Below, piece by piece: positions 1-55,585 of a DNA stretch of 55,585 nucleotides (positions within the stretch are counted from its first letter, which is position 1; each line of letters begins with the position of its first letter). A program made the translations under genes and the position numbers. A model generated the notes under the pieces. That model had not been told where the DNA came from and searched no databases. It saw only the letters and a list, made by a program, of their open reading frames with translations. The stretch comes from Fodinibius salsisoli (GTDB taxonomy: Bacteria; Bacteroidota; Rhodothermia; Balneolales; Balneolaceae). The stretch is taken from contig NZ_JAGGJA010000020.1 in NCBI RefSeq assembly GCF_026229185.1, positions 1 through 55,585 on the forward strand. Direction: 5' to 3'.

Positions 1-199
1 ACACACGTTTTTTCTGCATTTGAAAGAAACGGAATTTCGTTTTAATCATCGAAACAATAATTTATATAACATCTTGCTGAAGCTCCTTCGAGAAGATCCT
101 CTTTGAGTCGTTTGCTTCACTAGACCCTTGATTATATTACAAGCAGATCTTCATCCAGCTGCCTGGTGCGAAGCTCAATGGTGTTTTTGGGTTTGGTGG

Positions 200-385
200 C
201 TATCTGAAGGTATTGCGATCGACGGGAGTTTTTGTACCATCCGGACTGATAAAGAATACGCCTTGTTGGCTGTCATCCGGTTCTATTTTTAAATGTCGCC
301 CTGAAACAATGGCCATCCCACCGGGCGTTAGTTGGTCGTTTCGGGTGTCGGTTTCTATATCCCTGAACCAGACAGGTGTATTAAT
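200..385 (-). pseudogene. Remnant of a DUF4469-type protein C-terminus
   Basis: Read on the minus strand from about 382 to the TAG at 200-202, the DNA encodes about 60 codons containing NTPVWFRDIETDTRN, LTPGGMAIVSGRHLKIEP and QGVFFISPDGTKT. This matches my memory of the C-terminal domain of Bacteroidota HU/DUF4469 proteins (pattern VWFRDVETDTRNDxLTPGG... GVFFxxxDG). There is no initiation codon at its start and an in-frame TAA (386-388) lies directly upstream, so the N-terminal DNA-binding part is missing. I infer a decayed 3' end of a lost gene. It could also be a chance survivor of a larger rearrangement; no flanking transposase is visible. Confidence 0.5.
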
Positions 386-463
386 TTATTTCCTTCGAAT
401 GCTCTGCGTTAGCACGAGGGAAATATTAAAGGCCGTGGGTTTTTTATTAAATTTACTAAAAAA

Positions 464-494
464 GGCAGCAGTTACGTGCGGGGTAACTGCTGCC
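464..494 (-). terminator. Rho-independent terminator after the 32-codon gene
   Basis: A perfect 12-bp stem (GGCAGCAGTTAC at 464-475, GTAACTGCTGCC at 483-494) with a 7-nt loop. On the minus strand it is followed by a T-rich run (TTTTTTAGTAAATTT). It lies 34 bases past the stop codon of the small gene at 528-626. Confidence 0.8.
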
Positions 495-527
495 TGTAAG
501 GTTCAAGCCCTGTTTAGCATATGATCA

Positions 528-626
528 TTAACCTTTCTTGTTTTTAATCTGATCGTATACAATGGGGACAATAAAAAATGAAAATGCTACAATGCTTATA
601 ATAATAGAAGTTAAATCAATATCCAT
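528..626 (-). CDS. Small single-helix membrane protein, 32 aa
   Basis: A short ORF, ATG at 624-626 on the minus strand and TAA at 528-530. The peptide begins MDIDLTSIII, continues with a hydrophobic stretch (SIVAFSFFIVPIVY) and ends in the basic tail DQIKNKKG: a classic single transmembrane segment with a positively charged cytoplasmic end. The strong terminator 34 bases downstream argues that this short unit is really transcribed. A weak Bacteroidota-like -7 element (TATGTTTA, 671-678) lies 45 bases upstream. I do not recognise a family and no function can be assigned. It is not part of the cox operon, which has its own terminator at 1251-1280. Confidence 0.55.
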   Translation of the reverse strand: MDIDLTSIIISIVAFSFFIVPIVYDQIKNKKG

Positions 627-715
627 CGTGGTATAATTTTGTGTATAAGCTATACGTCAGGCAGACCGGATAAACATAGGTCCCCCGAGATAGCTTTTAT
701 TTATGTTAGAAAGTT

Positions 716-733
716 GTCGGAATCTTGTCCGAC
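716..733. repeat. Perfect inverted repeat GTCGGA-N6-TCCGAC
   Basis: Two 6-bp arms at 716-721 and 728-733 with a 6-nt loop, between the stop of the 130-aa gene (756) and the start of the 32-aa gene (626). There is no strong T-run on either side, so it is a weak terminator at best; it could be an operator-like site for the small gene. Confidence 0.35.
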
Positions 734-755
734 GGTGGGTATAACCAGCGATGGA

Positions 756-1148
756 TTACAAGAAAGAATGGAAGGGAAAGATCAGTTTCTTAATCGTGAG
801 GCTTCGTTCCAGGTTACGGGCAACCCTATAATTGAATGAAGCGTAGTTGGTGGGACGGGAATCATCAGAAAGCTTCCCAGATGAAGAGTCCTCTACTTCA
901 GTAAGGGTATCCGGGTTGACGAGCCGCGATAATATATTGCTTCCACTTTCTCCTTGGTGCGGGATCCGAAACCTATTGGCATTATCATCGGGCTTAGCTT
1001 GAGAGTTGGCTCTTTCAAACGGTTGCAGATGAGCTGTCTCTCGATCCGGATCCGAAGAGTTGGTGTTGGCCATGGCATTCCAGGAAATCCCCAGAAGCAG
1101 GCAAAAAAGCAATATGTTGTACCCTTTTTTCACTACCTGAAGATACAA
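756..1148 (-). CDS. Small secreted protein of unknown function, 130 aa
   Basis: The ORF has a convincing Sec signal peptide: basic start, hydrophobic core (ILLFCLLLGIS) and a cleavage site after NAMA at about residue 27. The mature part is polar and low in complexity, rich in Ser, Asp, Asn and Arg, with no domain I recognise. A GTG at 1133 would give a more standard signal peptide start (VKKGYN...); the ATG at 1148 is used here. It is downstream of the cox operon on the same strand but separated from it by a terminator, so it is probably transcribed on its own. The identity of the protein is unknown; a real gene is likely but not certain. Confidence 0.5.
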   Translation of the reverse strand: MYLQVVKKGYNILLFCLLLGISWNAMANTNSSDPDRETAHLQPFERANSQAKPDDNANRFRIPHQGESGSNILSRLVNPDTLTEVEDSSSGKLSDDSRPTNYASFNYRVARNLERSLTIKKLIFPFHSFL

Positions 1149-1250
1149 AATATTGAGTAAAGTATTTGGAATGTTAGCTTATGAGAAATCGGGAAAGGGA
1201 GAAAGCTGTATAGTTATATCCAAGAGAACTTTGCAAAGTCCCCTCCAAAT

Positions 1251-1280
1251 AAAAAAGCCGCTCCAAGTGGAACGGCTTTT
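1251..1280 (-). terminator. Terminator of the ACIII-caa3 operon
   Basis: Stem AAAAGCCG/CGGCTTTT, extended by TCC/GGA around a short loop, 26 bases past the coxD stop. On the minus strand the stem ends in a run of Ts (GGCTTTTTTATTT). Confidence 0.85.
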
Positions 1281-1305
1281 AAAACAGTAGAATGTGAAGC
1301 GCTAT

Positions 1306-1608
1306 TTAGAAAGAAGGAATAACTTCTGGACGGAAAAGAGTGTCGAGCAGTGTCAATCCTACCAATAGACCAAAAAACAAAAAGGCAGCCAGTAGTAACA
1401 TACTGTTAAACTTAGTATCCCAATAGAGATTCATAAAGAATACGGCCACCAGTGAGCCTTTCATAATAGCTACTATCATTGCGACAATGATTGACCAGGG
1501 ATTTGGAAGATGCAGGTAGTGTACCCCAACGGTAGCAATCGTAAGAATAAGCAGGGCACCCGCTACGCCCAGTAAGGTTTTGTCTGTTGAAATATGATGT
1601 CCACTCAT
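1306..1608 (-). CDS. coxD: Cytochrome c oxidase subunit IV (prokaryotic type)
   Basis: A 100-aa protein with three predicted membrane helices (about residues 11-31, 37-60 and 69-92), the size and layout of the small subunit IV of caa3 oxidases. A conserved polar break (MNLYWDTKFN) separates helices two and three. It is the last gene of the respiratory operon, 22 bases after coxC and just before the terminator at 1251-1280. In this family the subunit stabilises the oxidase core and has no redox centre. The call rests on position, size and topology more than on motifs. Confidence 0.85.
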   Translation of the reverse strand: MSGHHISTDKTLLGVAGALLILTIATVGVHYLHLPNPWSIIVAMIVAIMKGSLVAVFFMNLYWDTKFNSMLLLAAFLFFGLLVGLTLLDTLFRPEVIPSF

Positions 1609-1630
1609 GAGTAAAACGGTTTAATAGTTA

Positions 1631-2287
1631 TCAATCAATTAAATAGAACAAAGGGAAGAGGAAAATCCAGATGATATCAACCAAGTGCCAGTAAAGGCCT
1701 GTCATTTCAATCGGCGTATAGTATTCTTCGCCAAAATGACCTTTGGTTGAACGCACCAAAAGCCAGATCATAAGTCCCATCCCAATAGTGACGTGGATAC
1801 CGTGCAGGCCAGTCATTAGATAGTAGAGGCTAAAGAATACATTGGCTTTAGGGTGATCAATACCTTCAAAGGTGTAAAATTCACCGGGAAATATGCCAAG
1901 GTGAAATTTGTGAGTATACTCAAAATACTTAATCACCATAAAGATAGCCGCCAAGGCAAGGGTTATGCCCAGGTTGATGGCAATATTTCGCTTTTGATTG
2001 AGCTGTGCAGACTTGATAGCCATGGCAACGGTTAAGCTACTGCCAATGAGTACCAAGGTGTTTACACCTCCCCACAGCGTGTTAAGCTCCTCAGAAGCTA
2101 AAACAAAGAGCTCGGGATACCAAAGCCTATAGACGATATAAGCGGCAAAGAGTCCGCCAAACATTAGGATTTCTGTCACCAGGAATACCCACATACCCAT
2201 CTTAGCAGCATCGAACTGCTGCTCAGCATCTACAAAATGATGCTGCTGAAATCTTGAATGTGAGGATGTGGTTGAATGATTTGCCAT
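1631..2287 (-). CDS. coxC: Cytochrome c oxidase subunit III
   Basis: A 218-aa membrane protein with five predicted helices, typical of the short subunit III of caa3-type oxidases (the mitochondrial type has seven). Recognisable motifs are [19 protein letters not shown] near the N-terminus, [17 protein letters not shown] in the middle and [18 protein letters not shown] at the end; the HGxHV and WHxVDxxW elements are family hallmarks. It has no redox centre of its own and supports proton uptake and stability of subunit I. It lies 36 bases downstream of coxA. Confidence 0.95.
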
Positions 2288-2323
2288 AATCAGATTCTAC
2301 TGTTTTATAAAATTAATAATCAA

Positions 2324-4066
2324 CTATTCAGCGCTTGTTTCCTCTTCGTTACTAACGGATACTTCTGCTCCATTAACATCACTGTGTGCGTTGTGGTTTT
2401 CTGCCAGACCAAGCTGGAACTCGTCCATAGGCTTATGGTAGTCATAAGGGCCGTTTACAATGACCGGCGTATGGTGGAAATTATGAAGCGGTGGACGCGA
2501 GTTTACCTGCCACTCGAGCGCGCGGCTGCCCCAGGGGTTTGGAGAAGCTTTTTCGCCGGTAAAGATTGATTTTACCAGGTAGTAAAAAATCATTACAAAG
2601 CCGAAACCAAGTATGTAGGAGCCAATCGTTGAGATCTGGTGGAAAGACTGGAACTGCTCAATGTAGTTGAAATATCGTCGCGGCATGCCCTGTGATCCCA
2701 TTACAAATTGGGGCAGGAAGGTAACGTTAAAGCCAATAAAGATAATACCACAGGCAATTTTGGCCATGGTTTCATTATACATGCGACCAATCATCTTAGG
2801 CCACCAGTAGTGCAGGCCGGCCAGGAAGGCCATTACCATACCACCAACCATCACAAAGTGGAAGTGGGCCACAACGTAGTAGGTGTCGTGGAGGTGTACG
2901 TCAAGAGCAATAGATCCGAGTACAATGCCTGTTAGTCCACCGACCAGGAAGAGGAAGAAAAATCCAAAAATATAAAGCAGCGGTGAAGCCAGTTTGATAG
3001 ATCCTTTGTATAGGGTAGCCGTCCAGTTAAACATTTTAATACCGGTGGGGATACCAACCAGGAAGGTCAGGAAGGAAAAGACCATCGTTGCCAGGGAAGC
3101 CTGACCGGAAACGAACATGTGGTGGCCCCAAACGAGGAAGCCAATAAAGGCAATAGCCAATGAAGAAAGCGCAATCGCCCAGTATCCAAAAATGTGTTTT
3201 TTGCTGAAAGTCGTAATTACTTCTGAGACGATACCAAAGCCGGGTACAATCATAATATACACGGCGGGGTGGCTGTAGAACCAGAAGAAATGCTGGTAGA
3301 GTACCGGATCGCCGCCCATAGCAGGATCAAAAATTCCGATGCCCAGAATACGTTCCATCCCAACGAGTGCGAGGGTAATGGCCAGTACCGGGGTTGCCAG
3401 AATCTGGATGATGCTGGTTGCATAAAGGCTCCAGGAGAAGAGGGAAAGCTTATCCCAGGTAAGTCCGGGAGCACGCATCTTGTGGATGGTGGTAATAAAG
3501 TTAACTCCGGTAAGGATCGAAGAAAATCCGATTACAAAAACCCCGAAAGTCATGATAGTCACAGCCCCTCCGGTTGTGGAAGAGTAGGGGGTGTAGAAGG
3601 TCCAGCCGGTATCAATACCGCCGGATACAATAGAGACAATCGATATGACAGCTCCGGCTACATAAATATAGTAACTCAGTAAGTTTAACCTGGGGAAGGC
3701 TACATCTTTGGCTCCAAGCTGCAGAGGCAGAAAGAAGTTCCCCAAAGCTGCTGGCACCGAGGGTACCAGGAAGAGGAAAATCATGATGGCCCCGTGCAGG
3801 GTAAACAGCTGGTTATAGGTATTGGCCTCAATAAACGTCTTGGCCGGGGTCCAGAGTTCTGTACGCACCAGCAGAGCCATAATACCACCGACGAAAAAGA
3901 AGAAGGTGATAGAGGCCAGGTACATTAAGCCGATTTTTTTATGGTCAACCGTTGTCAACCATGTCCAGAGTCCTGTTTCTTCATTAAGATAATGCTTGTC
4001 AGGATCTGATTCCGGTTCGTACCGCTGAACCTGGATTTTCTTAGGATTTGCTTCTGCAGTAGCCAT
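2324..4066 (-). CDS. coxA: caa3-type cytochrome c oxidase subunit I (A2/YSHP type)
   Basis: The 580-aa catalytic subunit, reducing O2 to water and pumping protons. The sequence shows heme a ligand His91 (LHGAIM), the CuB site His266 with the cross-linked Tyr270 in [14 protein letters not shown], the two CuB histidines 315-316 (WGHHMF), and the heme a3/heme a ligands His401 and His403 (VVAHFHFVM). The D-channel glutamate of A1-type enzymes (HPEVY) is replaced by Ala268, while the YS pair before HP is present. That is the A2-type signature known from Rhodothermus marinus caa3 oxidase. About twelve helices and a polar C-terminal tail are predicted. The gene starts one base after the coxB stop. 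Confidence 0.97.
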
Positions 4067-4067
4067 A

Positions 4068-5018
4068 TTATTTCAGTGTTTTTATGTATTCAATAATAGC
4101 ATTGATCTGTTCCTCATTCAGCTGCCCCTGGTAGGTATTCATGACGGCAGGGAAGCCCTGAACGACTTTAGCATTGGGCTCCAGGATAGATTCTCGAAGG
4201 TAATTTTCATCTACAGTAACCGAGGAGCCATCAGCAAGAGGTTCCTCACTTCCGAATTTACCTTGCCAGGTGGGGCCAGTCATTTGGCTTCCATCGGTAG
4301 AGTGGCAGGTTGCACAGGCATATTCCTGGGCCAACTGTTCACCCCATTCAGCAGGTGCTAAATCTTCTGGTTTGGAACCACCGCCCGCATTTTCGGCAAG
4401 CCAGGTCTTAAAATCAGTCTGTTCATGGACAACAACCGTGCCCAACATATCGGAGTGGGCCGTACCGCAGTATTCGGTACAGTAAATAATTGATTCTCCC
4501 GGCTCTTTGGCATTAAACCAGAGTTCGGTGTATTGTCCCGGTACAACATCTTGTTTTAACCGATAATCGGGCACATAGAAGGAGTGGATAACATCATTGG
4601 AGCTCATGATAAGCTTAATGGGGCGATCAGCCGGCACATGAAGCTCTCCATTGGTTCGTGCACCATTTTCATAGGTGAACTGCCACATCCATTTTTGTCC
4701 CGTTACTTTAATTTCATAAGCATCATCGGGAACCACTTGTTGGTCCATAAAGACCTTGTATCCCCATCCAAAAACCACGAGTACCAAGATAAGTGGAATG
4801 ACCGACCAGGTTACCTCCAGGGTATTATTGTGGGTGATAAGGGGGGTGACCTCGTCTTCTGATTTACGTCGGTATTTGTACACAAAATAAACAATGACAG
4901 CAATAAGCCCTATCGTCAAAGCGAGGCTGCTGAGGTGTACAAACCAAAAAAGAGTATCAGTTTGGTGAGCCAGCGTGGATTTGGCCGGAGGTAGTAATAG
5001 ATCGTTAAGCGCGTCCAT
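4068..5018 (-). CDS. coxB: caa3 oxidase subunit II with fused cytochrome c domain
   Basis: A 316-aa protein: two N-terminal membrane helices (about 22-47 and 70-90), a cupredoxin domain with the CuA ligands His145, Cys180, Glu182, Cys184, His188 and Met191 ([15 protein letters not shown]), then a C-terminal cytochrome c domain with heme motif CATCH at 235-239. It takes electrons from ACIII through its own heme c to CuA and on to subunit I. The heme domain ends in an unusual segment ([29 protein letters not shown]) that is repeated almost domain for domain in ActE of the same operon. It overlaps the sco gene by 14 bases, suggesting translational coupling. Confidence 0.96.
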
Positions 5019-5844
5019 TCGGTTTATTTATTTGCTTTTCATTTGTAGAAGATCGGTGTCGCATCCACATGAAACTAAGAAAAATTCCCAGAATTATCAT
5101 GGTAGCAAAACCACCGATTTTCATAATTCGCCAGGCAACAGGTACATATGAATTAGAGTCTGCGTCATATTGGTAGCAGTAGAGCAATACTTGCTCTGTG
5201 GTGCTCCCAATATCGCCATCCGCTGCCTCATATAATGCATTTCGCATGTTAAATTCATCAAACTTGAGTCCATAAAGGTATCGTGTAATAGTTCCATCGG
5301 GACTCAAAAACATAATCGCCGCTCCGTGAGCATACTCCCCATTTTCAAGTTTCTGCGTATTGAAACCTACGGCTTCTGTAAGTTTATGAATATTTTCTTT
5401 GTTGCCTGTCAGGAAGTGCCAGCCTGTTTCAGAACCCTTCCTGTTCAGTTTATTTAAATACTTCGTCTTATTTTTGGCTGCCAGCTTAGGCCCCTCTTCA
5501 GGGTCAAAGCTAAAGGTAACAATATTATAGTCCGTACCCGGATTCCATTTCAAGTCTTTTACACCTTTAAAAATGGCTTCTTTGATCATTGAACAAAGCT
5601 GCGGGCATTCGTAGTAAACCGGATTCAGCAGCACCGGTTTATCATCTTTAAAAAGTTCGTTTAACGTTATTGAATCGCCTTCAGCCGTAGCAAACGTTAA
5701 ATCCAGTGGGATCTGTTCTCCCAGTTGTTCTGTCACTCCTACATTCTGGATGTTTTGGGGCTTCTGTTTGTTTAACTGCGCAACAGAAACCACGGGGTGC
5801 AGGAAGAAGCCCAAGATTGCAAAAGCTAATCCTACATTATGCAT
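5005..5844 (-). CDS. SCO1/SenC-family copper chaperone
   Basis: A 279-aa membrane-anchored thioredoxin-fold protein with an N-terminal signal segment (ends near VSVAQ, residue 23), the copper-binding CPQLC pair at Cys80 and Cys84, a later conserved His in YAHGAAIMFLSPDG (about residue 168), and an extra C-terminal membrane helix (GGFATMIILGIFLSFMWM). SCO proteins deliver copper to, or reduce, the CuA site of subunit II, which fits the 14-base overlap with coxB directly downstream. The second, C-terminal helix is a common variant in Bacteroidota/Rhodothermota. The start ATG leaves 14 bases to the upstream gene. Confidence 0.9.
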   Translation of the reverse strand: MHNVGLAFAILGFFLHPVVSVAQLNKQKPQNIQNVGVTEQLGEQIPLDLTFATAEGDSITLNELFKDDKPVLLNPVYYECPQLCSMIKEAIFKGVKDLKWNPGTDYNIVTFSFDPEEGPKLAAKNKTKYLNKLNRKGSETGWHFLTGNKENIHKLTEAVGFNTQKLENGEYAHGAAIMFLSPDGTITRYLYGLKFDEFNMRNALYEAADGDIGSTTEQVLLYCYQYDADSNSYVPVAWRIMKIGGFATMIILGIFLSFMWMRHRSSTNEKQINKPNGRA

Positions 5845-5858
5845 AAGACCATAGTCAT

Positions 5859-6413
5859 TTATTCTTCATTGACAGCCATATTATTAATTACACTGTCAAT
5901 TGGCATACTGTATGTTCCTTCTTCAAGGTTTACGACGCCAAAGTTATTCAAATGTTCGTTTGCTTCCTTTTTTAGCTGCACCGATTGGTAGTAATCTCCA
6001 CTTTCGGCGGCAACACGCTGTTCCATATTTTGTGTGTTGTATTGGTACATCTCAAAAAGCGCTTGTACAAATACTAGAACCAAAACGATGCCTAAAACAC
6101 TCCAAAATGTGAGTCGTTTATAGTTTAGGTTGTCAGACATCACCCCATACTCAATAGAGGAGCTTACCTCTTCTTCTGAGACGGTTACATCAACGGTATT
6201 AGAAGCTTTATGTGCCTTATCTTCAGTCTTATCAGCTTCTTTAAAGGCCTCTTCGCCTCCTTTCTCGAGTTCAGTAGCCCACATAAGAATCACAGATACA
6301 GGGACATTATGTTCTTTGGACAGCTGCTCAAGGTTCTGTTTGGATTGATCCAACGCTTGCTGGGCAATCTTTTTCTTGAACTCCGGTGTGTAGTTATTCT
6401 CTTCGGTTGGCAT
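5859..6413 (-). CDS. HTH-like/transmembrane protein inside the ACIII-caa3 operon
   Basis: A 184-aa protein in two parts. Residues about 8-55 (YTPEFKKKIAQQAL..., LSKEHNVPVSVILMWATEL) look like the helix-turn-helix of IS3-type transposase OrfA proteins (Transposase_8/HTH_28). An acidic linker follows, then one membrane helix at about 103-122 (FWSVLGIVLVLVFVQALFEM) and a 60-residue extracytoplasmic tail with no cysteines. It lies between actF and sco, 75 and 14 bases from them, and is clearly co-transcribed. ACIII of Rhodothermus has small extra membrane subunits (ActG), so it may be a structural subunit. The N-terminal half could instead bind DNA or be a recruited fold with no DNA role. Function is not known from sequence. 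Confidence 0.75.
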   Translation of the reverse strand: MPTEENNYTPEFKKKIAQQALDQSKQNLEQLSKEHNVPVSVILMWATELEKGGEEAFKEADKTEDKAHKASNTVDVTVSEEEVSSSIEYGVMSDNLNYKRLTFWSVLGIVLVLVFVQALFEMYQYNTQNMEQRVAAESGDYYQSVQLKKEANEHLNNFGVVNLEEGTYSMPIDSVINNMAVNEE

Positions 6414-6488
6414 GGTCGTTAGTTACTTAACCTTCGCAGCGGGCAGACCCTTACTGCGTTAATTATGTTATTTGCTGATAATTTCAAT

Positions 6489-7673
6489 TTAGTGCTTATC
6501 CAGTGAGTCGGCCAATCGAGGGTCGTTGACAGGAACCATCTTATTCTGCTTAAACTTGTGAAAGAATAATCCAAAGAAAATTCCTCCAAGTCCCAGGAAG
6601 CTGGTTACGGTCATCCAGTTAAAATGGAAACCATGATGATCGAGTACCGGCATTACAAGCCAATACAGTTCTACCAGATGCGAAGCAAGAATGAGCACCG
6701 AAATAGTAGCAACAATGTTGTAGTTCGATTTTGTCTTTTTGGGCAGAAGTACTACAAAAGGAATCACAAATCGCCCAAAGAGATAAAAGTATGCTAAGTA
6801 TTCATAACCACCGCTGAGACGCTCCAAAAACCAGACGGTCTCTTCGGGGATGTTGGCATAATAAATAAGCAGAAACTGGCTGAATGCGATATAAGCGTAG
6901 AATACCGTAAATCCGAACATCTGTACTCCCAAATCATATATATGTCCTTTTTTGATGGTGTTTGTCAACAGATCCTTTTTCCAGAGAAACAGGATCAGAA
7001 GGATAAAGGTGGCAAACATCACCTGGAAACTCATGGCAAAGTAATAGACACCAAAAATGGTTGAGTACCAGTGTGGGTCAAGCGACATCAACCAGTCAAA
7101 AGAGGCGAAAGCAAGCGTTATGGCAAAAAAGAAAAGGCCCGGGCCGCTGGTTCGCCGGAGCAGTGTCTGCAGCCCCCAGTCGCCTGTTTCATCCATCTCG
7201 ATAGACTTGTTATACATCCTATAGCCGAGAAAACTCCAAACGCCAAAGTAGATAATCTGCCGGATGATAAAGAAGGTACTGTGCAAGTAGGGCTCCTTAC
7301 CCTGTAAGACCGGATCGTGAGCTACGGCCTCGGGGTGGGTCCAGTGGTAAAGGGAATGCATACCCAAGAGGACAGGAATAATAAATAGGGCCCAGATCCA
7401 GATATTGGAAGAAAAAGTTTCAGGGATACGACGGATAGCTACACTCCAGTGCGAGCGGGTAAGGTGCTGCAACAATACGAAGAATAAACTGGCCAGGGCA
7501 ATACTGGAGAAAAAGGCGAAGTTGACCAAGTAAGAAAAGAAAAACTGGCCATGATCCAGAAAATAGCCTAATCCACTGGCTATCAAACCTACGATCCCTA
7601 CTCCAAATAAGGATTTGGTGATATTCAGATCAGTAGGAAAATCCAGCGTATCAGTTAGTTTGGGCTTGCTCAT
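6489..7673 (-). CDS. actF: Alternative complex III subunit ActF
   Basis: A 394-aa integral membrane protein with about ten predicted helices and no cofactor motifs, matching the quinol:cytochrome c oxidoreductase quinone-binding subunit ActF, a paralogue of ActC/NrfD. Conserved stretches include FDWLMSLDPHWYSTIFGVYYF, FWKKDL and RFVIPFVVLLPK. In ACIII structures ActC and ActF sit side by side in the membrane; ActC carries the proven quinol site. It lies 113 bases after actE, the widest gap in the operon. Confidence 0.93.
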   Translation of the reverse strand: MSKPKLTDTLDFPTDLNITKSLFGVGIVGLIASGLGYFLDHGQFFFSYLVNFAFFSSIALASLFFVLLQHLTRSHWSVAIRRIPETFSSNIWIWALFIIPVLLGMHSLYHWTHPEAVAHDPVLQGKEPYLHSTFFIIRQIIYFGVWSFLGYRMYNKSIEMDETGDWGLQTLLRRTSGPGLFFFAITLAFASFDWLMSLDPHWYSTIFGVYYFAMSFQVMFATFILLILFLWKKDLLTNTIKKGHIYDLGVQMFGFTVFYAYIAFSQFLLIYYANIPEETVWFLERLSGGYEYLAYFYLFGRFVIPFVVLLPKKTKSNYNIVATISVLILASHLVELYWLVMPVLDHHGFHFNWMTVTSFLGLGGIFFGLFFHKFKQNKMVPVNDPRLADSLDKH

Positions 7674-7786
7674 AATTTTTAAAAGACGATTAAGCTTTTA
7701 TTTGTACACTTAGGTGTTTGCAACAGTTACCTCTGCGTATCTACTGAGGATTAGTTGAACCTTCTGTTATTGTTGATCTAATTTCG

Positions 7787-8776
7787 TTATTCGGCTGCAT
7801 CATTTAACGATTTTATGTATGCAACCAGTGAGCCGATTTCACTTTCGGACAATTGGTCATAGGGAACCATAGAAGGTGGAAACCCTTTTACAACCTTAGC
7901 AGATGGATTAGTGATAGATTCCTTCAGATACTCTTCATCGGCGGTCACGGTTGATCCATCTTCAAGTTCAACTTCACGGCCGTACAGACCCTTCCATGTT
8001 GGTCCAATAATTTTGGACCCGTCGAGTGAATGACAACTGCCACAAACATTTTCTTCGGCAATAGCTTTACCACGCTCTACAGAAACTTCATCACTGGCGC
8101 CTTCTGCTGCTTTTGCTTCTGCAGCGGCTGCGGCAGCCTGTTGGTTCTTAAACTCTTCCTGCATGGATGTCAGGTTAACATCATACTGACGAATTTCTTC
8201 TTCGGTAGCATTTTGACTTTTCTGTAGCGCCCGCAAATAGCCGACAATGGCCCATCGGTCTTTAACGGGAATCTGTTGGGCATAAGAAGGCATCGTTCGA
8301 ATGCCATTGGCAATGACCGAATACAGGTAACCATTACTTTGATTTCGCAGGCGATCAATATGAAAGCTGGGTGCAGGAACAAATCCGTAGTTGCCAGTCA
8401 TAATAATACCTTGTCCATCACCGCTGATACCGTGGCAAGGCGTGCAGTATACTTCATAACGATCTTTACCGCGGTACAAGAATGATTTCGTCAGTTCAAC
8501 GGGAATTTCTTCCACAAAGCTGCTGTCTTCGTTAATTCCTTGATAGTAAACCTTATCATGACGCAGGTTACCACGAGAAACGGTTCCTTCAACGGGCTGA
8601 CGCATCGCACGGCCGTCTTCGAAGAAGGTATTTTGTTCCTGAGGTTCAAACCTTTGTTGCTGGTCCATATTCATATTGGGATGAACCGGTGGCTTTTCAG
8701 AAATTTGTCCACGGCATGACATCAGGACCATTGGCAGGGCAATAGCCGCAAGAAATAAGTGCTTAGTAGCTTTCAT
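7787..8776 (-). CDS. actE: Alternative complex III cytochrome c subunit ActE, with a second heme domain
   Basis: From the ATG at 8776 (MKATKH) the protein starts with a lipoprotein signal (FLAAIALPMVLMSC, lipid Cys 21); an upstream in-frame ATG at 8791 would add five residues. Two cytochrome c domains follow: CTPCH at about 111-115, the usual ActE monoheme domain, and CGSCH at about 245-249 after an Ala/Glu-rich linker. The second domain closely resembles the heme domain of CoxB in the same operon (GPTWKG, DGSTVTADEEYL, AKVVKGFPPSM). ActE normally has one heme, so the extra domain is an addition, perhaps an electron bridge to the oxidase. It belongs on the periplasmic face. Confidence 0.93.
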   Translation of the reverse strand: MKATKHLFLAAIALPMVLMSCRGQISEKPPVHPNMNMDQQQRFEPQEQNTFFEDGRAMRQPVEGTVSRGNLRHDKVYYQGINEDSSFVEEIPVELTKSFLYRGKDRYEVYCTPCHGISGDGQGIIMTGNYGFVPAPSFHIDRLRNQSNGYLYSVIANGIRTMPSYAQQIPVKDRWAIVGYLRALQKSQNATEEEIRQYDVNLTSMQEEFKNQQAAAAAAEAKAAEGASDEVSVERGKAIAEENVCGSCHSLDGSKIIGPTWKGLYGREVELEDGSTVTADEEYLKESITNPSAKVVKGFPPSMVPYDQLSESEIGSLVAYIKSLNDAAE

Positions 8777-8812
8777 CGGATCGTTATGCAAACTAAAGAT
8801 TGTTTTGTTGAT

Positions 8813-9361
8813 TTATTCCGAATCGTAAACGGTTTCAATATGTGTAGCTCCATTATCCTGGAAGAGCTTGGTAACTTTATCTTCGGCAAAGAGATCGTCA
8901 GTTGCTTCCACACAGACGAAAAAACCATCGTCGGAAGCCTTTTCAAAACGATCGGCATTGAAAAGCGGATTATTGAATCTTGGCAGTTTATTCAGGCCAA
9001 GCATTCCAAAGACGGTAGCAAAAGCCGACAACAGTACCGTTAACTCAAATGTAATGGGTACATAAATAGGAATATTAATAAACGGTTTACCACTAATGTT
9101 CATGGGGTATTCATATCCCATTACCCAGACCATGAGGGTGACCGCTCCAATAAGTCCTGTTAAAGCGCCCCCAAGTACAATCCATCCGAGAGGAGATTCT
9201 TTAATACCCATCGCTTTTTCCATTCCGTGAATAGGGAAGGGGGCATACGTATCGAAATCTTTGTACCCGGAATTTTTGACAGAGGCAGCGGCATCAACAA
9301 GTTCCTTTGGATTACGGAACTCTGCTAATACACCGTATGTCGTTTTATTTTCTGTTTCCAT
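8813..9361 (-). CDS. actD: Alternative complex III subunit ActD (DUF3341)
   Basis: A 182-aa DUF3341 protein: a soluble N-terminal half with the family motif YGVLAEFRNPKELVDAA and DTYAPFPIHGMEKAMG, then two membrane helices (about 60-82 and 98-120) and a C-terminal soluble tail. It has no cofactor; it is a structural subunit holding the membrane and peripheral arms of ACIII together. It sits 12 bases after actC and 36 bases (or 21, with the upstream start) before actE, as in all known act operons. Confidence 0.93.
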   Translation of the reverse strand: METENKTTYGVLAEFRNPKELVDAAASVKNSGYKDFDTYAPFPIHGMEKAMGIKESPLGWIVLGGALTGLIGAVTLMVWVMGYEYPMNISGKPFINIPIYVPITFELTVLLSAFATVFGMLGLNKLPRFNNPLFNADRFEKASDDGFFVCVEATDDLFAEDKVTKLFQDNGATHIETVYDSE

Positions 9362-9373
9362 AAATATCAGTTA

Positions 9374-10807
9374 CTAAACAGTTTGCTCTTGCTGAACCAC
9401 CACAGGTTCAGTTTTTGATTCTACAAATTTTTGTGATTCTTCATCATAATTATGAGGATCGGCTTGCGGCATCACCCCTTTAACTTCTGCAATAGCAACC
9501 ATGGGTAAGAACCTCAGGAAGAGCAGGAAGAAGGTGAAAAAGAGACCGAACGTGCCTATATAAATGATGATATCCCAGAAGGTGGGTGAATAATAATCCC
9601 ACGCAGAGGGCATAAAGTCGGTTGAAAGTGATGCAACGGCAATCATAAACCGCTCAAACCACATACCGATGTTCACAATAATTGAAATCACAAAAGTGAT
9701 GGCCACGTTACGCCGTATATTCTTAAACCATAAAAACTGTGGTGTTACCACATTACAGAACATCAGAATCCAGAAGCCCCAGGCATAGGGACCAACGACG
9801 TAGAGCCAGAAAATACCTTGTTCATAAATATAACCACTGTACCAAGCCACAAAACCCTCCATCAGGTAAGCAAAAGCAACTAAGTTACCTGTCACCATCA
9901 TTACGAGGTTCATTTTCTCCATAATATCGATGTTCATGATATCCTCAAGCCCGTAGATTTTGCGGGCAATCAACATGAGGGTAAGCACCATGGCAAAACC
10001 AGAATAAATAGCACCAGCCACAAAGTAGGGGGGGAATATCGTACTGTGCCAGCCCGGGATAACAGAAACGGCAAAGTCAAAAGATACAATGGTGTGTACA
10101 GAGAGAACCAGGGGCGTTGCAAGGCCGGCTAAGATCATATATGCCTTCTCGTAGTTCCACCAGTTGCGGAAGCTACCAGTCCATCCCAGGGCGGCAATAC
10201 CATAAGAGATTTTGGCTACTTTGCTCTTGGCTTTATCACGCAGCGTAGCAAAGTCAGGAATGAGTCCAACATACCAGAAGAGCAGGGATACCGTAAAATA
10301 GGTGCTTACCGCAAATACGTCCCACAGCAGGGGACTGGAGAAGTTCGGCCAGGCAGCCATCTGGTTGGGAATGGGGAACACCCAGTAGATCACCCAGATA
10401 CGTCCCACGTGGATAGCCGGAAAAATACCGGCACACATTACCGCAAAAATCGTCATAGCCTCCGCAAAACGGTTAATAGCCGTTCGCCAACCCTGTCGGA
10501 AGAGGAAAAGGATAGCGGAAATCAAGGTTCCGGCGTGACCGATACCCACCCACCATACAAAGTTGATAATAGCCCAACCCCATCCAGCTGGGTTATTTAA
10601 GCCCCAAATTCCGGTTCCATCCCAAATAAGGTACCCAATGGCTCCCAAAAGAGTGATAAGAAGGATGTTGGCAAGACCAAAAGCGAGGTACCATAGGTTA
10701 GGAGTAGAAGACAGGGGCGTCTTCACAATCATATCAGTAATACTCCTAAAAGAATGGTCACCTTTTACGAGTTTTGGCTCTGGTACGTATTGATAATCTG
10801 TGCTCAT
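9374..10807 (-). CDS. actC: Alternative complex III quinol-oxidising membrane subunit ActC (NrfD/PsrC family)
   Basis: A 477-aa protein with ten predicted membrane helices, NrfD/PsrC fold. Family landmarks are [47 protein letters not shown], the [37 protein letters not shown] region (quinol-site surroundings) and FNERF-like [12 protein letters not shown], each seen in parts. It oxidises menaquinol and passes electrons to the Fe-S clusters of ActB. The hydrophilic C-terminal tail (about 45 residues) is predicted to be cytoplasmic. It is 17 bases downstream of actB. Confidence 0.95.
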
Positions 10808-10824
10808 CGTAAAATTATTGAAAA

Positions 10825-13800
10825 TTAAGCCAATTTCGGATTGGGGTTACTAAGTTCAGAGAGATACGAAGTTCTGGGGCGAGTGTTAAGTTCTTCAAGA
10901 AGCAGGTAGTTGCGATTGTTGTTCTTGGTCTTCACAACTTCACTGTCAGGATCCGTAAGGTCACCGAAATAAATAGCATCGGCAGGACAAGCTTGCTGAC
11001 AGGCTGTTTCTACTGAACCGTCTTCCGGCTTCATTGTTGCGCCGTTTGTGTCGATATCCGTCTGGATTTTTGCTCGATTCACACGCTGCACGCAGTACGA
11101 GCATTTTTCCATGACACCACGGAACCGAACACTTACTTCCGGATTCATCGCCATTTGTACGATTTCCGGATCATCACCGCTGGTCAAAAATTCTTTGGAA
11201 TAGTTGAAGAAGTTGAAGCGACGAACCTTGTATGGACAGTTGTTAGCACAATAACGAGTCCCGATACAGCGATTATACGTCATTTGGTTCATCCCATCTT
11301 CACTGTGGGTGGTTGCCGCAACGGGACATACCTGCTCACAAGGCGCCATCTCGCAGTGCATACAGGGCACTGGCTGGTGTAACGCTTTTGGATTGTTGAC
11401 ATCGCCCTCATAATAGCGGTCGTTGCGGATCCAGTGCATTTCACGGCCCCGGCTCACTTCTCGTTTCCCGACAACCGGGATGTTGTTCTCAGCCTGGCAA
11501 GCGATAGTGCAAACACCACAGCCCGTGCAGGCATTCAGATCGATAGACATACCCCATTGAGGTTCGCCATCGGGATATTCTTGCTCATCAATAGGATTAA
11601 AGATAGAAAGCGGATCTTCTTCGCCGTGCTCTTCAGCATACGACAGACCGGGCATTTCTGCATCATAAGATGATTCATAAGTGGAGAAATGCGGATCTTC
11701 ACGATATTCTTGCAGGGTTGCATGGCGCAGGAGGGATCTTCCTTCCATCGAGTTGTGGTCCTGCGTACAGGCAATCTCATAGGTGCTGCCCGTTTTCTCG
11801 ACCGAAATATCAGATGCATAAAGCATATTGGAGGTCGTACGCAATGGATAGGTGTCAACACCGGTCTTATTTGCAACACGACCGATACCTTCACGCCCAT
11901 ACCCCACGGTGATGGTAATGCTGTCATCTGCGTGGCCGGGCTGTACCCAGGCAGGCAGTTCGACAGTGGTTCCATCAACCGTAATAGAAACAATTTCTAC
12001 CTCCGATTTACCAAGCCCGGCTTCTTCTACACCCAGTTCGTCCGCTGTTTTCTTACTCATCAGCGCAACATTATCCCAAGTGATCTTCGTCATTGGTTCA
12101 GGAAGTTCCTGAAGCCAGCCATTATTGGCAAATCGTCCGTCAAAAACTTTTGAATCAGGGCGAATAACCAGTTCCATACCCTCAGCAGAAGCTGTATCGT
12201 TGATAAAACTACTTGCCTGCGAACTAAACTCATCAGAAAGGCTTGCTGAGACCGTAGGATAAGTCTCTTCTTCGTCGGCAATACCATCGTGCAGTGTCTG
12301 CTCCCATTGGTTCTTGAAATTGGAGCTAAAATAGGATTGCCAGGTCTCTTGAACGAGATCATAGCCTTCTGCAGGCTCTCCGTTGAGGATGGTGCTTAAA
12401 AATTCAATTTCACTGACGCCGGAGTATAACGGCTCAATCTGCGGCTGGACAATAGATCGGCTTCCGGTATAGGATCGACCGTCGCTCCAGGCCTCAAGAA
12501 AGTGAGCCCGGTTAATGTGCCAGCTTGCCTGTTTTGAGGTCTCATCGTAATAATCAGAGAGATGAATAACCTCCGTGGCGTTGGAAAGTGCATCTGAGAA
12601 GTTCAAGTCAGCAGGAGCGGTAAATGCAGGGTTGGTACCCGTCAGTACAACCGTATCGATTTCGCCATTGTTAAGGTCTTCAACAAGTGTGGCAAAAGCT
12701 TCGCGATTGTTTTGGTCATCAATGTGATCGACCTCGTGATACGTAACGGTTTCACCAGCATTGCCAAGAGCCGTATTAATAGCAGCAATAGTGGCATGGA
12801 GCTCAGGCTGGTGTTCGCTTCCTACTGTTAGGATAGATTCGCCTTCATTTTCAAGCAGTTCTTCTGCCAGAACGGGAATCCATTCATGATCCGAAAATTC
12901 GTTGTTATAACCGCTGAAAGCCGACAGTCCGTTAACAGATCCGGAGAGTTCAGCTGCAAGGGCATATATAAAGGAACCGATATTGCCGGATTTAATGCGC
13001 AAACGGTTGTCAGCATTAGAACCGGTTATTGAAAAGGTGCTCTCGATAGCATAAAAGCGTGACATACCATCTTCAGGAGAGCTTACCTGCCGTCCACTTG
13101 TAAATTCCTTGGTGTTTTGAACACTGTTTTTATCACCTGCAGGATTCAGGAAGTCATCATCAAAACTGACAATTACATTGGCAGTATCGAAGTGGTTAAC
13201 CGTTCGCAGGCGTTGCCCAAAAGCGATGTTGGTGCCTTCAAGGGCATTGTCTTCGCCGAAAGCCTCATACGTTATCCAGCGGGCATTCGGGAATTGGTTG
13301 AGTGCCTGCTCTTTTAATCTATTATAAGTAAGAGAAGAGTTGGCCTCCGATACAAAAGCAATATTTTGATCGGTGTTGGAAAAATGATTGGCGCAGAATT
13401 TAGCAAAAGCACTTACTGACGAGCGCTCGCCGTCGTTCCGGACGTAGCGAGAGCGATCAGGATCGTACATATTCAGAATCTCGGCCTGCCCAAAGGCACT
13501 GGTATTTCCTTTGCTGGCCGGATGCATATCGTTTCCTTCAATTTTGCCCGGTCGGCCTTCATGGTTTTCAACAACAATACCCGTCAACGCATCCTGAAAG
13601 GGCATTGCTGAGGCATAATACAAGGGTTTGCCGGGGGTTACTTCTTCCGGCATATCCGAATAAGGCATGATCTTCTGCACAGGACGCCGGCAGGCTGCAA
13701 ACCCGGCAAGGGCTATAGAAGCACCCATTACGCGCAAGAAACTACGCCGTGATACCTCATCGTTGAGTTCAGTAGCATTTTCGGGGAATTCGCGCTCGAC

Positions 13801-13878
13801 GAACTTTTGGTACTCCTCATTTTTGGCAAGTTCGCCCAGGCTTTTCCAGTAATTGGGACTCTTTACTTCTTCGCTCAT
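10825..13878 (-). CDS. actB: Alternative complex III iron-sulfur subunit ActB (molybdopterin-like plus ferredoxin domains)
   Basis: A 1017-aa subunit. Near the N-terminus is a twin-arginine motif (SRRSFLR, Arg44-45) followed by a lipobox-like LAGFAAC (Cys63), so a Tat-exported lipoprotein is likely. Residues about 75-720 form a molybdopterin-oxidoreductase-like domain that lacks a visible N-terminal Cys cluster, as in other ActB proteins, which have no molybdenum. The C-terminal 230 residues form a four-cluster ferredoxin domain: [35 protein letters not shown] and CSYCVQRV with CQQAC. These carry electrons from ActC to the heme subunits. The start gives a 48-base gap to actA. Confidence 0.96.
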
Positions 13879-13926
13879 TCGGTTACAATTGCGTTAATTC
13901 AGATTCGTTCGGTTTGTTATACCTTA

Positions 13927-14571
13927 TTAATAGTGGCAGCCTTGACAGTAGGTCGGGGGCGCAATATTATTTTTGGCCACTAACTCACGACCTCTTTCGA
14001 TCTGGTTGGGAACTTCATACCCCATTGTTGTCACTTCTTCGACAGGACGCACATGTTGTTCAGGATTGCGATGGCAGTCAAGACACCAGCTCATGCTCAG
14101 TGGCTCGGCCTGTCGTACAACTTCCATCCGATCTATACGGCCGTGGCAACTTTCACAACCTACGCCCACATTTACGTGTGCTGCGTGATTGAAATAGGCG
14201 TAGTCAGGCAGGTTGTGTACGCGAACCCACTCCATCGATTTGCCTGTTTCCCAGCTCTCCCGAACTTTGGCCAATTTAGGACTGTCCGTCTTAATTTGGC
14301 TATGGCAGTTCATGCAAGTTTCGGTTGCTGGCACATTGGCCTGTTTAGAATCAAATACTTTGGTATGGCAGTATTGGCAATCAAAATCCAATTCGCCGGC
14401 ATGGAGTTTATGGCTAAATGGAACAGGCTGTTCCGGAGCGTAGCCAACATCCGTATATTCCGGAGAGAAATAATACCAAACTCCGGCTACTGCTGCTGTT
14501 GCGATAATAATCAATCCGAGCAATAACCGCTGCGGTACATCGTCTGCCCATTTGGGGAAAATCTGAGCCAT
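13927..14571 (-). CDS. actA: Alternative complex III pentaheme cytochrome c ActA
   Basis: A 214-aa protein with one N-terminal membrane helix (about 14-34) and exactly five CxxCH motifs: CQYCH (65), CMNCH (86), CESCH (139), CLDCH (163) and CQGCH very close to the C-terminus. Five hemes is the standard number for ActA, which relays electrons from ActB toward ActE and the oxidase. It is the first gene of the 13-kb minus-strand operon. A weak TAnnTTTG-like element (AATATTTG, 604-611 of the 14-kb block, i.e. 14604-14611) lies just upstream on the minus strand; it lacks the first T, so I do not call it as a promoter. Confidence 0.96.
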   Translation of the reverse strand: MAQIFPKWADDVPQRLLLGLIIIATAAVAGVWYYFSPEYTDVGYAPEQPVPFSHKLHAGELDFDCQYCHTKVFDSKQANVPATETCMNCHSQIKTDSPKLAKVRESWETGKSMEWVRVHNLPDYAYFNHAAHVNVGVGCESCHGRIDRMEVVRQAEPLSMSWCLDCHRNPEQHVRPVEEVTTMGYEVPNQIERGRELVAKNNIAPPTYCQGCHY

Positions 14572-14938
14572 AGGTCTCGTAGAATTTATCGTTGCTTGGT
14601 TAGCAAATATTCGTAAAAAACTTTTCGGCCTGAAGGTATGGAAAATCCGACTCTTTTAGAACCCAGAAAAATAGCATTGATCATATTTAAAACGATTCTA
14701 AATAGATCGGTTACCTCGGTCTGTAACCCGAAAATAAAGTTCGTTAAGATATCATCTATTTTTTAAAAATGCCTAATTTAATCCCTGAATAGTTTTCAAA
14801 ATATGCTGAAATCTTGACAGACTCTCTATTGGCTTTGCCGAATAGCGGGGTAAATATTAAGAACTGTAAACCACTCTGAATTATGTGGCAATATCCGTAT
14901 CTTTGTGGCCTTATAAAATTGAACTGTATTTTTGAGTA
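14572..14938. promoter_or_regulatory. Divergent intergenic region between actA and the DUF420 gene
   Basis: 367 bases without an ORF, AT-rich, between two divergent genes that both serve the terminal oxidase. It must carry the promoter of the ACIII-caa3 operon (minus) and of the DUF420 gene (plus). One Bacteroidota-like -7 element is listed separately. I see no clear operator palindrome. Confidence 0.5.
14899..14906 (+). promoter_or_regulatory. Bacteroidota-type -7 element (TATCTTTG)
   Basis: TATCTTTG exactly fits the TAnnTTTG -7 consensus of Bacteroidota primary sigma factors. It lies 33 bases before the ATG of the DUF420 gene. A clear -33 TTG is not evident at the expected spacing. Confidence 0.5.
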
Positions 14939-15502
14939 ATGAATAATGACAAGCCCTTTACGTTAGATCTGTTAAAAGATATTAGCCTGGCAAAGGCTAT
15001 TGGTGTTATACTATTAATAAGTGCGGCGGCCTTTGGCTTTTTAATCTGGCTGATCTACTTCAAGGGGGGGAGTGATTACAGTTCAAATCTGATAACCAGC
15101 CTGCCCGCGCTCAATGCTTTATTAAATAGTACCAGTACGGTGCTGTTATTATTTGGATACAATGCTATCCGTCAGCGGGATTTTACCAAGCACATGAAGT
15201 ATAACTTAACGGCCTTTGTTACCTCTTCTTTGTTTTTGATCAGCTATGTAATTTACCACAACTTCCATGGCAGTACGCCCTTTACGGGCCAGGGCATCAT
15301 TCGCCCCGTCTATTTCTTCATCCTGATCTCTCACATTATTCTCTCGGCCCTTGTTATGCCCATGATTCTCACCAGCTTCTATCTTGCCTTTTCCGGCAAA
15401 CTGAAGCTGCACCGCAGAGTATCCAAAGTAACGCTGCCGGTTTGGTTGTACGTGTCAGTTACGGGTGTGGTTATTTTCTTCCTGCTGAGGGCATACAGTT
15501 AG
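14939..15502 (+). CDS. DUF420 membrane protein (CtaM/YozB-like oxidase assembly factor)
   Basis: A 187-aa protein with five predicted membrane helices, of the DUF420 family. The Bacillus member (YozB/CtaM) is needed for activity of heme A oxidases such as caa3, and Bacteroidota members commonly sit near cytochrome oxidase genes. Histidines lie at helix ends as expected (FTKHMKYNL, YVIYHNFHGSTPFTGQG, LISHIILSALVMPMIL, LKLHRRVSKVTLPVWLYVS). It diverges from the ACIII-caa3 operon, so a role in assembling that oxidase is a fair inference from family and position. Confidence 0.85.
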   Translation: MNNDKPFTLDLLKDISLAKAIGVILLISAAAFGFLIWLIYFKGGSDYSSNLITSLPALNALLNSTSTVLLLFGYNAIRQRDFTKHMKYNLTAFVTSSLFLISYVIYHNFHGSTPFTGQGIIRPVYFFILISHIILSALVMPMILTSFYLAFSGKLKLHRRVSKVTLPVWLYVSVTGVVIFFLLRAYS

Positions 15503-15553
15503 TTAATCGTTATTGGTTATTAGGTGATTTTGTCCACTTATAATAGCCTTTAC

Positions 15554-15703
15554 TCATTTATTTCTTGTAGGACGCACCCTGAATTCCTTCCTGTGGGTTT
15601 CCGACAAGAGCTTTTTTAAGATGGATGTGATTCCTTTCTTTAATTTGGGAAGGGTAATGAATGCCGATGTATAGCCAATATACCGTATCGGTTTACATCT
15701 CAT
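15554..15703 (-). pseudogene. Decayed fragment of the ppk 3' region
   Basis: The minus strand encodes PIRYIGYTSAFITLPKLKK and GITSILKKLL. The intact Ppk in this window has PKIYIGSGDW ... MPITLPKLKKRITSILKKAL. The fragment therefore matches the Ppk C-terminal domain with about a dozen codons deleted between the two blocks, and it loses one base in the AAAAAAGCT run after SILKK, shifting the frame. The nucleotide match to 21361-21419 is obvious by eye (shared GAGCTTTTTT and TTGGGAAGGGT). It is a degraded partial duplicate, about 5.7 kb from the true gene. Confidence 0.75.
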
Positions 15704-15767
15704 TTACTGCCACATATTCTTTTAACAAAGGGAGTCTCATCCAACACCTATAATGTAAAAGAGAACT

Positions 15768-15800
15768 TTTTGTCGTATAAGGGGTGGTTATGTAAAGTGG
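15768..15800. repeat. Dispersed 33-base repeat, copy 1
   Basis: TTTTGTcGTAtAAGgGGtGG followed by TTATGTAAaGTGG. It matches 28 of 33 bases of 50738-50770. Both copies are in gene-free DNA. Function unknown. Confidence 0.6.
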
Positions 15801-15879
15801 GCTAATGCACAATCATGTTGAAAAGAGTACACCCTCCTCATAGTTTATGTTTAATTTATCTTTTCCATTTTTTCGCCTT

Positions 15880-16689
15880 TTAAATAAGGTCTCTATGTTG
15901 GTATAACAGGACACCCAAAAGAAGAAGAACCCCGCTATATAAAAAATTCTCGGCAATGACATTCCAAAATAATGTGAATTCTGGGTGCAGGATGTTCTGC
16001 AGGATACCATCCTGAATAAGTGATTGTTTGAGTAAGGCCGGGGAGCAATAATAAATGGCAGCTCCGAGTCCTTGAAAAACAGCGTACTCACTTTCCATCA
16101 TACGCTCATAAAGAAAGATATGCTGGAAGGGTCCGGCGATATAAAGGGCTATGGCCACGCCGCTACTGGGTATTCGAGACCAGAATAGTCCCAAGACAAA
16201 GGCCACCGTGGAGTATCCGAAAATAAGCATCAGCTTCTGGAGTCCGCCCATCCAGAAAAGCGGGGAGACTGAAAGGTTCCAGTAGATCATAAAACTGCCA
16301 GCCATGGCAAAGCCTGTCAGAAAAAATGCAGCAAAAAACAGCTGCAGGCCGCACCATTTACCGACCAACAACTGCCAGCGCGCTACGGGTTTGGCCAGCA
16401 CGCCTACAATAGTCCGGGCGTTCTTCTCCTTCTGAACCATTCCAGAGGCAAAAATAATGACGCCGATAGTCATAAAATCAGTCCATAGCCCTAAAGATGT
16501 AGTTAGGACTCTCACTTGGGTTAAAAACACCGAGTACTCCTCCGATGAAGAAATGCCATCCATAGCGTCAGCAAAATCATCTCCTACAAAAGAAGAAACA
16601 ACCAGCATCAAGAAAAAGAGCAGATAAATAATACGGTTGGCCAGAAACGCCCGGATGGTGTTCTTGGCAATTACATAAACATGTTTCAT
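15880..16689 (-). CDS. ABC-2 type transporter permease (second of two)
   Basis: A 269-aa membrane protein with six predicted helices, of the NosY/ABC-2 permease type. It shares layout and motifs with the 265-aa permease upstream (KNTIRAFLANRIIYLLFF at the start; FASGMVQKEKNARTIVGVLAKPVARWQLLVGKW; compare FASGVLPKEQQDKSIAGVLAKPISRW), so the two are paralogues that probably pair as a heterodimer under the single ATPase at 18146-19084. It is the last gene of the five-gene operon, 72 bases after the second thiol oxidoreductase. The substrate is not known; context suggests a role with the Cys-rich precursor encoded divergently. Confidence 0.85.
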   Translation of the reverse strand: MKHVYVIAKNTIRAFLANRIIYLLFFLMLVVSSFVGDDFADAMDGISSSEEYSVFLTQVRVLTTSLGLWTDFMTIGVIIFASGMVQKEKNARTIVGVLAKPVARWQLLVGKWCGLQLFFAAFFLTGFAMAGSFMIYWNLSVSPLFWMGGLQKLMLIFGYSTVAFVLGLFWSRIPSSGVAIALYIAGPFQHIFLYERMMESEYAVFQGLGAAIYYCSPALLKQSLIQDGILQNILHPEFTLFWNVIAENFLYSGVLLLLGVLLYQHRDLI

Positions 16690-16761
16690 CTTGAGTTCTT
16701 CTGCTACTTGTTATTAGATATCAAAAGCGGCCTTCCCATCTATGGGTTGTAATGTATTGGG

Positions 16762-17295
16762 TTATTCCTTTTGCAACCAATATTCAATACTGTAGGGCCA
16801 ATGGCGTATGTTAAATAAGCCTGGGCTAATATGCTTGATGGTGCCCGTGCTGTCCACTAAAAAAGAGGTGGGCAACTCTTCCATGTTTATCCGTTGCGAC
16901 TGGACGTTACGGGCATCGACTAAGACCGGAAATTCCAGGGTATATGCCTCTGCCAGGCGGCGAGCAGCCTCTCGGCTATCACCTACCTGTACCAAGACCA
17001 TCCCCAACCCGCTCTCTTGGTACTTCTCATGCATTTTCTTCATCACCGGGAACATGCGCCGGCACGGCCCGCACCCCGTTTGTCCAAAACCAATCCACGT
17101 GAGCTTATTTTGTTCAATGATGGGTTGTATATCTACTTGTTGCCCGCTGACATCAGGCAATGAAAAATAGTGGATGGGATCGTCCCGAGAATATACAAGC
17201 GAGGGGCTGTTGCGGCTTTCTTTTTTCATCCACCACTGGGCCCCGGCAAAAACGATAGCAATGGCTACTGCAATAATGGGCAATGACTTCCGCAT
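16762..17295 (-). CDS. TlpA-like thiol-disulfide oxidoreductase A
   Basis: A 177-aa thioredoxin-fold protein with an N-terminal membrane anchor (about 5-22) and a redox site TGCGPCRR with Cys75 and Cys78. The usual Trp before the motif is replaced by Gly (TGCGPC instead of WCGPC), and the preceding FGQ replaces FWA, which may alter redox potential. A cis-Pro region (MEELPTSFLVDSTG) is present. It faces the periplasm. It resembles the first gene of the operon (19074-19604) across its whole length and lies between the two permease genes, 56 and 72 bases from them. Two TlpA proteins in one ABC operon suggests handling of a disulfide-rich substrate. Confidence 0.88.
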   Translation of the reverse strand: MRKSLPIIAVAIAIVFAGAQWWMKKESRNSPSLVYSRDDPIHYFSLPDVSGQQVDIQPIIEQNKLTWIGFGQTGCGPCRRMFPVMKKMHEKYQESGLGMVLVQVGDSREAARRLAEAYTLEFPVLVDARNVQSQRINMEELPTSFLVDSTGTIKHISPGLFNIRHWPYSIEYWLQKE

Positions 17296-17351
17296 GAATA
17301 GAGGCGTTCTTGATTAACGTTTAATTATTTATGGTGAATTTGGTCCCTGGG

Positions 17352-18149
17352 CTATGGTTGCCCTACGGCGATATCCTTTTTCTGATACAAAATAACAGCG
17401 AACAGTAATAAAAGTGCTCCATAACAACCGTTTATCCCGATGGTAGCCCACAAAAAAGGGACACTCAGGTGCAGGCTATCTTGCAAACTTCCTTCCCATA
17501 GCGGATATATATTCAAATGAACCGGCGTTACGTAATACAGCGCAGAAACGATTAGTTGCCGAAGAGCACCTTCCCCATCGGCGAAGCGAAGGAAGTAGGT
17601 ATGAAAATAAAACAGCGAAAAGGCCAACCCTCCGGCCAGAATCCGCGGAAGCACAATGCTCAGCATATAGGACAGGGTGGTAAATGTCACAAGCAGTAGC
17701 AGGTAGTGAAGTAGCCCTATATAAAAGAATCCTAATATTGGAAATTGCCAATAGATCATCGCTGTAAGAATAAAACCAGCTCCTATCACAAAGATGGTAC
17801 AAAAGAACAATAACACCCCACTCCATTTCCCCAGCACAAACGTCCAGCGGCTGATGGGCTTGGCTAGTACCCCGGCGATGCTTTTATCTTGTTGCTCTTT
17901 GGGAAGTACCCCGGAGGCAAAGATAATCGCCGTGATGGCCGTCAGAAAGTACCACCAGCCAAGGGTGCCTGACAGCAGCCAAACCTGTTCAATGAACAGT
18001 TGCAGGTTGGCATAGGCATAGAAAATATTATACACCTTTTGCCATTGCAGGGCAGCAATGATCACAATCAAAAATAGAAATAGATAAAACACCTTTTTGG
18101 CAGCAAACCCGTGTAGCGTATTCCAGGCAACAAGGCGAATGGTTTTCAT
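17352..18149 (-). CDS. ABC-2 type transporter permease (first of two)
   Basis: A 265-aa protein with six predicted membrane helices, ABC-2/NosY-like. It starts with an amphipathic RLVAWNTLHGFAAKKVFYLFLFLIV segment and carries the conserved loop FASGVLPKEQQDKSIAGVLAKP after helix two. The start overlaps the ATPase stop by four bases (ATGA), a sign of translational coupling and complex formation. The second permease gene lies two genes downstream. Substrate unknown. Confidence 0.87.
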   Translation of the reverse strand: MKTIRLVAWNTLHGFAAKKVFYLFLFLIVIIAALQWQKVYNIFYAYANLQLFIEQVWLLSGTLGWWYFLTAITAIIFASGVLPKEQQDKSIAGVLAKPISRWTFVLGKWSGVLLFFCTIFVIGAGFILTAMIYWQFPILGFFYIGLLHYLLLLVTFTTLSYMLSIVLPRILAGGLAFSLFYFHTYFLRFADGEGALRQLIVSALYYVTPVHLNIYPLWEGSLQDSLHLSVPFLWATIGINGCYGALLLLFAVILYQKKDIAVGQP

Positions 18150-19084
18150 GATGACTCCTGCTCTAATTTCATGTACAACTCTTCCAAAGTCCGTGTTTGG
18201 CGCTTCACGTCCACGATCTCTACGGGAGACTCCAGCAGGCGGCTTAACAGTTCGTCCTTATCCTGATCTGTACACATAATTCCAGTCCCTTGCTCCCGAT
18301 CGCGCATCGTCACATTCCATCTACCATCCAATATCGTTTTGTCCAGAAGCTCTTGCCCACCGCGGATCGTTATGGCCCATCGGTTGCTGGCGGCTTTAAG
18401 GTCTTGTAAATCACCGGAAAGTACCTTTTTTCCCTCTCGGATCATGACCACTTCATCGCATAATCGCTCGATGTCTGACAGGATATGGCTACTGAAGAAA
18501 ATGGTCTTTCCTTTATTTTTCTCTTCGAAAATAAGGTCTCTAATTAATTTCCGGCCCTGAGGATCCAGCCCCGTAAACGGCTCGTCCAAAATAAGCAACT
18601 CGGGATCGTGCAACAGCGCCTGCGCTATGCCCAAGCGCTGTTTCATGCCTTTGGAAAAAGAACCAACCCGTTGGTCAACAGCTGACATAAGGCCCATCCG
18701 ATCCAGTTGGTGGTCAATTTCTTTTTCGAGGCGGGTACCACTCATATTAGCCAACCGCCCATAAAAACGAAGTGCCGCCCTGGGTTTTAAAAATTCGTAA
18801 GTATGAAAAATTTCGGACTGAAATCCCAGGCGGCTGCGTGCTTTTTTCGATTGGGGCGGTTCTCCCAAAATCTCAATCGATCCGGCGTCCGGAATGAGCA
18901 TCCCAAGTATACAATAGATCGTGGTTGACTTCCCAGCCCCATTTGGTCCGATGAGCCCTACGACGGAGCCCTTGCTAATCTTAAAGGATAACTCATCCAC
19001 AGCTTCTACTTCCTTCCGAAACATCCCTCTCCTGTAGCTCTTGGTCAGGTTTTGTATACGGACAACAGGGTTTTCACTCATCAT
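18146..19084 (-). CDS. ABC transporter ATP-binding protein
   Basis: A 312-aa ATPase with Walker A GPNGAGKST (about residues 42-50), signature SFSKGMKQRLGIAQALL, Walker B ELLILDEPFTGLDP and the switch His in FFSSHILSDIERLCDEV. The C-terminal 80 residues beyond the nucleotide domain are typical of ATPases that serve ABC-2 permeases (NosF/CcmA/bacitracin-export types). It overlaps the upstream TlpA gene by 11 bases and the downstream permease by 4. It energises the two permeases of this operon. Confidence 0.93.
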   Translation of the reverse strand: MMSENPVVRIQNLTKSYRRGMFRKEVEAVDELSFKISKGSVVGLIGPNGAGKSTTIYCILGMLIPDAGSIEILGEPPQSKKARSRLGFQSEIFHTYEFLKPRAALRFYGRLANMSGTRLEKEIDHQLDRMGLMSAVDQRVGSFSKGMKQRLGIAQALLHDPELLILDEPFTGLDPQGRKLIRDLIFEEKNKGKTIFFSSHILSDIERLCDEVVMIREGKKVLSGDLQDLKAASNRWAITIRGGQELLDKTILDGRWNVTMRDREQGTGIMCTDQDKDELLSRLLESPVEIVDVKRQTRTLEELYMKLEQESS

Positions 19085-19604
19085 CTAATGTTCTTTTAAT
19101 TATTTGGTCCCATCCTTCCGGAATGCCTTCACTCACATGGAGAATCATCCCCGAATCATCTACCAAAAAGGAGGTGGGAACAGTTGTAATATTACTAGGC
19201 TGGGATTGGGTACGCATAGAGTCGACCAAAATAGGATAGGGGACCGGAGACTTAGTTAAATATTTGGTTACGGTCGCCGGTCGTTCTCCTATGCTGATCC
19301 CCACCATCCCCAGTCCTTTCTCATGATACTGCTCATACAGCTCACTCATCATCGGCATTTCCTGGCGACAAGGCCCACACCAAGTGGCCCAAAAGTTTAC
19401 CCATGTAAGTTTGTTATCGCTGACAATATCCTGAAGCTCAACGGGGCGACGATCAATAGTTGGAAGGGTAAACGGTTTTATCTGGTCACTGACATTATAT
19501 ACCAGTCGTTGATTGGCCCGGATATTCTTTTTGACCCAATAGGAAAACCCAACAAAAAGGGCTAACAAGCCAATAATTATAATTCTGTATATGTTTTCTT
19601 TCAT
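19074..19604 (-). CDS. TlpA-like thiol-disulfide oxidoreductase B
   Basis: A 176-aa membrane-anchored thioredoxin-fold protein: basic N-terminus, helix at about 8-24, then a periplasmic domain with the canonical FWATWCGPCRQEMP site (Cys76, Cys79) and cis-Pro segment TTVPTSFLVDDSG. It is the first gene of the ABC operon and overlaps the ATPase by 11 bases. TlpA/ResA proteins act as reductases or isomerases in cytochrome c and oxidase maturation, but here the partner genes encode an exporter and a divergent eight-cysteine precursor. Confidence 0.92.
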   Translation of the reverse strand: MKENIYRIIIIGLLALFVGFSYWVKKNIRANQRLVYNVSDQIKPFTLPTIDRRPVELQDIVSDNKLTWVNFWATWCGPCRQEMPMMSELYEQYHEKGLGMVGISIGERPATVTKYLTKSPVPYPILVDSMRTQSQPSNITTVPTSFLVDDSGMILHVSEGIPEGWDQIIKRTLDDE

Positions 19605-19767
19605 ACAGTTTGTGATATCCTGTTTCTAATCATATTCCATGATAGGTTATCCAGAAATATAATGATCAACATGGATATATAATAAACTATTATTTATATT
19701 CAATATCATATTTTTTAAATATGAATTGTATGACGTAATAATATATTCATCTTTAAATAAAATAACT
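19605..19767. promoter_or_regulatory. AT-rich divergent promoter region of the Cys-rich precursor and ABC operon
   Basis: 163 bases, strikingly AT-rich, between divergent genes. On the plus strand a TTG (19726-19728) and CATCTTTA (19748-19755) are spaced 19 bases apart, similar to Bacteroidota -33/-7 elements, and end 12 bases before the ATG at 19768. This is a weak match (TAnnTTTG would be ideal). Confidence 0.35.
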
Positions 19768-20634
19768 ATGAATTCATCTAAGTTTACCGGGATACCAATA
19801 TGTATATTTGTAATATCTTTTTTGTTTGTTTCATGTGACAAAACTAATCCCATAAATTCTACTGAGAAACCAGTACATTTGGAGTCTAGGTCCAAGGCTC
19901 AATCTAATCAGAAATCCGTTCTTTTTGATACTTCTTCCTTAGAGCTAGGATGCAAAGCTGTAAACGCTTGGGTACAGAAAAATTCTGAAAATTTACCAAA
20001 TAGCCTTAGTTCTATTTCCGTTTTTCCTAAGACATATAGGAAAGCAATATTTAATGAGCTTTCATCAGTGGAAAGATATAATTTATGGAAAGAAAGGTTA
20101 AGGAGTTTCATGGAAAAAGATAAATTATCTGCAGAAGAGAAGTCAAAGCTAAGATCAATCATTAATGATTTATCTCCTTCGGTTTTTAGCAAAAGCAATG
20201 ACAAGAAGCTTAATGTTTTAACTAATACAAGCGAGATTGTTCGTATTTTCGGAAGAGACCTCGCAAAGAGAATATTTACCTCTTTAGCTCCATCAAACCA
20301 CCTTGAAAATTCTTCTATATCTCTAGTAAATGATGTGAATGGAATAGTAAACGCTAGTCAGAACCAAAAAATCGATTGTAACTGCAGAACTGATGATATT
20401 TGGTATGGGTGTGACCCAACTGGAGTTGGACCCGAAGTCCGATGTGTACACAAAGATGATTTACCATATCTGCCGTGTAGCCAGAATGATGCATATGGTT
20501 GTGGGACTTTTTGGCTTCGAAGATGTAATGGTGCATGTCGACATGCAGAACAACCAGATCCTCCTGGGCCTGATCCCGACCCTGCTGCTCTTAAAGAAGA
20601 TAAAGATATTCGACCCAGAGAGAATAATAAGTAA
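19768..20634 (+). CDS. Fulvocin C-related bacteriocin-like precursor lipoprotein
   Basis: Taken from the ATG at 19768 (288 aa), because it gives a lipoprotein signal (ICIFVISFLFVSC, lipid Cys23); an in-frame ATG at 19726 lacks this. The central part (about 65-140: NAWVQKN..LP, YRKAIFNELSS, RYNLWKERL) is helical. The C-terminal part holds eight cysteines: 204, 206, 215, 226, 237, 245, 253 and 257, with the blocks CNC, YGCGTFW and RRCNGAC. This resembles Myxococcus fulvocin C, a peptide of 45 residues with eight cysteines that begins CxC and has a GCGxxW then CxC end, and the family annotated as bacteriocin fulvocin C-related. A Pro/Asp-rich, charged tail follows. It diverges from an ABC/TlpA operon and looks more AT-rich than its neighbours. 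Antibacterial activity is inference. Confidence 0.65.
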   Translation: MNSSKFTGIPICIFVISFLFVSCDKTNPINSTEKPVHLESRSKAQSNQKSVLFDTSSLELGCKAVNAWVQKNSENLPNSLSSISVFPKTYRKAIFNELSSVERYNLWKERLRSFMEKDKLSAEEKSKLRSIINDLSPSVFSKSNDKKLNVLTNTSEIVRIFGRDLAKRIFTSLAPSNHLENSSISLVNDVNGIVNASQNQKIDCNCRTDDIWYGCDPTGVGPEVRCVHKDDLPYLPCSQNDAYGCGTFWLRRCNGACRHAEQPDPPGPDPDPAALKEDKDIRPRENNK

Positions 20635-20656
20635 AATATTTAATTTTAAATTTGAC

Positions 20657-20690
20657 AAAAGGCCGCCTTTTGGGTGGCCTTTTTATTTCT
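20657..20690 (+). terminator. Terminator of the fulvocin-like gene
   Basis: Stem AAAAGGCCGCC / GGTGGCCTTTT (one G-U pair) followed by TTTTTATTTCT, 22 bases after the stop codon. Confidence 0.85.
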
Positions 20691-20804
20691 CTCCATTTAA
20701 ATTTGAATTAAGGATACTACCATGATCTCATTCATACGAATGACAAGACGGTTACAAATGATACATCTTAATAGCAAGAGATGATATTTGTTATTGTATC
20801 CAAA

Positions 20805-20820
20805 TTAGGGTATACCCTAA
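20805..20820. repeat. Perfect 16-bp palindrome
   Basis: TTAGGGTATACCCTAA is its own reverse complement. It lies in gene-free DNA; a dimeric protein binding site or relic of a mobile element are both possible. Confidence 0.4.
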
Positions 20821-21044
20821 ATCGCTACGCTTTCGGGGGTTCTGAATCGGCGTTAGTGGCCCGTATTTGCCTGTTTCGATACAATAAATTTCGCTACAGT
20901 TAATGGGGTAGTGGTTAGGTCGAGCGGTTCTGAGTATGCTTTTAGGTTTAGGTTCATTTAATCTGTTCCTTTACAGATATTTCCTGCTGTGGGCTTATAG
21001 CAATAACAGTTATTGCTTGTAGGACAGTAGGACCCACCCTTAAT

Positions 21045-21066
21045 CCCTCCCTGCTGGCAGGGAGGG
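21045..21066. repeat. Extragenic palindrome, 10-bp stem
   Basis: CCCTCCCTGC (21045-21054), TG loop, GCAGGGAGGG (21057-21066), perfect. The flank at 21031-21055 resembles 15571-15594. Neither strand has a T-run after it, so it is not an intrinsic terminator; it looks like a REP-type element. Confidence 0.6.
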
Positions 21067-21110
21067 AAACTCTTTATCAAATAAAGTTTCTTAATTCTAT
21101 AACCATGAGT

Positions 21111-21136
21111 TTTTTCCCCTGTTCGCAGGGGAAAAA
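21111..21136. repeat. Extragenic palindrome with TTCG loop, 11-bp stem
   Basis: TTTTTCCCCTG (21111-21121), TTCG loop, CAGGGGAAAAA (21126-21136), perfect stem. UUCG loops give very stable RNA hairpins. It lies 92 bases past the ppk stop and could protect the 3' end of that message. Confidence 0.6.
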
Positions 21137-21227
21137 TAAAAAGGGGCACTGGGGATAGAGTAAAAACCTCCATATTATATTTTAGCCTCAATAGCTCACT
21201 GATAACAAATAACTAACTACCAAAAAA

Positions 21228-23642
21228 CTATCCAAAGGCGCGTTTTCGGGCGTCATCCATCATCATCTGGTGGAAATTACGCTCTTTTTCTCCTTTTTTG
21301 GGTTCCCGCAGATGATAGGAGCCATCCGGTTGCATCTCCCAGGCTAACCGATTGTCGCGAAGAGCTTTTTTGAGGATAGAGGTAATGCGTTTTTTTAACT
21401 TGGGAAGGGTGATGGGCATCATGGCTTCCACCCGTTCGTTTAAATTGCGTGAGCGCCAGTCTCCGCTTCCAATATAAATCTTCGGATCCCCTTCATTGCC
21501 AAAGAAGTAAATGCGATCGTGCTCCAGAAAGCGTCCGATGATGCTGATCAACCGGATGTTGTCGCTATAGCCCGGTAACTGGGGACGCAGTCGGGAGTGG
21601 CCGCGAACAATCAGATCGATTTTAACCCCCGAGCGAGATGCTTGGTATAGCCGCTTGATGATATCCACATCATCCAGTGCATTCATTTTGGCAATAATGT
21701 GCCCTTGGCCTCCACTTTGAGCAATGGCTATTTCGTTATCAATAAGGTCGTTAAACGCATTGCGCAGATCATTGGGAGCGACTAACAATTTGCGGTACTG
21801 TTGGTCCGGAGCATAGCCGGTTAAGTAATGAAAGAGGTTCGTCGCATCATAGCCGATATCCGGATCGTTGGTCAACACGCCCAGATCGGTATAGACTTCG
21901 GCGGTATGGATATGGTAGTTGCCCGTGCCGATATGGCAATAAGTAACGTGGCGGTCGCCTTCGCGGCGCACAATGAGCGCAACCTTGGCGTGGGTTTTAA
22001 GTCCCACCAGTCCATAAGCCACGTGCACACCGGCATTTTCAAGCATTTTACCCCACTCGATATTGCTGGCCTCATCGAAGCGCGCTTTTACTTCTACGAG
22101 TACGGCCACCTGTTTGCCTTTCTCAGCGGCCCGCACCAGCGCCTTGACGATGGGCGAATTATCTGATGTGCGATAAAGCGTTTGTTTAATGGCCAGCACA
22201 TCCGGATCATCAGCGGCTTCTTCAATAAGACGGCGCACGCTCCCTGAAAACGACTCGTAAGGATGATGGACCAGCAGATCCTTTTTGCGGATGATATCAA
22301 ATATCGTTTGCTCTTCTTCGGTTTCACCCTCATGGTACAGCGGCTCAGGAATAATGGGCTTCCACTTTTTATAATGCAGGTTGGGGATGTTGATGTCGGC
22401 CAGTTTGAAACAGCCGGTCAGGTCAAGTAAGCCATCCTGAAAGATGATGTCATTATTGCTTTCATCCAGTTTGAGTTCGTTCTTGAGCAGCTTCAAGACT
22501 TCCGGATCCACATCCTGTTCAATTTCAAGGCGGACGACCTCGGCAAAGCGACGTTCACGCAGTTCTTCAGACATCATCGAGAGCAAATCTTCTGCTTCTT
22601 CTTCGTTACGACGGAGGTCAGCATTGCGCGTAACACGGAATACACAAACGCTGTCTATATCCATGCCCGGAAACAACCGGTCTATATTTTGTCGAATAAC
22701 TTCTTCTACCGGGATAAACGAATAGGCATGCGATTCGCTTTCGAGCTTTAACCAGCGCGGCTGATTAGAAGGCACCTTAACCCGCGCAAAGTTAAACGCA
22801 TCCCGATTGGGACGCTTTAACTTGATAGCCAGTGACAGGCTAAGGTTCGAAATAAAAGGAAAGGGGTGTCCCGGATCTACCGCCAGCGGCGTTAGCATGG
22901 GATAGATATGATCGAGAAAGTATTCGTCTAATTTATTTTGCTGCTGTTTGTTTAGTTCTTGGTACGAGCAAACTTTTATAGATGCTTCCTCTTCCAGTGC
23001 TGGGCACAGCTGATTGTTCCAGACATCCGAAATCTGTTGCTGCATTTTTGTTGCCTCGCGTTGCACAATATCAATCTGCGAATCAGGCGTCCTTCCATCA
23101 GGACTCAAGTCAATCAGTCCGGCGGCCTCTTGTCGTTTTAGTCCGCCTACCCGTTTTTGGATAAATTCATCCAGGTTACTGGCCGTAATCGCAAGAAACC
23201 GAACCCTTTCCAACAGAGGATTTCTGGAATCCATGGCTTGGTATAACACCCGCCAGTTAAAGTCCAGCCATCCTAATTCTCTGTTCAGGTAAAGCGAGGG
23301 ATGATCAATTGAAGCCTGCTCAGGAACTTCCTGAGGCTGTACGGAAGTGGGAATCTTCGGCATCTTATCGTTCCGGTCCCCATTAGATGAGTTTAGTTTA
23401 CTCTCGTCAAAAAGCCATCGCTGTTTACCCACATTCCATTTGATGGCATCGCGTTTCAGCTCTCTAAAATGTTTAAGAACCTGCTTGTTGAGAACTTTGT
23501 TGCCTTTATCCGAGAGATCTATGAATGAATTATCAAAAGCTGACTCAACCTTTTCAATGGCCTCGGAGCGCTTTAATTCTCCGTGTCGTCTAATTTCATT
23601 GTACAAAAAGACAGCTACTTCTTTAAATGGATAGTCAGACAC
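21228..23642 (-). CDS. ppk: Polyphosphate kinase 1 with extra N-terminal domain
   Basis: An 804-aa Ppk1, about 100 residues longer than usual. Canonical Ppk1 starts near residue 114 (SLYLNRELGWLDFNWRVL) and shows TASNLDEFIQKRVGGLKRQ, PLAVDPGHPFPFISNLSLSL, LLVHHPYESF, the active-site CHIGTGNYHIHTAEVYTDLGVLT (phosphorylated His in xxHxGTGN) and LEHDRIYFFGN. It makes polyphosphate from ATP reversibly. The extra N-terminal part (about 5-80: ALF-like helices, FIDLSDKGNKVLNKQVLKHFRELKR, IKWNVGKQRWLF) resembles a winged-helix-like DUF6953 domain. It is on the same strand as ppx, 713 bases away. Part of its 3' end is duplicated as a pseudogene at 15554-15703. Confidence 0.95.
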   Translation of the reverse strand: MSDYPFKEVAVFLYNEIRRHGELKRSEAIEKVESAFDNSFIDLSDKGNKVLNKQVLKHFRELKRDAIKWNVGKQRWLFDESKLNSSNGDRNDKMPKIPTSVQPQEVPEQASIDHPSLYLNRELGWLDFNWRVLYQAMDSRNPLLERVRFLAITASNLDEFIQKRVGGLKRQEAAGLIDLSPDGRTPDSQIDIVQREATKMQQQISDVWNNQLCPALEEEASIKVCSYQELNKQQQNKLDEYFLDHIYPMLTPLAVDPGHPFPFISNLSLSLAIKLKRPNRDAFNFARVKVPSNQPRWLKLESESHAYSFIPVEEVIRQNIDRLFPGMDIDSVCVFRVTRNADLRRNEEEAEDLLSMMSEELRERRFAEVVRLEIEQDVDPEVLKLLKNELKLDESNNDIIFQDGLLDLTGCFKLADINIPNLHYKKWKPIIPEPLYHEGETEEEQTIFDIIRKKDLLVHHPYESFSGSVRRLIEEAADDPDVLAIKQTLYRTSDNSPIVKALVRAAEKGKQVAVLVEVKARFDEASNIEWGKMLENAGVHVAYGLVGLKTHAKVALIVRREGDRHVTYCHIGTGNYHIHTAEVYTDLGVLTNDPDIGYDATNLFHYLTGYAPDQQYRKLLVAPNDLRNAFNDLIDNEIAIAQSGGQGHIIAKMNALDDVDIIKRLYQASRSGVKIDLIVRGHSRLRPQLPGYSDNIRLISIIGRFLEHDRIYFFGNEGDPKIYIGSGDWRSRNLNERVEAMMPITLPKLKKRITSILKKALRDNRLAWEMQPDGSYHLREPKKGEKERNFHQMMMDDARKRAFG

Positions 23643-24355
23643 GATATTACCTTAGTTTAATAGCATAGAAAAAATGAAATATAGGTAAAAAAAGAGAGGT
23701 GCGGAAGATTACCAGATAACTTAACACTCAGTTAATATCCTTATCCGCTGGTACGTGGTGTGATCCACTTAGCAAGTGGGCTGGATCTTGAAAAAATAAA
23801 TGTATTGTTCCATTTTTTTAACGATACAAAAGTGATAAAAAACAGGTAAGATTATTAAGTTAGAAGTAATGTTCATTTTTCAATCAAGAAAAAATGAACC
23901 AAAAAATTGACCGGCTGAATAAATTCTTGCTGCCGTTCTCTCCACCTACGCTAAAATCATTTCACTCAAGTTGCAAAAGCGGCAACTTTCAGACAGGAAA
24001 TGATTTTTCACGTTTCGGCTACGGTCACTTTTCCAGCAGAATTTATGTTATGCCGGACAAATTACCATTTACTCGTTAAAAGCGACAAGCCCCACCGGAA
24101 GAATTTCTGTTTGACGAGGTGCTGCCGGCAAGCCGTGATTAGCGGCAGTATAATTTACCAGCATCGAGAAGTTATCCCGAATTGCTCGGGAGATTTTTTA
24201 CGAGTCCCAGCTTGCTGGTTCCGACCCTTCGGAAGTGCCAAGACAAAAGGCGGAAATAATATTGGGTTAATAAATAAAACTAACGGTTCCATTTTTGAAG
24301 CGACGCAATCTCGACGGTAGTACGAGACCCGCAGAGCTGGAGCTATCCAAATAGT
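23643..24355. other. 713-base gene-free stretch between ppx and ppk
   Basis: No ORF here looks real. The left part is AT-rich and should carry the ppk promoter (minus strand; a TATATTTC near 23680 is only a weak -7 match). From about 23880 (AATCAAGAAAAAATGAACC) to 24350 the base composition rises and several short inverted repeats occur: CTGCCG/CGGCAG around 24122-24148 and TCTCG/CGAGA around 24308-24327. It looks like a multi-copy Bacteroidota intergenic repeat of unknown function rather than a gene. Confidence 0.45.
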
Positions 24356-25936
24356 TTAATTGCTGTTTTCTTCATACTCAATTTGAAGTTCTCGGCCCGT
24401 CACTTCTTCAAAAAGCTTGCTTTTACGTTTGGCGCCCCAAATTTCAAGCTGAGGATCGGCTTTGGTCGTAATGAAAAGCGTGATCTGGTCATCCGTTATT
24501 TCAATATCAAGGTCTTTGACGTTTTGATAATGACTGCGATCCATGCCGTCGGCAACCCGCAGGATGCCGGAAAGCTGGCGCACCTTTTTCTTGAGCGGTT
24601 TGTCAAGCTTGCGATATCGTTTATGACGTTTTTTGGGCGTAGAGCGCCGGTGGTAGCGGGCTACATTAGCCATCACTTCAATTTCGTCTTCGCGAAATCC
24701 GCGCAAGTCGGCATAGCGGATTAAATAGAGGGCATGCTTGTGATGCTTGCGGTGAGAAATGTAGTAACCGATATCGTGCATCAGGGAGGCATACTCCAGT
24801 AGCTCACGATCTCCATCCTGCAGGGCAAGCTCTTCCTGCAGTTTATCGAACAGTTTTAGAGCCGAGTTGGTGACGTGCGTCGAATGGTCTTCATGCCAGT
24901 CGCACTTGCGCAGCAGTTCATAGACGCTGCGTCGGCGGGGGTCGGGATAGTAGGATTTTAGATTCAGGTCAAGATCCCCTTTCTCTTTTTGAATGTAGTC
25001 GAGAATCATACCCTCCCGAAGAGCATCCTCGGATATCCGTATTTCACGAATATCCAAGGTTTGAATCAGGTAGCGCAGCAGCTCCACGCCAGGTACGATA
25101 ATGTCAATTCGTTTTTTATCCAGACCATTCAGTTCTGATCGTTCATCGCGGTCGAGAGTGATAAAGTCTTTATAGAAACGGTTAAAATCCTGAGCACTAA
25201 AGGTAAGCTCGTTCAGCGAAAGGGAGGTACTCAAAGATTTTCGATCAGCAATCATCTGGGCAATATTTTCCATCGTCCCCGAAGAACCGATGACTGTCGT
25301 TATGTTTTTGCCACTGGCAGCTTCAATGACTTTGGTAAGTTCAGTTTTGAACTTAGTTCGCAGCTCTTTGAGATCTTTTTTGGAGGGGGGATCACTTTCA
25401 ATAAACTGGGCAGCCATACGGGCAGCACCAACTTTATAGCTCTCATTAAAAAACAGTTCCGTATTGTTACCTGTAATGAATTCGACGCTTCCACCTCCGA
25501 TATCAACCATGAGGACGGGCTGTTCATCCAGGGCAACGGCATGCTGTATGGCTTGTCCAATCAGGTTTGCTTCCATGGATCCCGGAATGGCCCGGGCTTT
25601 TACATCCGCTTCATCAATCATGCGCTGAATAAATTCACCACCATTCTGTGCTTCCCGGATGGCACTGGTCGCATAGGCCATAATGTGATCTACTTCGATG
25701 TTATCGCAAAGAATCTTGATTTTTTTGAGCGCTTCAATGCCCCGTTGCATAGCCTTTTTAGAAAGTCCGCGGTTCATGCCTCTTTTGGCAAGCAAGACCA
25801 TCTCTTTGAGTTTATCGATACGCCGAAAGCTCCCATCGGGGTAAATATCCATGATAACAGCGTGAAATGAGTTAGTACCCATATCAATGGCAGCGATACG
25901 ACGTTTGGGGCGACTGTTGTTCTTGGTCTTGGCCAT
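24356..25936 (-). CDS. Exopolyphosphatase / pppGpp phosphohydrolase (Ppx/GppA) with HD domain
   Basis: A 526-aa protein. N-terminal actin-like Ppx/GppA domain: AAIDMGTNSFHAVIMDI (phosphate loop 1), YATSAIREAQNG, MVDIGGGSVEFI, VIGSSGTMENIAQ and PGVELLRYLI. C-terminal HD-type domain (about 340-480): WHEDHSTHVTNSALKLFDKL, LLEYASLMHDIGYYISHRKHHKHALYLI, metal-binding HD pair in MHDIG. This two-domain form is the long Ppx/GppA type that removes terminal phosphates from polyphosphate or converts pppGpp to ppGpp. It is upstream of ppk on the same strand, so both synthesis and breakdown of polyphosphate are encoded together. Which substrate dominates cannot be told. Confidence 0.92.
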   Translation of the reverse strand: MAKTKNNSRPKRRIAAIDMGTNSFHAVIMDIYPDGSFRRIDKLKEMVLLAKRGMNRGLSKKAMQRGIEALKKIKILCDNIEVDHIMAYATSAIREAQNGGEFIQRMIDEADVKARAIPGSMEANLIGQAIQHAVALDEQPVLMVDIGGGSVEFITGNNTELFFNESYKVGAARMAAQFIESDPPSKKDLKELRTKFKTELTKVIEAASGKNITTVIGSSGTMENIAQMIADRKSLSTSLSLNELTFSAQDFNRFYKDFITLDRDERSELNGLDKKRIDIIVPGVELLRYLIQTLDIREIRISEDALREGMILDYIQKEKGDLDLNLKSYYPDPRRRSVYELLRKCDWHEDHSTHVTNSALKLFDKLQEELALQDGDRELLEYASLMHDIGYYISHRKHHKHALYLIRYADLRGFREDEIEVMANVARYHRRSTPKKRHKRYRKLDKPLKKKVRQLSGILRVADGMDRSHYQNVKDLDIEITDDQITLFITTKADPQLEIWGAKRKSKLFEEVTGRELQIEYEENSN

Positions 25937-26066
25937 CCTATTGCAGTTTAATTCTGAGTCTTCGTAGTAAATGCGCGCGTTGCTGTAGTCTATACATCCT
26001 ACTTGCAGAAATCAATAGCGCGGGGAATTAATATCTGTCTAATGGAGAGAGGATTTTAAATAGAAA

Positions 26067-26098
26067 GATGGAGCCACCGCGAAGGGGCGAGCTCCATC
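26067..26098 (-). terminator. Possible terminator after the UPF0173 gene
   Basis: Stem GATGGAGC (26067-26074) / GCTCCATC (26091-26098), 8 bp perfect, followed on the minus strand by TTTCTATTTAAAA. It lies 80 bases past the gene at 26178-26885. The T-run is interrupted, so this is tentative. Confidence 0.4.
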
Positions 26099-26177
26099 CT
26101 CAAAAGACGGATGCGGTCCACCTGAATAGTGGGCTGCACCTTAATATGATAATTATTAGAACATCAAAAGCTACTTC

Positions 26178-26885
26178 TTATGCCAGGAAGTTGTCCCCGG
26201 CTTCAGGAATCCATACTTCGGTATCGGTGGCATCTTCGGTATACTCTTTGAACTCCTCCGGATCTCCGGATAACACAGGCATCGTTCCGTAATGAATGGG
26301 TACCGCGTAATCAGCGCCGATAAGATCGCAGGCCATTGCTGCCTCTTCGGGGCCCATCGTATAATGGTCACCCGTGGGCACGGCTATGACATCCGGTTCA
26401 TACAGTTCGCCGTAAAGTTCCAAGTCGTAAAAAATATTGGTGTCTCCCAGATGATAAAAGGTGATATCATCATCAAAAGAGATGATGAGTCCGGCGGGCT
26501 CTCCAGCGTAGTCGCCCTGGTAAGAGGAGCTGTGGTTGGCGGAAACCATAGTGACTGCAAAATCATCGAAGGCTACCGTTCCACCTTTATTGAATTCTAC
26601 GGCCTGCTCTTCGCTCAGCCCGTGTTTACCCACCAGCAGCCTTGAGAGTTCTACCATGGATGCTACCGTACATCCGGTATCCACGGCAATATCCAGCGTA
26701 TCGCCAACATGGTCGCCATGTCCATGGGTCAGCAGGATGTAGTCCACATCATTTTGTTGTTTATGCTCATCCGGAGTAGTAGGATTCTGAGACAGAAAGG
26801 GATCAATTAGAATTGTTTTTCCAGCAGGACTTACCAGCTTAAATGCTGAATGTCCTAACCAGTATGCTTGAACAGTGGTTTCCAT
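26178..26885 (-). CDS. UPF0173 metal-dependent hydrolase (metallo-beta-lactamase fold)
   Basis: A 235-aa protein with the metallo-beta-lactamase metal site LLTHGHGDHVGD (about 50-61), the start block YWLGHSAFKL and ILIDPFLSQNP, later HSSSYQGDYAGEPAGLI, YHLGDTNIF and VPIHYGTMPVLSGDPEEF. This is the UPF0173/YtkL group related to UlaG. No substrate is established for most members. It is a single gene on the minus strand, 241 bases downstream (in coordinates above) of ppx, with no evident functional link. Confidence 0.9.
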   Translation of the reverse strand: METTVQAYWLGHSAFKLVSPAGKTILIDPFLSQNPTTPDEHKQQNDVDYILLTHGHGDHVGDTLDIAVDTGCTVASMVELSRLLVGKHGLSEEQAVEFNKGGTVAFDDFAVTMVSANHSSSYQGDYAGEPAGLIISFDDDITFYHLGDTNIFYDLELYGELYEPDVIAVPTGDHYTMGPEEAAMACDLIGADYAVPIHYGTMPVLSGDPEEFKEYTEDATDTEVWIPEAGDNFLA

Positions 26886-27262
26886 AATAGTTGAATGATA
26901 TTTTTTAATGTTAACGGTTTAAATATTCCACTTTTGAAGGGTATTAGAGTGCTGCTTATTCTTTTGCATGCTGGCAGAGTCATAAAATCCAATGTTCCTT
27001 AATAAATAAGATGGATAAACAAAATAAGTTTTTTCATCAATCCAGTACGCAAGCAGTGTCAGGAATATGGGCAGCTTAGTTCAGATCATCAAGCAGGACA
27101 AAAGAGAGTTTATTTACAGTATGAAGTTCAACTGTAAAGGAAAAGCTAACCTATATTAAGTTAACATTAAACATGTTGTTAATTAAGTATTATTGGCGTT
27201 ACTTAATAATAAGCTCCAATAGTTACTGTCCAAATAAATCATCGTCTTGGGGAGAATATTAA
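26886..27262. other. Divergent gene-free region upstream of the carrier gene
   Basis: 377 bases between divergent genes, AT-rich in the right half. An imperfect AT-rich inverted repeat (TTAAGTTAACATT around 27156 and GTTAATTAAG around 27178-27187) could be a regulator site. A GGGGAGA at 27250-27256 serves as a ribosome binding site for the next gene. Nothing else is recognisable. Confidence 0.4.
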
Positions 27263-28621
27263 TTGTTAAACCTGATGCTGATGGGGGAAGAGACGTTTTA
27301 TAATCGTGTACGCAAACAATTTTTTGATATACGAAAGAGAGAATGGCCAACGGTACTATTGATGTCCACGTTTTTCTTTATGGTCATTGGTACATTCTGG
27401 ATCTTAAAACCTATGAAGCGGGGCCTGCTGGTCGGGTATTATCAAAATGCGCCACTACAGTTTTTGGGAACAACTTTTGCCGGTGCCGAAGTGGAACAGT
27501 TGGCAAAGGTCCTTAATATGGTTGTCGTTTATGGGATGGTCGTACTCTTTACGGTACTGGCCCGGAAGTTTTCACGGCAGAAAATGAATGTAACCCTGTG
27601 TCTGCTGTTCGCTGCCCTTTTTATTCTTTTTGCTAATTTAATGTATAGCCCAACCGCGAAGGTCGCCTGGTCGTTCTATATATTGGGAGATATGTTTAAC
27701 TCGGTGTTGCTCACCTTTTTTTGGGCTTTCTCAAACGACATATTTAATTCAGATCAAGCCAAGCGAACATACGGTATTGTGGGGCTGGGAGGCGTTATCG
27801 GAGGGATGGTCGGGGCGACGGTGGTTGCCGGGAATGTCAGTGAATGGGGTCGACCAACCTTATTATATCTTTGCGTAATTCCAATGTTCATTCTCATTGG
27901 GATTGGTTATGTAGTGGATCGTCGCGACACTTCAACACAGGCAGCACGATCGTCCAAAGAAAAGGATAACCAAGCCCCGGACAATGCAATAGTTGAAGGC
28001 GCTAAATTGGTATTTCAATCGAAATATTTATTGGGTATTGTCGGAATTATTGGCCTCTATGAAATTGTTTCGAATATTGTGGATTTTCAATTATCCGCAA
28101 TCATTGCCCAAGAGGTAGCTGGTGATTTGAGAAAGGATGCCTATTTCGGTTATGTGGGACAACTAACCAACACTATTTCCGTCATTGTGCAGCTTTTCTT
28201 AACCAGTTTTGTGATGAAGAGGTACGGTGTGGGAATAGCGCTCTTATTTTTGCCAGTCGCTATCACCATGGGATCGGTCGGATTTCTGTTTGTTCCCAGC
28301 TTGATTTTTGTCACTATTATGTCTGCCAGTGATAACAGCCTGAATTATTCTATTAACCAATCGGCTAAAGAAGCGTTATACACCCCGATGAGCAAAGATG
28401 TGATATACAAAGCCAAAGCTTTTATTGATATGTTTGTACAACGTTCAGCTAAAGTATTAGCCGTGTTTCTGAATTTGATAGTAGCAGCATACATTGGCTT
28501 AGAGAACATTCGTTGGTTATCAGTAGCATGTTTGCTAATTTTGTTTTTTTGGATTTTGATCGTACGCTTTGTGGGAAGAGAATTTAAAGAACACACTTCT
28601 GAAGAAGTAGTGGTTGATTAA
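27263..28621 (+). CDS. Npt1/Npt2 (ADP/ATP translocase)-family membrane carrier
   Basis: A 452-aa protein with about twelve predicted helices, resembling the NTT/TLC nucleotide carriers of chlamydiae, rickettsiae and plastids: opening REWPTVLLMSTFFFMVIGTFWILKPMKRGL, then FTVLARKFSRQKMN, FFWAFSNDIFNSDQAKRTYGIVGLGGVIGG, and the late SINQSAKEALYTPMSKDVIYKAKAFIDMFVQR. The NQSAKEALYxP(M/T)..KYKAKAFID block is a family hallmark. In free-living bacteria the substrate is not established. The start is a TTG at 27263, well placed behind GGGGAGA; ATG codons at 27275 and 27281 are alternatives. The next gene encodes a phosphatase-barrel fusion, 73 bases downstream on the same strand. Confidence 0.8.
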   Translation: MLNLMLMGEETFYNRVRKQFFDIRKREWPTVLLMSTFFFMVIGTFWILKPMKRGLLVGYYQNAPLQFLGTTFAGAEVEQLAKVLNMVVVYGMVVLFTVLARKFSRQKMNVTLCLLFAALFILFANLMYSPTAKVAWSFYILGDMFNSVLLTFFWAFSNDIFNSDQAKRTYGIVGLGGVIGGMVGATVVAGNVSEWGRPTLLYLCVIPMFILIGIGYVVDRRDTSTQAARSSKEKDNQAPDNAIVEGAKLVFQSKYLLGIVGIIGLYEIVSNIVDFQLSAIIAQEVAGDLRKDAYFGYVGQLTNTISVIVQLFLTSFVMKRYGVGIALLFLPVAITMGSVGFLFVPSLIFVTIMSASDNSLNYSINQSAKEALYTPMSKDVIYKAKAFIDMFVQRSAKVLAVFLNLIVAAYIGLENIRWLSVACLLILFFWILIVRFVGREFKEHTSEEVVVD

Positions 28622-28694
28622 GAAGATACTCGTCAACATCCTTTCATGGAGCTAATGAGATTTGCCAAGTGAACACAATTTTGACTGATTTTTT

Positions 28695-31600
28695 ATGAAA
28701 TATGAAGCCCGTTCTGGCAGATATCTCTTTTATATGGTCTGCCTGTTATTGTTATGCAGTTGTGGAACCTCGCAACCCTATTATAAATCTGATTATGTGC
28801 CCACTGAATCAGCGATTGCTTCCAAACAAGTGGAATCTTCTATCTTTTTAGTGGGAGACACCGGGGCTCCCGAAAAGGAGGGAGCATTGAACGTATTGTC
28901 GAGCCTGCATGTTCAATTGCAAGCGGCCGGCGACAGTAGTGCGGTCATCTTTTTAGGAGATAATATTTACCCGGATGGGATGCCGCCCGAACCTCATGAA
29001 GCACGAGCACGTGCGGAAGCAAGTATGAAACCCGCTCTGGATATGTTGACCAACTACAGAGGTCAAGCATATTTTATTCCCGGAAATCACGACTGGCGAT
29101 ATGGTCGGCAGGGAGTACAGGCTCAGGAGCAGTTTGTTGAAAATTATGGCAACCAAAAGGTGCAATTTTTGCCGGATAACGGTTGCCCGGGACCGAATGG
29201 ATTTTCCGTAGGAAACGATTGGTTTGTTATTGCACTGGATTCGGAATGGTGGATTAACCGGAGTGAGGCCGCCAATAACGACTTGACAGACTGTTCGGCA
29301 CGAACTAAGACCGATGTCATTGATCAGGTAGAGCATTTGGTTGAGGAAAACAGCGATAAAAAGATGCTCTTGGCATTTCATCATCCGCTCTACAGTAATG
29401 GAAACCATGGTGGCTACTATTCAGTTAAGGATCACCTTTTTCCGCTTACAAACCTGGTAGACCAACTGTACCTTCCCCTTCCTGTTTTGGGGTCGTTATA
29501 TCCGTTGTCTCGAAAGCTGGGTGCCTCGGGTCAGGATGTCTCCAACAAGCGCTACAGACTTTTTAAAAAAGAGATATTGGAGGCCATTGAAGACCATGAA
29601 GTTAATTTTCTGGCTTCAGGGCATGAACATAATCTGTCCTTCTATACAAAAGAAAAGGAGAATATAGCAAAGGAGGGTACCAACTATTTTATTGTTAGTG
29701 GTTCCGGCAGTAAGCGTTCCTATGCCCGTCGCGGCTTCGGAGCTCAATTTGTGTACTCACAAAAGGGCTTTACCAAGCTGGTTTCCTATGTGGATGGGTC
29801 GGTGGATATAGAGTTTTGGATTCCTGACGAGCAGGAAAAAGAGGGAAAGCTGGTCTATTCCAGACAACTTGTTGCATCTTCAAAGCCGGCTGGTACAGCG
29901 AATCATTCGAGCCATGAAAATCAACAAAGCCACATCCAAAGAGATATTATGGGCACAACTGCTCCCGGGCCTGGTTACAAGGCGGGAGGCTTCAAACGTT
30001 TTATGTGGGGAGACCATTATCGGGATGCATGGACGACCCCAATAGATGTTCCGGTTCTTGATCTTGAAAAAGAGAAAGGGGGACTGAATATATTGGCCAA
30101 AACCGGAGGGGTACAGACCATAACCATCATCGCCGAAGATAGTACAGGGCGAAAGTATGTGATGCGTTCGGTACAAAAAAATCCCAAAAAATCACTTCCA
30201 GAAGCATTACAAGAAACCTTCGTTACTAAAATTGCTCAAGATCAAACCTCTGCTTCCCATCCATATGGGGCATTAATTGTGCCTCCACTGGCGCGAGCAG
30301 CCGGCATATATCAGAACACGCCAGAGCTACGATATATACCGGATAACTCATCGCTCAATATATCGACAAATACGCAACGTACGCCGGGTACGCTGGTCAC
30401 GATGGAAGAGTTTGTAAGCAGCAATTGGTTTAACCAAACCTTTTCAAAAAGTGCCGCTGAAGTGGTAGACTCAGATGAGCTTTGGAACCAGCTTAGAGAA
30501 GGAGATTGGGCAACCATCGATCAGCGACAGCTGGTGCGCTCCCGAATTTTTGATATGTACATTGGTGACTGGGACCGCCATGAAGGGCAATGGTTCTGGG
30601 CCAAGACCGAAACGGATTCCCTTCCGGCTTATCAGCCTATTCCCATTGATCGGGATAATGCCTTCTACAAAAGTGACGGCGTCATCATGGGGCTGGCACG
30701 GCTGACGGTATTTCCCAAGTTTCAGCTTTTTAACGATGGCATACAGAATATTAAAGGCATTAATTTAAATGCCCAGCACTTCGACCGGTGGTTTATGAAT
30801 GGCTTGACAAGGAAGGAATGGGTAGCTATTGCCGAAGAGATGCAGGTCGCGCTATCGGATTCCGTTATTACATCCGCGGTTTCACAGTGGCCGGAAGAAA
30901 TTATTGGGCTTAACGGTGCTACGTTTATTGAGAAGTTAAAAGCCCGCCGTCAACAGCTCCCGGATTTTGCACGACGTTATTACGACCTGTTATCTCGCAG
31001 TGTGAATGTGTACGGCAGTGATAAGAATGAGTCATTCGAGATAAAAAGAAAATCCGATGGAGCAACCTTGGTCGAAGTATATCGGGCAGAAGGCAGTCGG
31101 AAGCAGAAAATATACCACCGGGTATTCCAAGCTGATGAAACCAAAGAAATAAGACTCTATGGTTTTGGTGGCGCTGATCGCTTTGCGATGAATGGAGAAA
31201 CAGATAAAGCGATAAAAATTCGGATTATAAGTGGAGAAGGAGATGATGTCATTGAAGATCAGTTAAAAGTGGCTTCCTGGGGAAAAAAGACGTTGGTATA
31301 TGACAGGCCTCAGAGCGTTCGTATCTCCTCAATGGGAGAAGTAAAAGATAAAACCTCATCCAACCTGCGGGTTAATAAGTATGAAAAACGGGGGTTCCAG
31401 TATGATTTTTTAGGTCCGCTTATAGCCAGCGGATATAATGAAAATGATGGTGTTTTTGTGGGAGGCGGAGTGCATATCCAAAGGCAGGGATTTCGAAAAG
31501 AGCCCTTTGCATCCGATCATTGGATAACAGGCAAAATGGCAACGCTAACGTCATCCTTTACATTTAATTATGAAGGACTGTTTACCGAGCGCGTTGGCAG

Positions 31601-32456
31601 ATATGATTTGGGAATACAAGTTGGTATCCGAGGACCTAATTATTCCTCAAACTTCTTCGGGTTAGGCAATGAAACGGAAAGAACCCGTGCTGACGACGAT
31701 TTTTATGGTTATCCATATAATAATTTAGATACCAATATAGAGTTAACAGAGTTATACAATAATTTACTACAAGTGCGCATGGGTGGGGGATATGAATTTC
31801 TGCGCCCCCTTTCTATTGATAATCGGTTTGTGACTTCAGAAGAAGCGCAGCTGCCCGGTACTACCTTTAATTCCCACCATTTTGCCAAGGCGCGTGCAGG
31901 CGTTAAGGTAACGACCGTTGACAACAAGCTTTTCCCGCAGTATGGATATAAGTTCGAGCTGCTTTCGGAACTAAAATTAGGCCTCAATGACCGTAGCAAG
32001 ACGTTTAACAGAATCAGCTCTAAAACAAGCCTTTATTATACATTCAGAAAGATTACCACAACACTGGCCACCCGACTGGGCTTTGCCACGAATGTTGGAG
32101 ACTTTAATTTCTTTCAGGCCAATACATTAGGCGGGCAGACCTTTACGGGAACATCCGGTAATCTGAGAGGATATGTCCGCGACCGGTTTTCAGGGCGAAC
32201 CAGCCTGTTCCATAACACCGAAGTGAGAACCAAGCTGTTTAATATCGACTCTTATTACCTGCCTGCAACGATGGGCGTCTTGGGTTTTGTAGATGAAGGT
32301 CGGGTTTGGGCAAACAGGGAAAACTCAACACAATGGCATTTTGGCTATGGCGGTGGTCTGTGGATTAGTCCATTACAGCGAGCCATCCTAACGGCGGGCT
32401 ATGCATTATCCCGGGAGGATGGGTTATTTACCGTCTCACTTGGATTTACTTTTTAA
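28695..32456 (+). CDS. Metallophosphatase fused to an Omp85/BamA-like outer-membrane barrel
   Basis: A 1253-aa lipoprotein (signal MVCLLLLCSCG, lipid Cys near residue 21-23). Residues about 50-340 form a purple-acid-type calcineurin-like phosphoesterase: LVGDTGAP, VIFLGDNIYPDGMP, FIPGNHDWRYG, LLAFHHPLYSNGNHGG and ASGHEHNLSFY carry the metal ligands. A middle region of about 500 residues has no domain I can name. The last 350 residues form a surface-antigen (BamA/TamA-like) beta barrel: FVGGGVHIQRQGFRKEP, GGQTFTGTSGNLRGYVRDRFSGRTSLFHNTEVR with the lid-lock-like RGY motif, ending in VSLGFTF with the C-terminal aromatic typical of barrels. It should sit in the outer membrane. Confidence 0.88.
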   Translation: MKYEARSGRYLFYMVCLLLLCSCGTSQPYYKSDYVPTESAIASKQVESSIFLVGDTGAPEKEGALNVLSSLHVQLQAAGDSSAVIFLGDNIYPDGMPPEPHEARARAEASMKPALDMLTNYRGQAYFIPGNHDWRYGRQGVQAQEQFVENYGNQKVQFLPDNGCPGPNGFSVGNDWFVIALDSEWWINRSEAANNDLTDCSARTKTDVIDQVEHLVEENSDKKMLLAFHHPLYSNGNHGGYYSVKDHLFPLTNLVDQLYLPLPVLGSLYPLSRKLGASGQDVSNKRYRLFKKEILEAIEDHEVNFLASGHEHNLSFYTKEKENIAKEGTNYFIVSGSGSKRSYARRGFGAQFVYSQKGFTKLVSYVDGSVDIEFWIPDEQEKEGKLVYSRQLVASSKPAGTANHSSHENQQSHIQRDIMGTTAPGPGYKAGGFKRFMWGDHYRDAWTTPIDVPVLDLEKEKGGLNILAKTGGVQTITIIAEDSTGRKYVMRSVQKNPKKSLPEALQETFVTKIAQDQTSASHPYGALIVPPLARAAGIYQNTPELRYIPDNSSLNISTNTQRTPGTLVTMEEFVSSNWFNQTFSKSAAEVVDSDELWNQLREGDWATIDQRQLVRSRIFDMYIGDWDRHEGQWFWAKTETDSLPAYQPIPIDRDNAFYKSDGVIMGLARLTVFPKFQLFNDGIQNIKGINLNAQHFDRWFMNGLTRKEWVAIAEEMQVALSDSVITSAVSQWPEEIIGLNGATFIEKLKARRQQLPDFARRYYDLLSRSVNVYGSDKNESFEIKRKSDGATLVEVYRAEGSRKQKIYHRVFQADETKEIRLYGFGGADRFAMNGETDKAIKIRIISGEGDDVIEDQLKVASWGKKTLVYDRPQSVRISSMGEVKDKTSSNLRVNKYEKRGFQYDFLGPLIASGYNENDGVFVGGGVHIQRQGFRKEPFASDHWITGKMATLTSSFTFNYEGLFTERVGRYDLGIQVGIRGPNYSSNFFGLGNETERTRADDDFYGYPYNNLDTNIELTELYNNLLQVRMGGGYEFLRPLSIDNRFVTSEEAQLPGTTFNSHHFAKARAGVKVTTVDNKLFPQYGYKFELLSELKLGLNDRSKTFNRISSKTSLYYTFRKITTTLATRLGFATNVGDFNFFQANTLGGQTFTGTSGNLRGYVRDRFSGRTSLFHNTEVRTKLFNIDSYYLPATMGVLGFVDEGRVWANRENSTQWHFGYGGGLWISPLQRAILTAGYALSREDGLFTVSLGFTF

Positions 32457-32785
32457 CGAAATTCTTTGAACGTTACGAATGATTTCAGTCCGTTTTGTTG
32501 GTTTTTAGATTGCCTGGTCCGCACCAAAGATAGAACGACCCGTAATGAGAGTATTATTTATATAAATGGAAGATTCCTCGGGTAATATTCTTTATGCTTA
32601 GGAGTTGACTATTCGAAATCTTTGTGTTATACATAAATTCAAAGGTGTAAAATAGAAGAGGTAGTATGCCAGATTACAATATAAATTATTCAGGTTTTAA
32701 CTACGCTTTTTTAAGGGGACAATACCCGGCATCTTTGTATAGCCTATCTGACTAAATATTAACCCCAAAATATTGAGGACTATCT
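32457..32785. other. Gene-free region upstream of the tsaC/sua5-like gene
   Basis: 329 bases with no ORF I can support. Near-matches to the TAnnTTTG element (AAATCTTTG near 32617 and CATCTTTG near 32731) are present but none fits both promoter boxes. It presumably carries the promoter of the following three-gene operon. Confidence 0.4.
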
Positions 32786-33454
32786 ATGGCCGAACGAATA
32801 AAACTGCATCCTGAAACACCACATGTGAAGCGTCTTTTTGAGGTTTCTGATATGATTAAACAGGGGGCCGTCGTCTTATTCCCGACAGACAGCCAGTATG
32901 CAATTGGTTGTGATTATAAAAATAAGAAGGGGATTGAACGCATACGTGAGATACGCAAACTGGATAAGGATGATCACCTGACGATTTTATGTGATTCACT
33001 TTCCGGTATTGCTAAATTTGCTCATATATCGGATCATAATTTTAAGCTTATCAAGCGGCTTATACCCGGACCTTATACATTTATATTACCGGCTACCAAA
33101 GAAGTACCTAAACTCCTGGTCCATCCAAAGAAAAAGACTGTAGGTTTTCGGGTGCCAGACTATCCCATTGCTCAAGGGTTAATTCGAGAAACGGGGAATC
33201 CAATGCTGGCCATTACAGCTAAAAAGCCAGAGATGCAGGGCAATGCACTGAAGGAATTTGAACGCGAACCTTTTTTACGGGAGTTTGAAAAGTTGGTTGA
33301 TGTTGTTATCGACAACCAGCAAGAGCTACCCTCGCGTGAGACCTCTATTTTGGATATGACCGATGACAATACCAAGCTACTGCGTCGGGATTTAGGAATG
33401 GAAGCACTGGAAGAGGTGTTCCGTATGCAGCGAGAACCATTAGAAGTCACGTAA
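32786..33454 (+). CDS. L-threonylcarbamoyladenylate synthase (Sua5/YciO/YrdC family)
   Basis: A 222-aa YrdC-fold protein, the enzyme or a paralogue of the enzyme that makes threonylcarbamoyl-AMP for the tRNA t6A modification. Visible motifs: GAVVLFPTDSQYAIGCD (substrate loop, usually PTDTxYG), IREIRKLDKDDHLTILC, LIPGPYTFIL and PKKKTVGFRVPDYPIAQ, SRETSILDMT near the end. SQY in place of the usual TxYG and the short length point to the YciO-like subgroup, so t6A activity is not certain. The phosphofructokinase gene starts 7 bases downstream. Confidence 0.85.
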   Translation: MAERIKLHPETPHVKRLFEVSDMIKQGAVVLFPTDSQYAIGCDYKNKKGIERIREIRKLDKDDHLTILCDSLSGIAKFAHISDHNFKLIKRLIPGPYTFILPATKEVPKLLVHPKKKTVGFRVPDYPIAQGLIRETGNPMLAITAKKPEMQGNALKEFEREPFLREFEKLVDVVIDNQQELPSRETSILDMTDDNTKLLRRDLGMEALEEVFRMQREPLEVT

Positions 33455-33461
33455 ATTACCT

Positions 33462-34538
33462 ATGAGAATAGCAATTAATACAGGCGGCGGAGATGCACCA
33501 GGGCTAAATGCGGCTATTCGGGCCGCAACCCTGGCTGCCTTAAAGCGAGGATGGGAAGTCCTGGGTATCAAAAATGGATATGGTTCTATCTATACCGATG
33601 AGCCTTTTATCACCTTGGATGAGCAGGCCGTACAGGGTATTACCCTCCAGGGAGGGACCATTCTGGGTACGGCCAACCGGGGTAACCCCTTCGAGATGCC
33701 TTACGAAAAGGAAGATGGCGAATGGGGCACAAAAGATGTCTCCGATCAACTGGTAAATACATTTAAAGAACATGAGGTCGATGCACTCATCGCTATTGGA
33801 GGCGATGGATCGATGAATATTGCCAGTAAACTTATCAAAAAGGGGCTTGATATCGTAGGGGTTCCCAAAACCATTGATAATGATATTTATGGCTGTGATG
33901 TTACCCTGGGCTTTGATACGGCCATAAGTATTGCTACTGAAGCTATTGACCGAATTACAACGACAGCCGAATCTCACCACCGGCTAATGGTGGTTGAAGT
34001 GATGGGACGTTATGCGGGCTGGATAGCTCTCTATTCGGGTATCGCTGCATCTGCGGATGTGGTGCTGATCCCGGAAATTCCTTTTTCATACGATTCTATT
34101 GTTGAGAAAATTAAAGAACGCGAAGCCAAGGGCCGCCATTACACTATGATTGTGGTTGCCGAAGGCGCCAAAGAACAGGATGGCGAACTGGTTACCAAAG
34201 GCAAGACCGTGGGACAAGAAGTCCAATTGGGCGGTATTGCCGATCGTGTTGCCAATAAGCTGAGTGAGCGAACGGGTAAAGAATCTCGATCCGTGGTGTT
34301 GGGGCACTTACAGCGTGGGGGGTCTCCTTCTACCTATGATCGACTAATATCACTACGATTTGGAGCAGCAGCCATTCGTTGCGTCCAGGAACATGACTTT
34401 AATAAGTTGGTGGTCTTACAGGATAACCAGCTGAAACGTATCCCCATCACCAGCATTGCAGAAAAAATGAAATCAGTTTCTCTTGAAAGTGATACGGTAC
34501 AGACGGCAAGAGATATAGGAATTTGTTTGGGGGATTAA
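33462..34538 (+). CDS. pfkA: 6-phosphofructokinase (group III type)
   Basis: A 358-aa enzyme phosphorylating fructose-6-phosphate to fructose-1,6-bisphosphate. Motifs: GGGDAPGLNAAIR (8-20), AIGGDGSMN (113-117 GGDGS), VPKTIDNDI (135-142), TAESHHRLMVVEVMGRYAGWIA and LGHLQRGGSPSTYDR. The Gly in GGDGS favours ATP as phosphate donor (PPi enzymes usually have GGDDT), while the PKTIDND Lys is shared by PPi enzymes and by group III ATP enzymes such as that of Streptomyces. ATP use is therefore likely but not proven. Neighbours: 7 bases after the YrdC-family gene and directly before ytxJ with no gap. Confidence 0.93.
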   Translation: MRIAINTGGGDAPGLNAAIRAATLAALKRGWEVLGIKNGYGSIYTDEPFITLDEQAVQGITLQGGTILGTANRGNPFEMPYEKEDGEWGTKDVSDQLVNTFKEHEVDALIAIGGDGSMNIASKLIKKGLDIVGVPKTIDNDIYGCDVTLGFDTAISIATEAIDRITTTAESHHRLMVVEVMGRYAGWIALYSGIAASADVVLIPEIPFSYDSIVEKIKEREAKGRHYTMIVVAEGAKEQDGELVTKGKTVGQEVQLGGIADRVANKLSERTGKESRSVVLGHLQRGGSPSTYDRLISLRFGAAAIRCVQEHDFNKLVVLQDNQLKRIPITSIAEKMKSVSLESDTVQTARDIGICLGD

Positions 34539-34931
34539 ATGGGACTTTTTGATTCTATAAAAAATGCCTTTTCATCTGAAATGCCCGGTTATTGGGGCAT
34601 CCTCGCCGCCCCTTCGGAGTTAGAGCATGTAATACAGGCCTCCAACGACTGGCCCCAGTTGATTTATAAACACAGCCATCGTTGTGCCACGTGCTTTTTT
34701 TCCAAGAAGCAAGTGGAAGAGGGGGCTGATACAATTATTGAAAAAGCGGATCTCTATTTCTTGGATGTCATTGGCAGTCGGCCGGTCTCTAACGCCGTTG
34801 CTGAAAAGCTAAATGTACGCCATGAATCACCCCAAATAATTTTACTGAACAAAGAAGAAGTTACTTGGCATGAGTCGCATGGAGCCATAAAAACAGAAGT
34901 AATTCTTACTGCATTACATGGGAATGGTTAA
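34539..34931 (+). CDS. YtxJ-type bacillithiol system redox protein
   Basis: A 130-aa thioredoxin-fold protein of the YtxJ/DUF2847 family, thought to act as a bacilliredoxin, removing bacillithiol from proteins. The active site lies in YKHSHRCATCFFSKKQVE: Cys49-Ala-Thr-Cys52, where many members have TCPIS. The cis-Pro part is VRHESPQIILLNK, and it ends with the usual WHESHGAI block. It starts right at the pfkA stop, so it is co-transcribed with glycolysis and tRNA-modification genes. Its presence suggests the host makes bacillithiol, known in several Rhodothermota and Bacteroidota. Confidence 0.88.
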   Translation: MGLFDSIKNAFSSEMPGYWGILAAPSELEHVIQASNDWPQLIYKHSHRCATCFFSKKQVEEGADTIIEKADLYFLDVIGSRPVSNAVAEKLNVRHESPQIILLNKEEVTWHESHGAIKTEVILTALHGNG

Positions 34932-35072
34932 TTCAGAAAAAATAAAAAATCATCCAATGAGTGGTTTGTATTTTTGATGGAAACCAGCCCGTAGTCCGTA
35001 CCATTCATCCGATGAGAGATAATTACGATATTAGGGAGGAGATAATATTAGGAACCTACCTCCCCGATTAAA

Positions 35073-36128
35073 TCATTCAAAAAGCTTCTCGAAGTTTTCA
35101 TTAAAAGGGGGTTCAACAAGTCCCTTTTCGGTAATAAATCCTGTAACATATTTATGGGGAGTGACGTCGAAAGCGGGATTATAGGTCTCGGTCTTTTTAG
35201 GGGCCACTTCGGACCCATTAAACTGAGTAATTTCATCATCCTCGCGTTCTTCGATGGGGATGTCATCGCCATTGTCCAGTTCCATATCGATAGTAGAGAG
35301 GGGAACAGCTACATAAAAGGGAATGTCATTTTCATGAGCCAGTACAGCGAGGGGATAGGTACCAATTTTATTAGCTACATCACCATTGGCAGCTACGCGA
35401 TCGGCTCCGACTAATGCCATATCCACATCACCACGGCGTATTAAAGAGCCTGCCGTAGAATCAGTGATTAGTTTCATCGGAATTTCTGCATTCTTCAGCT
35501 CCCAGGCTGTCAGTCGAGAACCCTGCAGCAGAGGTCGGGTTTCATCAACCCAAACATGGATATCCTTGCCTTCTTCATGGGCATGAAAAATTACAGATAA
35601 AGCCGTTCCATATTGACCGGTTGCAAGGCTGCCGGTATTGCAGTGGGTAAGAATCTTAGATTTTTTGCCGACGAGTTTTACGCCTTCTTCTCCAATTTTT
35701 TTGCAGGTGCGCTTATCCTCATCGTGAATTGTTTTCGCTGTTTTGAGGACAATATCCTTAATCTCTGCTATGTCTTTATCTTTATGAGCCTGAATAGTCG
35801 TTTTAAGCCGATCAAGAGCCCAGTGTAGATTAACCGCGGTTGGCCGTGCTGTTTCCAGGTATTCAGCAACTCGTTCCACTTCTATAAAAAAGCTTTGGAA
35901 TGAGTTTTCCGGTAACTCCTTAATACCGAGATAGAATCCATAAGCAGCCGCAATGCCGATGGCCGGGGCACCACGTACGCGCAATTTTTTGATCGCTTCC
36001 CACATACGTCCTACATCCCGAATGTCGCTATATACTTCACGTCCGGGCAAGTAGGTTTGGTCAAGAATACGAACGTGGTCTTCACGCCATTCAATAGATT
36101 GTATAGCCGTTGCAGTATTGTTGCTCAT
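35073..36128 (-). CDS. mtnA: Methylthioribose-1-phosphate isomerase
   Basis: A 351-aa protein of the eIF2B-alpha/MtnA family that converts 5-methylthioribose-1-phosphate to methylthioribulose-1-phosphate in methionine salvage. It shows KLRVRGAPAIGIAAAYG (about 47-63), LTHCNTGSLATGQYGTALSV (catalytic Cys about 160), VDETRPLLQGSRLTAWEL and MALVGADRVAANGDVANKIGTYPLAVLA (catalytic Asp), and the terminal FDVTPHKYVTGFITEKGL. A 43-codon ORF ends three bases before its ATG (TAATTTATG), so the two are probably translated together. Confidence 0.95.
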   Translation of the reverse strand: MSNNTATAIQSIEWREDHVRILDQTYLPGREVYSDIRDVGRMWEAIKKLRVRGAPAIGIAAAYGFYLGIKELPENSFQSFFIEVERVAEYLETARPTAVNLHWALDRLKTTIQAHKDKDIAEIKDIVLKTAKTIHDEDKRTCKKIGEEGVKLVGKKSKILTHCNTGSLATGQYGTALSVIFHAHEEGKDIHVWVDETRPLLQGSRLTAWELKNAEIPMKLITDSTAGSLIRRGDVDMALVGADRVAANGDVANKIGTYPLAVLAHENDIPFYVAVPLSTIDMELDNGDDIPIEEREDDEITQFNGSEVAPKKTETYNPAFDVTPHKYVTGFITEKGLVEPPFNENFEKLFE

Positions 36129-36131
36129 AAA

Positions 36132-36263
36132 TTATTCTTTATTGTTTTCTTTAGCTTTATAAGCCTTTCCAGACTCACTTAGTTTTGAAATTTTTTGGTA
36201 AAATTGATAGAGTTGATTCAGCTTTTCAACTTTTTTTTCAATTGGGGTCTTTGGGTTCATCAT
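36132..36263 (-). CDS. Small basic protein, 43 aa, directly upstream of mtnA
   Basis: Minus-strand ORF from ATG-ATG at 36263/36260 to TAA at 36132-36134. The peptide begins MMNPKTPIEKKVEKLNQL and continues YQFYQKISKLSESG, KAYKAKENNKE: highly charged, Lys-rich, no cysteines, probably helical and soluble. The stop lies three bases before the mtnA ATG, so translational coupling is likely. A perfect 10-bp hairpin (36274-36297) lies 10 bases before its start. I recognise no family; it could be a real small protein or a leader peptide for mtnA. Confidence 0.5.
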   Translation of the reverse strand: MMNPKTPIEKKVEKLNQLYQFYQKISKLSESGKAYKAKENNKE

Positions 36264-36273
36264 TCTTGTAGCT

Positions 36274-36297
36274 GTTTCAAGCGTCCACGCTTGAAAC
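36274..36297. promoter_or_regulatory. Perfect hairpin in the mtnA leader
   Basis: GTTTCAAGCG (36274-36283), TCCA loop, CGCTTGAAAC (36288-36297). It lies just before the 43-codon ORF in the minus-strand transcript. It is either a 5'-UTR hairpin that affects initiation, or a REP-like element; GGACGCTT occurs again a few bases away at about 36318. Confidence 0.45.
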
Positions 36298-36393
36298 AAG
36301 TTTTATACGATGAGTATGGACGCTTACCACAAGAGGGGATTGCTCCTTCTTGTAATATCCGATTTCTGATCGCCAATTTCTAATTTTGGATCA

Positions 36394-38100
36394 TTAATAT
36401 CCTCGGGCTGCACCGTCGCCCCGGGGATCCGCTGCGCCAAACTTCATTCCTTTGGCATCAATGAAGATGGTATGTGCACGGCCTAATCCACCAGAAGGGT
36501 CTAAGATATGTCCTTTGTCGTTGAGGATAGCACGCGTATCAGGACTAAGACCAAATTTTTCGTAGAACAGCTTGTCCGGCATCCATTGATGGTGAAAGCG
36601 AGGGGCAGAGATCGCTTGCTGAGGGGACATCTCAAAAACAGCCATATTCAAAAAATTATGTAATGTGGCTGTAATGATCCGAGGTCCGCCGGCAGCGCCT
36701 AAAACCATTCGAACGGAATCATTTTGGGTTACGATAGCTGGCGACATACTACTGAGCATTCGTTTTTGGGGCTCAATGGCGTTGGCTTTTCCCTGGATAA
36801 GACCAAACATATTGGGTTCTCCCGGCTTAGCTGTAAAATCATCCATTTCATTATTGAGGAAGAATCCAGCTCCACTTACAGCTACTTTGCTTCCAAAATT
36901 GCCATTTAGCGTAGTGGTGACAGAAACGGCATTGCCGTGTTCATCCACAACAGAGTAGTGGGTGGTTTCGGGAGATTCATACCGAAAAGGAATATTACCG
37001 TGACCAACATCATCACTGGAGGAAGCTTTATCCCAGCTAAAGCTTTGCATCCGTTCTTCGTTGTAACTGTCACTGAGCAGCTTTTTCTGCGGGATATCCA
37101 CGAAGTCAGGGTCCCCTAAAAAGTGAGCCCGATCCGCAAAAGCACGGCGCATGGTTTCAGTAACGGTGTGGACATATTTCGCAGAATTAAACCCCATTTC
37201 CTGCAGATCGTAAGGGCGAAGCATATCTAATATTTGGCTGATGGCAATACTGCCACTGCTCGGGGGTGGCATGATGTGCAGATCATACCCATTCATAGAG
37301 GCTTTGACCGGTTCGCGCCACACACTCTTGTAGTTTTTAAGATCTTTATGCGAAATGAGTCCACCATTTTCTTGCATTTCTGCTACGATTAAATCAGCCG
37401 TTTTGCCCTCATAAAAACCTTCTCGTCCATCTGTAGCAATACGCTGCAGGGTCTGAGCCAAATCAGTTTGTTGGAACAGATCTCCTTCTTGCCAATCTTG
37501 GGTGGTATCACTTGGAACAAAATATCGGGTAGAACCAGCATATTTTTGAAGGACACCATCATATTCATTAAGTACTTCCGCTTGAGCATAGGAAAGGGGA
37601 TAGCCCTTACGTGCCAGCTCAATGGCCGGCTGAATAGTTTCTGCAAGGGATAAGTTACCATACTCCTCAAGGGCCTCAACCATGCCGTCCACGACGCCGG
37701 GCACACCCGCCGCCAAAGCTCCTTCGCGACTTAGCTTGGGGACATATTCGCCGTCACGAATATACATATCGGGCCCTGCTTTGAGCGGAGCTTGCTCGCG
37801 AAAATCGAGCGTTCGATCTGTGCCATCCGCCAAGTGAATAACCATAAATCCGCCGCCGCCAATATTGCCGGCGCGAGGCAGTGTGACGGCCAGGGCAAAT
37901 TGAACGGCTACGGCTGCATCCACGGCATTACCGCCTTGCCGAAGTATTTGTTTGCCCACTTGCGAAGCGTGTTTTTCGGCCGATACTACAACCGCATGCT
38001 CATATTGATTGGCGGTACCTACCTGGGCATAGCTATAATTTGAGAGTACGAACAAAAAAATGAGGCATAGATATATTACAATACGGGAGAGAGACTTCAT
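36394..38100 (-). CDS. ggt: Gamma-glutamyltransferase
   Basis: A 568-aa enzyme from the ATG at 38100 (MKSLSRIV), which gives a clean signal peptide ending near SNYSYAQ; an upstream ATG at 38139 adds 13 residues and spoils it. It carries the autoprocessing and catalytic Thr at about 380 in PETTHYSVVDEHGNAVSVTTTLN, the substrate residues NIGGGGFMVI, LDFREQAP, and the small-subunit end GGPRIITATL. It is exported, cleaves itself into two chains and hydrolyses or transfers gamma-glutamyl groups of glutathione-like compounds. It lies downstream of the TonB receptor on the same strand, with a terminator between them. Confidence 0.95.
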   Translation of the reverse strand: MKSLSRIVIYLCLIFLFVLSNYSYAQVGTANQYEHAVVVSAEKHASQVGKQILRQGGNAVDAAVAVQFALAVTLPRAGNIGGGGFMVIHLADGTDRTLDFREQAPLKAGPDMYIRDGEYVPKLSREGALAAGVPGVVDGMVEALEEYGNLSLAETIQPAIELARKGYPLSYAQAEVLNEYDGVLQKYAGSTRYFVPSDTTQDWQEGDLFQQTDLAQTLQRIATDGREGFYEGKTADLIVAEMQENGGLISHKDLKNYKSVWREPVKASMNGYDLHIMPPPSSGSIAISQILDMLRPYDLQEMGFNSAKYVHTVTETMRRAFADRAHFLGDPDFVDIPQKKLLSDSYNEERMQSFSWDKASSSDDVGHGNIPFRYESPETTHYSVVDEHGNAVSVTTTLNGNFGSKVAVSGAGFFLNNEMDDFTAKPGEPNMFGLIQGKANAIEPQKRMLSSMSPAIVTQNDSVRMVLGAAGGPRIITATLHNFLNMAVFEMSPQQAISAPRFHHQWMPDKLFYEKFGLSPDTRAILNDKGHILDPSGGLGRAHTIFIDAKGMKFGAADPRGDGAARGY

Positions 38101-38165
38101 ATAATTGATTTTGGCTTTAACACTTACACAAATATCCACTTAATATATCGAGATGAAATTAAAAA

Positions 38166-38196
38166 TGCCGAAGGCCTCAAGGTAAGGCCTCCGGCA
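38166..38196 (-). terminator. Terminator after the TonB receptor
   Basis: Stem TGCCGAAGGCCT / AGGCCTCCGGCA (11 of 12 pairs), 13 bases past the receptor stop, followed on the minus strand by ATTTTTAATTT. Confidence 0.85.
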
Positions 38197-38208
38197 GGGA
38201 TGTCAAAG

Positions 38209-40896
38209 TTAAAGGGTAATGCTAAGTTTTGAATAGACGTACCTTCCATTAAAGCCGATAGGAGAGGCCGTGGGATAGGGGAAGATACCTAAAAAGTTCT
38301 CGCTGGCCGGTGTCAGGTCGGGATAATTGTCCAGCAGGTTACGAGCTCCGACCGTAATCGTGGCATAATTATCCACTATGTCGTAACTGGTGGACATATT
38401 GACGATCCACTCTGAACCGAGTGTGTAATCCTCGTCTGGAGCATCATCGGGGACCAACACCTCACCATATCGTTTGGTAATCGTGGAAAAACTGAAAGGT
38501 CCTTTATCGTAGGTTGCTTCCAGATTCAGGGTATTTTTCGGACGTTCTCTGGCTAATTCCAGCCGTGCTTCACGGCCAAAAATACTTTGTCCAAATGATT
38601 CATCTAACTGGGAGGGCGTTCGAATGTCGCTTACCAGCCGATTGCGTGTGGAATTGAAGGAGCTTTTTAATAGCAGGGAGCCCTCTTCGCCAATGAGAGT
38701 ACGATAGGAAGCCGTAAGGTCAATGCCCCAGGTTCGGGTATCGATAGCATTGGAAAATACCTGCACGCGTTGAGCGCCGAATTCAGAAACCAATGCTTCA
38801 ATTTCTTCACCTGCTAAGTTCCCCGACAGGATAATCCGGTCTTCAATATCTATATGGAATACATCAACGGTGAAGGTAAAGTTGTCAGTTGGACTGACGG
38901 CCAGTCCTCCGCTTGCGTTGAAAGAGGTTTCCTCCTTCAGGTCGGGCACGCCCAGGGCATTTGCCACATTGCTGGAGTTGTTAAAAAGGCCAACCTCATA
39001 AGGTACATTGTCGATAAAAGTAGTCGATATCTTGGAAAAGTATCGCTGGGCCAGGTTGGGAGCCCGAAATCCTGTACTGACGGCTCCGCGGAAGACGAGT
39101 TCTTCTTGCGGCTGAAAACGGAGTGCCAGCTTACCGGTCAGGGTCTCCCCAAAGTCGCTGTAGCTCTCAAAGCGGCCTGCTACATTTACCAGCAACTGTT
39201 CGGTCACATCGGATTCGAGGTCGATATAAGCTCCAACATTAGACCGGTTTTCATCCACTTCTTGCGAGGGACGGAATCCGGGAAACACTTGTGCACCCGG
39301 AGCGGCACGCCCACCATTTTGATTTTCTTTGACAGGCCCGTCAACATAGGAAGCTTCTTCACCGGCTTCAATCTGGTATTGATCAATACGATAGATAGCA
39401 CCGGCGGCTACATTCAGTGGTCCGGCCAAGCCAACATCGTAGGTTCGCGAAAGATCGAGCATGGCATGCGACTGCTGAAAAGAGACGGTTCCGGCATAAA
39501 AGGAGGTGGGGGAATTGGGTCCAAGCGTAACATTAAGCGAATTGTCAATATTGTATTCAAATTCATTACCGCCGGTTTGGATGTTTAGATCATAATTCCA
39601 GTCACCTAACAAGCCACGCAATCCCAGTGAGCCCGAGTAGTCACCGGTTTTGATATCGAATTCAGGCAAAAAACCCTGTGGATAGATATCCGGCCAGTTT
39701 CGACCTCCTAAACCACGCCGATAGAATCCTTGTCCCAGTGCATCTCGGTAACTGTAGCCTCCAAAAGCATACACTTCAGCTGATTCGCTGACCGGCACGG
39801 CGGCATCGGTCCATAGGTAGTAATTATTGGACTCCCCGTTGCCCCAGTGAAAATTTGGTTGGGGGATAGGATTATTTTTCGTCATCACTTCATTTACACC
39901 ATCCCCGTCCATATCCAAGACTTCATCAGCGTCGCCTTCCACAATTTGGTCGCGCGGATCCGGTCCGGCACGGTTGGTGGGATCACGAAATCGGATTTCA
40001 CCAAAAAGATTGATATATCCACCTTCTCCGACAGGGATACCGTAAGCAGCATTGATGTCATGGGTGGTTCCGTCATTGGAAAAATCATCTGTGGCGTGAC
40101 CGCCAATCTTATAGTCCAGAGAAAGAGGAACAGGTCGGTCAATAAGTTCAATGTTCACAACCCCGGCAATAGCGTCGGAGCCGTATTGTGCGGCCGCTCC
40201 ATCCCGCAGAACTTCCATCTGCTTAACGGCACTGGCCGGTATCGCATTCATATCTACCGGACTGGATCCTTTTTGGATGCCCGATCCGAGGCGATTTACT
40301 AAGGCCGATTTATGCCTGCGTTTACCGTTGATTAAGACCAGTGTATGGTCGGGACTGAGTCCGCGAAGTGTAAAAGAACGGAGGGCATCCATACCATCAG
40401 CCACGGTTTGACGCGGAAAGTTCACAGAGGGAGATACCTGCTGAAGCATCAGGCCTACTTCGGACGTCCCGGTTTTTTCGAGATCGTCAGCGGTATAGAC
40501 ATCCACCGGTACCGCCAGTTCGTCTGCCGCCGTATGGGAGGCCCTGGAACCGACCGTAACGGTAACTTCTCCCATCGTGGCGCCCGGTTGCATGGTAAAA
40601 TCGCGGTTAAGCTCTTCGCCAGCTTCCAGCGTAATGGCTGTTTCAATGGATTGAAATCCAACAAATGTGACCCTGAGGGTATAGGTGCCCGGGTCAATAT
40701 TGTCGATTTCATAAGCCCCTTCGGCATCGGAAGCCGTTCCCTGTGAGCTTTCAACAAGCAATACATTTGCCCCGGCAAGAGGCTCACCATCCGTATCGGT
40801 AATGGTACCCCTGATAGTAGCGGAGGATTGAGCTAACGTTAATATTGGAACTAAGAAAAGAATAATGAAAGAGCATAGAGTAACTATCTTTTTCAT
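38209..40896 (-). CDS. TonB-dependent outer-membrane receptor
   Basis: An 895-aa receptor: signal peptide (ends near TLAQSS, residue 24), an N-terminal carboxypeptidase-regulatory-like domain (SATIRGTITDTDGEPLAGANVLL...YTLRVTFVGFQS, about 25-105), a plug domain (VPVDVYTADDLEKTG, RGLSPDHTLVLINGKRRH, VLRDGAAAQYGSDAIAGVVNI), then a 22-strand barrel ending in YVYSKLSITL. A calcium-binding-like DxDGDGVNE occurs in an outer loop (about 320). It takes up an unknown nutrient with TonB energy. It has no SusD partner, so a SusCD polysaccharide system is unlikely. The gene stands alone upstream of ggt. Confidence 0.93.
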   Translation of the reverse strand: MKKIVTLCSFIILFLVPILTLAQSSATIRGTITDTDGEPLAGANVLLVESSQGTASDAEGAYEIDNIDPGTYTLRVTFVGFQSIETAITLEAGEELNRDFTMQPGATMGEVTVTVGSRASHTAADELAVPVDVYTADDLEKTGTSEVGLMLQQVSPSVNFPRQTVADGMDALRSFTLRGLSPDHTLVLINGKRRHKSALVNRLGSGIQKGSSPVDMNAIPASAVKQMEVLRDGAAAQYGSDAIAGVVNIELIDRPVPLSLDYKIGGHATDDFSNDGTTHDINAAYGIPVGEGGYINLFGEIRFRDPTNRAGPDPRDQIVEGDADEVLDMDGDGVNEVMTKNNPIPQPNFHWGNGESNNYYLWTDAAVPVSESAEVYAFGGYSYRDALGQGFYRRGLGGRNWPDIYPQGFLPEFDIKTGDYSGSLGLRGLLGDWNYDLNIQTGGNEFEYNIDNSLNVTLGPNSPTSFYAGTVSFQQSHAMLDLSRTYDVGLAGPLNVAAGAIYRIDQYQIEAGEEASYVDGPVKENQNGGRAAPGAQVFPGFRPSQEVDENRSNVGAYIDLESDVTEQLLVNVAGRFESYSDFGETLTGKLALRFQPQEELVFRGAVSTGFRAPNLAQRYFSKISTTFIDNVPYEVGLFNNSSNVANALGVPDLKEETSFNASGGLAVSPTDNFTFTVDVFHIDIEDRIILSGNLAGEEIEALVSEFGAQRVQVFSNAIDTRTWGIDLTASYRTLIGEEGSLLLKSSFNSTRNRLVSDIRTPSQLDESFGQSIFGREARLELARERPKNTLNLEATYDKGPFSFSTITKRYGEVLVPDDAPDEDYTLGSEWIVNMSTSYDIVDNYATITVGARNLLDNYPDLTPASENFLGIFPYPTASPIGFNGRYVYSKLSITL

Positions 40897-41087
40897 AATA
40901 GACTTATTTTGTTGATCGGTAACTATTTGATATACATCCCAAAAGGAGAAAACCTAACATTTTTATTGGTATTCATCATTCCGATGATGAAAAATTAACT
41001 TATTGCAAGTCAATAGGGTTGTTAAATTAATAGATATAGGTAGGTAGCGAAATACAATTAGTTGTACAAAAGAAAAGTATAGATAGA

Positions 41088-41273
41088 TTAATCTTCCATA
41101 AACCCGACCTGCTGGGCGGCATGGATGGCGTGCAGCAAGTCCTTCAACTCTATCCTGAGCGTTGGATGTTGTTTAGTCGCCTTAAGAATAAATTGCTTTT
41201 GTTCATTCAGTGATTTAAAACATAACGCCTGATCCAGTATTTTTTCTATTCGCTTCCATTTTTGTCGATTCAT
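41088..41273 (-). CDS. 61-aa protein resembling the N-terminus of the neighbouring kinase
   Basis: MNRQKWKRIEKILDQAL... parallels the first 60 residues of the kinase upstream on the same strand (MSDLNWDRVETIIDQAL...): shared W-x-R-x-E-x-I-x-DQAL, then xxFI and a LLxxI block (ELKDLLHAIHAA versus EITTLLESISDS). Such a leader domain precedes many Rhodothermia kinases that follow ECF sigma genes. So this is either a kinase gene that lost its catalytic part or a stand-alone small domain. It is 198 bases downstream of the kinase stop. A full-length ORF with ATG and stop favours a small gene, but a relic is equally possible. Confidence 0.5.
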   Translation of the reverse strand: MNRQKWKRIEKILDQALCFKSLNEQKQFILKATKQHPTLRIELKDLLHAIHAAQQVGFMED

Positions 41274-41471
41274 AGAGTCCTTCTCTCTTTTTGTATCCGA
41301 TGCCGTTTGGTATAATTATATACGAATTTTAAACGAGATTAAGCTCACAGTAGAAGAGATTGATTTAGAAAAGGGATCAGTCACGAGGGGGGGAGATGCA
41401 CTGTGCTCTTGGTGGAATGCAACTTGTAGGATACTATGAAAAATTAATATGGTGTATGCAAGTTCTCTCTA

Positions 41472-44219
41472 TTAATTTACATCATTGCCCGCGGCTCGCT
41501 GGCTTTTTTCTAAATATGCCATAGCTTCAGTTACCCGTTTGCTATCAGCATCAAAATTAGTTTTTAAAATCTTTATTGCCTGCTTAAAAAACTCTTTGGC
41601 TTCACTGCTATTTTGTTGCTTTAAATGTAGTATGCCATAGTTGACAAGGTACTCCCCGATTCGATAATGGTCCTCTGGAAATTCTTCTAAAAATATACTC
41701 TCCGCTTCTGCAAAAACAGAGTCAGCTTGTGTATAGCGTCCGGCTTTTGTCAAAATAGCTCCCATCTTATTCAAATCAATACCAACTTCAGGATGTTTGG
41801 CCCCCAATCTGGCTTTATCAATTTTAACCACACGTTTTATCAGGTCATGAGCACGATCATAGTTTCCAAGGTCCATAAGTACGTCAGCCAGGTTGTATAG
41901 CGGCATGGCCAGATCGGGATTATCGCTATCCAGATGCTTTTGGTATAGAAGCAGCGATTGCTCATAGTTATTTTTCGCTGGCTGAAGCTTCCCGCGGGCT
42001 TTCTGCATCATGGCCAGGTTATTCAGACTTTTAGCATACATGGCACTGGTATCACCAAATAGTTGTTTGGTAAGATCCGCATCTTTCTGGGCATAGTAAT
42101 GGGCTTGCTCCAGATCGCCCAACAGGCGATAGGTACGAGCCAGCATGGCATAGTTGGAACTTAACTGAGAGTTATTCTCGCCATATAAGGCTTTATATCC
42201 GTCCAATGATTTCAGCAGGTATTCCTCAGCTTGTTCGTATTCACTCCGGTAGTGGTGGAGCATACCCAGACGATATTGGGTCATCGCAATATTTACATGT
42301 AAGCTGTCATAGTAGTTTGTAAAGAAGTTGAGTGCTTGGTTAAAATGGCTTTCTGCTTGCTGGTATTTACCCAAAAAGAGCTCCGTTTCGCCCAGGTTAG
42401 CCAGCATCGTGTGGTAGTCAGGCGACTGGGTTTTTCCGTGTATCTTATCAAGGCTGTCCGCTTTTAAGAAAAGATACCTGGCTTTTTTATAATTTGACTG
42501 AAGAAATTGGTTTGAGGCATAAATGGATATCTTATCAGAAAGCGATTCAGAATGTCCATCATTGAGCGTAGAATCGATGGACAGTGCTTCCAGGATGTAG
42601 TCTTCAGCTTCACCGTACTGTTGGATTTCGTGATTATAGTTAGCCAGGTCACTTAAGATGCCAGCAGTTTGCAGGTTATGGGTTCCATAATAACCTCTGC
42701 TGCGGGATAATGCCTTGGTTAGGGCTATTTCTGCCTTTTCAAATTCATCAATATTAGAGAAGGCATCACCAATGGAGGCCATCATCTCGATATACATTTG
42801 TGGCCGATCTTTTAATTCATTTTCTACCTTTTGCATACCGGCAACTAACAATTCAGTAGTGGACTGTTCTCTGCCCGAATAATTTTCATTATCAGGATTA
42901 CCCCGGTCGAACATATCCAGCATAAATCCCTTGATTTCCTGCGCCCGCTCGGCTTCAAATTGTGCTTGGTTTCGTTCTTCGGTGATACGCCAGGTATAAA
43001 AGCCAGTGAATCCAATGATAAGTAACAAGATACCAGCCGCTACAGCTAACCCCTGCTTGTGCCGTTTTAAAAACTTTTGAGTTCGGTATCTAAAAGTTCC
43101 TTTCTGTGCTGAGACTGGAAGTCCCCGTTGGTAGTTACTTAGATCATCCAAGAACTCATTGGCAACCCTGTACCTGTTTTCAGGCTGTTTTCTGATTGCT
43201 TTCAGGGCAATAGCATCAAGATCGCCATGGAGTTTCCTGGACAGGCCTGTATTTTGCGCCCGGGCACTTGGCTTGGGTGGATTTGTTTCCAGGATAATTT
43301 GTTCAATTTCGTAAGGGGACTGATCTTCAAAATCATATGGTCCTTGCCCAGCCATTAACTCATAAAAGAGAATCCCAAGGGCATACAGGTCAGTAGCAGT
43401 CGTAATATTTTGTTGCTTAACTTGTTCAGGAGCGGCATAGCGGGGGGTGAGCATCCGTGCACCTGTTCTGGTTAAAGATCCATCGTGTGATTCGTTCTCC
43501 AGCAGTTTTGAGATTCCAAAATCAAGGATCTTGATATTTCCATCCGTATCGACGAGAATGTTGCCGGGCTTAAGGTCTCGATGGATCACCAGGTTTTCGT
43601 GGGCATAGCGGATCGCTTCCAGCACCTTTTTAAAGAGGTTGATTTTTACATCCGTACGTATCTTGTTTTCGCGACAATATGTATGAATAGGCATTCCATC
43701 CACATACTCCATAATGATATATGGAAAGCCATCCTCCGTCATGCCACCATCAAAAAACTGGGCGATCCCGGGATGGTTGAGTCCGGCCAAAATCTGTTGT
43801 TCGCGTTTAAACCGTTGCAGGTTTTCTTTTGAAGCTCGTCCCCGGCGGATGATTTTAATTGCTACCCGATGATCGAATTCATCCGCCGAATGTTCAGCAA
43901 GATAGACCGCTCCCATCCCGCCTTCCCCGATCTTTTCTTTGATAAGGTAAGAACCAACCTTTGTATCAATCAGATTCCGCCCGGTGGAAATAAGTTCTAC
44001 ATCGTCAGCAATTTCCTGGTAAAATTCGCGCTGATAGTCTTGAGGGTCTTCAAGCCACCCTTCCGAATCGGAAATGGATTCGAGGAGTGTCGTAATTTCT
44101 CCTTTTAAACGTTCATTTTCTCCACACTCCTGCTCAATGAAGGTCTCCCGGTCTTCTTTCGGTAACTCCAGTGCCTGGTCGATGATCGTTTCTACTCGGT
44201 CCCAGTTGAGATCACTCAT
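41472..44219 (-). CDS. Membrane serine/threonine kinase with TPR domain
   Basis: A 915-aa protein. Residues 1-60 form an alpha-helical leader. The kinase domain runs about 90-370: IGEGGMGAVYLAEH (glycine loop 98-110), VAIK with Lys122, HRDLKPGNILV (catalytic Asp215), ILDFGISKL (Asp233) and TPRYAAPEQ. A membrane helix at about 393-412 (GLAVAAGILLLIIGFTGFYTW) follows, then about ten TPR repeats to the C-terminus, predicted outside the membrane. All catalytic residues are present. It lies 73 bases downstream of an ECF sigma gene, the usual Rhodothermia pairing. The TPR part probably senses or binds proteins at the cell envelope. Confidence 0.93.
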   Translation of the reverse strand: MSDLNWDRVETIIDQALELPKEDRETFIEQECGENERLKGEITTLLESISDSEGWLEDPQDYQREFYQEIADDVELISTGRNLIDTKVGSYLIKEKIGEGGMGAVYLAEHSADEFDHRVAIKIIRRGRASKENLQRFKREQQILAGLNHPGIAQFFDGGMTEDGFPYIIMEYVDGMPIHTYCRENKIRTDVKINLFKKVLEAIRYAHENLVIHRDLKPGNILVDTDGNIKILDFGISKLLENESHDGSLTRTGARMLTPRYAAPEQVKQQNITTATDLYALGILFYELMAGQGPYDFEDQSPYEIEQIILETNPPKPSARAQNTGLSRKLHGDLDAIALKAIRKQPENRYRVANEFLDDLSNYQRGLPVSAQKGTFRYRTQKFLKRHKQGLAVAAGILLLIIGFTGFYTWRITEERNQAQFEAERAQEIKGFMLDMFDRGNPDNENYSGREQSTTELLVAGMQKVENELKDRPQMYIEMMASIGDAFSNIDEFEKAEIALTKALSRSRGYYGTHNLQTAGILSDLANYNHEIQQYGEAEDYILEALSIDSTLNDGHSESLSDKISIYASNQFLQSNYKKARYLFLKADSLDKIHGKTQSPDYHTMLANLGETELFLGKYQQAESHFNQALNFFTNYYDSLHVNIAMTQYRLGMLHHYRSEYEQAEEYLLKSLDGYKALYGENNSQLSSNYAMLARTYRLLGDLEQAHYYAQKDADLTKQLFGDTSAMYAKSLNNLAMMQKARGKLQPAKNNYEQSLLLYQKHLDSDNPDLAMPLYNLADVLMDLGNYDRAHDLIKRVVKIDKARLGAKHPEVGIDLNKMGAILTKAGRYTQADSVFAEAESIFLEEFPEDHYRIGEYLVNYGILHLKQQNSSEAKEFFKQAIKILKTNFDADSKRVTEAMAYLEKSQRAAGNDVN

Positions 44220-44292
44220 GATAATTCAAAAAAGTATTGGTGAAAAGTAAAATATCCTGCCAAGAAGTATAATCCTTTACTAATGCATTGGG

Positions 44293-44868
44293 TCACGTGA
44301 TTTCGAATCGTCCTTTAAGCTCTCGGTGCAGCCATCCTCGGGCTTTTATCCAGTCGCGCTTAACGGTACTTGTGGAGATATCCAGTGCACTGGCCGTTTG
44401 CTCGATGGTCATATTTCCAAAAAATTTCATCTCAACTACCTTTACCAACCGTTCGTTTAGTTCACTCAGTTTGTCTAAAGCTTCGTCAATGCCCAATAAT
44501 TCCTGGGACTTCTCTTCTTGAGCGTGAAAAAGCTGGTCGATATAGGTCACATCCTCTTCTTTGCCTCCACGTTTTTCGGCATTCTTTTTTCGCGCATAAT
44601 CAATCAATATTTGTCGCATACAGCGAGAGGCTATAGCAAAGAAGTGACTTTTATTATTAAAGTCGATTTTGGTTTGATCAACCATCTTGAGGTATGCTTC
44701 ATGAACAAGCTCTGTCTTAGAAAGGGTATGTCCCTGGGATTGATGACTCATCTGGGCATAAGCCAGGCCTTTTAATTTTTCATAGATCAAAGGATATAGC
44801 TGATCGTAAACTTGCTCTTCTCCATCCTTTAGACGTAATAAAAGTTGGGTAACGCCCGGTTTATCCAT
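44293..44868 (-). CDS. ECF-type sigma-70 factor (TIGR02999-like)
   Basis: A 191-aa ECF sigma factor. Region 2 is FFAIASRCMRQILIDYARKKNAEKRGG; region 4 is LVKVVEMKFFGNMTIEQTASALDISTSTVKRDWIKARGWLHREL. LSKTELVHEAYLKM is the conserved linker of the subgroup that is normally encoded beside serine/threonine kinases with TPRs and no classical anti-sigma factor. It is directly upstream of such a kinase (73 bases), with which it may be in one operon. The start at 44868 gives a standard length. Confidence 0.93.
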   Translation of the reverse strand: MDKPGVTQLLLRLKDGEEQVYDQLYPLIYEKLKGLAYAQMSHQSQGHTLSKTELVHEAYLKMVDQTKIDFNNKSHFFAIASRCMRQILIDYARKKNAEKRGGKEEDVTYIDQLFHAQEEKSQELLGIDEALDKLSELNERLVKVVEMKFFGNMTIEQTASALDISTSTVKRDWIKARGWLHRELKGRFEIT

Positions 44869-45008
44869 TTGAATTTAAGGAATTAATTAAGGCTTTCACT
44901 GTAGATGATCTAATTGGCGCTGGCGCCTCGTATACACTAATGAACCAAACAAGGCAACTCTTGAATATATAATTAAACTAACTCTGTAATTCAATAAAGA
45001 GACACGTT

Positions 45009-46757
45009 ATGAAAAGGAAAATGATGATTTTATGTCTATCACTAATCACTACTGCATTTATTTCTTGTAGTGAAAATAGTACTGGCCCCGGAAATGGGGG
45101 CGGGGGTGGGGGAAATGGCACACCCTCAGTAACGGCGGATGCTGGTTCGAACCAAAATGCCGTAGTCGGTTTTGAGGTCACGGCAGATGGTTCTGGCTCC
45201 ACGGGCAGTAGCACGGTAGCCTATTCCTGGAGCATCAGCAACAAGCCGACCAATAGCCAGGCTTCACTTTCGGGAAGTTCCAGCGAATCTCCAGGTTTTA
45301 TCCCAGACCTGCCGGGCGAGTATGTACTGTCGCTCGAAGCCAGTTCTGATGGAGAAACGGACACTTCGCAGGTGGCTATATCAGCTATAGCAAAGCGGTT
45401 GTTTATAGATGCTAATAATGGTACGGATGGTGATATTGATGGTTATATGCCCAATACACCCCTCAAAACGATAACCAAAGCATTGGAAGTGTATGGAGAA
45501 AACGAAAATGATCCCTTCCTGGATATTGATACACTGCGTGTTGCAGAAGGAGTCTATGACCAGGCAAACGGCGAGAGTTTTCCACTCAGCTTCTATGGAG
45601 ATTTGATCGTGAAGGGAGATCAGAATGTTGATCGAGAGAATATCCATATTCTTAGCCCCGATGTAGACAGAGATCCGGCGATAGAGGTAGGGGAAGGCGT
45701 AACGTTGAGGCATATGAGTATAGAAAATGGCTATACCGGCGGTAGTTTTAACGGAGATCCGGATGCAGTCTTTGTATATAGCGGATCGTCATCAGAATCA
45801 TCCTATGTGTATCTGGAGGATGTGACGCTGTCCACGAACAATGAAAACGGCTATATCATAACCACAGGCTCTACCATTAATGTAGAGGTACGAGGATATG
45901 AAGGGACTCGCAGTACGATCGATGGGAAGGGGATAGGTCACGCCTGGACCAACCGGTTTAATACCGCTGATGCTCGCCTGGATGTGCGTGACACTGATGT
46001 GAAGAATATTGGTCATGATGCTGCTTTTGATATGGAGGATGGCAGTAACATAAACCTGTTCATTACCAACAGTACCATCCGACCTGATGCCGCCTCCAGC
46101 CAGAATAACGCGGCGATTGAGCTCAATGGCGATGGGAATATAACGCTCGATAATACCACCATTACCAGCAGTGACGGCACCGCATCGGGCAACCGGTTTA
46201 AGTATGGCATTGATATGGATAGCGATCAGCCCAGTGCCAATATCGATGTATTGAATTCTACCCTGCAATATACCCTCTGGTCTGCCATCGAAATGTACCA
46301 GGCGACAGTAAAAGTGAACGACAGTGTTATTGAGGGCGTGCATACCCAGAGTACAGGGGATCCGAACTTGGCCCGAGACGGTATCAAACATCTTGATGGA
46401 ACCCTGATTGTGCGTGGTACGACCTTTCGTGATATGAATACCAATGCGATAGACATCGGTGGACCACTGACCCCCAACAGCAATGATTTCTTTGTTGAGC
46501 TGGGAACCGAAGGCAATGCCGGCAATAATGTATTTGAAGATATCGAGGGCTTGGATGTATCGGTAACCCGCGGTGATAATCTTGGCGACGGAGATGGTGT
46601 ACAAACCGAAATTCAGGCCATCGGCAACACATGGTCAAACGGTGCTAACCCGCGTTGCGCCCCGGCATTTGATGAATACTCTCAGGCTGAAGTATGGGTG
46701 GATAGTGAGGGCGGAAGCCTCCGATGGGGCACAGGTAGTGGCGCCGTTTGTAACTGA
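45009..46757 (+). CDS. Secreted lipoprotein with Ig/PKD-like domain and right-handed beta helix (DUF1565)
   Basis: A 582-aa lipoprotein (signal MILCLSLITTAFISC, lipid Cys about 20) with a Gly-rich linker (GNGGGGGGNG). An Ig/PKD-like domain follows (about 40-125: VTADAGSNQNAVVG, YSWSISNKPTNSQASL, PGEYVLSLEASSDGETDTS), then a DUF1565 segment (LFIDANNGTDGDIDGYMPNTPLKTITKALEVY) that leads into a parallel beta helix of many short asparagine-rich turns (about 200-560). Only two cysteines occur late (near NPRCAP and the C-terminus, GAVCN). Such proteins are surface-exposed; no catalytic residues are evident. It is divergent from the ECF sigma gene and ends in a strong terminator. Confidence 0.85.
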   Translation: MKRKMMILCLSLITTAFISCSENSTGPGNGGGGGGNGTPSVTADAGSNQNAVVGFEVTADGSGSTGSSTVAYSWSISNKPTNSQASLSGSSSESPGFIPDLPGEYVLSLEASSDGETDTSQVAISAIAKRLFIDANNGTDGDIDGYMPNTPLKTITKALEVYGENENDPFLDIDTLRVAEGVYDQANGESFPLSFYGDLIVKGDQNVDRENIHILSPDVDRDPAIEVGEGVTLRHMSIENGYTGGSFNGDPDAVFVYSGSSSESSYVYLEDVTLSTNNENGYIITTGSTINVEVRGYEGTRSTIDGKGIGHAWTNRFNTADARLDVRDTDVKNIGHDAAFDMEDGSNINLFITNSTIRPDAASSQNNAAIELNGDGNITLDNTTITSSDGTASGNRFKYGIDMDSDQPSANIDVLNSTLQYTLWSAIEMYQATVKVNDSVIEGVHTQSTGDPNLARDGIKHLDGTLIVRGTTFRDMNTNAIDIGGPLTPNSNDFFVELGTEGNAGNNVFEDIEGLDVSVTRGDNLGDGDGVQTEIQAIGNTWSNGANPRCAPAFDEYSQAEVWVDSEGGSLRWGTGSGAVCN

Positions 46758-46812
46758 CTTGTTATCCAAGAGTTGACAAAGTTGCTTCTTTAGTGCTGCT
46801 AAGCCACTCACA

Positions 46813-46850
46813 GAAGGCCTTTTCTTTAGAGGGAAAGGCCTTCTTTTATT
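46813..46850 (+). terminator. Terminator of the beta-helix lipoprotein gene
   Basis: Stem GAAGGCCTTTTC / GGAAAGGCCTTC around a short loop, then TTTTATTT, 56 bases past the stop. Confidence 0.85.
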
Positions 46851-46898
46851 TCAGTAGACCACTATTAATCTAATAAGTAGCCTGTAAGGCATTAATTT

Positions 46899-47807
46899 TT
46901 ACGCCCGCGGGTGAAATTCTTTATGCACCTGGTGCAGGAGGGAGCGGTCTACATGGGTATAGATTTCGGTCGTCAGGATAGAAGAGTGGCCCAGCATCTC
47001 CTGCACGGCGCGCAGGTCAGCTCCACCTTCCAGAAGGTGCGTAGCAAAGGAGTGGCGAAAAATATGGGGATAGACATTTTTTTCAATCCCGGCTCGCTCG
47101 GCGGAATCATTAACAATATTCCAGATGCTCATCCGGGAAAGTGGTCCACCACGTTGATTGAGAAAAATTTTGTTTTTAGACTTCTGAGGATTTTTATCAC
47201 TCTTGAACTTGGGTCGGACGACTTCGATATAATGTTCTAGTGCTGACTGCGCTATTTCGCCCACTGGAACCAGTCGTTCTTTATTCCCTTTACCAACTAC
47301 GCGGATAAAACCAATTTCAAAAAAAAGGTTGTCGAGTTCCAGTCCGGTTAGTTCACTAACACGCATCCCGGTAGCATATAGCGTTTCCATGATGGCTGCA
47401 TTTCGGATACCCGCATCCGTTTCTCGGTTGGGGATATCAATAATTGCTGAAATTTCATCAGGACTCAGTACCTCCGGTAGGTTTTGGGCCTGTTTTGGGA
47501 GTTCTATGAGTTCTGCCGGATTGGCTGTCGTTATATTTTCTACAACCGCAAACTCATGGAATCCACGAATACTGGATATATTCCGGGCTATGGAGCTTAC
47601 CGACAGGTCCATAGCTGATAACTCCTCGATATACTGTTCAATGTGTTGCAGAGTCACCCCTTGCAGGTCTTGAATGCGAAGGTCTCGCGCAACAAACTTT
47701 AAATATCGTTGAAGGTCGTTCTTATAGGAAAAGACAGAATTTTCAGAAAGATTTTTTTCCAGTTTAATGAATTGGAGATATCGTTTTAGCTCTTCCTGAT
47801 AATGCAT
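46899..47807 (-). CDS. xerD: Tyrosine recombinase XerD
   Basis: A 302-aa recombinase with full catalytic set: Arg149 (ATGMRVSEL), Lys173 (GKGNKERLVP), His248 and Arg251 (PHIFRHSFATHLLEGG), His274 (LGHSS) and Tyr283 (TTEIYTHVD). The N-terminal SAM-like domain (LKRYLQFIKLEKNLSENSVFSYKNDLQRYLKF) is standard for XerD. There is no extra domain of the integron-integrase type between motifs II and III. It should resolve chromosome dimers with XerC at dif. It starts 6 bases after the stop of the upstream phosphodiesterase gene. Confidence 0.93.
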   Translation of the reverse strand: MHYQEELKRYLQFIKLEKNLSENSVFSYKNDLQRYLKFVARDLRIQDLQGVTLQHIEQYIEELSAMDLSVSSIARNISSIRGFHEFAVVENITTANPAELIELPKQAQNLPEVLSPDEISAIIDIPNRETDAGIRNAAIMETLYATGMRVSELTGLELDNLFFEIGFIRVVGKGNKERLVPVGEIAQSALEHYIEVVRPKFKSDKNPQKSKNKIFLNQRGGPLSRMSIWNIVNDSAERAGIEKNVYPHIFRHSFATHLLEGGADLRAVQEMLGHSSILTTEIYTHVDRSLLHQVHKEFHPRA

Positions 47808-47813
47808 AGGAGG

Positions 47814-50273
47814 TTAAGAGTTGTAGTATTCATCCACAGAGGGGGCATCGGAGCTACTCTCAGGAAACTGATCCGGCATTTCCGAGGTAGTTTCCTCCGC
47901 AGGATGATCGATTTTAGAGCTTTCGGTTTCCGCCTCTTTGGACTCTTTTTCTTCATCTTCCGGATATTCAACGCGGCTGTGATAAATACCCACCAGGATA
48001 TTTAGAAAGGTCTCCTTAATGGTCGTCAGGTCCTGGAAGGTAAGGGGCGTCTTGCTGAGCTGCCCTTCATTGACGCGATCATCAATCATTTTGTCAATAA
48101 GGTTCTCAATCTTCTGGTAATTGGGATCTTTCATGGCACGTGAAGAGGCTTCTACACAATCGGCGAGCAGCAAAATCCCGGTCTCCTTGGTATGTGGACG
48201 TGGTCCGTCGTACTGAAAATCTTCCTCCCGAATCTCTTTTTTATCTTCATCCGCCTGCTTTTTGGCTTTATCCCAGAAGAACTTAATCAGCGAAGTGCCA
48301 TGATGGGTTTTAATAAAATCAATAACCACTCCGGGCAACTTTTCTTCTTCAGCCATTTTAACGCCATTGGAAACATGGGCTTTGATGACCAGGGCGCTCA
48401 TTCGCGGTTTAAGTTTGTCATGTTCATTGCCCTCAGTCTGATTTTCTGTGAAATAGCCCGGGTTTTCCATTTTACCGATATCGTGATAGAGGCCGCCTAC
48501 ACGGCAGAGCAGGCTGTTTGCCCCGATAGCGCCCGCAGCGGCTTCGGCAAGGTTCGATACCTGGAGACTGTGATGGAAGGTGCCGGGGGCATCAGTCATC
48601 AGTTTCTTAAGCAACGGCAGATTCGTATCACTCAGTTCAAGGAGGGTAAAGTCGGTGGTAACCTTAAATGTCTTTTCAAAAAGGAGAATCAGGGGATAGG
48701 TGAACAGGATGAAGATAGCATTGAAGAAAACAAAAAAGAGCTCGTTGCCCAGCCGGCCCCATCCCTCAAAGCCCGTCATGCTAAAAGCTATAATAACAAC
48801 GGTATAACAGATAAAGACAATGCCGGGCGTGGTAAAGAAGAACTGAGATCTTTTTTTGATATCACGCACTGAAAATAATCCAAGCGTACAGGCCACCGTG
48901 GTCGCGGTTACATATTCAAAATTATTCCCATTGATCAACCCGGTAAGCAGAGCCAAAGTAAAAGCTGCCAATATACCAACACGGGAATCAAAAATAATAG
49001 TTAAAATGATGGGTGCTATAGCTACCGGAACGATATAGGGAGAAATGGTTTCAAGCTCATAAGTAATGGAGCTGCCCACGCAAATTAATGACATCGCCAG
49101 TAAGACCAGCAGTAACATGGCATTATTACTAAATATGGGTCGCCGGTAGAGGTACAGATAAAAGAAGAAGATGGTTACGATGGCAATGACCGCCAATACA
49201 TCGCCGCCATATCGGAGCCAAAGCTCCAGGTCCGTTGCATTCTGTGCTCGTGCGTCCGCCAGGCTCTGGAGCATATTAAGTTTTTCTTGTGAGATGATAT
49301 CACCGCGCCTGATGATCACCTGGCCCTGTGCAACGGCTCCCTTAGTTGTTGAAATACTGGCCAGAGCCTCTTGGGTATGGATTTGAGTATCTTCTTGGTT
49401 GAAGGTGATGTTGGGCCTTATGATTTGGTTAAAAATCTGGACCCCCACATTGGTAATATCTTCAAAAAAGTATGCTGAGAGCTGTTCCCGTGCAAAGCTC
49501 TGAGCTTCTTCAACATCCCGGACATTGGCAATATTCAGGGTGCGTTCTGTCCGTTGTTTTAAGTCACGCACTATGATCTGTGCATTGGATAGCTCCTCTT
49601 TGCTGCCATCAATGATACCGTCATTTAACAACTGCTCAGTAATGTTCTGGAGGCGGTTTTTTAGGTAATCCCCAATAAATTGGCCAGAAGGAGCTGCCTT
49701 GGTATTAACCATCTGGCCAAGTATTTCTGTGCGGTGATAATTAGAGATAAGGGCGGTCCAGGCACGCTCGGATAGATTCAGCGGGGCACCACTTTTAAAC
49801 TGCTCAAATTGAAGACTATCGCGTTGAGCATTTTGAGTAGAATTTTGTTTAGATTCCTGCCACTGCGAATAGTGGTTCAAGACCGGCTGCAGGTTTTGAA
49901 ACAGGGAGTCAAGCTCTGCCTGTACGTTTTGCTTGATGTTACCGTTGGTATGGTATATCGGCAACGTAGACTCTCTAATATTCTGCCGCTCTTGCTCTAA
50001 GGTTGCCATTTCCTTTTTGATGGGGAAGGTAAAAGGAGCCGTCAAGTCATCAGCCCGCCAGGGTTCACCCACACTATAGTTAATGGGTTCCTTGAATGAT
50101 CCTTGTGGAATGGAAATAATCAGGATTGCCAAAAAGCCAAGGATGATGAGAATACGGATATAGATATTATTTCGGAGTGAAGAAGTTTCTTCTTGTTGCT
50201 TCTTCTTTTCACCGATAACGGGTGCTCCCTGGCGTTTTTTGGGAGCCAATCCCAGTTTTTCGAGTATACTCAT
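47814..50273 (-). CDS. PgpH-type HD-domain phosphodiesterase (7TMR-HDED)
   Basis: An 819-aa protein: cytoplasmic start, helix near 37-55, an extracytoplasmic 7TMR-HDED-like domain (about 60-345), then seven helices (about 350-545), and a C-terminal HD domain (about 570-780) with FHHSLQVSNLAEAAAGAIGANSLLCRVGGLYHDIGKMENPGYFTENQ: metal-binding His and the HD pair in YHDIGK. Firmicutes homologues (PgpH) break down cyclic di-AMP, and that is the likely role, although many Bacteroidota members are uncharacterised. The C-terminus is acidic and low in complexity. xerD starts 6 bases after its stop. Confidence 0.92.
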   Translation of the reverse strand: MSILEKLGLAPKKRQGAPVIGEKKKQQEETSSLRNNIYIRILIILGFLAILIISIPQGSFKEPINYSVGEPWRADDLTAPFTFPIKKEMATLEQERQNIRESTLPIYHTNGNIKQNVQAELDSLFQNLQPVLNHYSQWQESKQNSTQNAQRDSLQFEQFKSGAPLNLSERAWTALISNYHRTEILGQMVNTKAAPSGQFIGDYLKNRLQNITEQLLNDGIIDGSKEELSNAQIIVRDLKQRTERTLNIANVRDVEEAQSFAREQLSAYFFEDITNVGVQIFNQIIRPNITFNQEDTQIHTQEALASISTTKGAVAQGQVIIRRGDIISQEKLNMLQSLADARAQNATDLELWLRYGGDVLAVIAIVTIFFFYLYLYRRPIFSNNAMLLLVLLAMSLICVGSSITYELETISPYIVPVAIAPIILTIIFDSRVGILAAFTLALLTGLINGNNFEYVTATTVACTLGLFSVRDIKKRSQFFFTTPGIVFICYTVVIIAFSMTGFEGWGRLGNELFFVFFNAIFILFTYPLILLFEKTFKVTTDFTLLELSDTNLPLLKKLMTDAPGTFHHSLQVSNLAEAAAGAIGANSLLCRVGGLYHDIGKMENPGYFTENQTEGNEHDKLKPRMSALVIKAHVSNGVKMAEEEKLPGVVIDFIKTHHGTSLIKFFWDKAKKQADEDKKEIREEDFQYDGPRPHTKETGILLLADCVEASSRAMKDPNYQKIENLIDKMIDDRVNEGQLSKTPLTFQDLTTIKETFLNILVGIYHSRVEYPEDEEKESKEAETESSKIDHPAEETTSEMPDQFPESSSDAPSVDEYYNS

Positions 50274-50573
50274 GTGTCTAAATCCATCTTTTACAACTCA
50301 TAATGGCCACTTAGACCATTAATTTGTTCTTGCAAGATACTTCGATTTGCAAATTATACCAACAGGCAATCATATTACCAAACAAATAACGTAAAGAAGA
50401 GTGATATCGCATTTAAAACTTTCAGTGAAATGCGAATATTGTTCCAATAAATGAGGAAGACATAGCTAATTCGTTATTTGGCTGCGGGGTTCTCCGACTT
50501 TATATATTTTTTGATCTTTCGAGTCAGTTTTGTGCGAGAACTGTCTTCCCGACCAATCCCCTGGCAACGCCGT

Positions 50574-50605
50574 ACCATCTCCCCTGCCAGTAGGAGTTGG
50601 TACGG
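50574..50605. repeat. Extragenic hairpin
   Basis: GTACCATCTCC and GGAGTTGGTAC are complementary at 10 of 11 positions around a 10-base loop. No T-run follows on either strand. Confidence 0.4.
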
Positions 50606-50737
50606 AGAAGGTAAGGCCTTGGCAAGGACTTGCTCCCGGGCATAGAAGGGGTGTCAAGATGGTATGTTTTAGTAAATACTGTTCTAAAAAGCAAAGAACG
50701 AGCATAATTATTCAGGAAGCCCTATTTGAATTCTGTA

Positions 50738-50770
50738 TTTTGTGGTAGAAGTGGCGGTTATGTAAGGTGG
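50738..50770. repeat. Dispersed 33-base repeat, copy 2
   Basis: Matches 28 of 33 bases of 15768-15800 (TTTTGTgGTAgAAGtGGcGG then TTATGTAAgGTGG). It lies in gene-free DNA, 35 kb away from copy 1. Confidence 0.6.
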
Positions 50771-51008
50771 TTTTCAACGGGTACCAGCGAAGCGGCGACA
50801 GTTGTAAATGCGAGAGATTGGGACATCGACCGGCTGGATATCTGGGATAGTGGTTCGCTTTGAGCCACAGCTTCTGTCCACCCTCAGAAGATAAGCCCGT
50901 AAAAGTATGCTTTCCGAAGCTTTGTGCGCGGGGGCTAGCCTGTCTCCCGCCGTGCTGGTATTTTTAAATATGAGAGACGTTTTTATCTATCTCAATAGGT
51001 AAGGGTAG

Positions 51009-51025
51009 TCTAATAAATGCGCGGG
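51009..51025. repeat. Half copy of the attC-like repeat (17 bases)
   Basis: TCTAATAAATGCGCGGG is identical to 53087-53103 at the right end of the full repeat at 52975. It lies just downstream of the HHH-protein gene, so it bounds the first block. Confidence 0.6.
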
Positions 51026-51057
51026 TCATGCCGCTTGAGGTTTTTGGATAAGTTAAA

Positions 51058-51345
51058 TCATTTCAGGTCTATTTTTTCATCTTTCCAATTCCACCACTTT
51101 AACTTTTCCTTTTCTCGTTGCCATTTTGGAGTATTTGCAAAATAGACTGCACATCTAAATACGTAAAGAAGACATCTGTCCTGTACAACCCCCGCTTTCT
51201 GGTTACTTAGATCATAGAGATTTCCAGGTGATCTGTCTTTTAAATCTGAAATTGACTTTATATTTATCTTCCATAAATCATTGGCAATTGATTTTCCTAC
51301 ACCTGGAATTGTTGAAAGCTCTTTGATGGATTGCTCTTTATTCAT
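51058..51345 (-). CDS. Helix-hairpin-helix protein (Cdd1/pathogenicity-locus family)
   Basis: A 95-aa protein resembling the Cdd1 family: IKELSTIPGVGKSIANDLWKINIKSISDLKD is a helix-hairpin-helix (GVGKSIANDL), followed by DRCLLYVFRCAVYFAN, the family's second landmark. HHH motifs bind DNA backbone non-specifically; the exact role of the family is unknown. It is the last gene of a run of four minus-strand genes, 8 bases after the VOC gene. Confidence 0.75.
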   Translation of the reverse strand: MNKEQSIKELSTIPGVGKSIANDLWKINIKSISDLKDRSPGNLYDLSNQKAGVVQDRCLLYVFRCAVYFANTPKWQREKEKLKWWNWKDEKIDLK

Positions 51346-51353
51346 CTCAAAAA

Positions 51354-51809
51354 CTAATCTTCTGCTTTGAAATTTGGATTATAAATAATACCAAATGCAT
51401 TACCCCAAGGATCTTTGACTGTTGCAGTTATTATTTTTCTACCGACATTTTCTGGTTCTTCATATGATTTAGCTCCTAATTCTAACAATCGGTCATACGT
51501 TTTTTGGATATTTTGAACTCCCCAATAGACCACTTCATTATTGCCCGTTGAATTTTGATTTTCAGTTGGCTGTAAGCCGAGTTCATATCCTGACACATCA
51601 AAACCTACATAAAAAGGCTCATCAAAATAGGGTGATTGATCAAGTATTTTTGAGTACCATTTTTTGGCTTTTTGCAGGTCATCCACTTTATAAATCACCG
51701 TTCTAAGACCTAAAAATTCATTATCTCTCATTTGTTTATTATCAGTTTCTTGCGAATAAGAGTTAAATGTGAAGCCGAATAATATTAATACTAAAATTAG
51801 GTGTCTCAT
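51354..51809 (-). CDS. Exported VOC-superfamily (glyoxalase-like) protein
   Basis: A 151-aa protein with a signal peptide (HLILVLILFGFTFNSYSQ) and a VOC fold: LGLRTVIYKVDDLQKAKKWYSKILDQSPYFDEPFYVGFDVSGYELGL, then EVVYWGVQNIQKTYDRLLELGAKSYEEP and TVKDPWGNAFGIIYNP. Most VOC proteins are cytoplasmic, so a leader peptide here is unusual. Metal ligands of true glyoxalase I are not clearly retained; substrate unknown. It overlaps the upstream gene by 4 bases. Confidence 0.8.
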   Translation of the reverse strand: MRHLILVLILFGFTFNSYSQETDNKQMRDNEFLGLRTVIYKVDDLQKAKKWYSKILDQSPYFDEPFYVGFDVSGYELGLQPTENQNSTGNNEVVYWGVQNIQKTYDRLLELGAKSYEEPENVGRKIITATVKDPWGNAFGIIYNPNFKAED

Positions 51810-52465
51810 TTGACAATTAAACCTTTGCCCGGAGTTATGATTAAATCATGCTCAGCCAGTATCATCCCAATTTCTTGCGTGTTTTCGAGGACTCGCATAT
51901 TGTACCATTTGTAGCGCTGATCCACTTGCGATAGGGGCTCACCTGTGAGCCGCTGAATTTTTTTTCTTAGCAATTGACGCGCTTTTTCTTCGCCGACTAA
52001 CTCGACCATGGCATCAAGCTCTACCCAGCCAACAATAAGGTGCAAAAATGTACTATAACCAGAGACAGGTGCATTCGGAAAAAGTTGTCGGAGTTCGTTG
52101 ATAATTTCGACTTCTTCTCCATTTTTGGGTGCTCTATAAGGGACAGTATCACTAACAAACCAGTGGGCTTGTTCATGGACGAAGATGGACATTTGCTGTT
52201 CATCACTATCGAGAAAATCGGTGTTGAGCGTCAGGATCGGGTGACTGTACGGTTGAGCTCCCATTTTAATTCTTACCTCTTCGGTAAAGATCCAATTATC
52301 AAGATCATAAGATGACAGAATGCGCCTTAATTGTTGGCGTGCTTCATCTTCTTTCTCTTGCACAAAAATAATCTCTGACTCTGTGCCAGCATTCTGTGCT
52401 TGAACGGGTGTAGCAGACGATAAACTGATAACGACTGCGATTGCAGAAAAAATGATTTTTTTCAA
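51806..52465 (-). CDS. Secreted protein with HExxH motif (putative zinc metallopeptidase)
   Basis: A 219-aa protein with a signal peptide (cleaved near PVQAQ, residue 24) and the motif FVHEQAHWFVSD (about 96-107), a zinc-peptidase HExxH. Possible third ligands are further on (HLIVGWVELDAMVE: Glu about 150). The rest has no domain I recognise. It could be a secreted peptidase, or a degenerate relative that lost activity. It overlaps the VOC gene by 4 bases (ATGA), suggesting a shared transcript. Confidence 0.6.
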   Translation of the reverse strand: MKKIIFSAIAVVISLSSATPVQAQNAGTESEIIFVQEKEDEARQQLRRILSSYDLDNWIFTEEVRIKMGAQPYSHPILTLNTDFLDSDEQQMSIFVHEQAHWFVSDTVPYRAPKNGEEVEIINELRQLFPNAPVSGYSTFLHLIVGWVELDAMVELVGEEKARQLLRKKIQRLTGEPLSQVDQRYKWYNMRVLENTQEIGMILAEHDLIITPGKGLIVK

Positions 52466-52506
52466 AAGTTTTAAGCTTAGTTTAAAAAGTTATAGTGAAG
52501 TCTAAT

Positions 52507-52947
52507 CTATATATCCCCAAACCACAAAACCATGAGTATTAAAGCAACTATTCCAACTACTGCTGCGATACTTGTAACGATTCCAAGATTTCTGGACCCT
52601 ATCCAACCGCTTGTTCCTATGCTAACAAATAAAAGCATACCACCGGTAATCATTGAAATTGAAGCTGCAAAATTAACCCAACCAACAGATTTTGGAAAAG
52701 ATTGATTGTTTACTGCTGCACGAAATAAATCTGCAGATTGAAATGACCAGATAAAGGTAGAAATTATCATAAACAGAGCACTCATTATAGCAGTACCAAT
52801 TGTTATTTTAGCAGATCGGCTCAGTGCAGTAGGATCATTGGTAGCAGTTCCGGCATTTAATAATGATGCAGCTGCAGTAAAGGCGAGGCCGCCGACGACC
52901 GCACTAATAAATGCAAGTTGTTGAAAAGCTTCTGCATAAAGTTCCAT
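52507..52947 (-). CDS. Four-helix membrane protein of unknown function
   Basis: From the ATG at 52947 (MELYAEAFQQ) a 146-aa protein with four predicted membrane helices (about 11-33, 46-70, 92-112 and 119-142). No family is recognised. The reading frame stays open upstream through an ATG at 52983 inside the attC-like repeat (MSLYRSL...) and one at 53001. The shorter start is chosen because the extension is repeat sequence. It is the first gene of the block left of the repeat at 52975-53104. Confidence 0.6.
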   Translation of the reverse strand: MELYAEAFQQLAFISAVVGGLAFTAAASLLNAGTATNDPTALSRSAKITIGTAIMSALFMIISTFIWSFQSADLFRAAVNNQSFPKSVGWVNFAASISMITGGMLLFVSIGTSGWIGSRNLGIVTSIAAVVGIVALILMVLWFGDI

Positions 52948-52974
52948 AGATGAATGGGTATTTAATGAGCGGTA

Positions 52975-53104
52975 TAACGACATTGCGCTTAACCGGCGCA
53001 CGATTTAGTGTTGAATTGCCAACTAACGAAAGATGAACCTTAAAACCAAGAACGGCAAACAGTAGGCGAGGCGTGTCCGCTTGAAATCTAATAAATGCGC
53101 GGGA
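52975..53104 (+). repeat. attC-like repeat R1
   Basis: Left end TAACGACATTGCGCTTAACC (continuing GGCGC to 52999; the 25 bases are identical to 53809-53833). The interior 53010-53056 matches 41 of 47 bases of R3. The right end is GGCGAGGCGTGTCCGCTTGAA (53065-53085), then TCTAATAAATGCGCGGG. The arms CTTAACCGGCGCACG and CGTGTCCGCTTGAA can pair imperfectly. It resembles the attC recombination sites of integron cassettes, whose left core is RYYYAAC. Confidence 0.6.
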
Positions 53105-53116
53105 TAGCCGTATTTT

Positions 53117-53509
53117 CTATCTTTCTTTCGAATTCTGTTTTAGATGTTCGGCTACTCCATCTTTAGAAATATCTTTTGATAAAAAGTCTAAGACCAAGTT
53201 GGCAAGTTCCAGATCATAGGATTCCTTAACTTCATATCCATTGAGATACAAAAAGGTCAGGGCAGAAGCCAAGGCTGTTCGTTTATTTCCATCGACAAAA
53301 GGATGCCTAATTGTTAAACAAATGATATAACTGGCTGCCATTTCAAATAGATCGTTTAAATATTCACCATCGAAACTAACCTTCGGAGCATCCGCGCAAG
53401 CTTGGACGTCTTGTTCTTCTCGAATACCTGGATCACCACCTGCTTTTTGAATCTCTTGCTCATGGATGAATAAAATGTCTTCCGTTGTTAAAAGGGAAGG
53501 CGCTTTCAT
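53117..53509 (-). CDS. doc: Doc (death-on-curing) family toxin
   Basis: A 130-aa Fic-fold toxin with the active motif HPFVDGNKRTALASALTFL (His to Arg of HPFxxGNKR intact), plus GGDPGIREEQDVQACADAPK and AASYIICLTIRHPF. Doc phosphorylates elongation factor Tu and stops translation. It is translated right after the antitoxin gene: the antitoxin stop and toxin start share bases (TAATG). The pair lies between attC-like repeats R1 and R2. Confidence 0.93.
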   Translation of the reverse strand: MKAPSLLTTEDILFIHEQEIQKAGGDPGIREEQDVQACADAPKVSFDGEYLNDLFEMAASYIICLTIRHPFVDGNKRTALASALTFLYLNGYEVKESYDLELANLVLDFLSKDISKDGVAEHLKQNSKER

Positions 53510-53715
53510 TATTCACCCAATTTGTCTAACGATTTTCGATGCTTTTTGCTGACTTCTTGATAAGCAGACTTTGCATCCACTTTTTTAATCAAAAGGCCTT
53601 CATCTTGTGGGATGATTTCAACTTGATCGTCATCTTCTACTTTTAAAAGCTTAAGCAAAGCTTTTTCGAGCAAAACACCACGACTGTTACCAATTTTTTG
53701 AAGTTTCTTAATCAT
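53509..53715 (-). CDS. AbrB/MazE-type antitoxin of the Doc pair
   Basis: A 68-aa protein from the ATG at 53715 (MIKKLQKIGNSRGVLLEKALLKLL, a swapped-hairpin AbrB DNA-binding motif), ending with a flexible charged tail (KHRKSLDKLGE) that should wrap the toxin. The frame is open upstream to 53817 in repeat R2, but the added residues are not part of the family, so the short start is used. Antitoxin of the toxin directly downstream. Pairing of AbrB with Doc, instead of Phd, is known in other genomes. Confidence 0.85.
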   Translation of the reverse strand: MIKKLQKIGNSRGVLLEKALLKLLKVEDDDQVEIIPQDEGLLIKKVDAKSAYQEVSKKHRKSLDKLGE

Positions 53716-53808
53716 AATTATGTTGCCTTGTGTTCTTACGAAGTTATTAACATAAGAATACGAAATAAAAAGCAAAAAAGTATATGAGAAGGGAGGATTC
53801 AATATGGC

Positions 53809-53940
53809 TAACGACATTGCGCTTAACCGGCGCGCAGGTCGATATTAATACAATTTCCATTTTACTATTTGGTACCGGGAAATCAAAACCAGCCGGCCCC
53901 GGCGAGGCGCGTCCCGTTGAAGCGCCGGCTATATACCGGA
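53809..53940 (+). repeat. attC-like repeat R2
   Basis: Its first 25 bases are identical to R1. The interior differs, but the right end GGCGAGGCGCGTCCCGTTGAA (53901-53921) matches R1 with few changes. The arms CTTAACCGGCGCGC and GCGCGTCCCGTTGAAG pair; where R1 has GCACG/CGTGT, R2 has GCGCG/CGCGT, which is a compensating change. Confidence 0.6.
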
Positions 53941-53958
53941 ATGCCTATGAAACATGGT

Positions 53959-54156
53959 TTACTGTATAATTTTGATTTGATCCGATTCTGGTTCAGATTC
54001 GTCCTCAGACCTAACCAGTTCAATGGGATGTTCTTGGGTCTCCCTTTTATGAGTAATTTGCAAAGGAACCGCTCCGGCAAGCCCTATACCTGTAGCTGCT
54101 AAAGTTATCAATAAAACCAGATAGAGTATTCGAATGACTTTTTTGAATGTCTTCAT
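53959..54156 (-). CDS. Small single-helix membrane protein, 65 aa
   Basis: MKTFKKVIRILYLVLLITLA... : a basic start, one hydrophobic helix (about 10-30, LYLVLLITLAATGIGLAGAV), and an acidic tail (RSEDESEPESDQIKI). The profile fits a real anchored peptide with an exposed acidic end; no family is recognised. It lies within the R2-R3 block of minus-strand genes. Confidence 0.5.
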   Translation of the reverse strand: MKTFKKVIRILYLVLLITLAATGIGLAGAVPLQITHKRETQEHPIELVRSEDESEPESDQIKIIQ

Positions 54157-54249
54157 AGTATATAAATGGATTGCATGCTATTACCTGTTGGTAAGAGCAC
54201 AAAATTGGATTGAGTAATGAGATCCGGATGGACCGGTGGAGATGTGATA

Positions 54250-54645
54250 CTATCCTAAAGTGAAGGGCGGGTTGTCATCACGAAGTGAGGAGATCACCTT
54301 TGCAATCCAGAATGAGTTAGGTGGGCAGTAGGCGTAGGATTGTTTTAAAATTGTGTCCAACGTTTCTTTGACTTTCCGTTGATACACGATTTGTACGTTA
54401 TATTCATGTTCCTTTGTTGTTTGTAACGAATTCGAAGAAAATTCCGAATCAGCTATCTGGTAAGGAAAAACCGTAGGTTCCGCAATATCTTGTCCGTCGG
54501 CAACAACTTCAATACGCTGTGGTTGTGGACGGCAGGCTTCAGCCGTACTTATAAGTCCCGGAAAAGCAAATAAGCTGAACACCAATGACAAGGCGAACAA
54601 CCCTCTTAAAGATAGGGCTTTACGGTATGTAGCTTTTTTGGCCAT
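54250..54645 (-). CDS. Secreted protein of unknown function, 131 aa
   Basis: A signal peptide (LFALSLVFSLFAFPGLISTAEA, cleaved near residue 37) is followed by a polar domain with two cysteines (ACRPQPQRIEV and YAYCPPNSFWIAKVISSL). Another ATG inside the signal region is not needed. No domain is recognised. It lies between the small membrane protein and the RelE toxin, inside the R2-R3 block. Confidence 0.6.
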   Translation of the reverse strand: MAKKATYRKALSLRGLFALSLVFSLFAFPGLISTAEACRPQPQRIEVVADGQDIAEPTVFPYQIADSEFSSNSLQTTKEHEYNVQIVYQRKVKETLDTILKQSYAYCPPNSFWIAKVISSLRDDNPPFTLG

Positions 54646-54705
54646 TAGAATTTATAAAATACAATCCTGTAAGCGTTTAGCAAGTTTCCAAATTTAAGGT
54701 ACATT

Positions 54706-55008
54706 TTACCGCGATTTGAGGATGTCGAGATGAAGCAACTGTTCGGCTCGCATGACATGAATAATGTAAATGGTATCATTGTCCATACGGTAGAAAATGC
54801 GACAAGGAGAAAGAACCAACTGCCGATAAACTGATTCTCCTAATTCAGGAACGGTTTTACCCAGCTTAGGATGTTGATTTAAATTCTCGATTTGTTTAAA
54901 ACAACGACGAACCAATTTCTTGGCCGCAGCTGGATTATCGAGAGAAATGTAATCGGCAATTTGATCTAAATCTTGGAGGGCAGGCTCAGTCCAAATTATT
55001 TGAGCCAT
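54706..55008 (-). CDS. RelE/ParE-family toxin
   Basis: A 100-aa toxin of the RelE/ParE superfamily: IIWTEPALQDLDQIADYISLDNP, AKKLVRRCFKQIENLNQHPKLGKTVPELGESVYRQLVLSPCRIFYRMDNDTIYIIHVMRAEQLL. The pattern RxxxxxxxRIxYxxxxxxIxIxxVxHxxR of ParE is kept, with RAEQLL at the end. The start overlaps the antitoxin by 13 bases. ParE members inhibit DNA gyrase and RelE members cut mRNA; sequence here does not decide which. Confidence 0.9.
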   Translation of the reverse strand: MAQIIWTEPALQDLDQIADYISLDNPAAAKKLVRRCFKQIENLNQHPKLGKTVPELGESVYRQLVLSPCRIFYRMDNDTIYIIHVMRAEQLLHLDILKSR

Positions 55009-55253
55009 CGTTGCATTCGGTTTTTAGCCTCCTCATGTGGTACAACCCGATCTTCTAAAATCGCTTTTTCTCCTCGTGCTAAACCTTCGAGCAACTCAAG
55101 TTTCTTCTGGATTTGTTCAAATTGCTCAACATCAACGAGATAAGCGGAAGGTTTTCCGTGTTCTGTGATAAGCACAGGTTCTTTCTCTTCCCGAAGTTCG
55201 GCAAGGAGTTTAGTAGCCTGTCGTTTTAATGTGGTAACAAGTTCTGTTTTCAT
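54996..55253 (-). CDS. Phd/YefM-family antitoxin
   Basis: An 85-aa protein with the Phd/YefM N-terminal fold: LLAELREEKEPVLITEHGKPSAYLVDVEQFEQIQKK. The C-terminal part is acidic and flexible, as expected for the toxin-binding tail. It is directly upstream of the RelE/ParE toxin with a 13-base overlap. The pair probably represses itself; the promoter would lie in 55254-55305 (minus strand). Confidence 0.9.
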   Translation of the reverse strand: MKTELVTTLKRQATKLLAELREEKEPVLITEHGKPSAYLVDVEQFEQIQKKLELLEGLARGEKAILEDRVVPHEEAKNRMQRWLK

Positions 55254-55305
55254 AGTGATACTAAAGTAGTACTTTTTTCAAAAGGAAGCAATTTTCGGAA
55301 ATGTA

Positions 55306-55474
55306 CCTAACGACATTGCGGACTACTACGCCGAAGTAGCACGGCTACGTAGGCTGTACATAACCTGCGCACGGATTGATGTTGAATTAGCAACTAACGA
55401 AAGAAGAGTCTTAAAACCAAGAGCGGCCCCGACGCATCGGGGGCGAGGTGCGTCCCACTTAATCATACTATTAG
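55306..55474 (+). repeat. attC-like repeat R3 with internal insertion
   Basis: Starts ACCTAACGACATTGCG; ACCTAAC (55304-55310) fits the attC core RYYYAAC. Instead of CTTAACCGG it carries a 46-base insert (55321-55366, with CTACTACGCCG and CGGCTACGTAG as imperfect arms). It then continues GCGCACGGATTGATGTTGAA as in R1. Right end GGCGAGGTGCGTCCCACTTAA (55442-55462) and TATTAGGG, pairing with the CCTAAC left core. It is the most complete of the three. Confidence 0.6.
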
Positions 55475-55553
55475 GGCACCCTCAAGGTTGACGTTCTTCA
55501 CAGAAGAGGTCACCTTGGTTGTTCCACCACGAACGAACCCTATGAGGATGCCC
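55474..55553 (+). promoter_or_regulatory. Nested stem-loop leader before the edge ORF
   Basis: Outer arms GGGCACCCTCA (55474-55484) and TGAGGATGCCC (55543-55553) pair at 10 of 11 positions. Inside, CAAGGTTGAC (55483-55492) pairs with GTCACCTTG (55509-55517) with one bulge, and TTCT (55494-55497) with AGAA (55502-55505). The right outer arm contains the ribosome binding site (GAGG) of the ORF starting at 55554, so folding would hide it. Confidence 0.55.
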
Positions 55554-55585
55554 ATGAATAAGATTACACAATGTTATGACAGGGA
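55554..55585 (+). CDS. 5' end of an ORF cut by the window edge
   Basis: ATG at 55554 with GAGG 6 bases upstream, reading MNKITQCYDR before the sequence ends. It is the only plus-strand gene of this accessory block. The placement behind a strong hairpin directly at the end of R3 suggests a transposase or other mobile gene, but ten residues cannot identify it. Confidence 0.35.
   Translation, partial: MNKITQCYDR

Follow-up and report, generated by a model that had tools for sequence, protein, structure and literature searches.

Our analyses support the assignment of a protein encoded in Fodinibius salsisoli to the fulvocin C-related family, with a signal or lipid anchor, a helical domain and an eight-cysteine module, and we give an even chance to the explanation that its gene belongs to a laterally acquired cassette of ~5.5 kb, in which a disulfide-rich fulvocin-type peptide is combined with its own foldases and a pump for export or self-protection. 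The locus occupies positions 15880-20690 of the window, i.e. the whole stretch of DNA analysed (contig NZ_JAGGJA010000020.1 of assembly GCF_026229185.1, 55,585 nucleotides). Fulvocin C, which is secreted, is 45 residues long and contains eight cysteines; its likeness to the window protein, eight cysteines in a short peptide, was drawn by description only.

Six genes constitute the locus, the fulvocin-type gene on the plus strand and a divergent operon of five genes on the minus strand, and the gene content and motifs that a preliminary description had read from the DNA were all present. The operon begins with TlpA1 (19074..19604), a ResA/TlpA-type thioredoxin-fold protein with AhpC-TSA/Redoxin and ResA matches, a WCGPC motif and one N-terminal hydrophobic segment, and continues with a GldA/DrrA/NosF-like ABC ATPase (18146..19084; ABC_tran), a NosY-like ABC-2 permease (permease 1, 17352..18149; PF12679), TlpA2 (16762..17295), whose motif is CGPC, and another ABC-2 permease (permease 2, 15880..16689; PF12679). 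The two permeases are 34% and the two TlpAs 38% identical and therefore form paralogous pairs; domain matches and identity values thus bear out the two TlpA oxidoreductases, single ATPase and two paralogous permeases described earlier. The genes also overlap or lie close together as had been stated, the ATPase overlapping permease 1 by 4 bp and TlpA1 by 11 bp, with remaining gaps of 56 and 72 bp. An A+T-rich region of 163 bp (19605..19767) separates the precursor gene from TlpA1 and may hold regulation common to both directions. A consensus scan identified a terminator-like hairpin followed by a T-rich tail on the plus strand (20657..20683), and the locus ends just beyond it, at 20690.

The precursor gene (19768..20634, plus strand) starts with ATG and codes for 288 amino acids; a start at the in-frame TTG at 19726 instead would lengthen the protein by 14 residues. 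Its signal sequence (19768..19836), read by eye from the translation, closes with the lipobox-like motif FVSC (Cys23). The conserved domain at residues 56-170 (19933..20277), delimited from HMMs and an AlphaFold2 model, may be a leader or propeptide or else a permanent domain; it is modelled as helices, mostly with high confidence, and had no Foldseek match in the PDB below E 5.6, and no solved relative was found. The eight-cysteine module (residues 204-257; 20377..20538) opens with CxC (C204, C206), continues through C215, C226, C237 and C245 (GCGxxW) and closes with C253 and C257 (CNGAC, the final CxxxC), exactly as first read. The degenerate motif GCGxxWxxxCNGxC matched the window once and none of 100 shuffles. 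Behind the last cysteine comes a proline-rich tail, 31 residues long (20539..20631), and in both predicted models, those of the window protein and of family member L096, the module lies behind a low-confidence linker. The G+C content of the fulvocin gene is 0.364, compared with 0.437-0.498 for the operon genes, a gap that could mean separate origins and that we count against the cassette.

The precursor matched the NCBIfam model NF033852 ('bacteriocin fulvocin C-related protein') with 86 bits (E 4.4e-24), above the curated cut-off of 35, in agreement with the family resemblance initially proposed; that the family name itself rests on resemblance is likewise counted against the explanation we favour. 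Conservation of the cysteines among homologues was also recovered, since all eight, together with GCGxxW and CNGxC, were invariant in an alignment of 66 rows (A5), most of which were picked by a pattern demanding these cysteines. When the window protein was aligned with six pattern-independent members (L006-L011), six of the eight cysteines were invariant and the other two were kept in most rows. Leave-one-out HMMs found the helical domain in all 66 rows (largest E 4.8e-9; window row, 1.9e-18), and a rough pattern detected a lipobox-like start in 15 of 36 Bacteroidota members. On the sequence evidence, a long leader with a helical domain is a family trait, which answers the earlier concern that a lipid-anchored leader of ~200 residues would be unusual for a bacteriocin. 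The window protein thus shares the cysteines, both motifs and the helical domain with the NF033852 family but differs from it in the proline-rich tail, which is unusual as judged from the translations: at most 16 residues follow the last cysteine in all 74 members except L097, which seems to have a disturbed frame, and the tail in the window is the longest apart from that exception.

In the phylogenetic tree, the window row did not join the one group formed by Bacteroidota (branch support 99/94) but lay on the side occupied by rows from Actinomycetota, Myxococcota, Acidobacteriota, Chloroflexota and Gemmatimonadota; by tree path its nearest row was Myxococcus dinghuensis. The placement is rough, given the long branch of the window row (2.1) and the unsettled bootstrap. 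Fulvocin C also comes from this genus, namely from Myxococcus fulvus (Tsai and Hirsch 1981, cited in PMC8708641). In the open literature we found it mentioned only in passing, with no description of its gene neighbourhood. The Myxococcus relatives covered were L041, whose motif frame is short, and L056, whose start looks Sec-type by eye and whose locus gave neither a TlpA nor an ABC match.

Comparison of loci across the family supports a repeated coupling of the cysteine module to a thioredoxin-fold partner, either as a fusion, as a downstream gene or, here, as a divergent TlpA pair. Among members with at least 1 kb of downstream sequence, a thioredoxin-fold gene follows on the same strand at a distance of no more than 450 bp in 19 of 30 Bacteroidota (17 of these genes carrying CxxC) and in none of 26 Actinomycetota. 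A CxxC domain is fused N-terminally in 25 of the 26 uncut Actinomycetota/Chloroflexota members, and a thioredoxin fold was predicted for that of one representative, L096. No thioredoxin match occurred more than 1.5 kb from a member in 145 kb of the same loci, and one weak match was obtained in 138 kb of 18 loci without a member. The other 11 of the 30 Bacteroidota had no match within 450 bp, and none was present in the loci of L056 and the Acidobacteriota member L054; these members, like the two cases that follow, are counted against the preferred explanation. The sole match of the Gemmatimonadota member L076 lies 3.5 kb away on the opposite strand, and four Streptomyces plasmid members had no TlpA or ABC gene among their annotated neighbours, in a gene table that is incomplete. 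DUF1573 genes were found near 12 of 36 Bacteroidota members, and no recurring immunity gene was recognised beside members. The window is a third arrangement of the thioredoxin partner, a divergent operon with two TlpAs, an ATPase and two NosY-like permeases.

Of the repeated TlpA-ABC neighbourhood raised by the preliminary description, the thioredoxin part was found and the ABC part was not. Across 73 loci of up to 8 kb each, an ABC exporter did not recur beside members: L068 alone has a same-strand ABC ATPase, of another kind, in the gene run behind the member, and four further loci have ATPase matches at distances of 0.8-3.3 kb, all on the opposite strand. The twin-TlpA/ABC-2 operon of the window stands beside no other member examined. 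A homologous set was identified in G411, with a TlpA (42% identical to TlpA1), an ATPase and a permease in the same order as in the window, but with a single TlpA, a single permease (split over two frames) and no fulvocin gene. Two propeller-type lipoproteins, one matching PF17170 and the other, without a Pfam match, judged by eye, precede this set in a propeller-propeller-TlpA-ABC-permease arrangement on one strand. Both the ABC part not recurring and the G411 set lacking a fulvocin gene are held against the cassette.

The ATPase scored 202.1 bits against GldA and 195.9 against DrrA, both below the model cut-offs, and matched NosF over residues 27-303 (E 1.8e-40), although ABCA-type domains matched it better; among solved structures, NosY matched the two-permease profile best (E 0.012). 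Compared with the NosDFY system, the window has two permeases instead of one and the TlpAs, and none of the six genes in the insert had a family match to NosD, NosL or NosZ. LanFEG/BcrAB-type transporters, which confer self-immunity to peptides, pair a single ATPase with two distinct ABC-2 permeases, each ~250 aa long. The window unit has this composition, and its ATPase matched TIGR03740 (lantibiotic protection ATPase) with 162.6 bits, below both the cut-off of 309.75 and the GldA and DrrA scores, a score that is silent on analogous function; it differs in that TlpA genes are interleaved and no lantibiotic gene was recognised.

All six genes are contained in an insertion of ~5.5 kb, the flanking genes of which adjoin in two congeners. 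Imperfect direct repeats bound it, identified by repeat comparison on the plus strand: the left copy (15479..15593) starts in the 3' end of a DUF420 gene, the right copy lies at 20981..21053, and a 29-base pattern derived from both matches nowhere else in the 4.85-Mb genome. The fulvocin gene was detected in 1 of 38 relatives and in 3 of 394 genomes of the phylum, 2 of them above the cut-off, while the divergent operon was found in 2 of 58 relatives and its permease profile in 1 of the 394 genomes. The gene content of the insert includes no recognised peptidase or further immunity gene, which also counts against the favoured explanation.

The family match, the conserved cysteines and helical domain, the recurring thioredoxin partner, the tree placement, the repeat-flanked insertion and the rarity of both gene sets speak for the proposed cassette. 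In it, the precursor would be exported by Sec and then lipid-anchored, the two periplasm-facing TlpAs would introduce or proofread the four disulfides of the cysteine module, the helical domain might act as an intramolecular chaperone or propeptide, and a host protease would release the module. The ABC unit (an ATPase with two different permeases of ~265 aa, LanFEG-like in layout and NosFY-like in sequence) would move the peptide or, alternatively, clear it from the membrane of the producer as self-protection. We infer both the bacteriocin identity and the service of the ABC unit to the fulvocin-type protein; by analogy with fulvocin C, the released peptide would probably be antibacterial.

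Other scenarios might explain the same locus. The fulvocin-type gene could be real and the divergent operon a generic thiol/lipoprotein module, TlpA with a NosFY-like ABC unit, that was only inserted beside it and has no relation to it, the thioredoxin link being coincidental here, as suggested by the G411 set, which lies beside propeller-type lipoproteins with no fulvocin gene, the lack of recurring ABC genes near other members in the loci examined, the differing G+C content and the divergent transcription. We consider this account rather doubtful, since few relatives carry either gene set, yet the two lie 163 bp apart in one repeat-bounded insertion, and a TlpA neighbour is to be expected because the family has independently been coupled to thioredoxin-fold proteins elsewhere. 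The operon might even serve many lipoproteins or small molecules, for instance as an ATP-driven relay in the periplasm that resembles NosDFY and includes thiol enzymes, having the fulvocin-type protein as one swappable client and the propeller lipoproteins in that role in G411. The NosY and NosF matches and the one-strand arrangement of G411 agree with such a relay, which is nevertheless highly improbable: 'swappable' rests on two cassettes only, and ABCA-type domains fit the ATPase better than NosF.

A further scenario denies the bacteriocin: the cysteine module would remain permanently within a surface or periplasmic lipoprotein, with a structural or a metal- or thiol-sensing role, and the TlpAs would keep its cysteines in a chosen redox state. 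Lipobox-like N-termini, here and in the Bacteroidota members scored by the rough pattern, would tether rather than release the protein, and the nearby DUF1573 genes, the lack of a recognised recurring immunity gene and the lack of a solved relative point the same way. The position of the module at the extreme C-terminus in nearly all members and the low-confidence linker ahead of it in both models are, however, as expected for a releasable peptide, and fulvocin C itself is secreted, which makes a permanent lipoprotein domain unlikely.

The fulvocin C-related family is already named in a public annotation library. With somewhat less than an even chance, we propose that fulvocin-type peptides are a widespread disulfide-locked class spanning at least six phyla, many of them tied to a dedicated thioredoxin-fold foldase through three independent arrangements: an N-terminal fusion in Actinomycetota and Chloroflexota, a downstream polytopic thioredoxin protein in Bacteroidota and, in the window, a mobile cassette that joins twin TlpAs to a heteromeric, NosFY-like pump and would give each permease a TlpA partner of its own. 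The recurrence of a variously arranged thioredoxin partner leads to the hypothesis that the eight-cysteine peptide depends on a dedicated foldase, and the cassette is compact enough for expression. Should the peptide prove antibacterial, a new class of disulfide-rich bacteriocins would open up in Bacteroidota and Actinomycetota.

The plus-strand gene at 19768-20634 encodes a precursor of 288 residues that belongs to the fulvocin C-related family, as the preliminary description had suspected: it scored 86 bits (E 4.4e-24) against the NCBIfam model NF033852, "bacteriocin fulvocin C-related protein", whose cut-off is 35 bits, and had no match in a Pfam scan. The protein proceeds from a hydrophobic start and the motif FVSC (Cys23) through a helical region and a linker to a stretch of eight cysteines (C204 to C257, hereafter the Cys module), and ends in a proline-rich tail of 31 residues; a terminator-like hairpin lies 3' of the gene at 20657-20683. 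AlphaFold2 placed confident helices inside residues 56-170 and modelled the Cys module with moderate confidence (mean pLDDT 70.8). Neither the helical domain nor the Cys module could be given a known fold (Foldseek returned nothing below E 5.6) or a solved relative (best profile match, E 0.48).

Genome contigs were screened with a degenerate DNA motif for GCGxxWxxxCNGxC, which gave 92 matches in 91 loci. Among these, 74 ORFs in 73 loci were accepted as members, 70 via the cysteine pattern and four by hand (L034, L064, L065 and L097), and 18 matches were set aside as short or unrelated frames, including one Myxococcus locus (L041) whose motif frame of 30 codons may nevertheless be a real member. 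According to record titles, 36 members belong to Bacteroidota, 33 to Actinomycetota, two to Acidobacteriota, and one each to Chloroflexota, Myxococcota and Gemmatimonadota; all ten members submitted to an NCBIfam scan, covering the six phyla, exceeded the NF033852 cut-off. The screen samples only carriers of the motif, and the members at L007 and in genome G065, which lack it, fall outside it. All eight cysteines, GCGxxW and CNGxC were invariant in an alignment of 66 rows (the window protein and 65 of the 74 members, the other nine having fewer than 110 residues ahead of the motif), an invariance that is partly built in, since the rows were mostly picked by cysteine pattern. When the window protein was aligned with six members found independently of the motif, five of them Streptomyces plasmid genes and one the gene of G065, six of the eight cysteines were invariant and the other two were kept in most rows, so that the cysteine conservation anticipated earlier holds in full in the first alignment and for six positions in the second. 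The helical domain, which played no part in the choice of members, was detected in every one of the 66 rows by leave-one-out HMMs, at E values up to 4.8e-9 and with the tested row present when the alignment columns were set. It is thus a family trait, and the earlier worry that a leader of about 200 residues would be odd for a bacteriocin was dropped as an argument against that reading. Two loci showed peculiar arrangements: in L012 (genome G159) a fulvocin-type gene seems split over two frames at about 8000-8600, with a small protein 3' of it that is DUF1573-like by eye and has no Pfam DUF1573 match, and an 8-kb stretch of a Chitinophagales MAG (L088) contains two matches to the fulvocin-type motif, one on each strand.

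Thioredoxin-fold (Trx) genes recur beside these members. In Bacteroidota, a same-strand downstream Trx gene was found within 450 bp in 19 of the 30 members whose loci extend 1 kb or more downstream of the gene, a count to be read with the 6 of 36 Bacteroidota and 7 of 33 Actinomycetota ORFs that have less than 1 kb, and with a Trx model grown iteratively from the window TlpAs over these same loci. CxxC is present in 17 of the 19, and among the matches listed the partners, judged by eye, are mostly proteins of about 280-330 residues in which several hydrophobic segments at the N-terminus precede a C-terminal Trx domain. No Trx match lay more than 1.5 kb from the Bacteroidota fulvocin genes in 145 kb of the same loci, and the 18 loci that hold no member, 138 kb in all, yielded one weak match. 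A nearby Trx gene was found for none of the 33 Actinomycetota members, 26 of them with 1 kb or more of sequence beyond the gene, the one match being 4.3 kb off on the opposite strand; Fisher's test of 19/30 against 0/26 gave p 2.4e-7, which is illustrative only, the rows being related and the model grown on these loci. Outside these two phyla, a Trx gene with CxxC lies downstream of one Acidobacteriota member (L018), the only match of the Gemmatimonadota member (L076) is 3.5 kb off on the other strand, and no Trx gene was found within the loci of the second Acidobacteriota member (L054) and of the Myxococcus member (L056).

A CxxC domain occurs instead at the N-terminus of the fulvocin-type protein itself in 25 of 26 Actinomycetota and Chloroflexota members, the exception being L092, once eight Actinomycetota ORFs cut at the locus edge are excluded; upstream in-frame reading by eye indicates such a domain in the five Streptomyces plasmid genes as well. 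Over 24 aligned rows of the fused domain (alignment A6, without the near-copy L099), the CxxC and a proline 41 residues past the second cysteine are invariant. The predicted fold of one such domain (L096) runs beta-alpha-beta-alpha-beta-beta-alpha, and its best Foldseek match was a thioredoxin (E 7.9e-3, probability 0.99). No Pfam name could be given to it, as scanning of seven proteins (six from Actinomycetota, one from Chloroflexota) gave a single weak DCC1-like match (E 0.04; 15.6 bits, the cut-off being 27.8). The assignment to the thioredoxin fold therefore draws on the CxxC, the invariant proline and the predicted fold of one protein.

Other neighbours were more scattered. A DUF1573 gene is close to the fulvocin gene in 12 of 36 Bacteroidota members, with Pfam backing in two examples (L083 and L011). 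O-antigen-ligase-like genes occur near Bacteroidota members in ten loci (L026, L029, L031, L052, L064, L065, L080, L090, L091 and L098) and four loci encode a transglutaminase-like protein; the Pfam scan covered L098. A membrane protein of about 230 residues recurs upstream of the fulvocin-type gene in L026, L039, L052, L080 and L098, preceded in some of them by PadR-like regulators, by eye. Two Myxococcus loci (L056, 3588-4919; L041, 3375-4832) encode similar large same-strand proteins 3' of the motif, ceramidase-like by eye. For Actinomycetota no conserved neighbour was retained, the candidate clusters being read by eye as shadow frames of the fulvocin-type gene itself or as gene content that close relatives have in common.

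In the window, the partners take the form of a divergent minus-strand operon that starts 163 bp from the precursor gene and comprises TlpA1 (19074-19604), an ABC ATPase (18146-19084), ABC-2 permease 1 (17352-18149), TlpA2 (16762-17295) and ABC-2 permease 2 (15880-16689), which overlap or are spaced by at most 72 bp. Pfam and NCBIfam agree with these assignments, and both TlpAs keep CGPC and PTSF. The permeases share 34% identity and the TlpAs 38%, which suggests that the pair of TlpA and permease was duplicated around one ATPase, and each permease may have its own TlpA partner. The best solved-structure matches of the ATPase are ABCA-type domains; it aligns with NosF over residues 27-303 (1.8e-40), and the best solved match of the permease pair is NosY (E 0.012). 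The ATPase also matches TIGR03740, GldA and DrrA, each under its own cut-off, GldA and DrrA scoring above TIGR03740. LanFEG immunity pumps consist of one ATPase and two different permeases, and the window operon resembles them in this layout.

The preliminary description had grouped the ABC exporter and the TlpAs with the fulvocin gene in one coherent unit, which a repeated TlpA-ABC neighbourhood would support. The TlpA half of that neighbourhood recurs as the Trx genes of Bacteroidota, whereas no ABC unit of the window type was found beside other members in loci of up to 8 kb each, an ABC ATPase of another kind lying behind the fulvocin gene of L068; a conserved fulvocin system that includes the exporter thus found no support in these loci. 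An alternative that we retain is that the operon is not dedicated to fulvocin export. The closest relatives found for it are in a genome of the same family and another genus (G411), where a homologous set made up of a single TlpA, an ATPase and a permease broken across two frames lies downstream of two propeller-type lipoprotein genes (locus L111, 8629-11435), one of which matches PF17170. No fulvocin gene was found in G411, an argument against an exporter dedicated to fulvocin, and no convincing small Cys-rich peptide was seen in its locus.

The precursor gene and the operon lie within a single insertion. The fulvocin family was found in one of 38 relatives searched, the window's own genome, in none of 11 congeners and in 3 of 394 genomes of the phylum (two above cut-off); the operon permease and TlpA occur in 2 of 58 relatives, and the permease profile in 1 of 394 phylum genomes, with at most six candidates scored per genome and G411 outside the sample. 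The block is bordered on the left by a DUF420 gene present in 12 of 12 genus genomes and on the right by a gene present in 5 of 12, which we take from its sequence to encode a polyphosphate kinase. The two flank-matched stretches are 125 bp apart in G009, 55 bp in G001 and about 2 kb in G004, with a Ppx/GppA-like phosphatase frame between them by eye, and lie on different contigs in G011; in the window they are separated by 5.7 kb that contain all six genes. The block is bounded by an imperfect direct repeat (15479-15593 and 20981-21053), whose local score of 50.2 exceeded the highest value, 40.0, reached by 1762 random placements within the window, and a 29-base pattern from both copies matched exactly those two sites in the 4.85-Mb genome at up to three mismatches. 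The left copy begins within the 3' end of DUF420, as if the end of the target had been duplicated. The fulvocin gene has a G+C content of 0.364 against 0.437-0.498 in the operon genes, which could point to a composite block. The tree unites the Bacteroidota members in one group (99/94) and places the window protein outside it, on the side of the remaining phyla; its nearest row by path is Myxococcus dinghuensis, its branch is long, and the bootstrap was unsettled. The block is most simply read as a lateral gain. A phage origin was not retained, no match having been found in a phage collection and none confirmed in a scan of viral contigs with the window protein alone. Left of the insertion, at 10825-14571, multihaem cytochrome c genes and one for a large subunit of iron-sulfur/molybdopterin type resemble alternative complex III. 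Elsewhere in the window, 27263-28621 encodes a TLC-type ATP/ADP transporter (PF03219), a type best known in intracellular bacteria and plastids.

At the level of sequence, then, the window locus combines a genuine fulvocin-type gene and an unusual operon, divergent and of twin-TlpA/ABC-2 make-up, in a family that is already known and barely studied. Family membership, conserved cysteines, a recurring Trx partner and a common insertion are established by these comparisons, and a mechanism may be proposed in which the precursor would be exported by Sec and lipid-anchored, the TlpAs would form or proofread its disulfides, the Cys module would be freed by a protease (none was recognised in the insert), and the ABC unit would provide transport or self-protection. 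The peptide might be antibacterial, a step that draws on the family name and on the analogy with fulvocin C. The parts of the literature covered by searches on fulvocin, TlpA/DUF1573, propeller/NVEALA/TlpA and NosFY contained nothing on this system, nor any description of a Trx partner in differing arrangements across phyla. The eight-cysteine module is coupled to such a partner by two arrangements elsewhere and by three when the window is included, and this recurrence is the strongest reason to think that the window TlpAs act on the Cys module.
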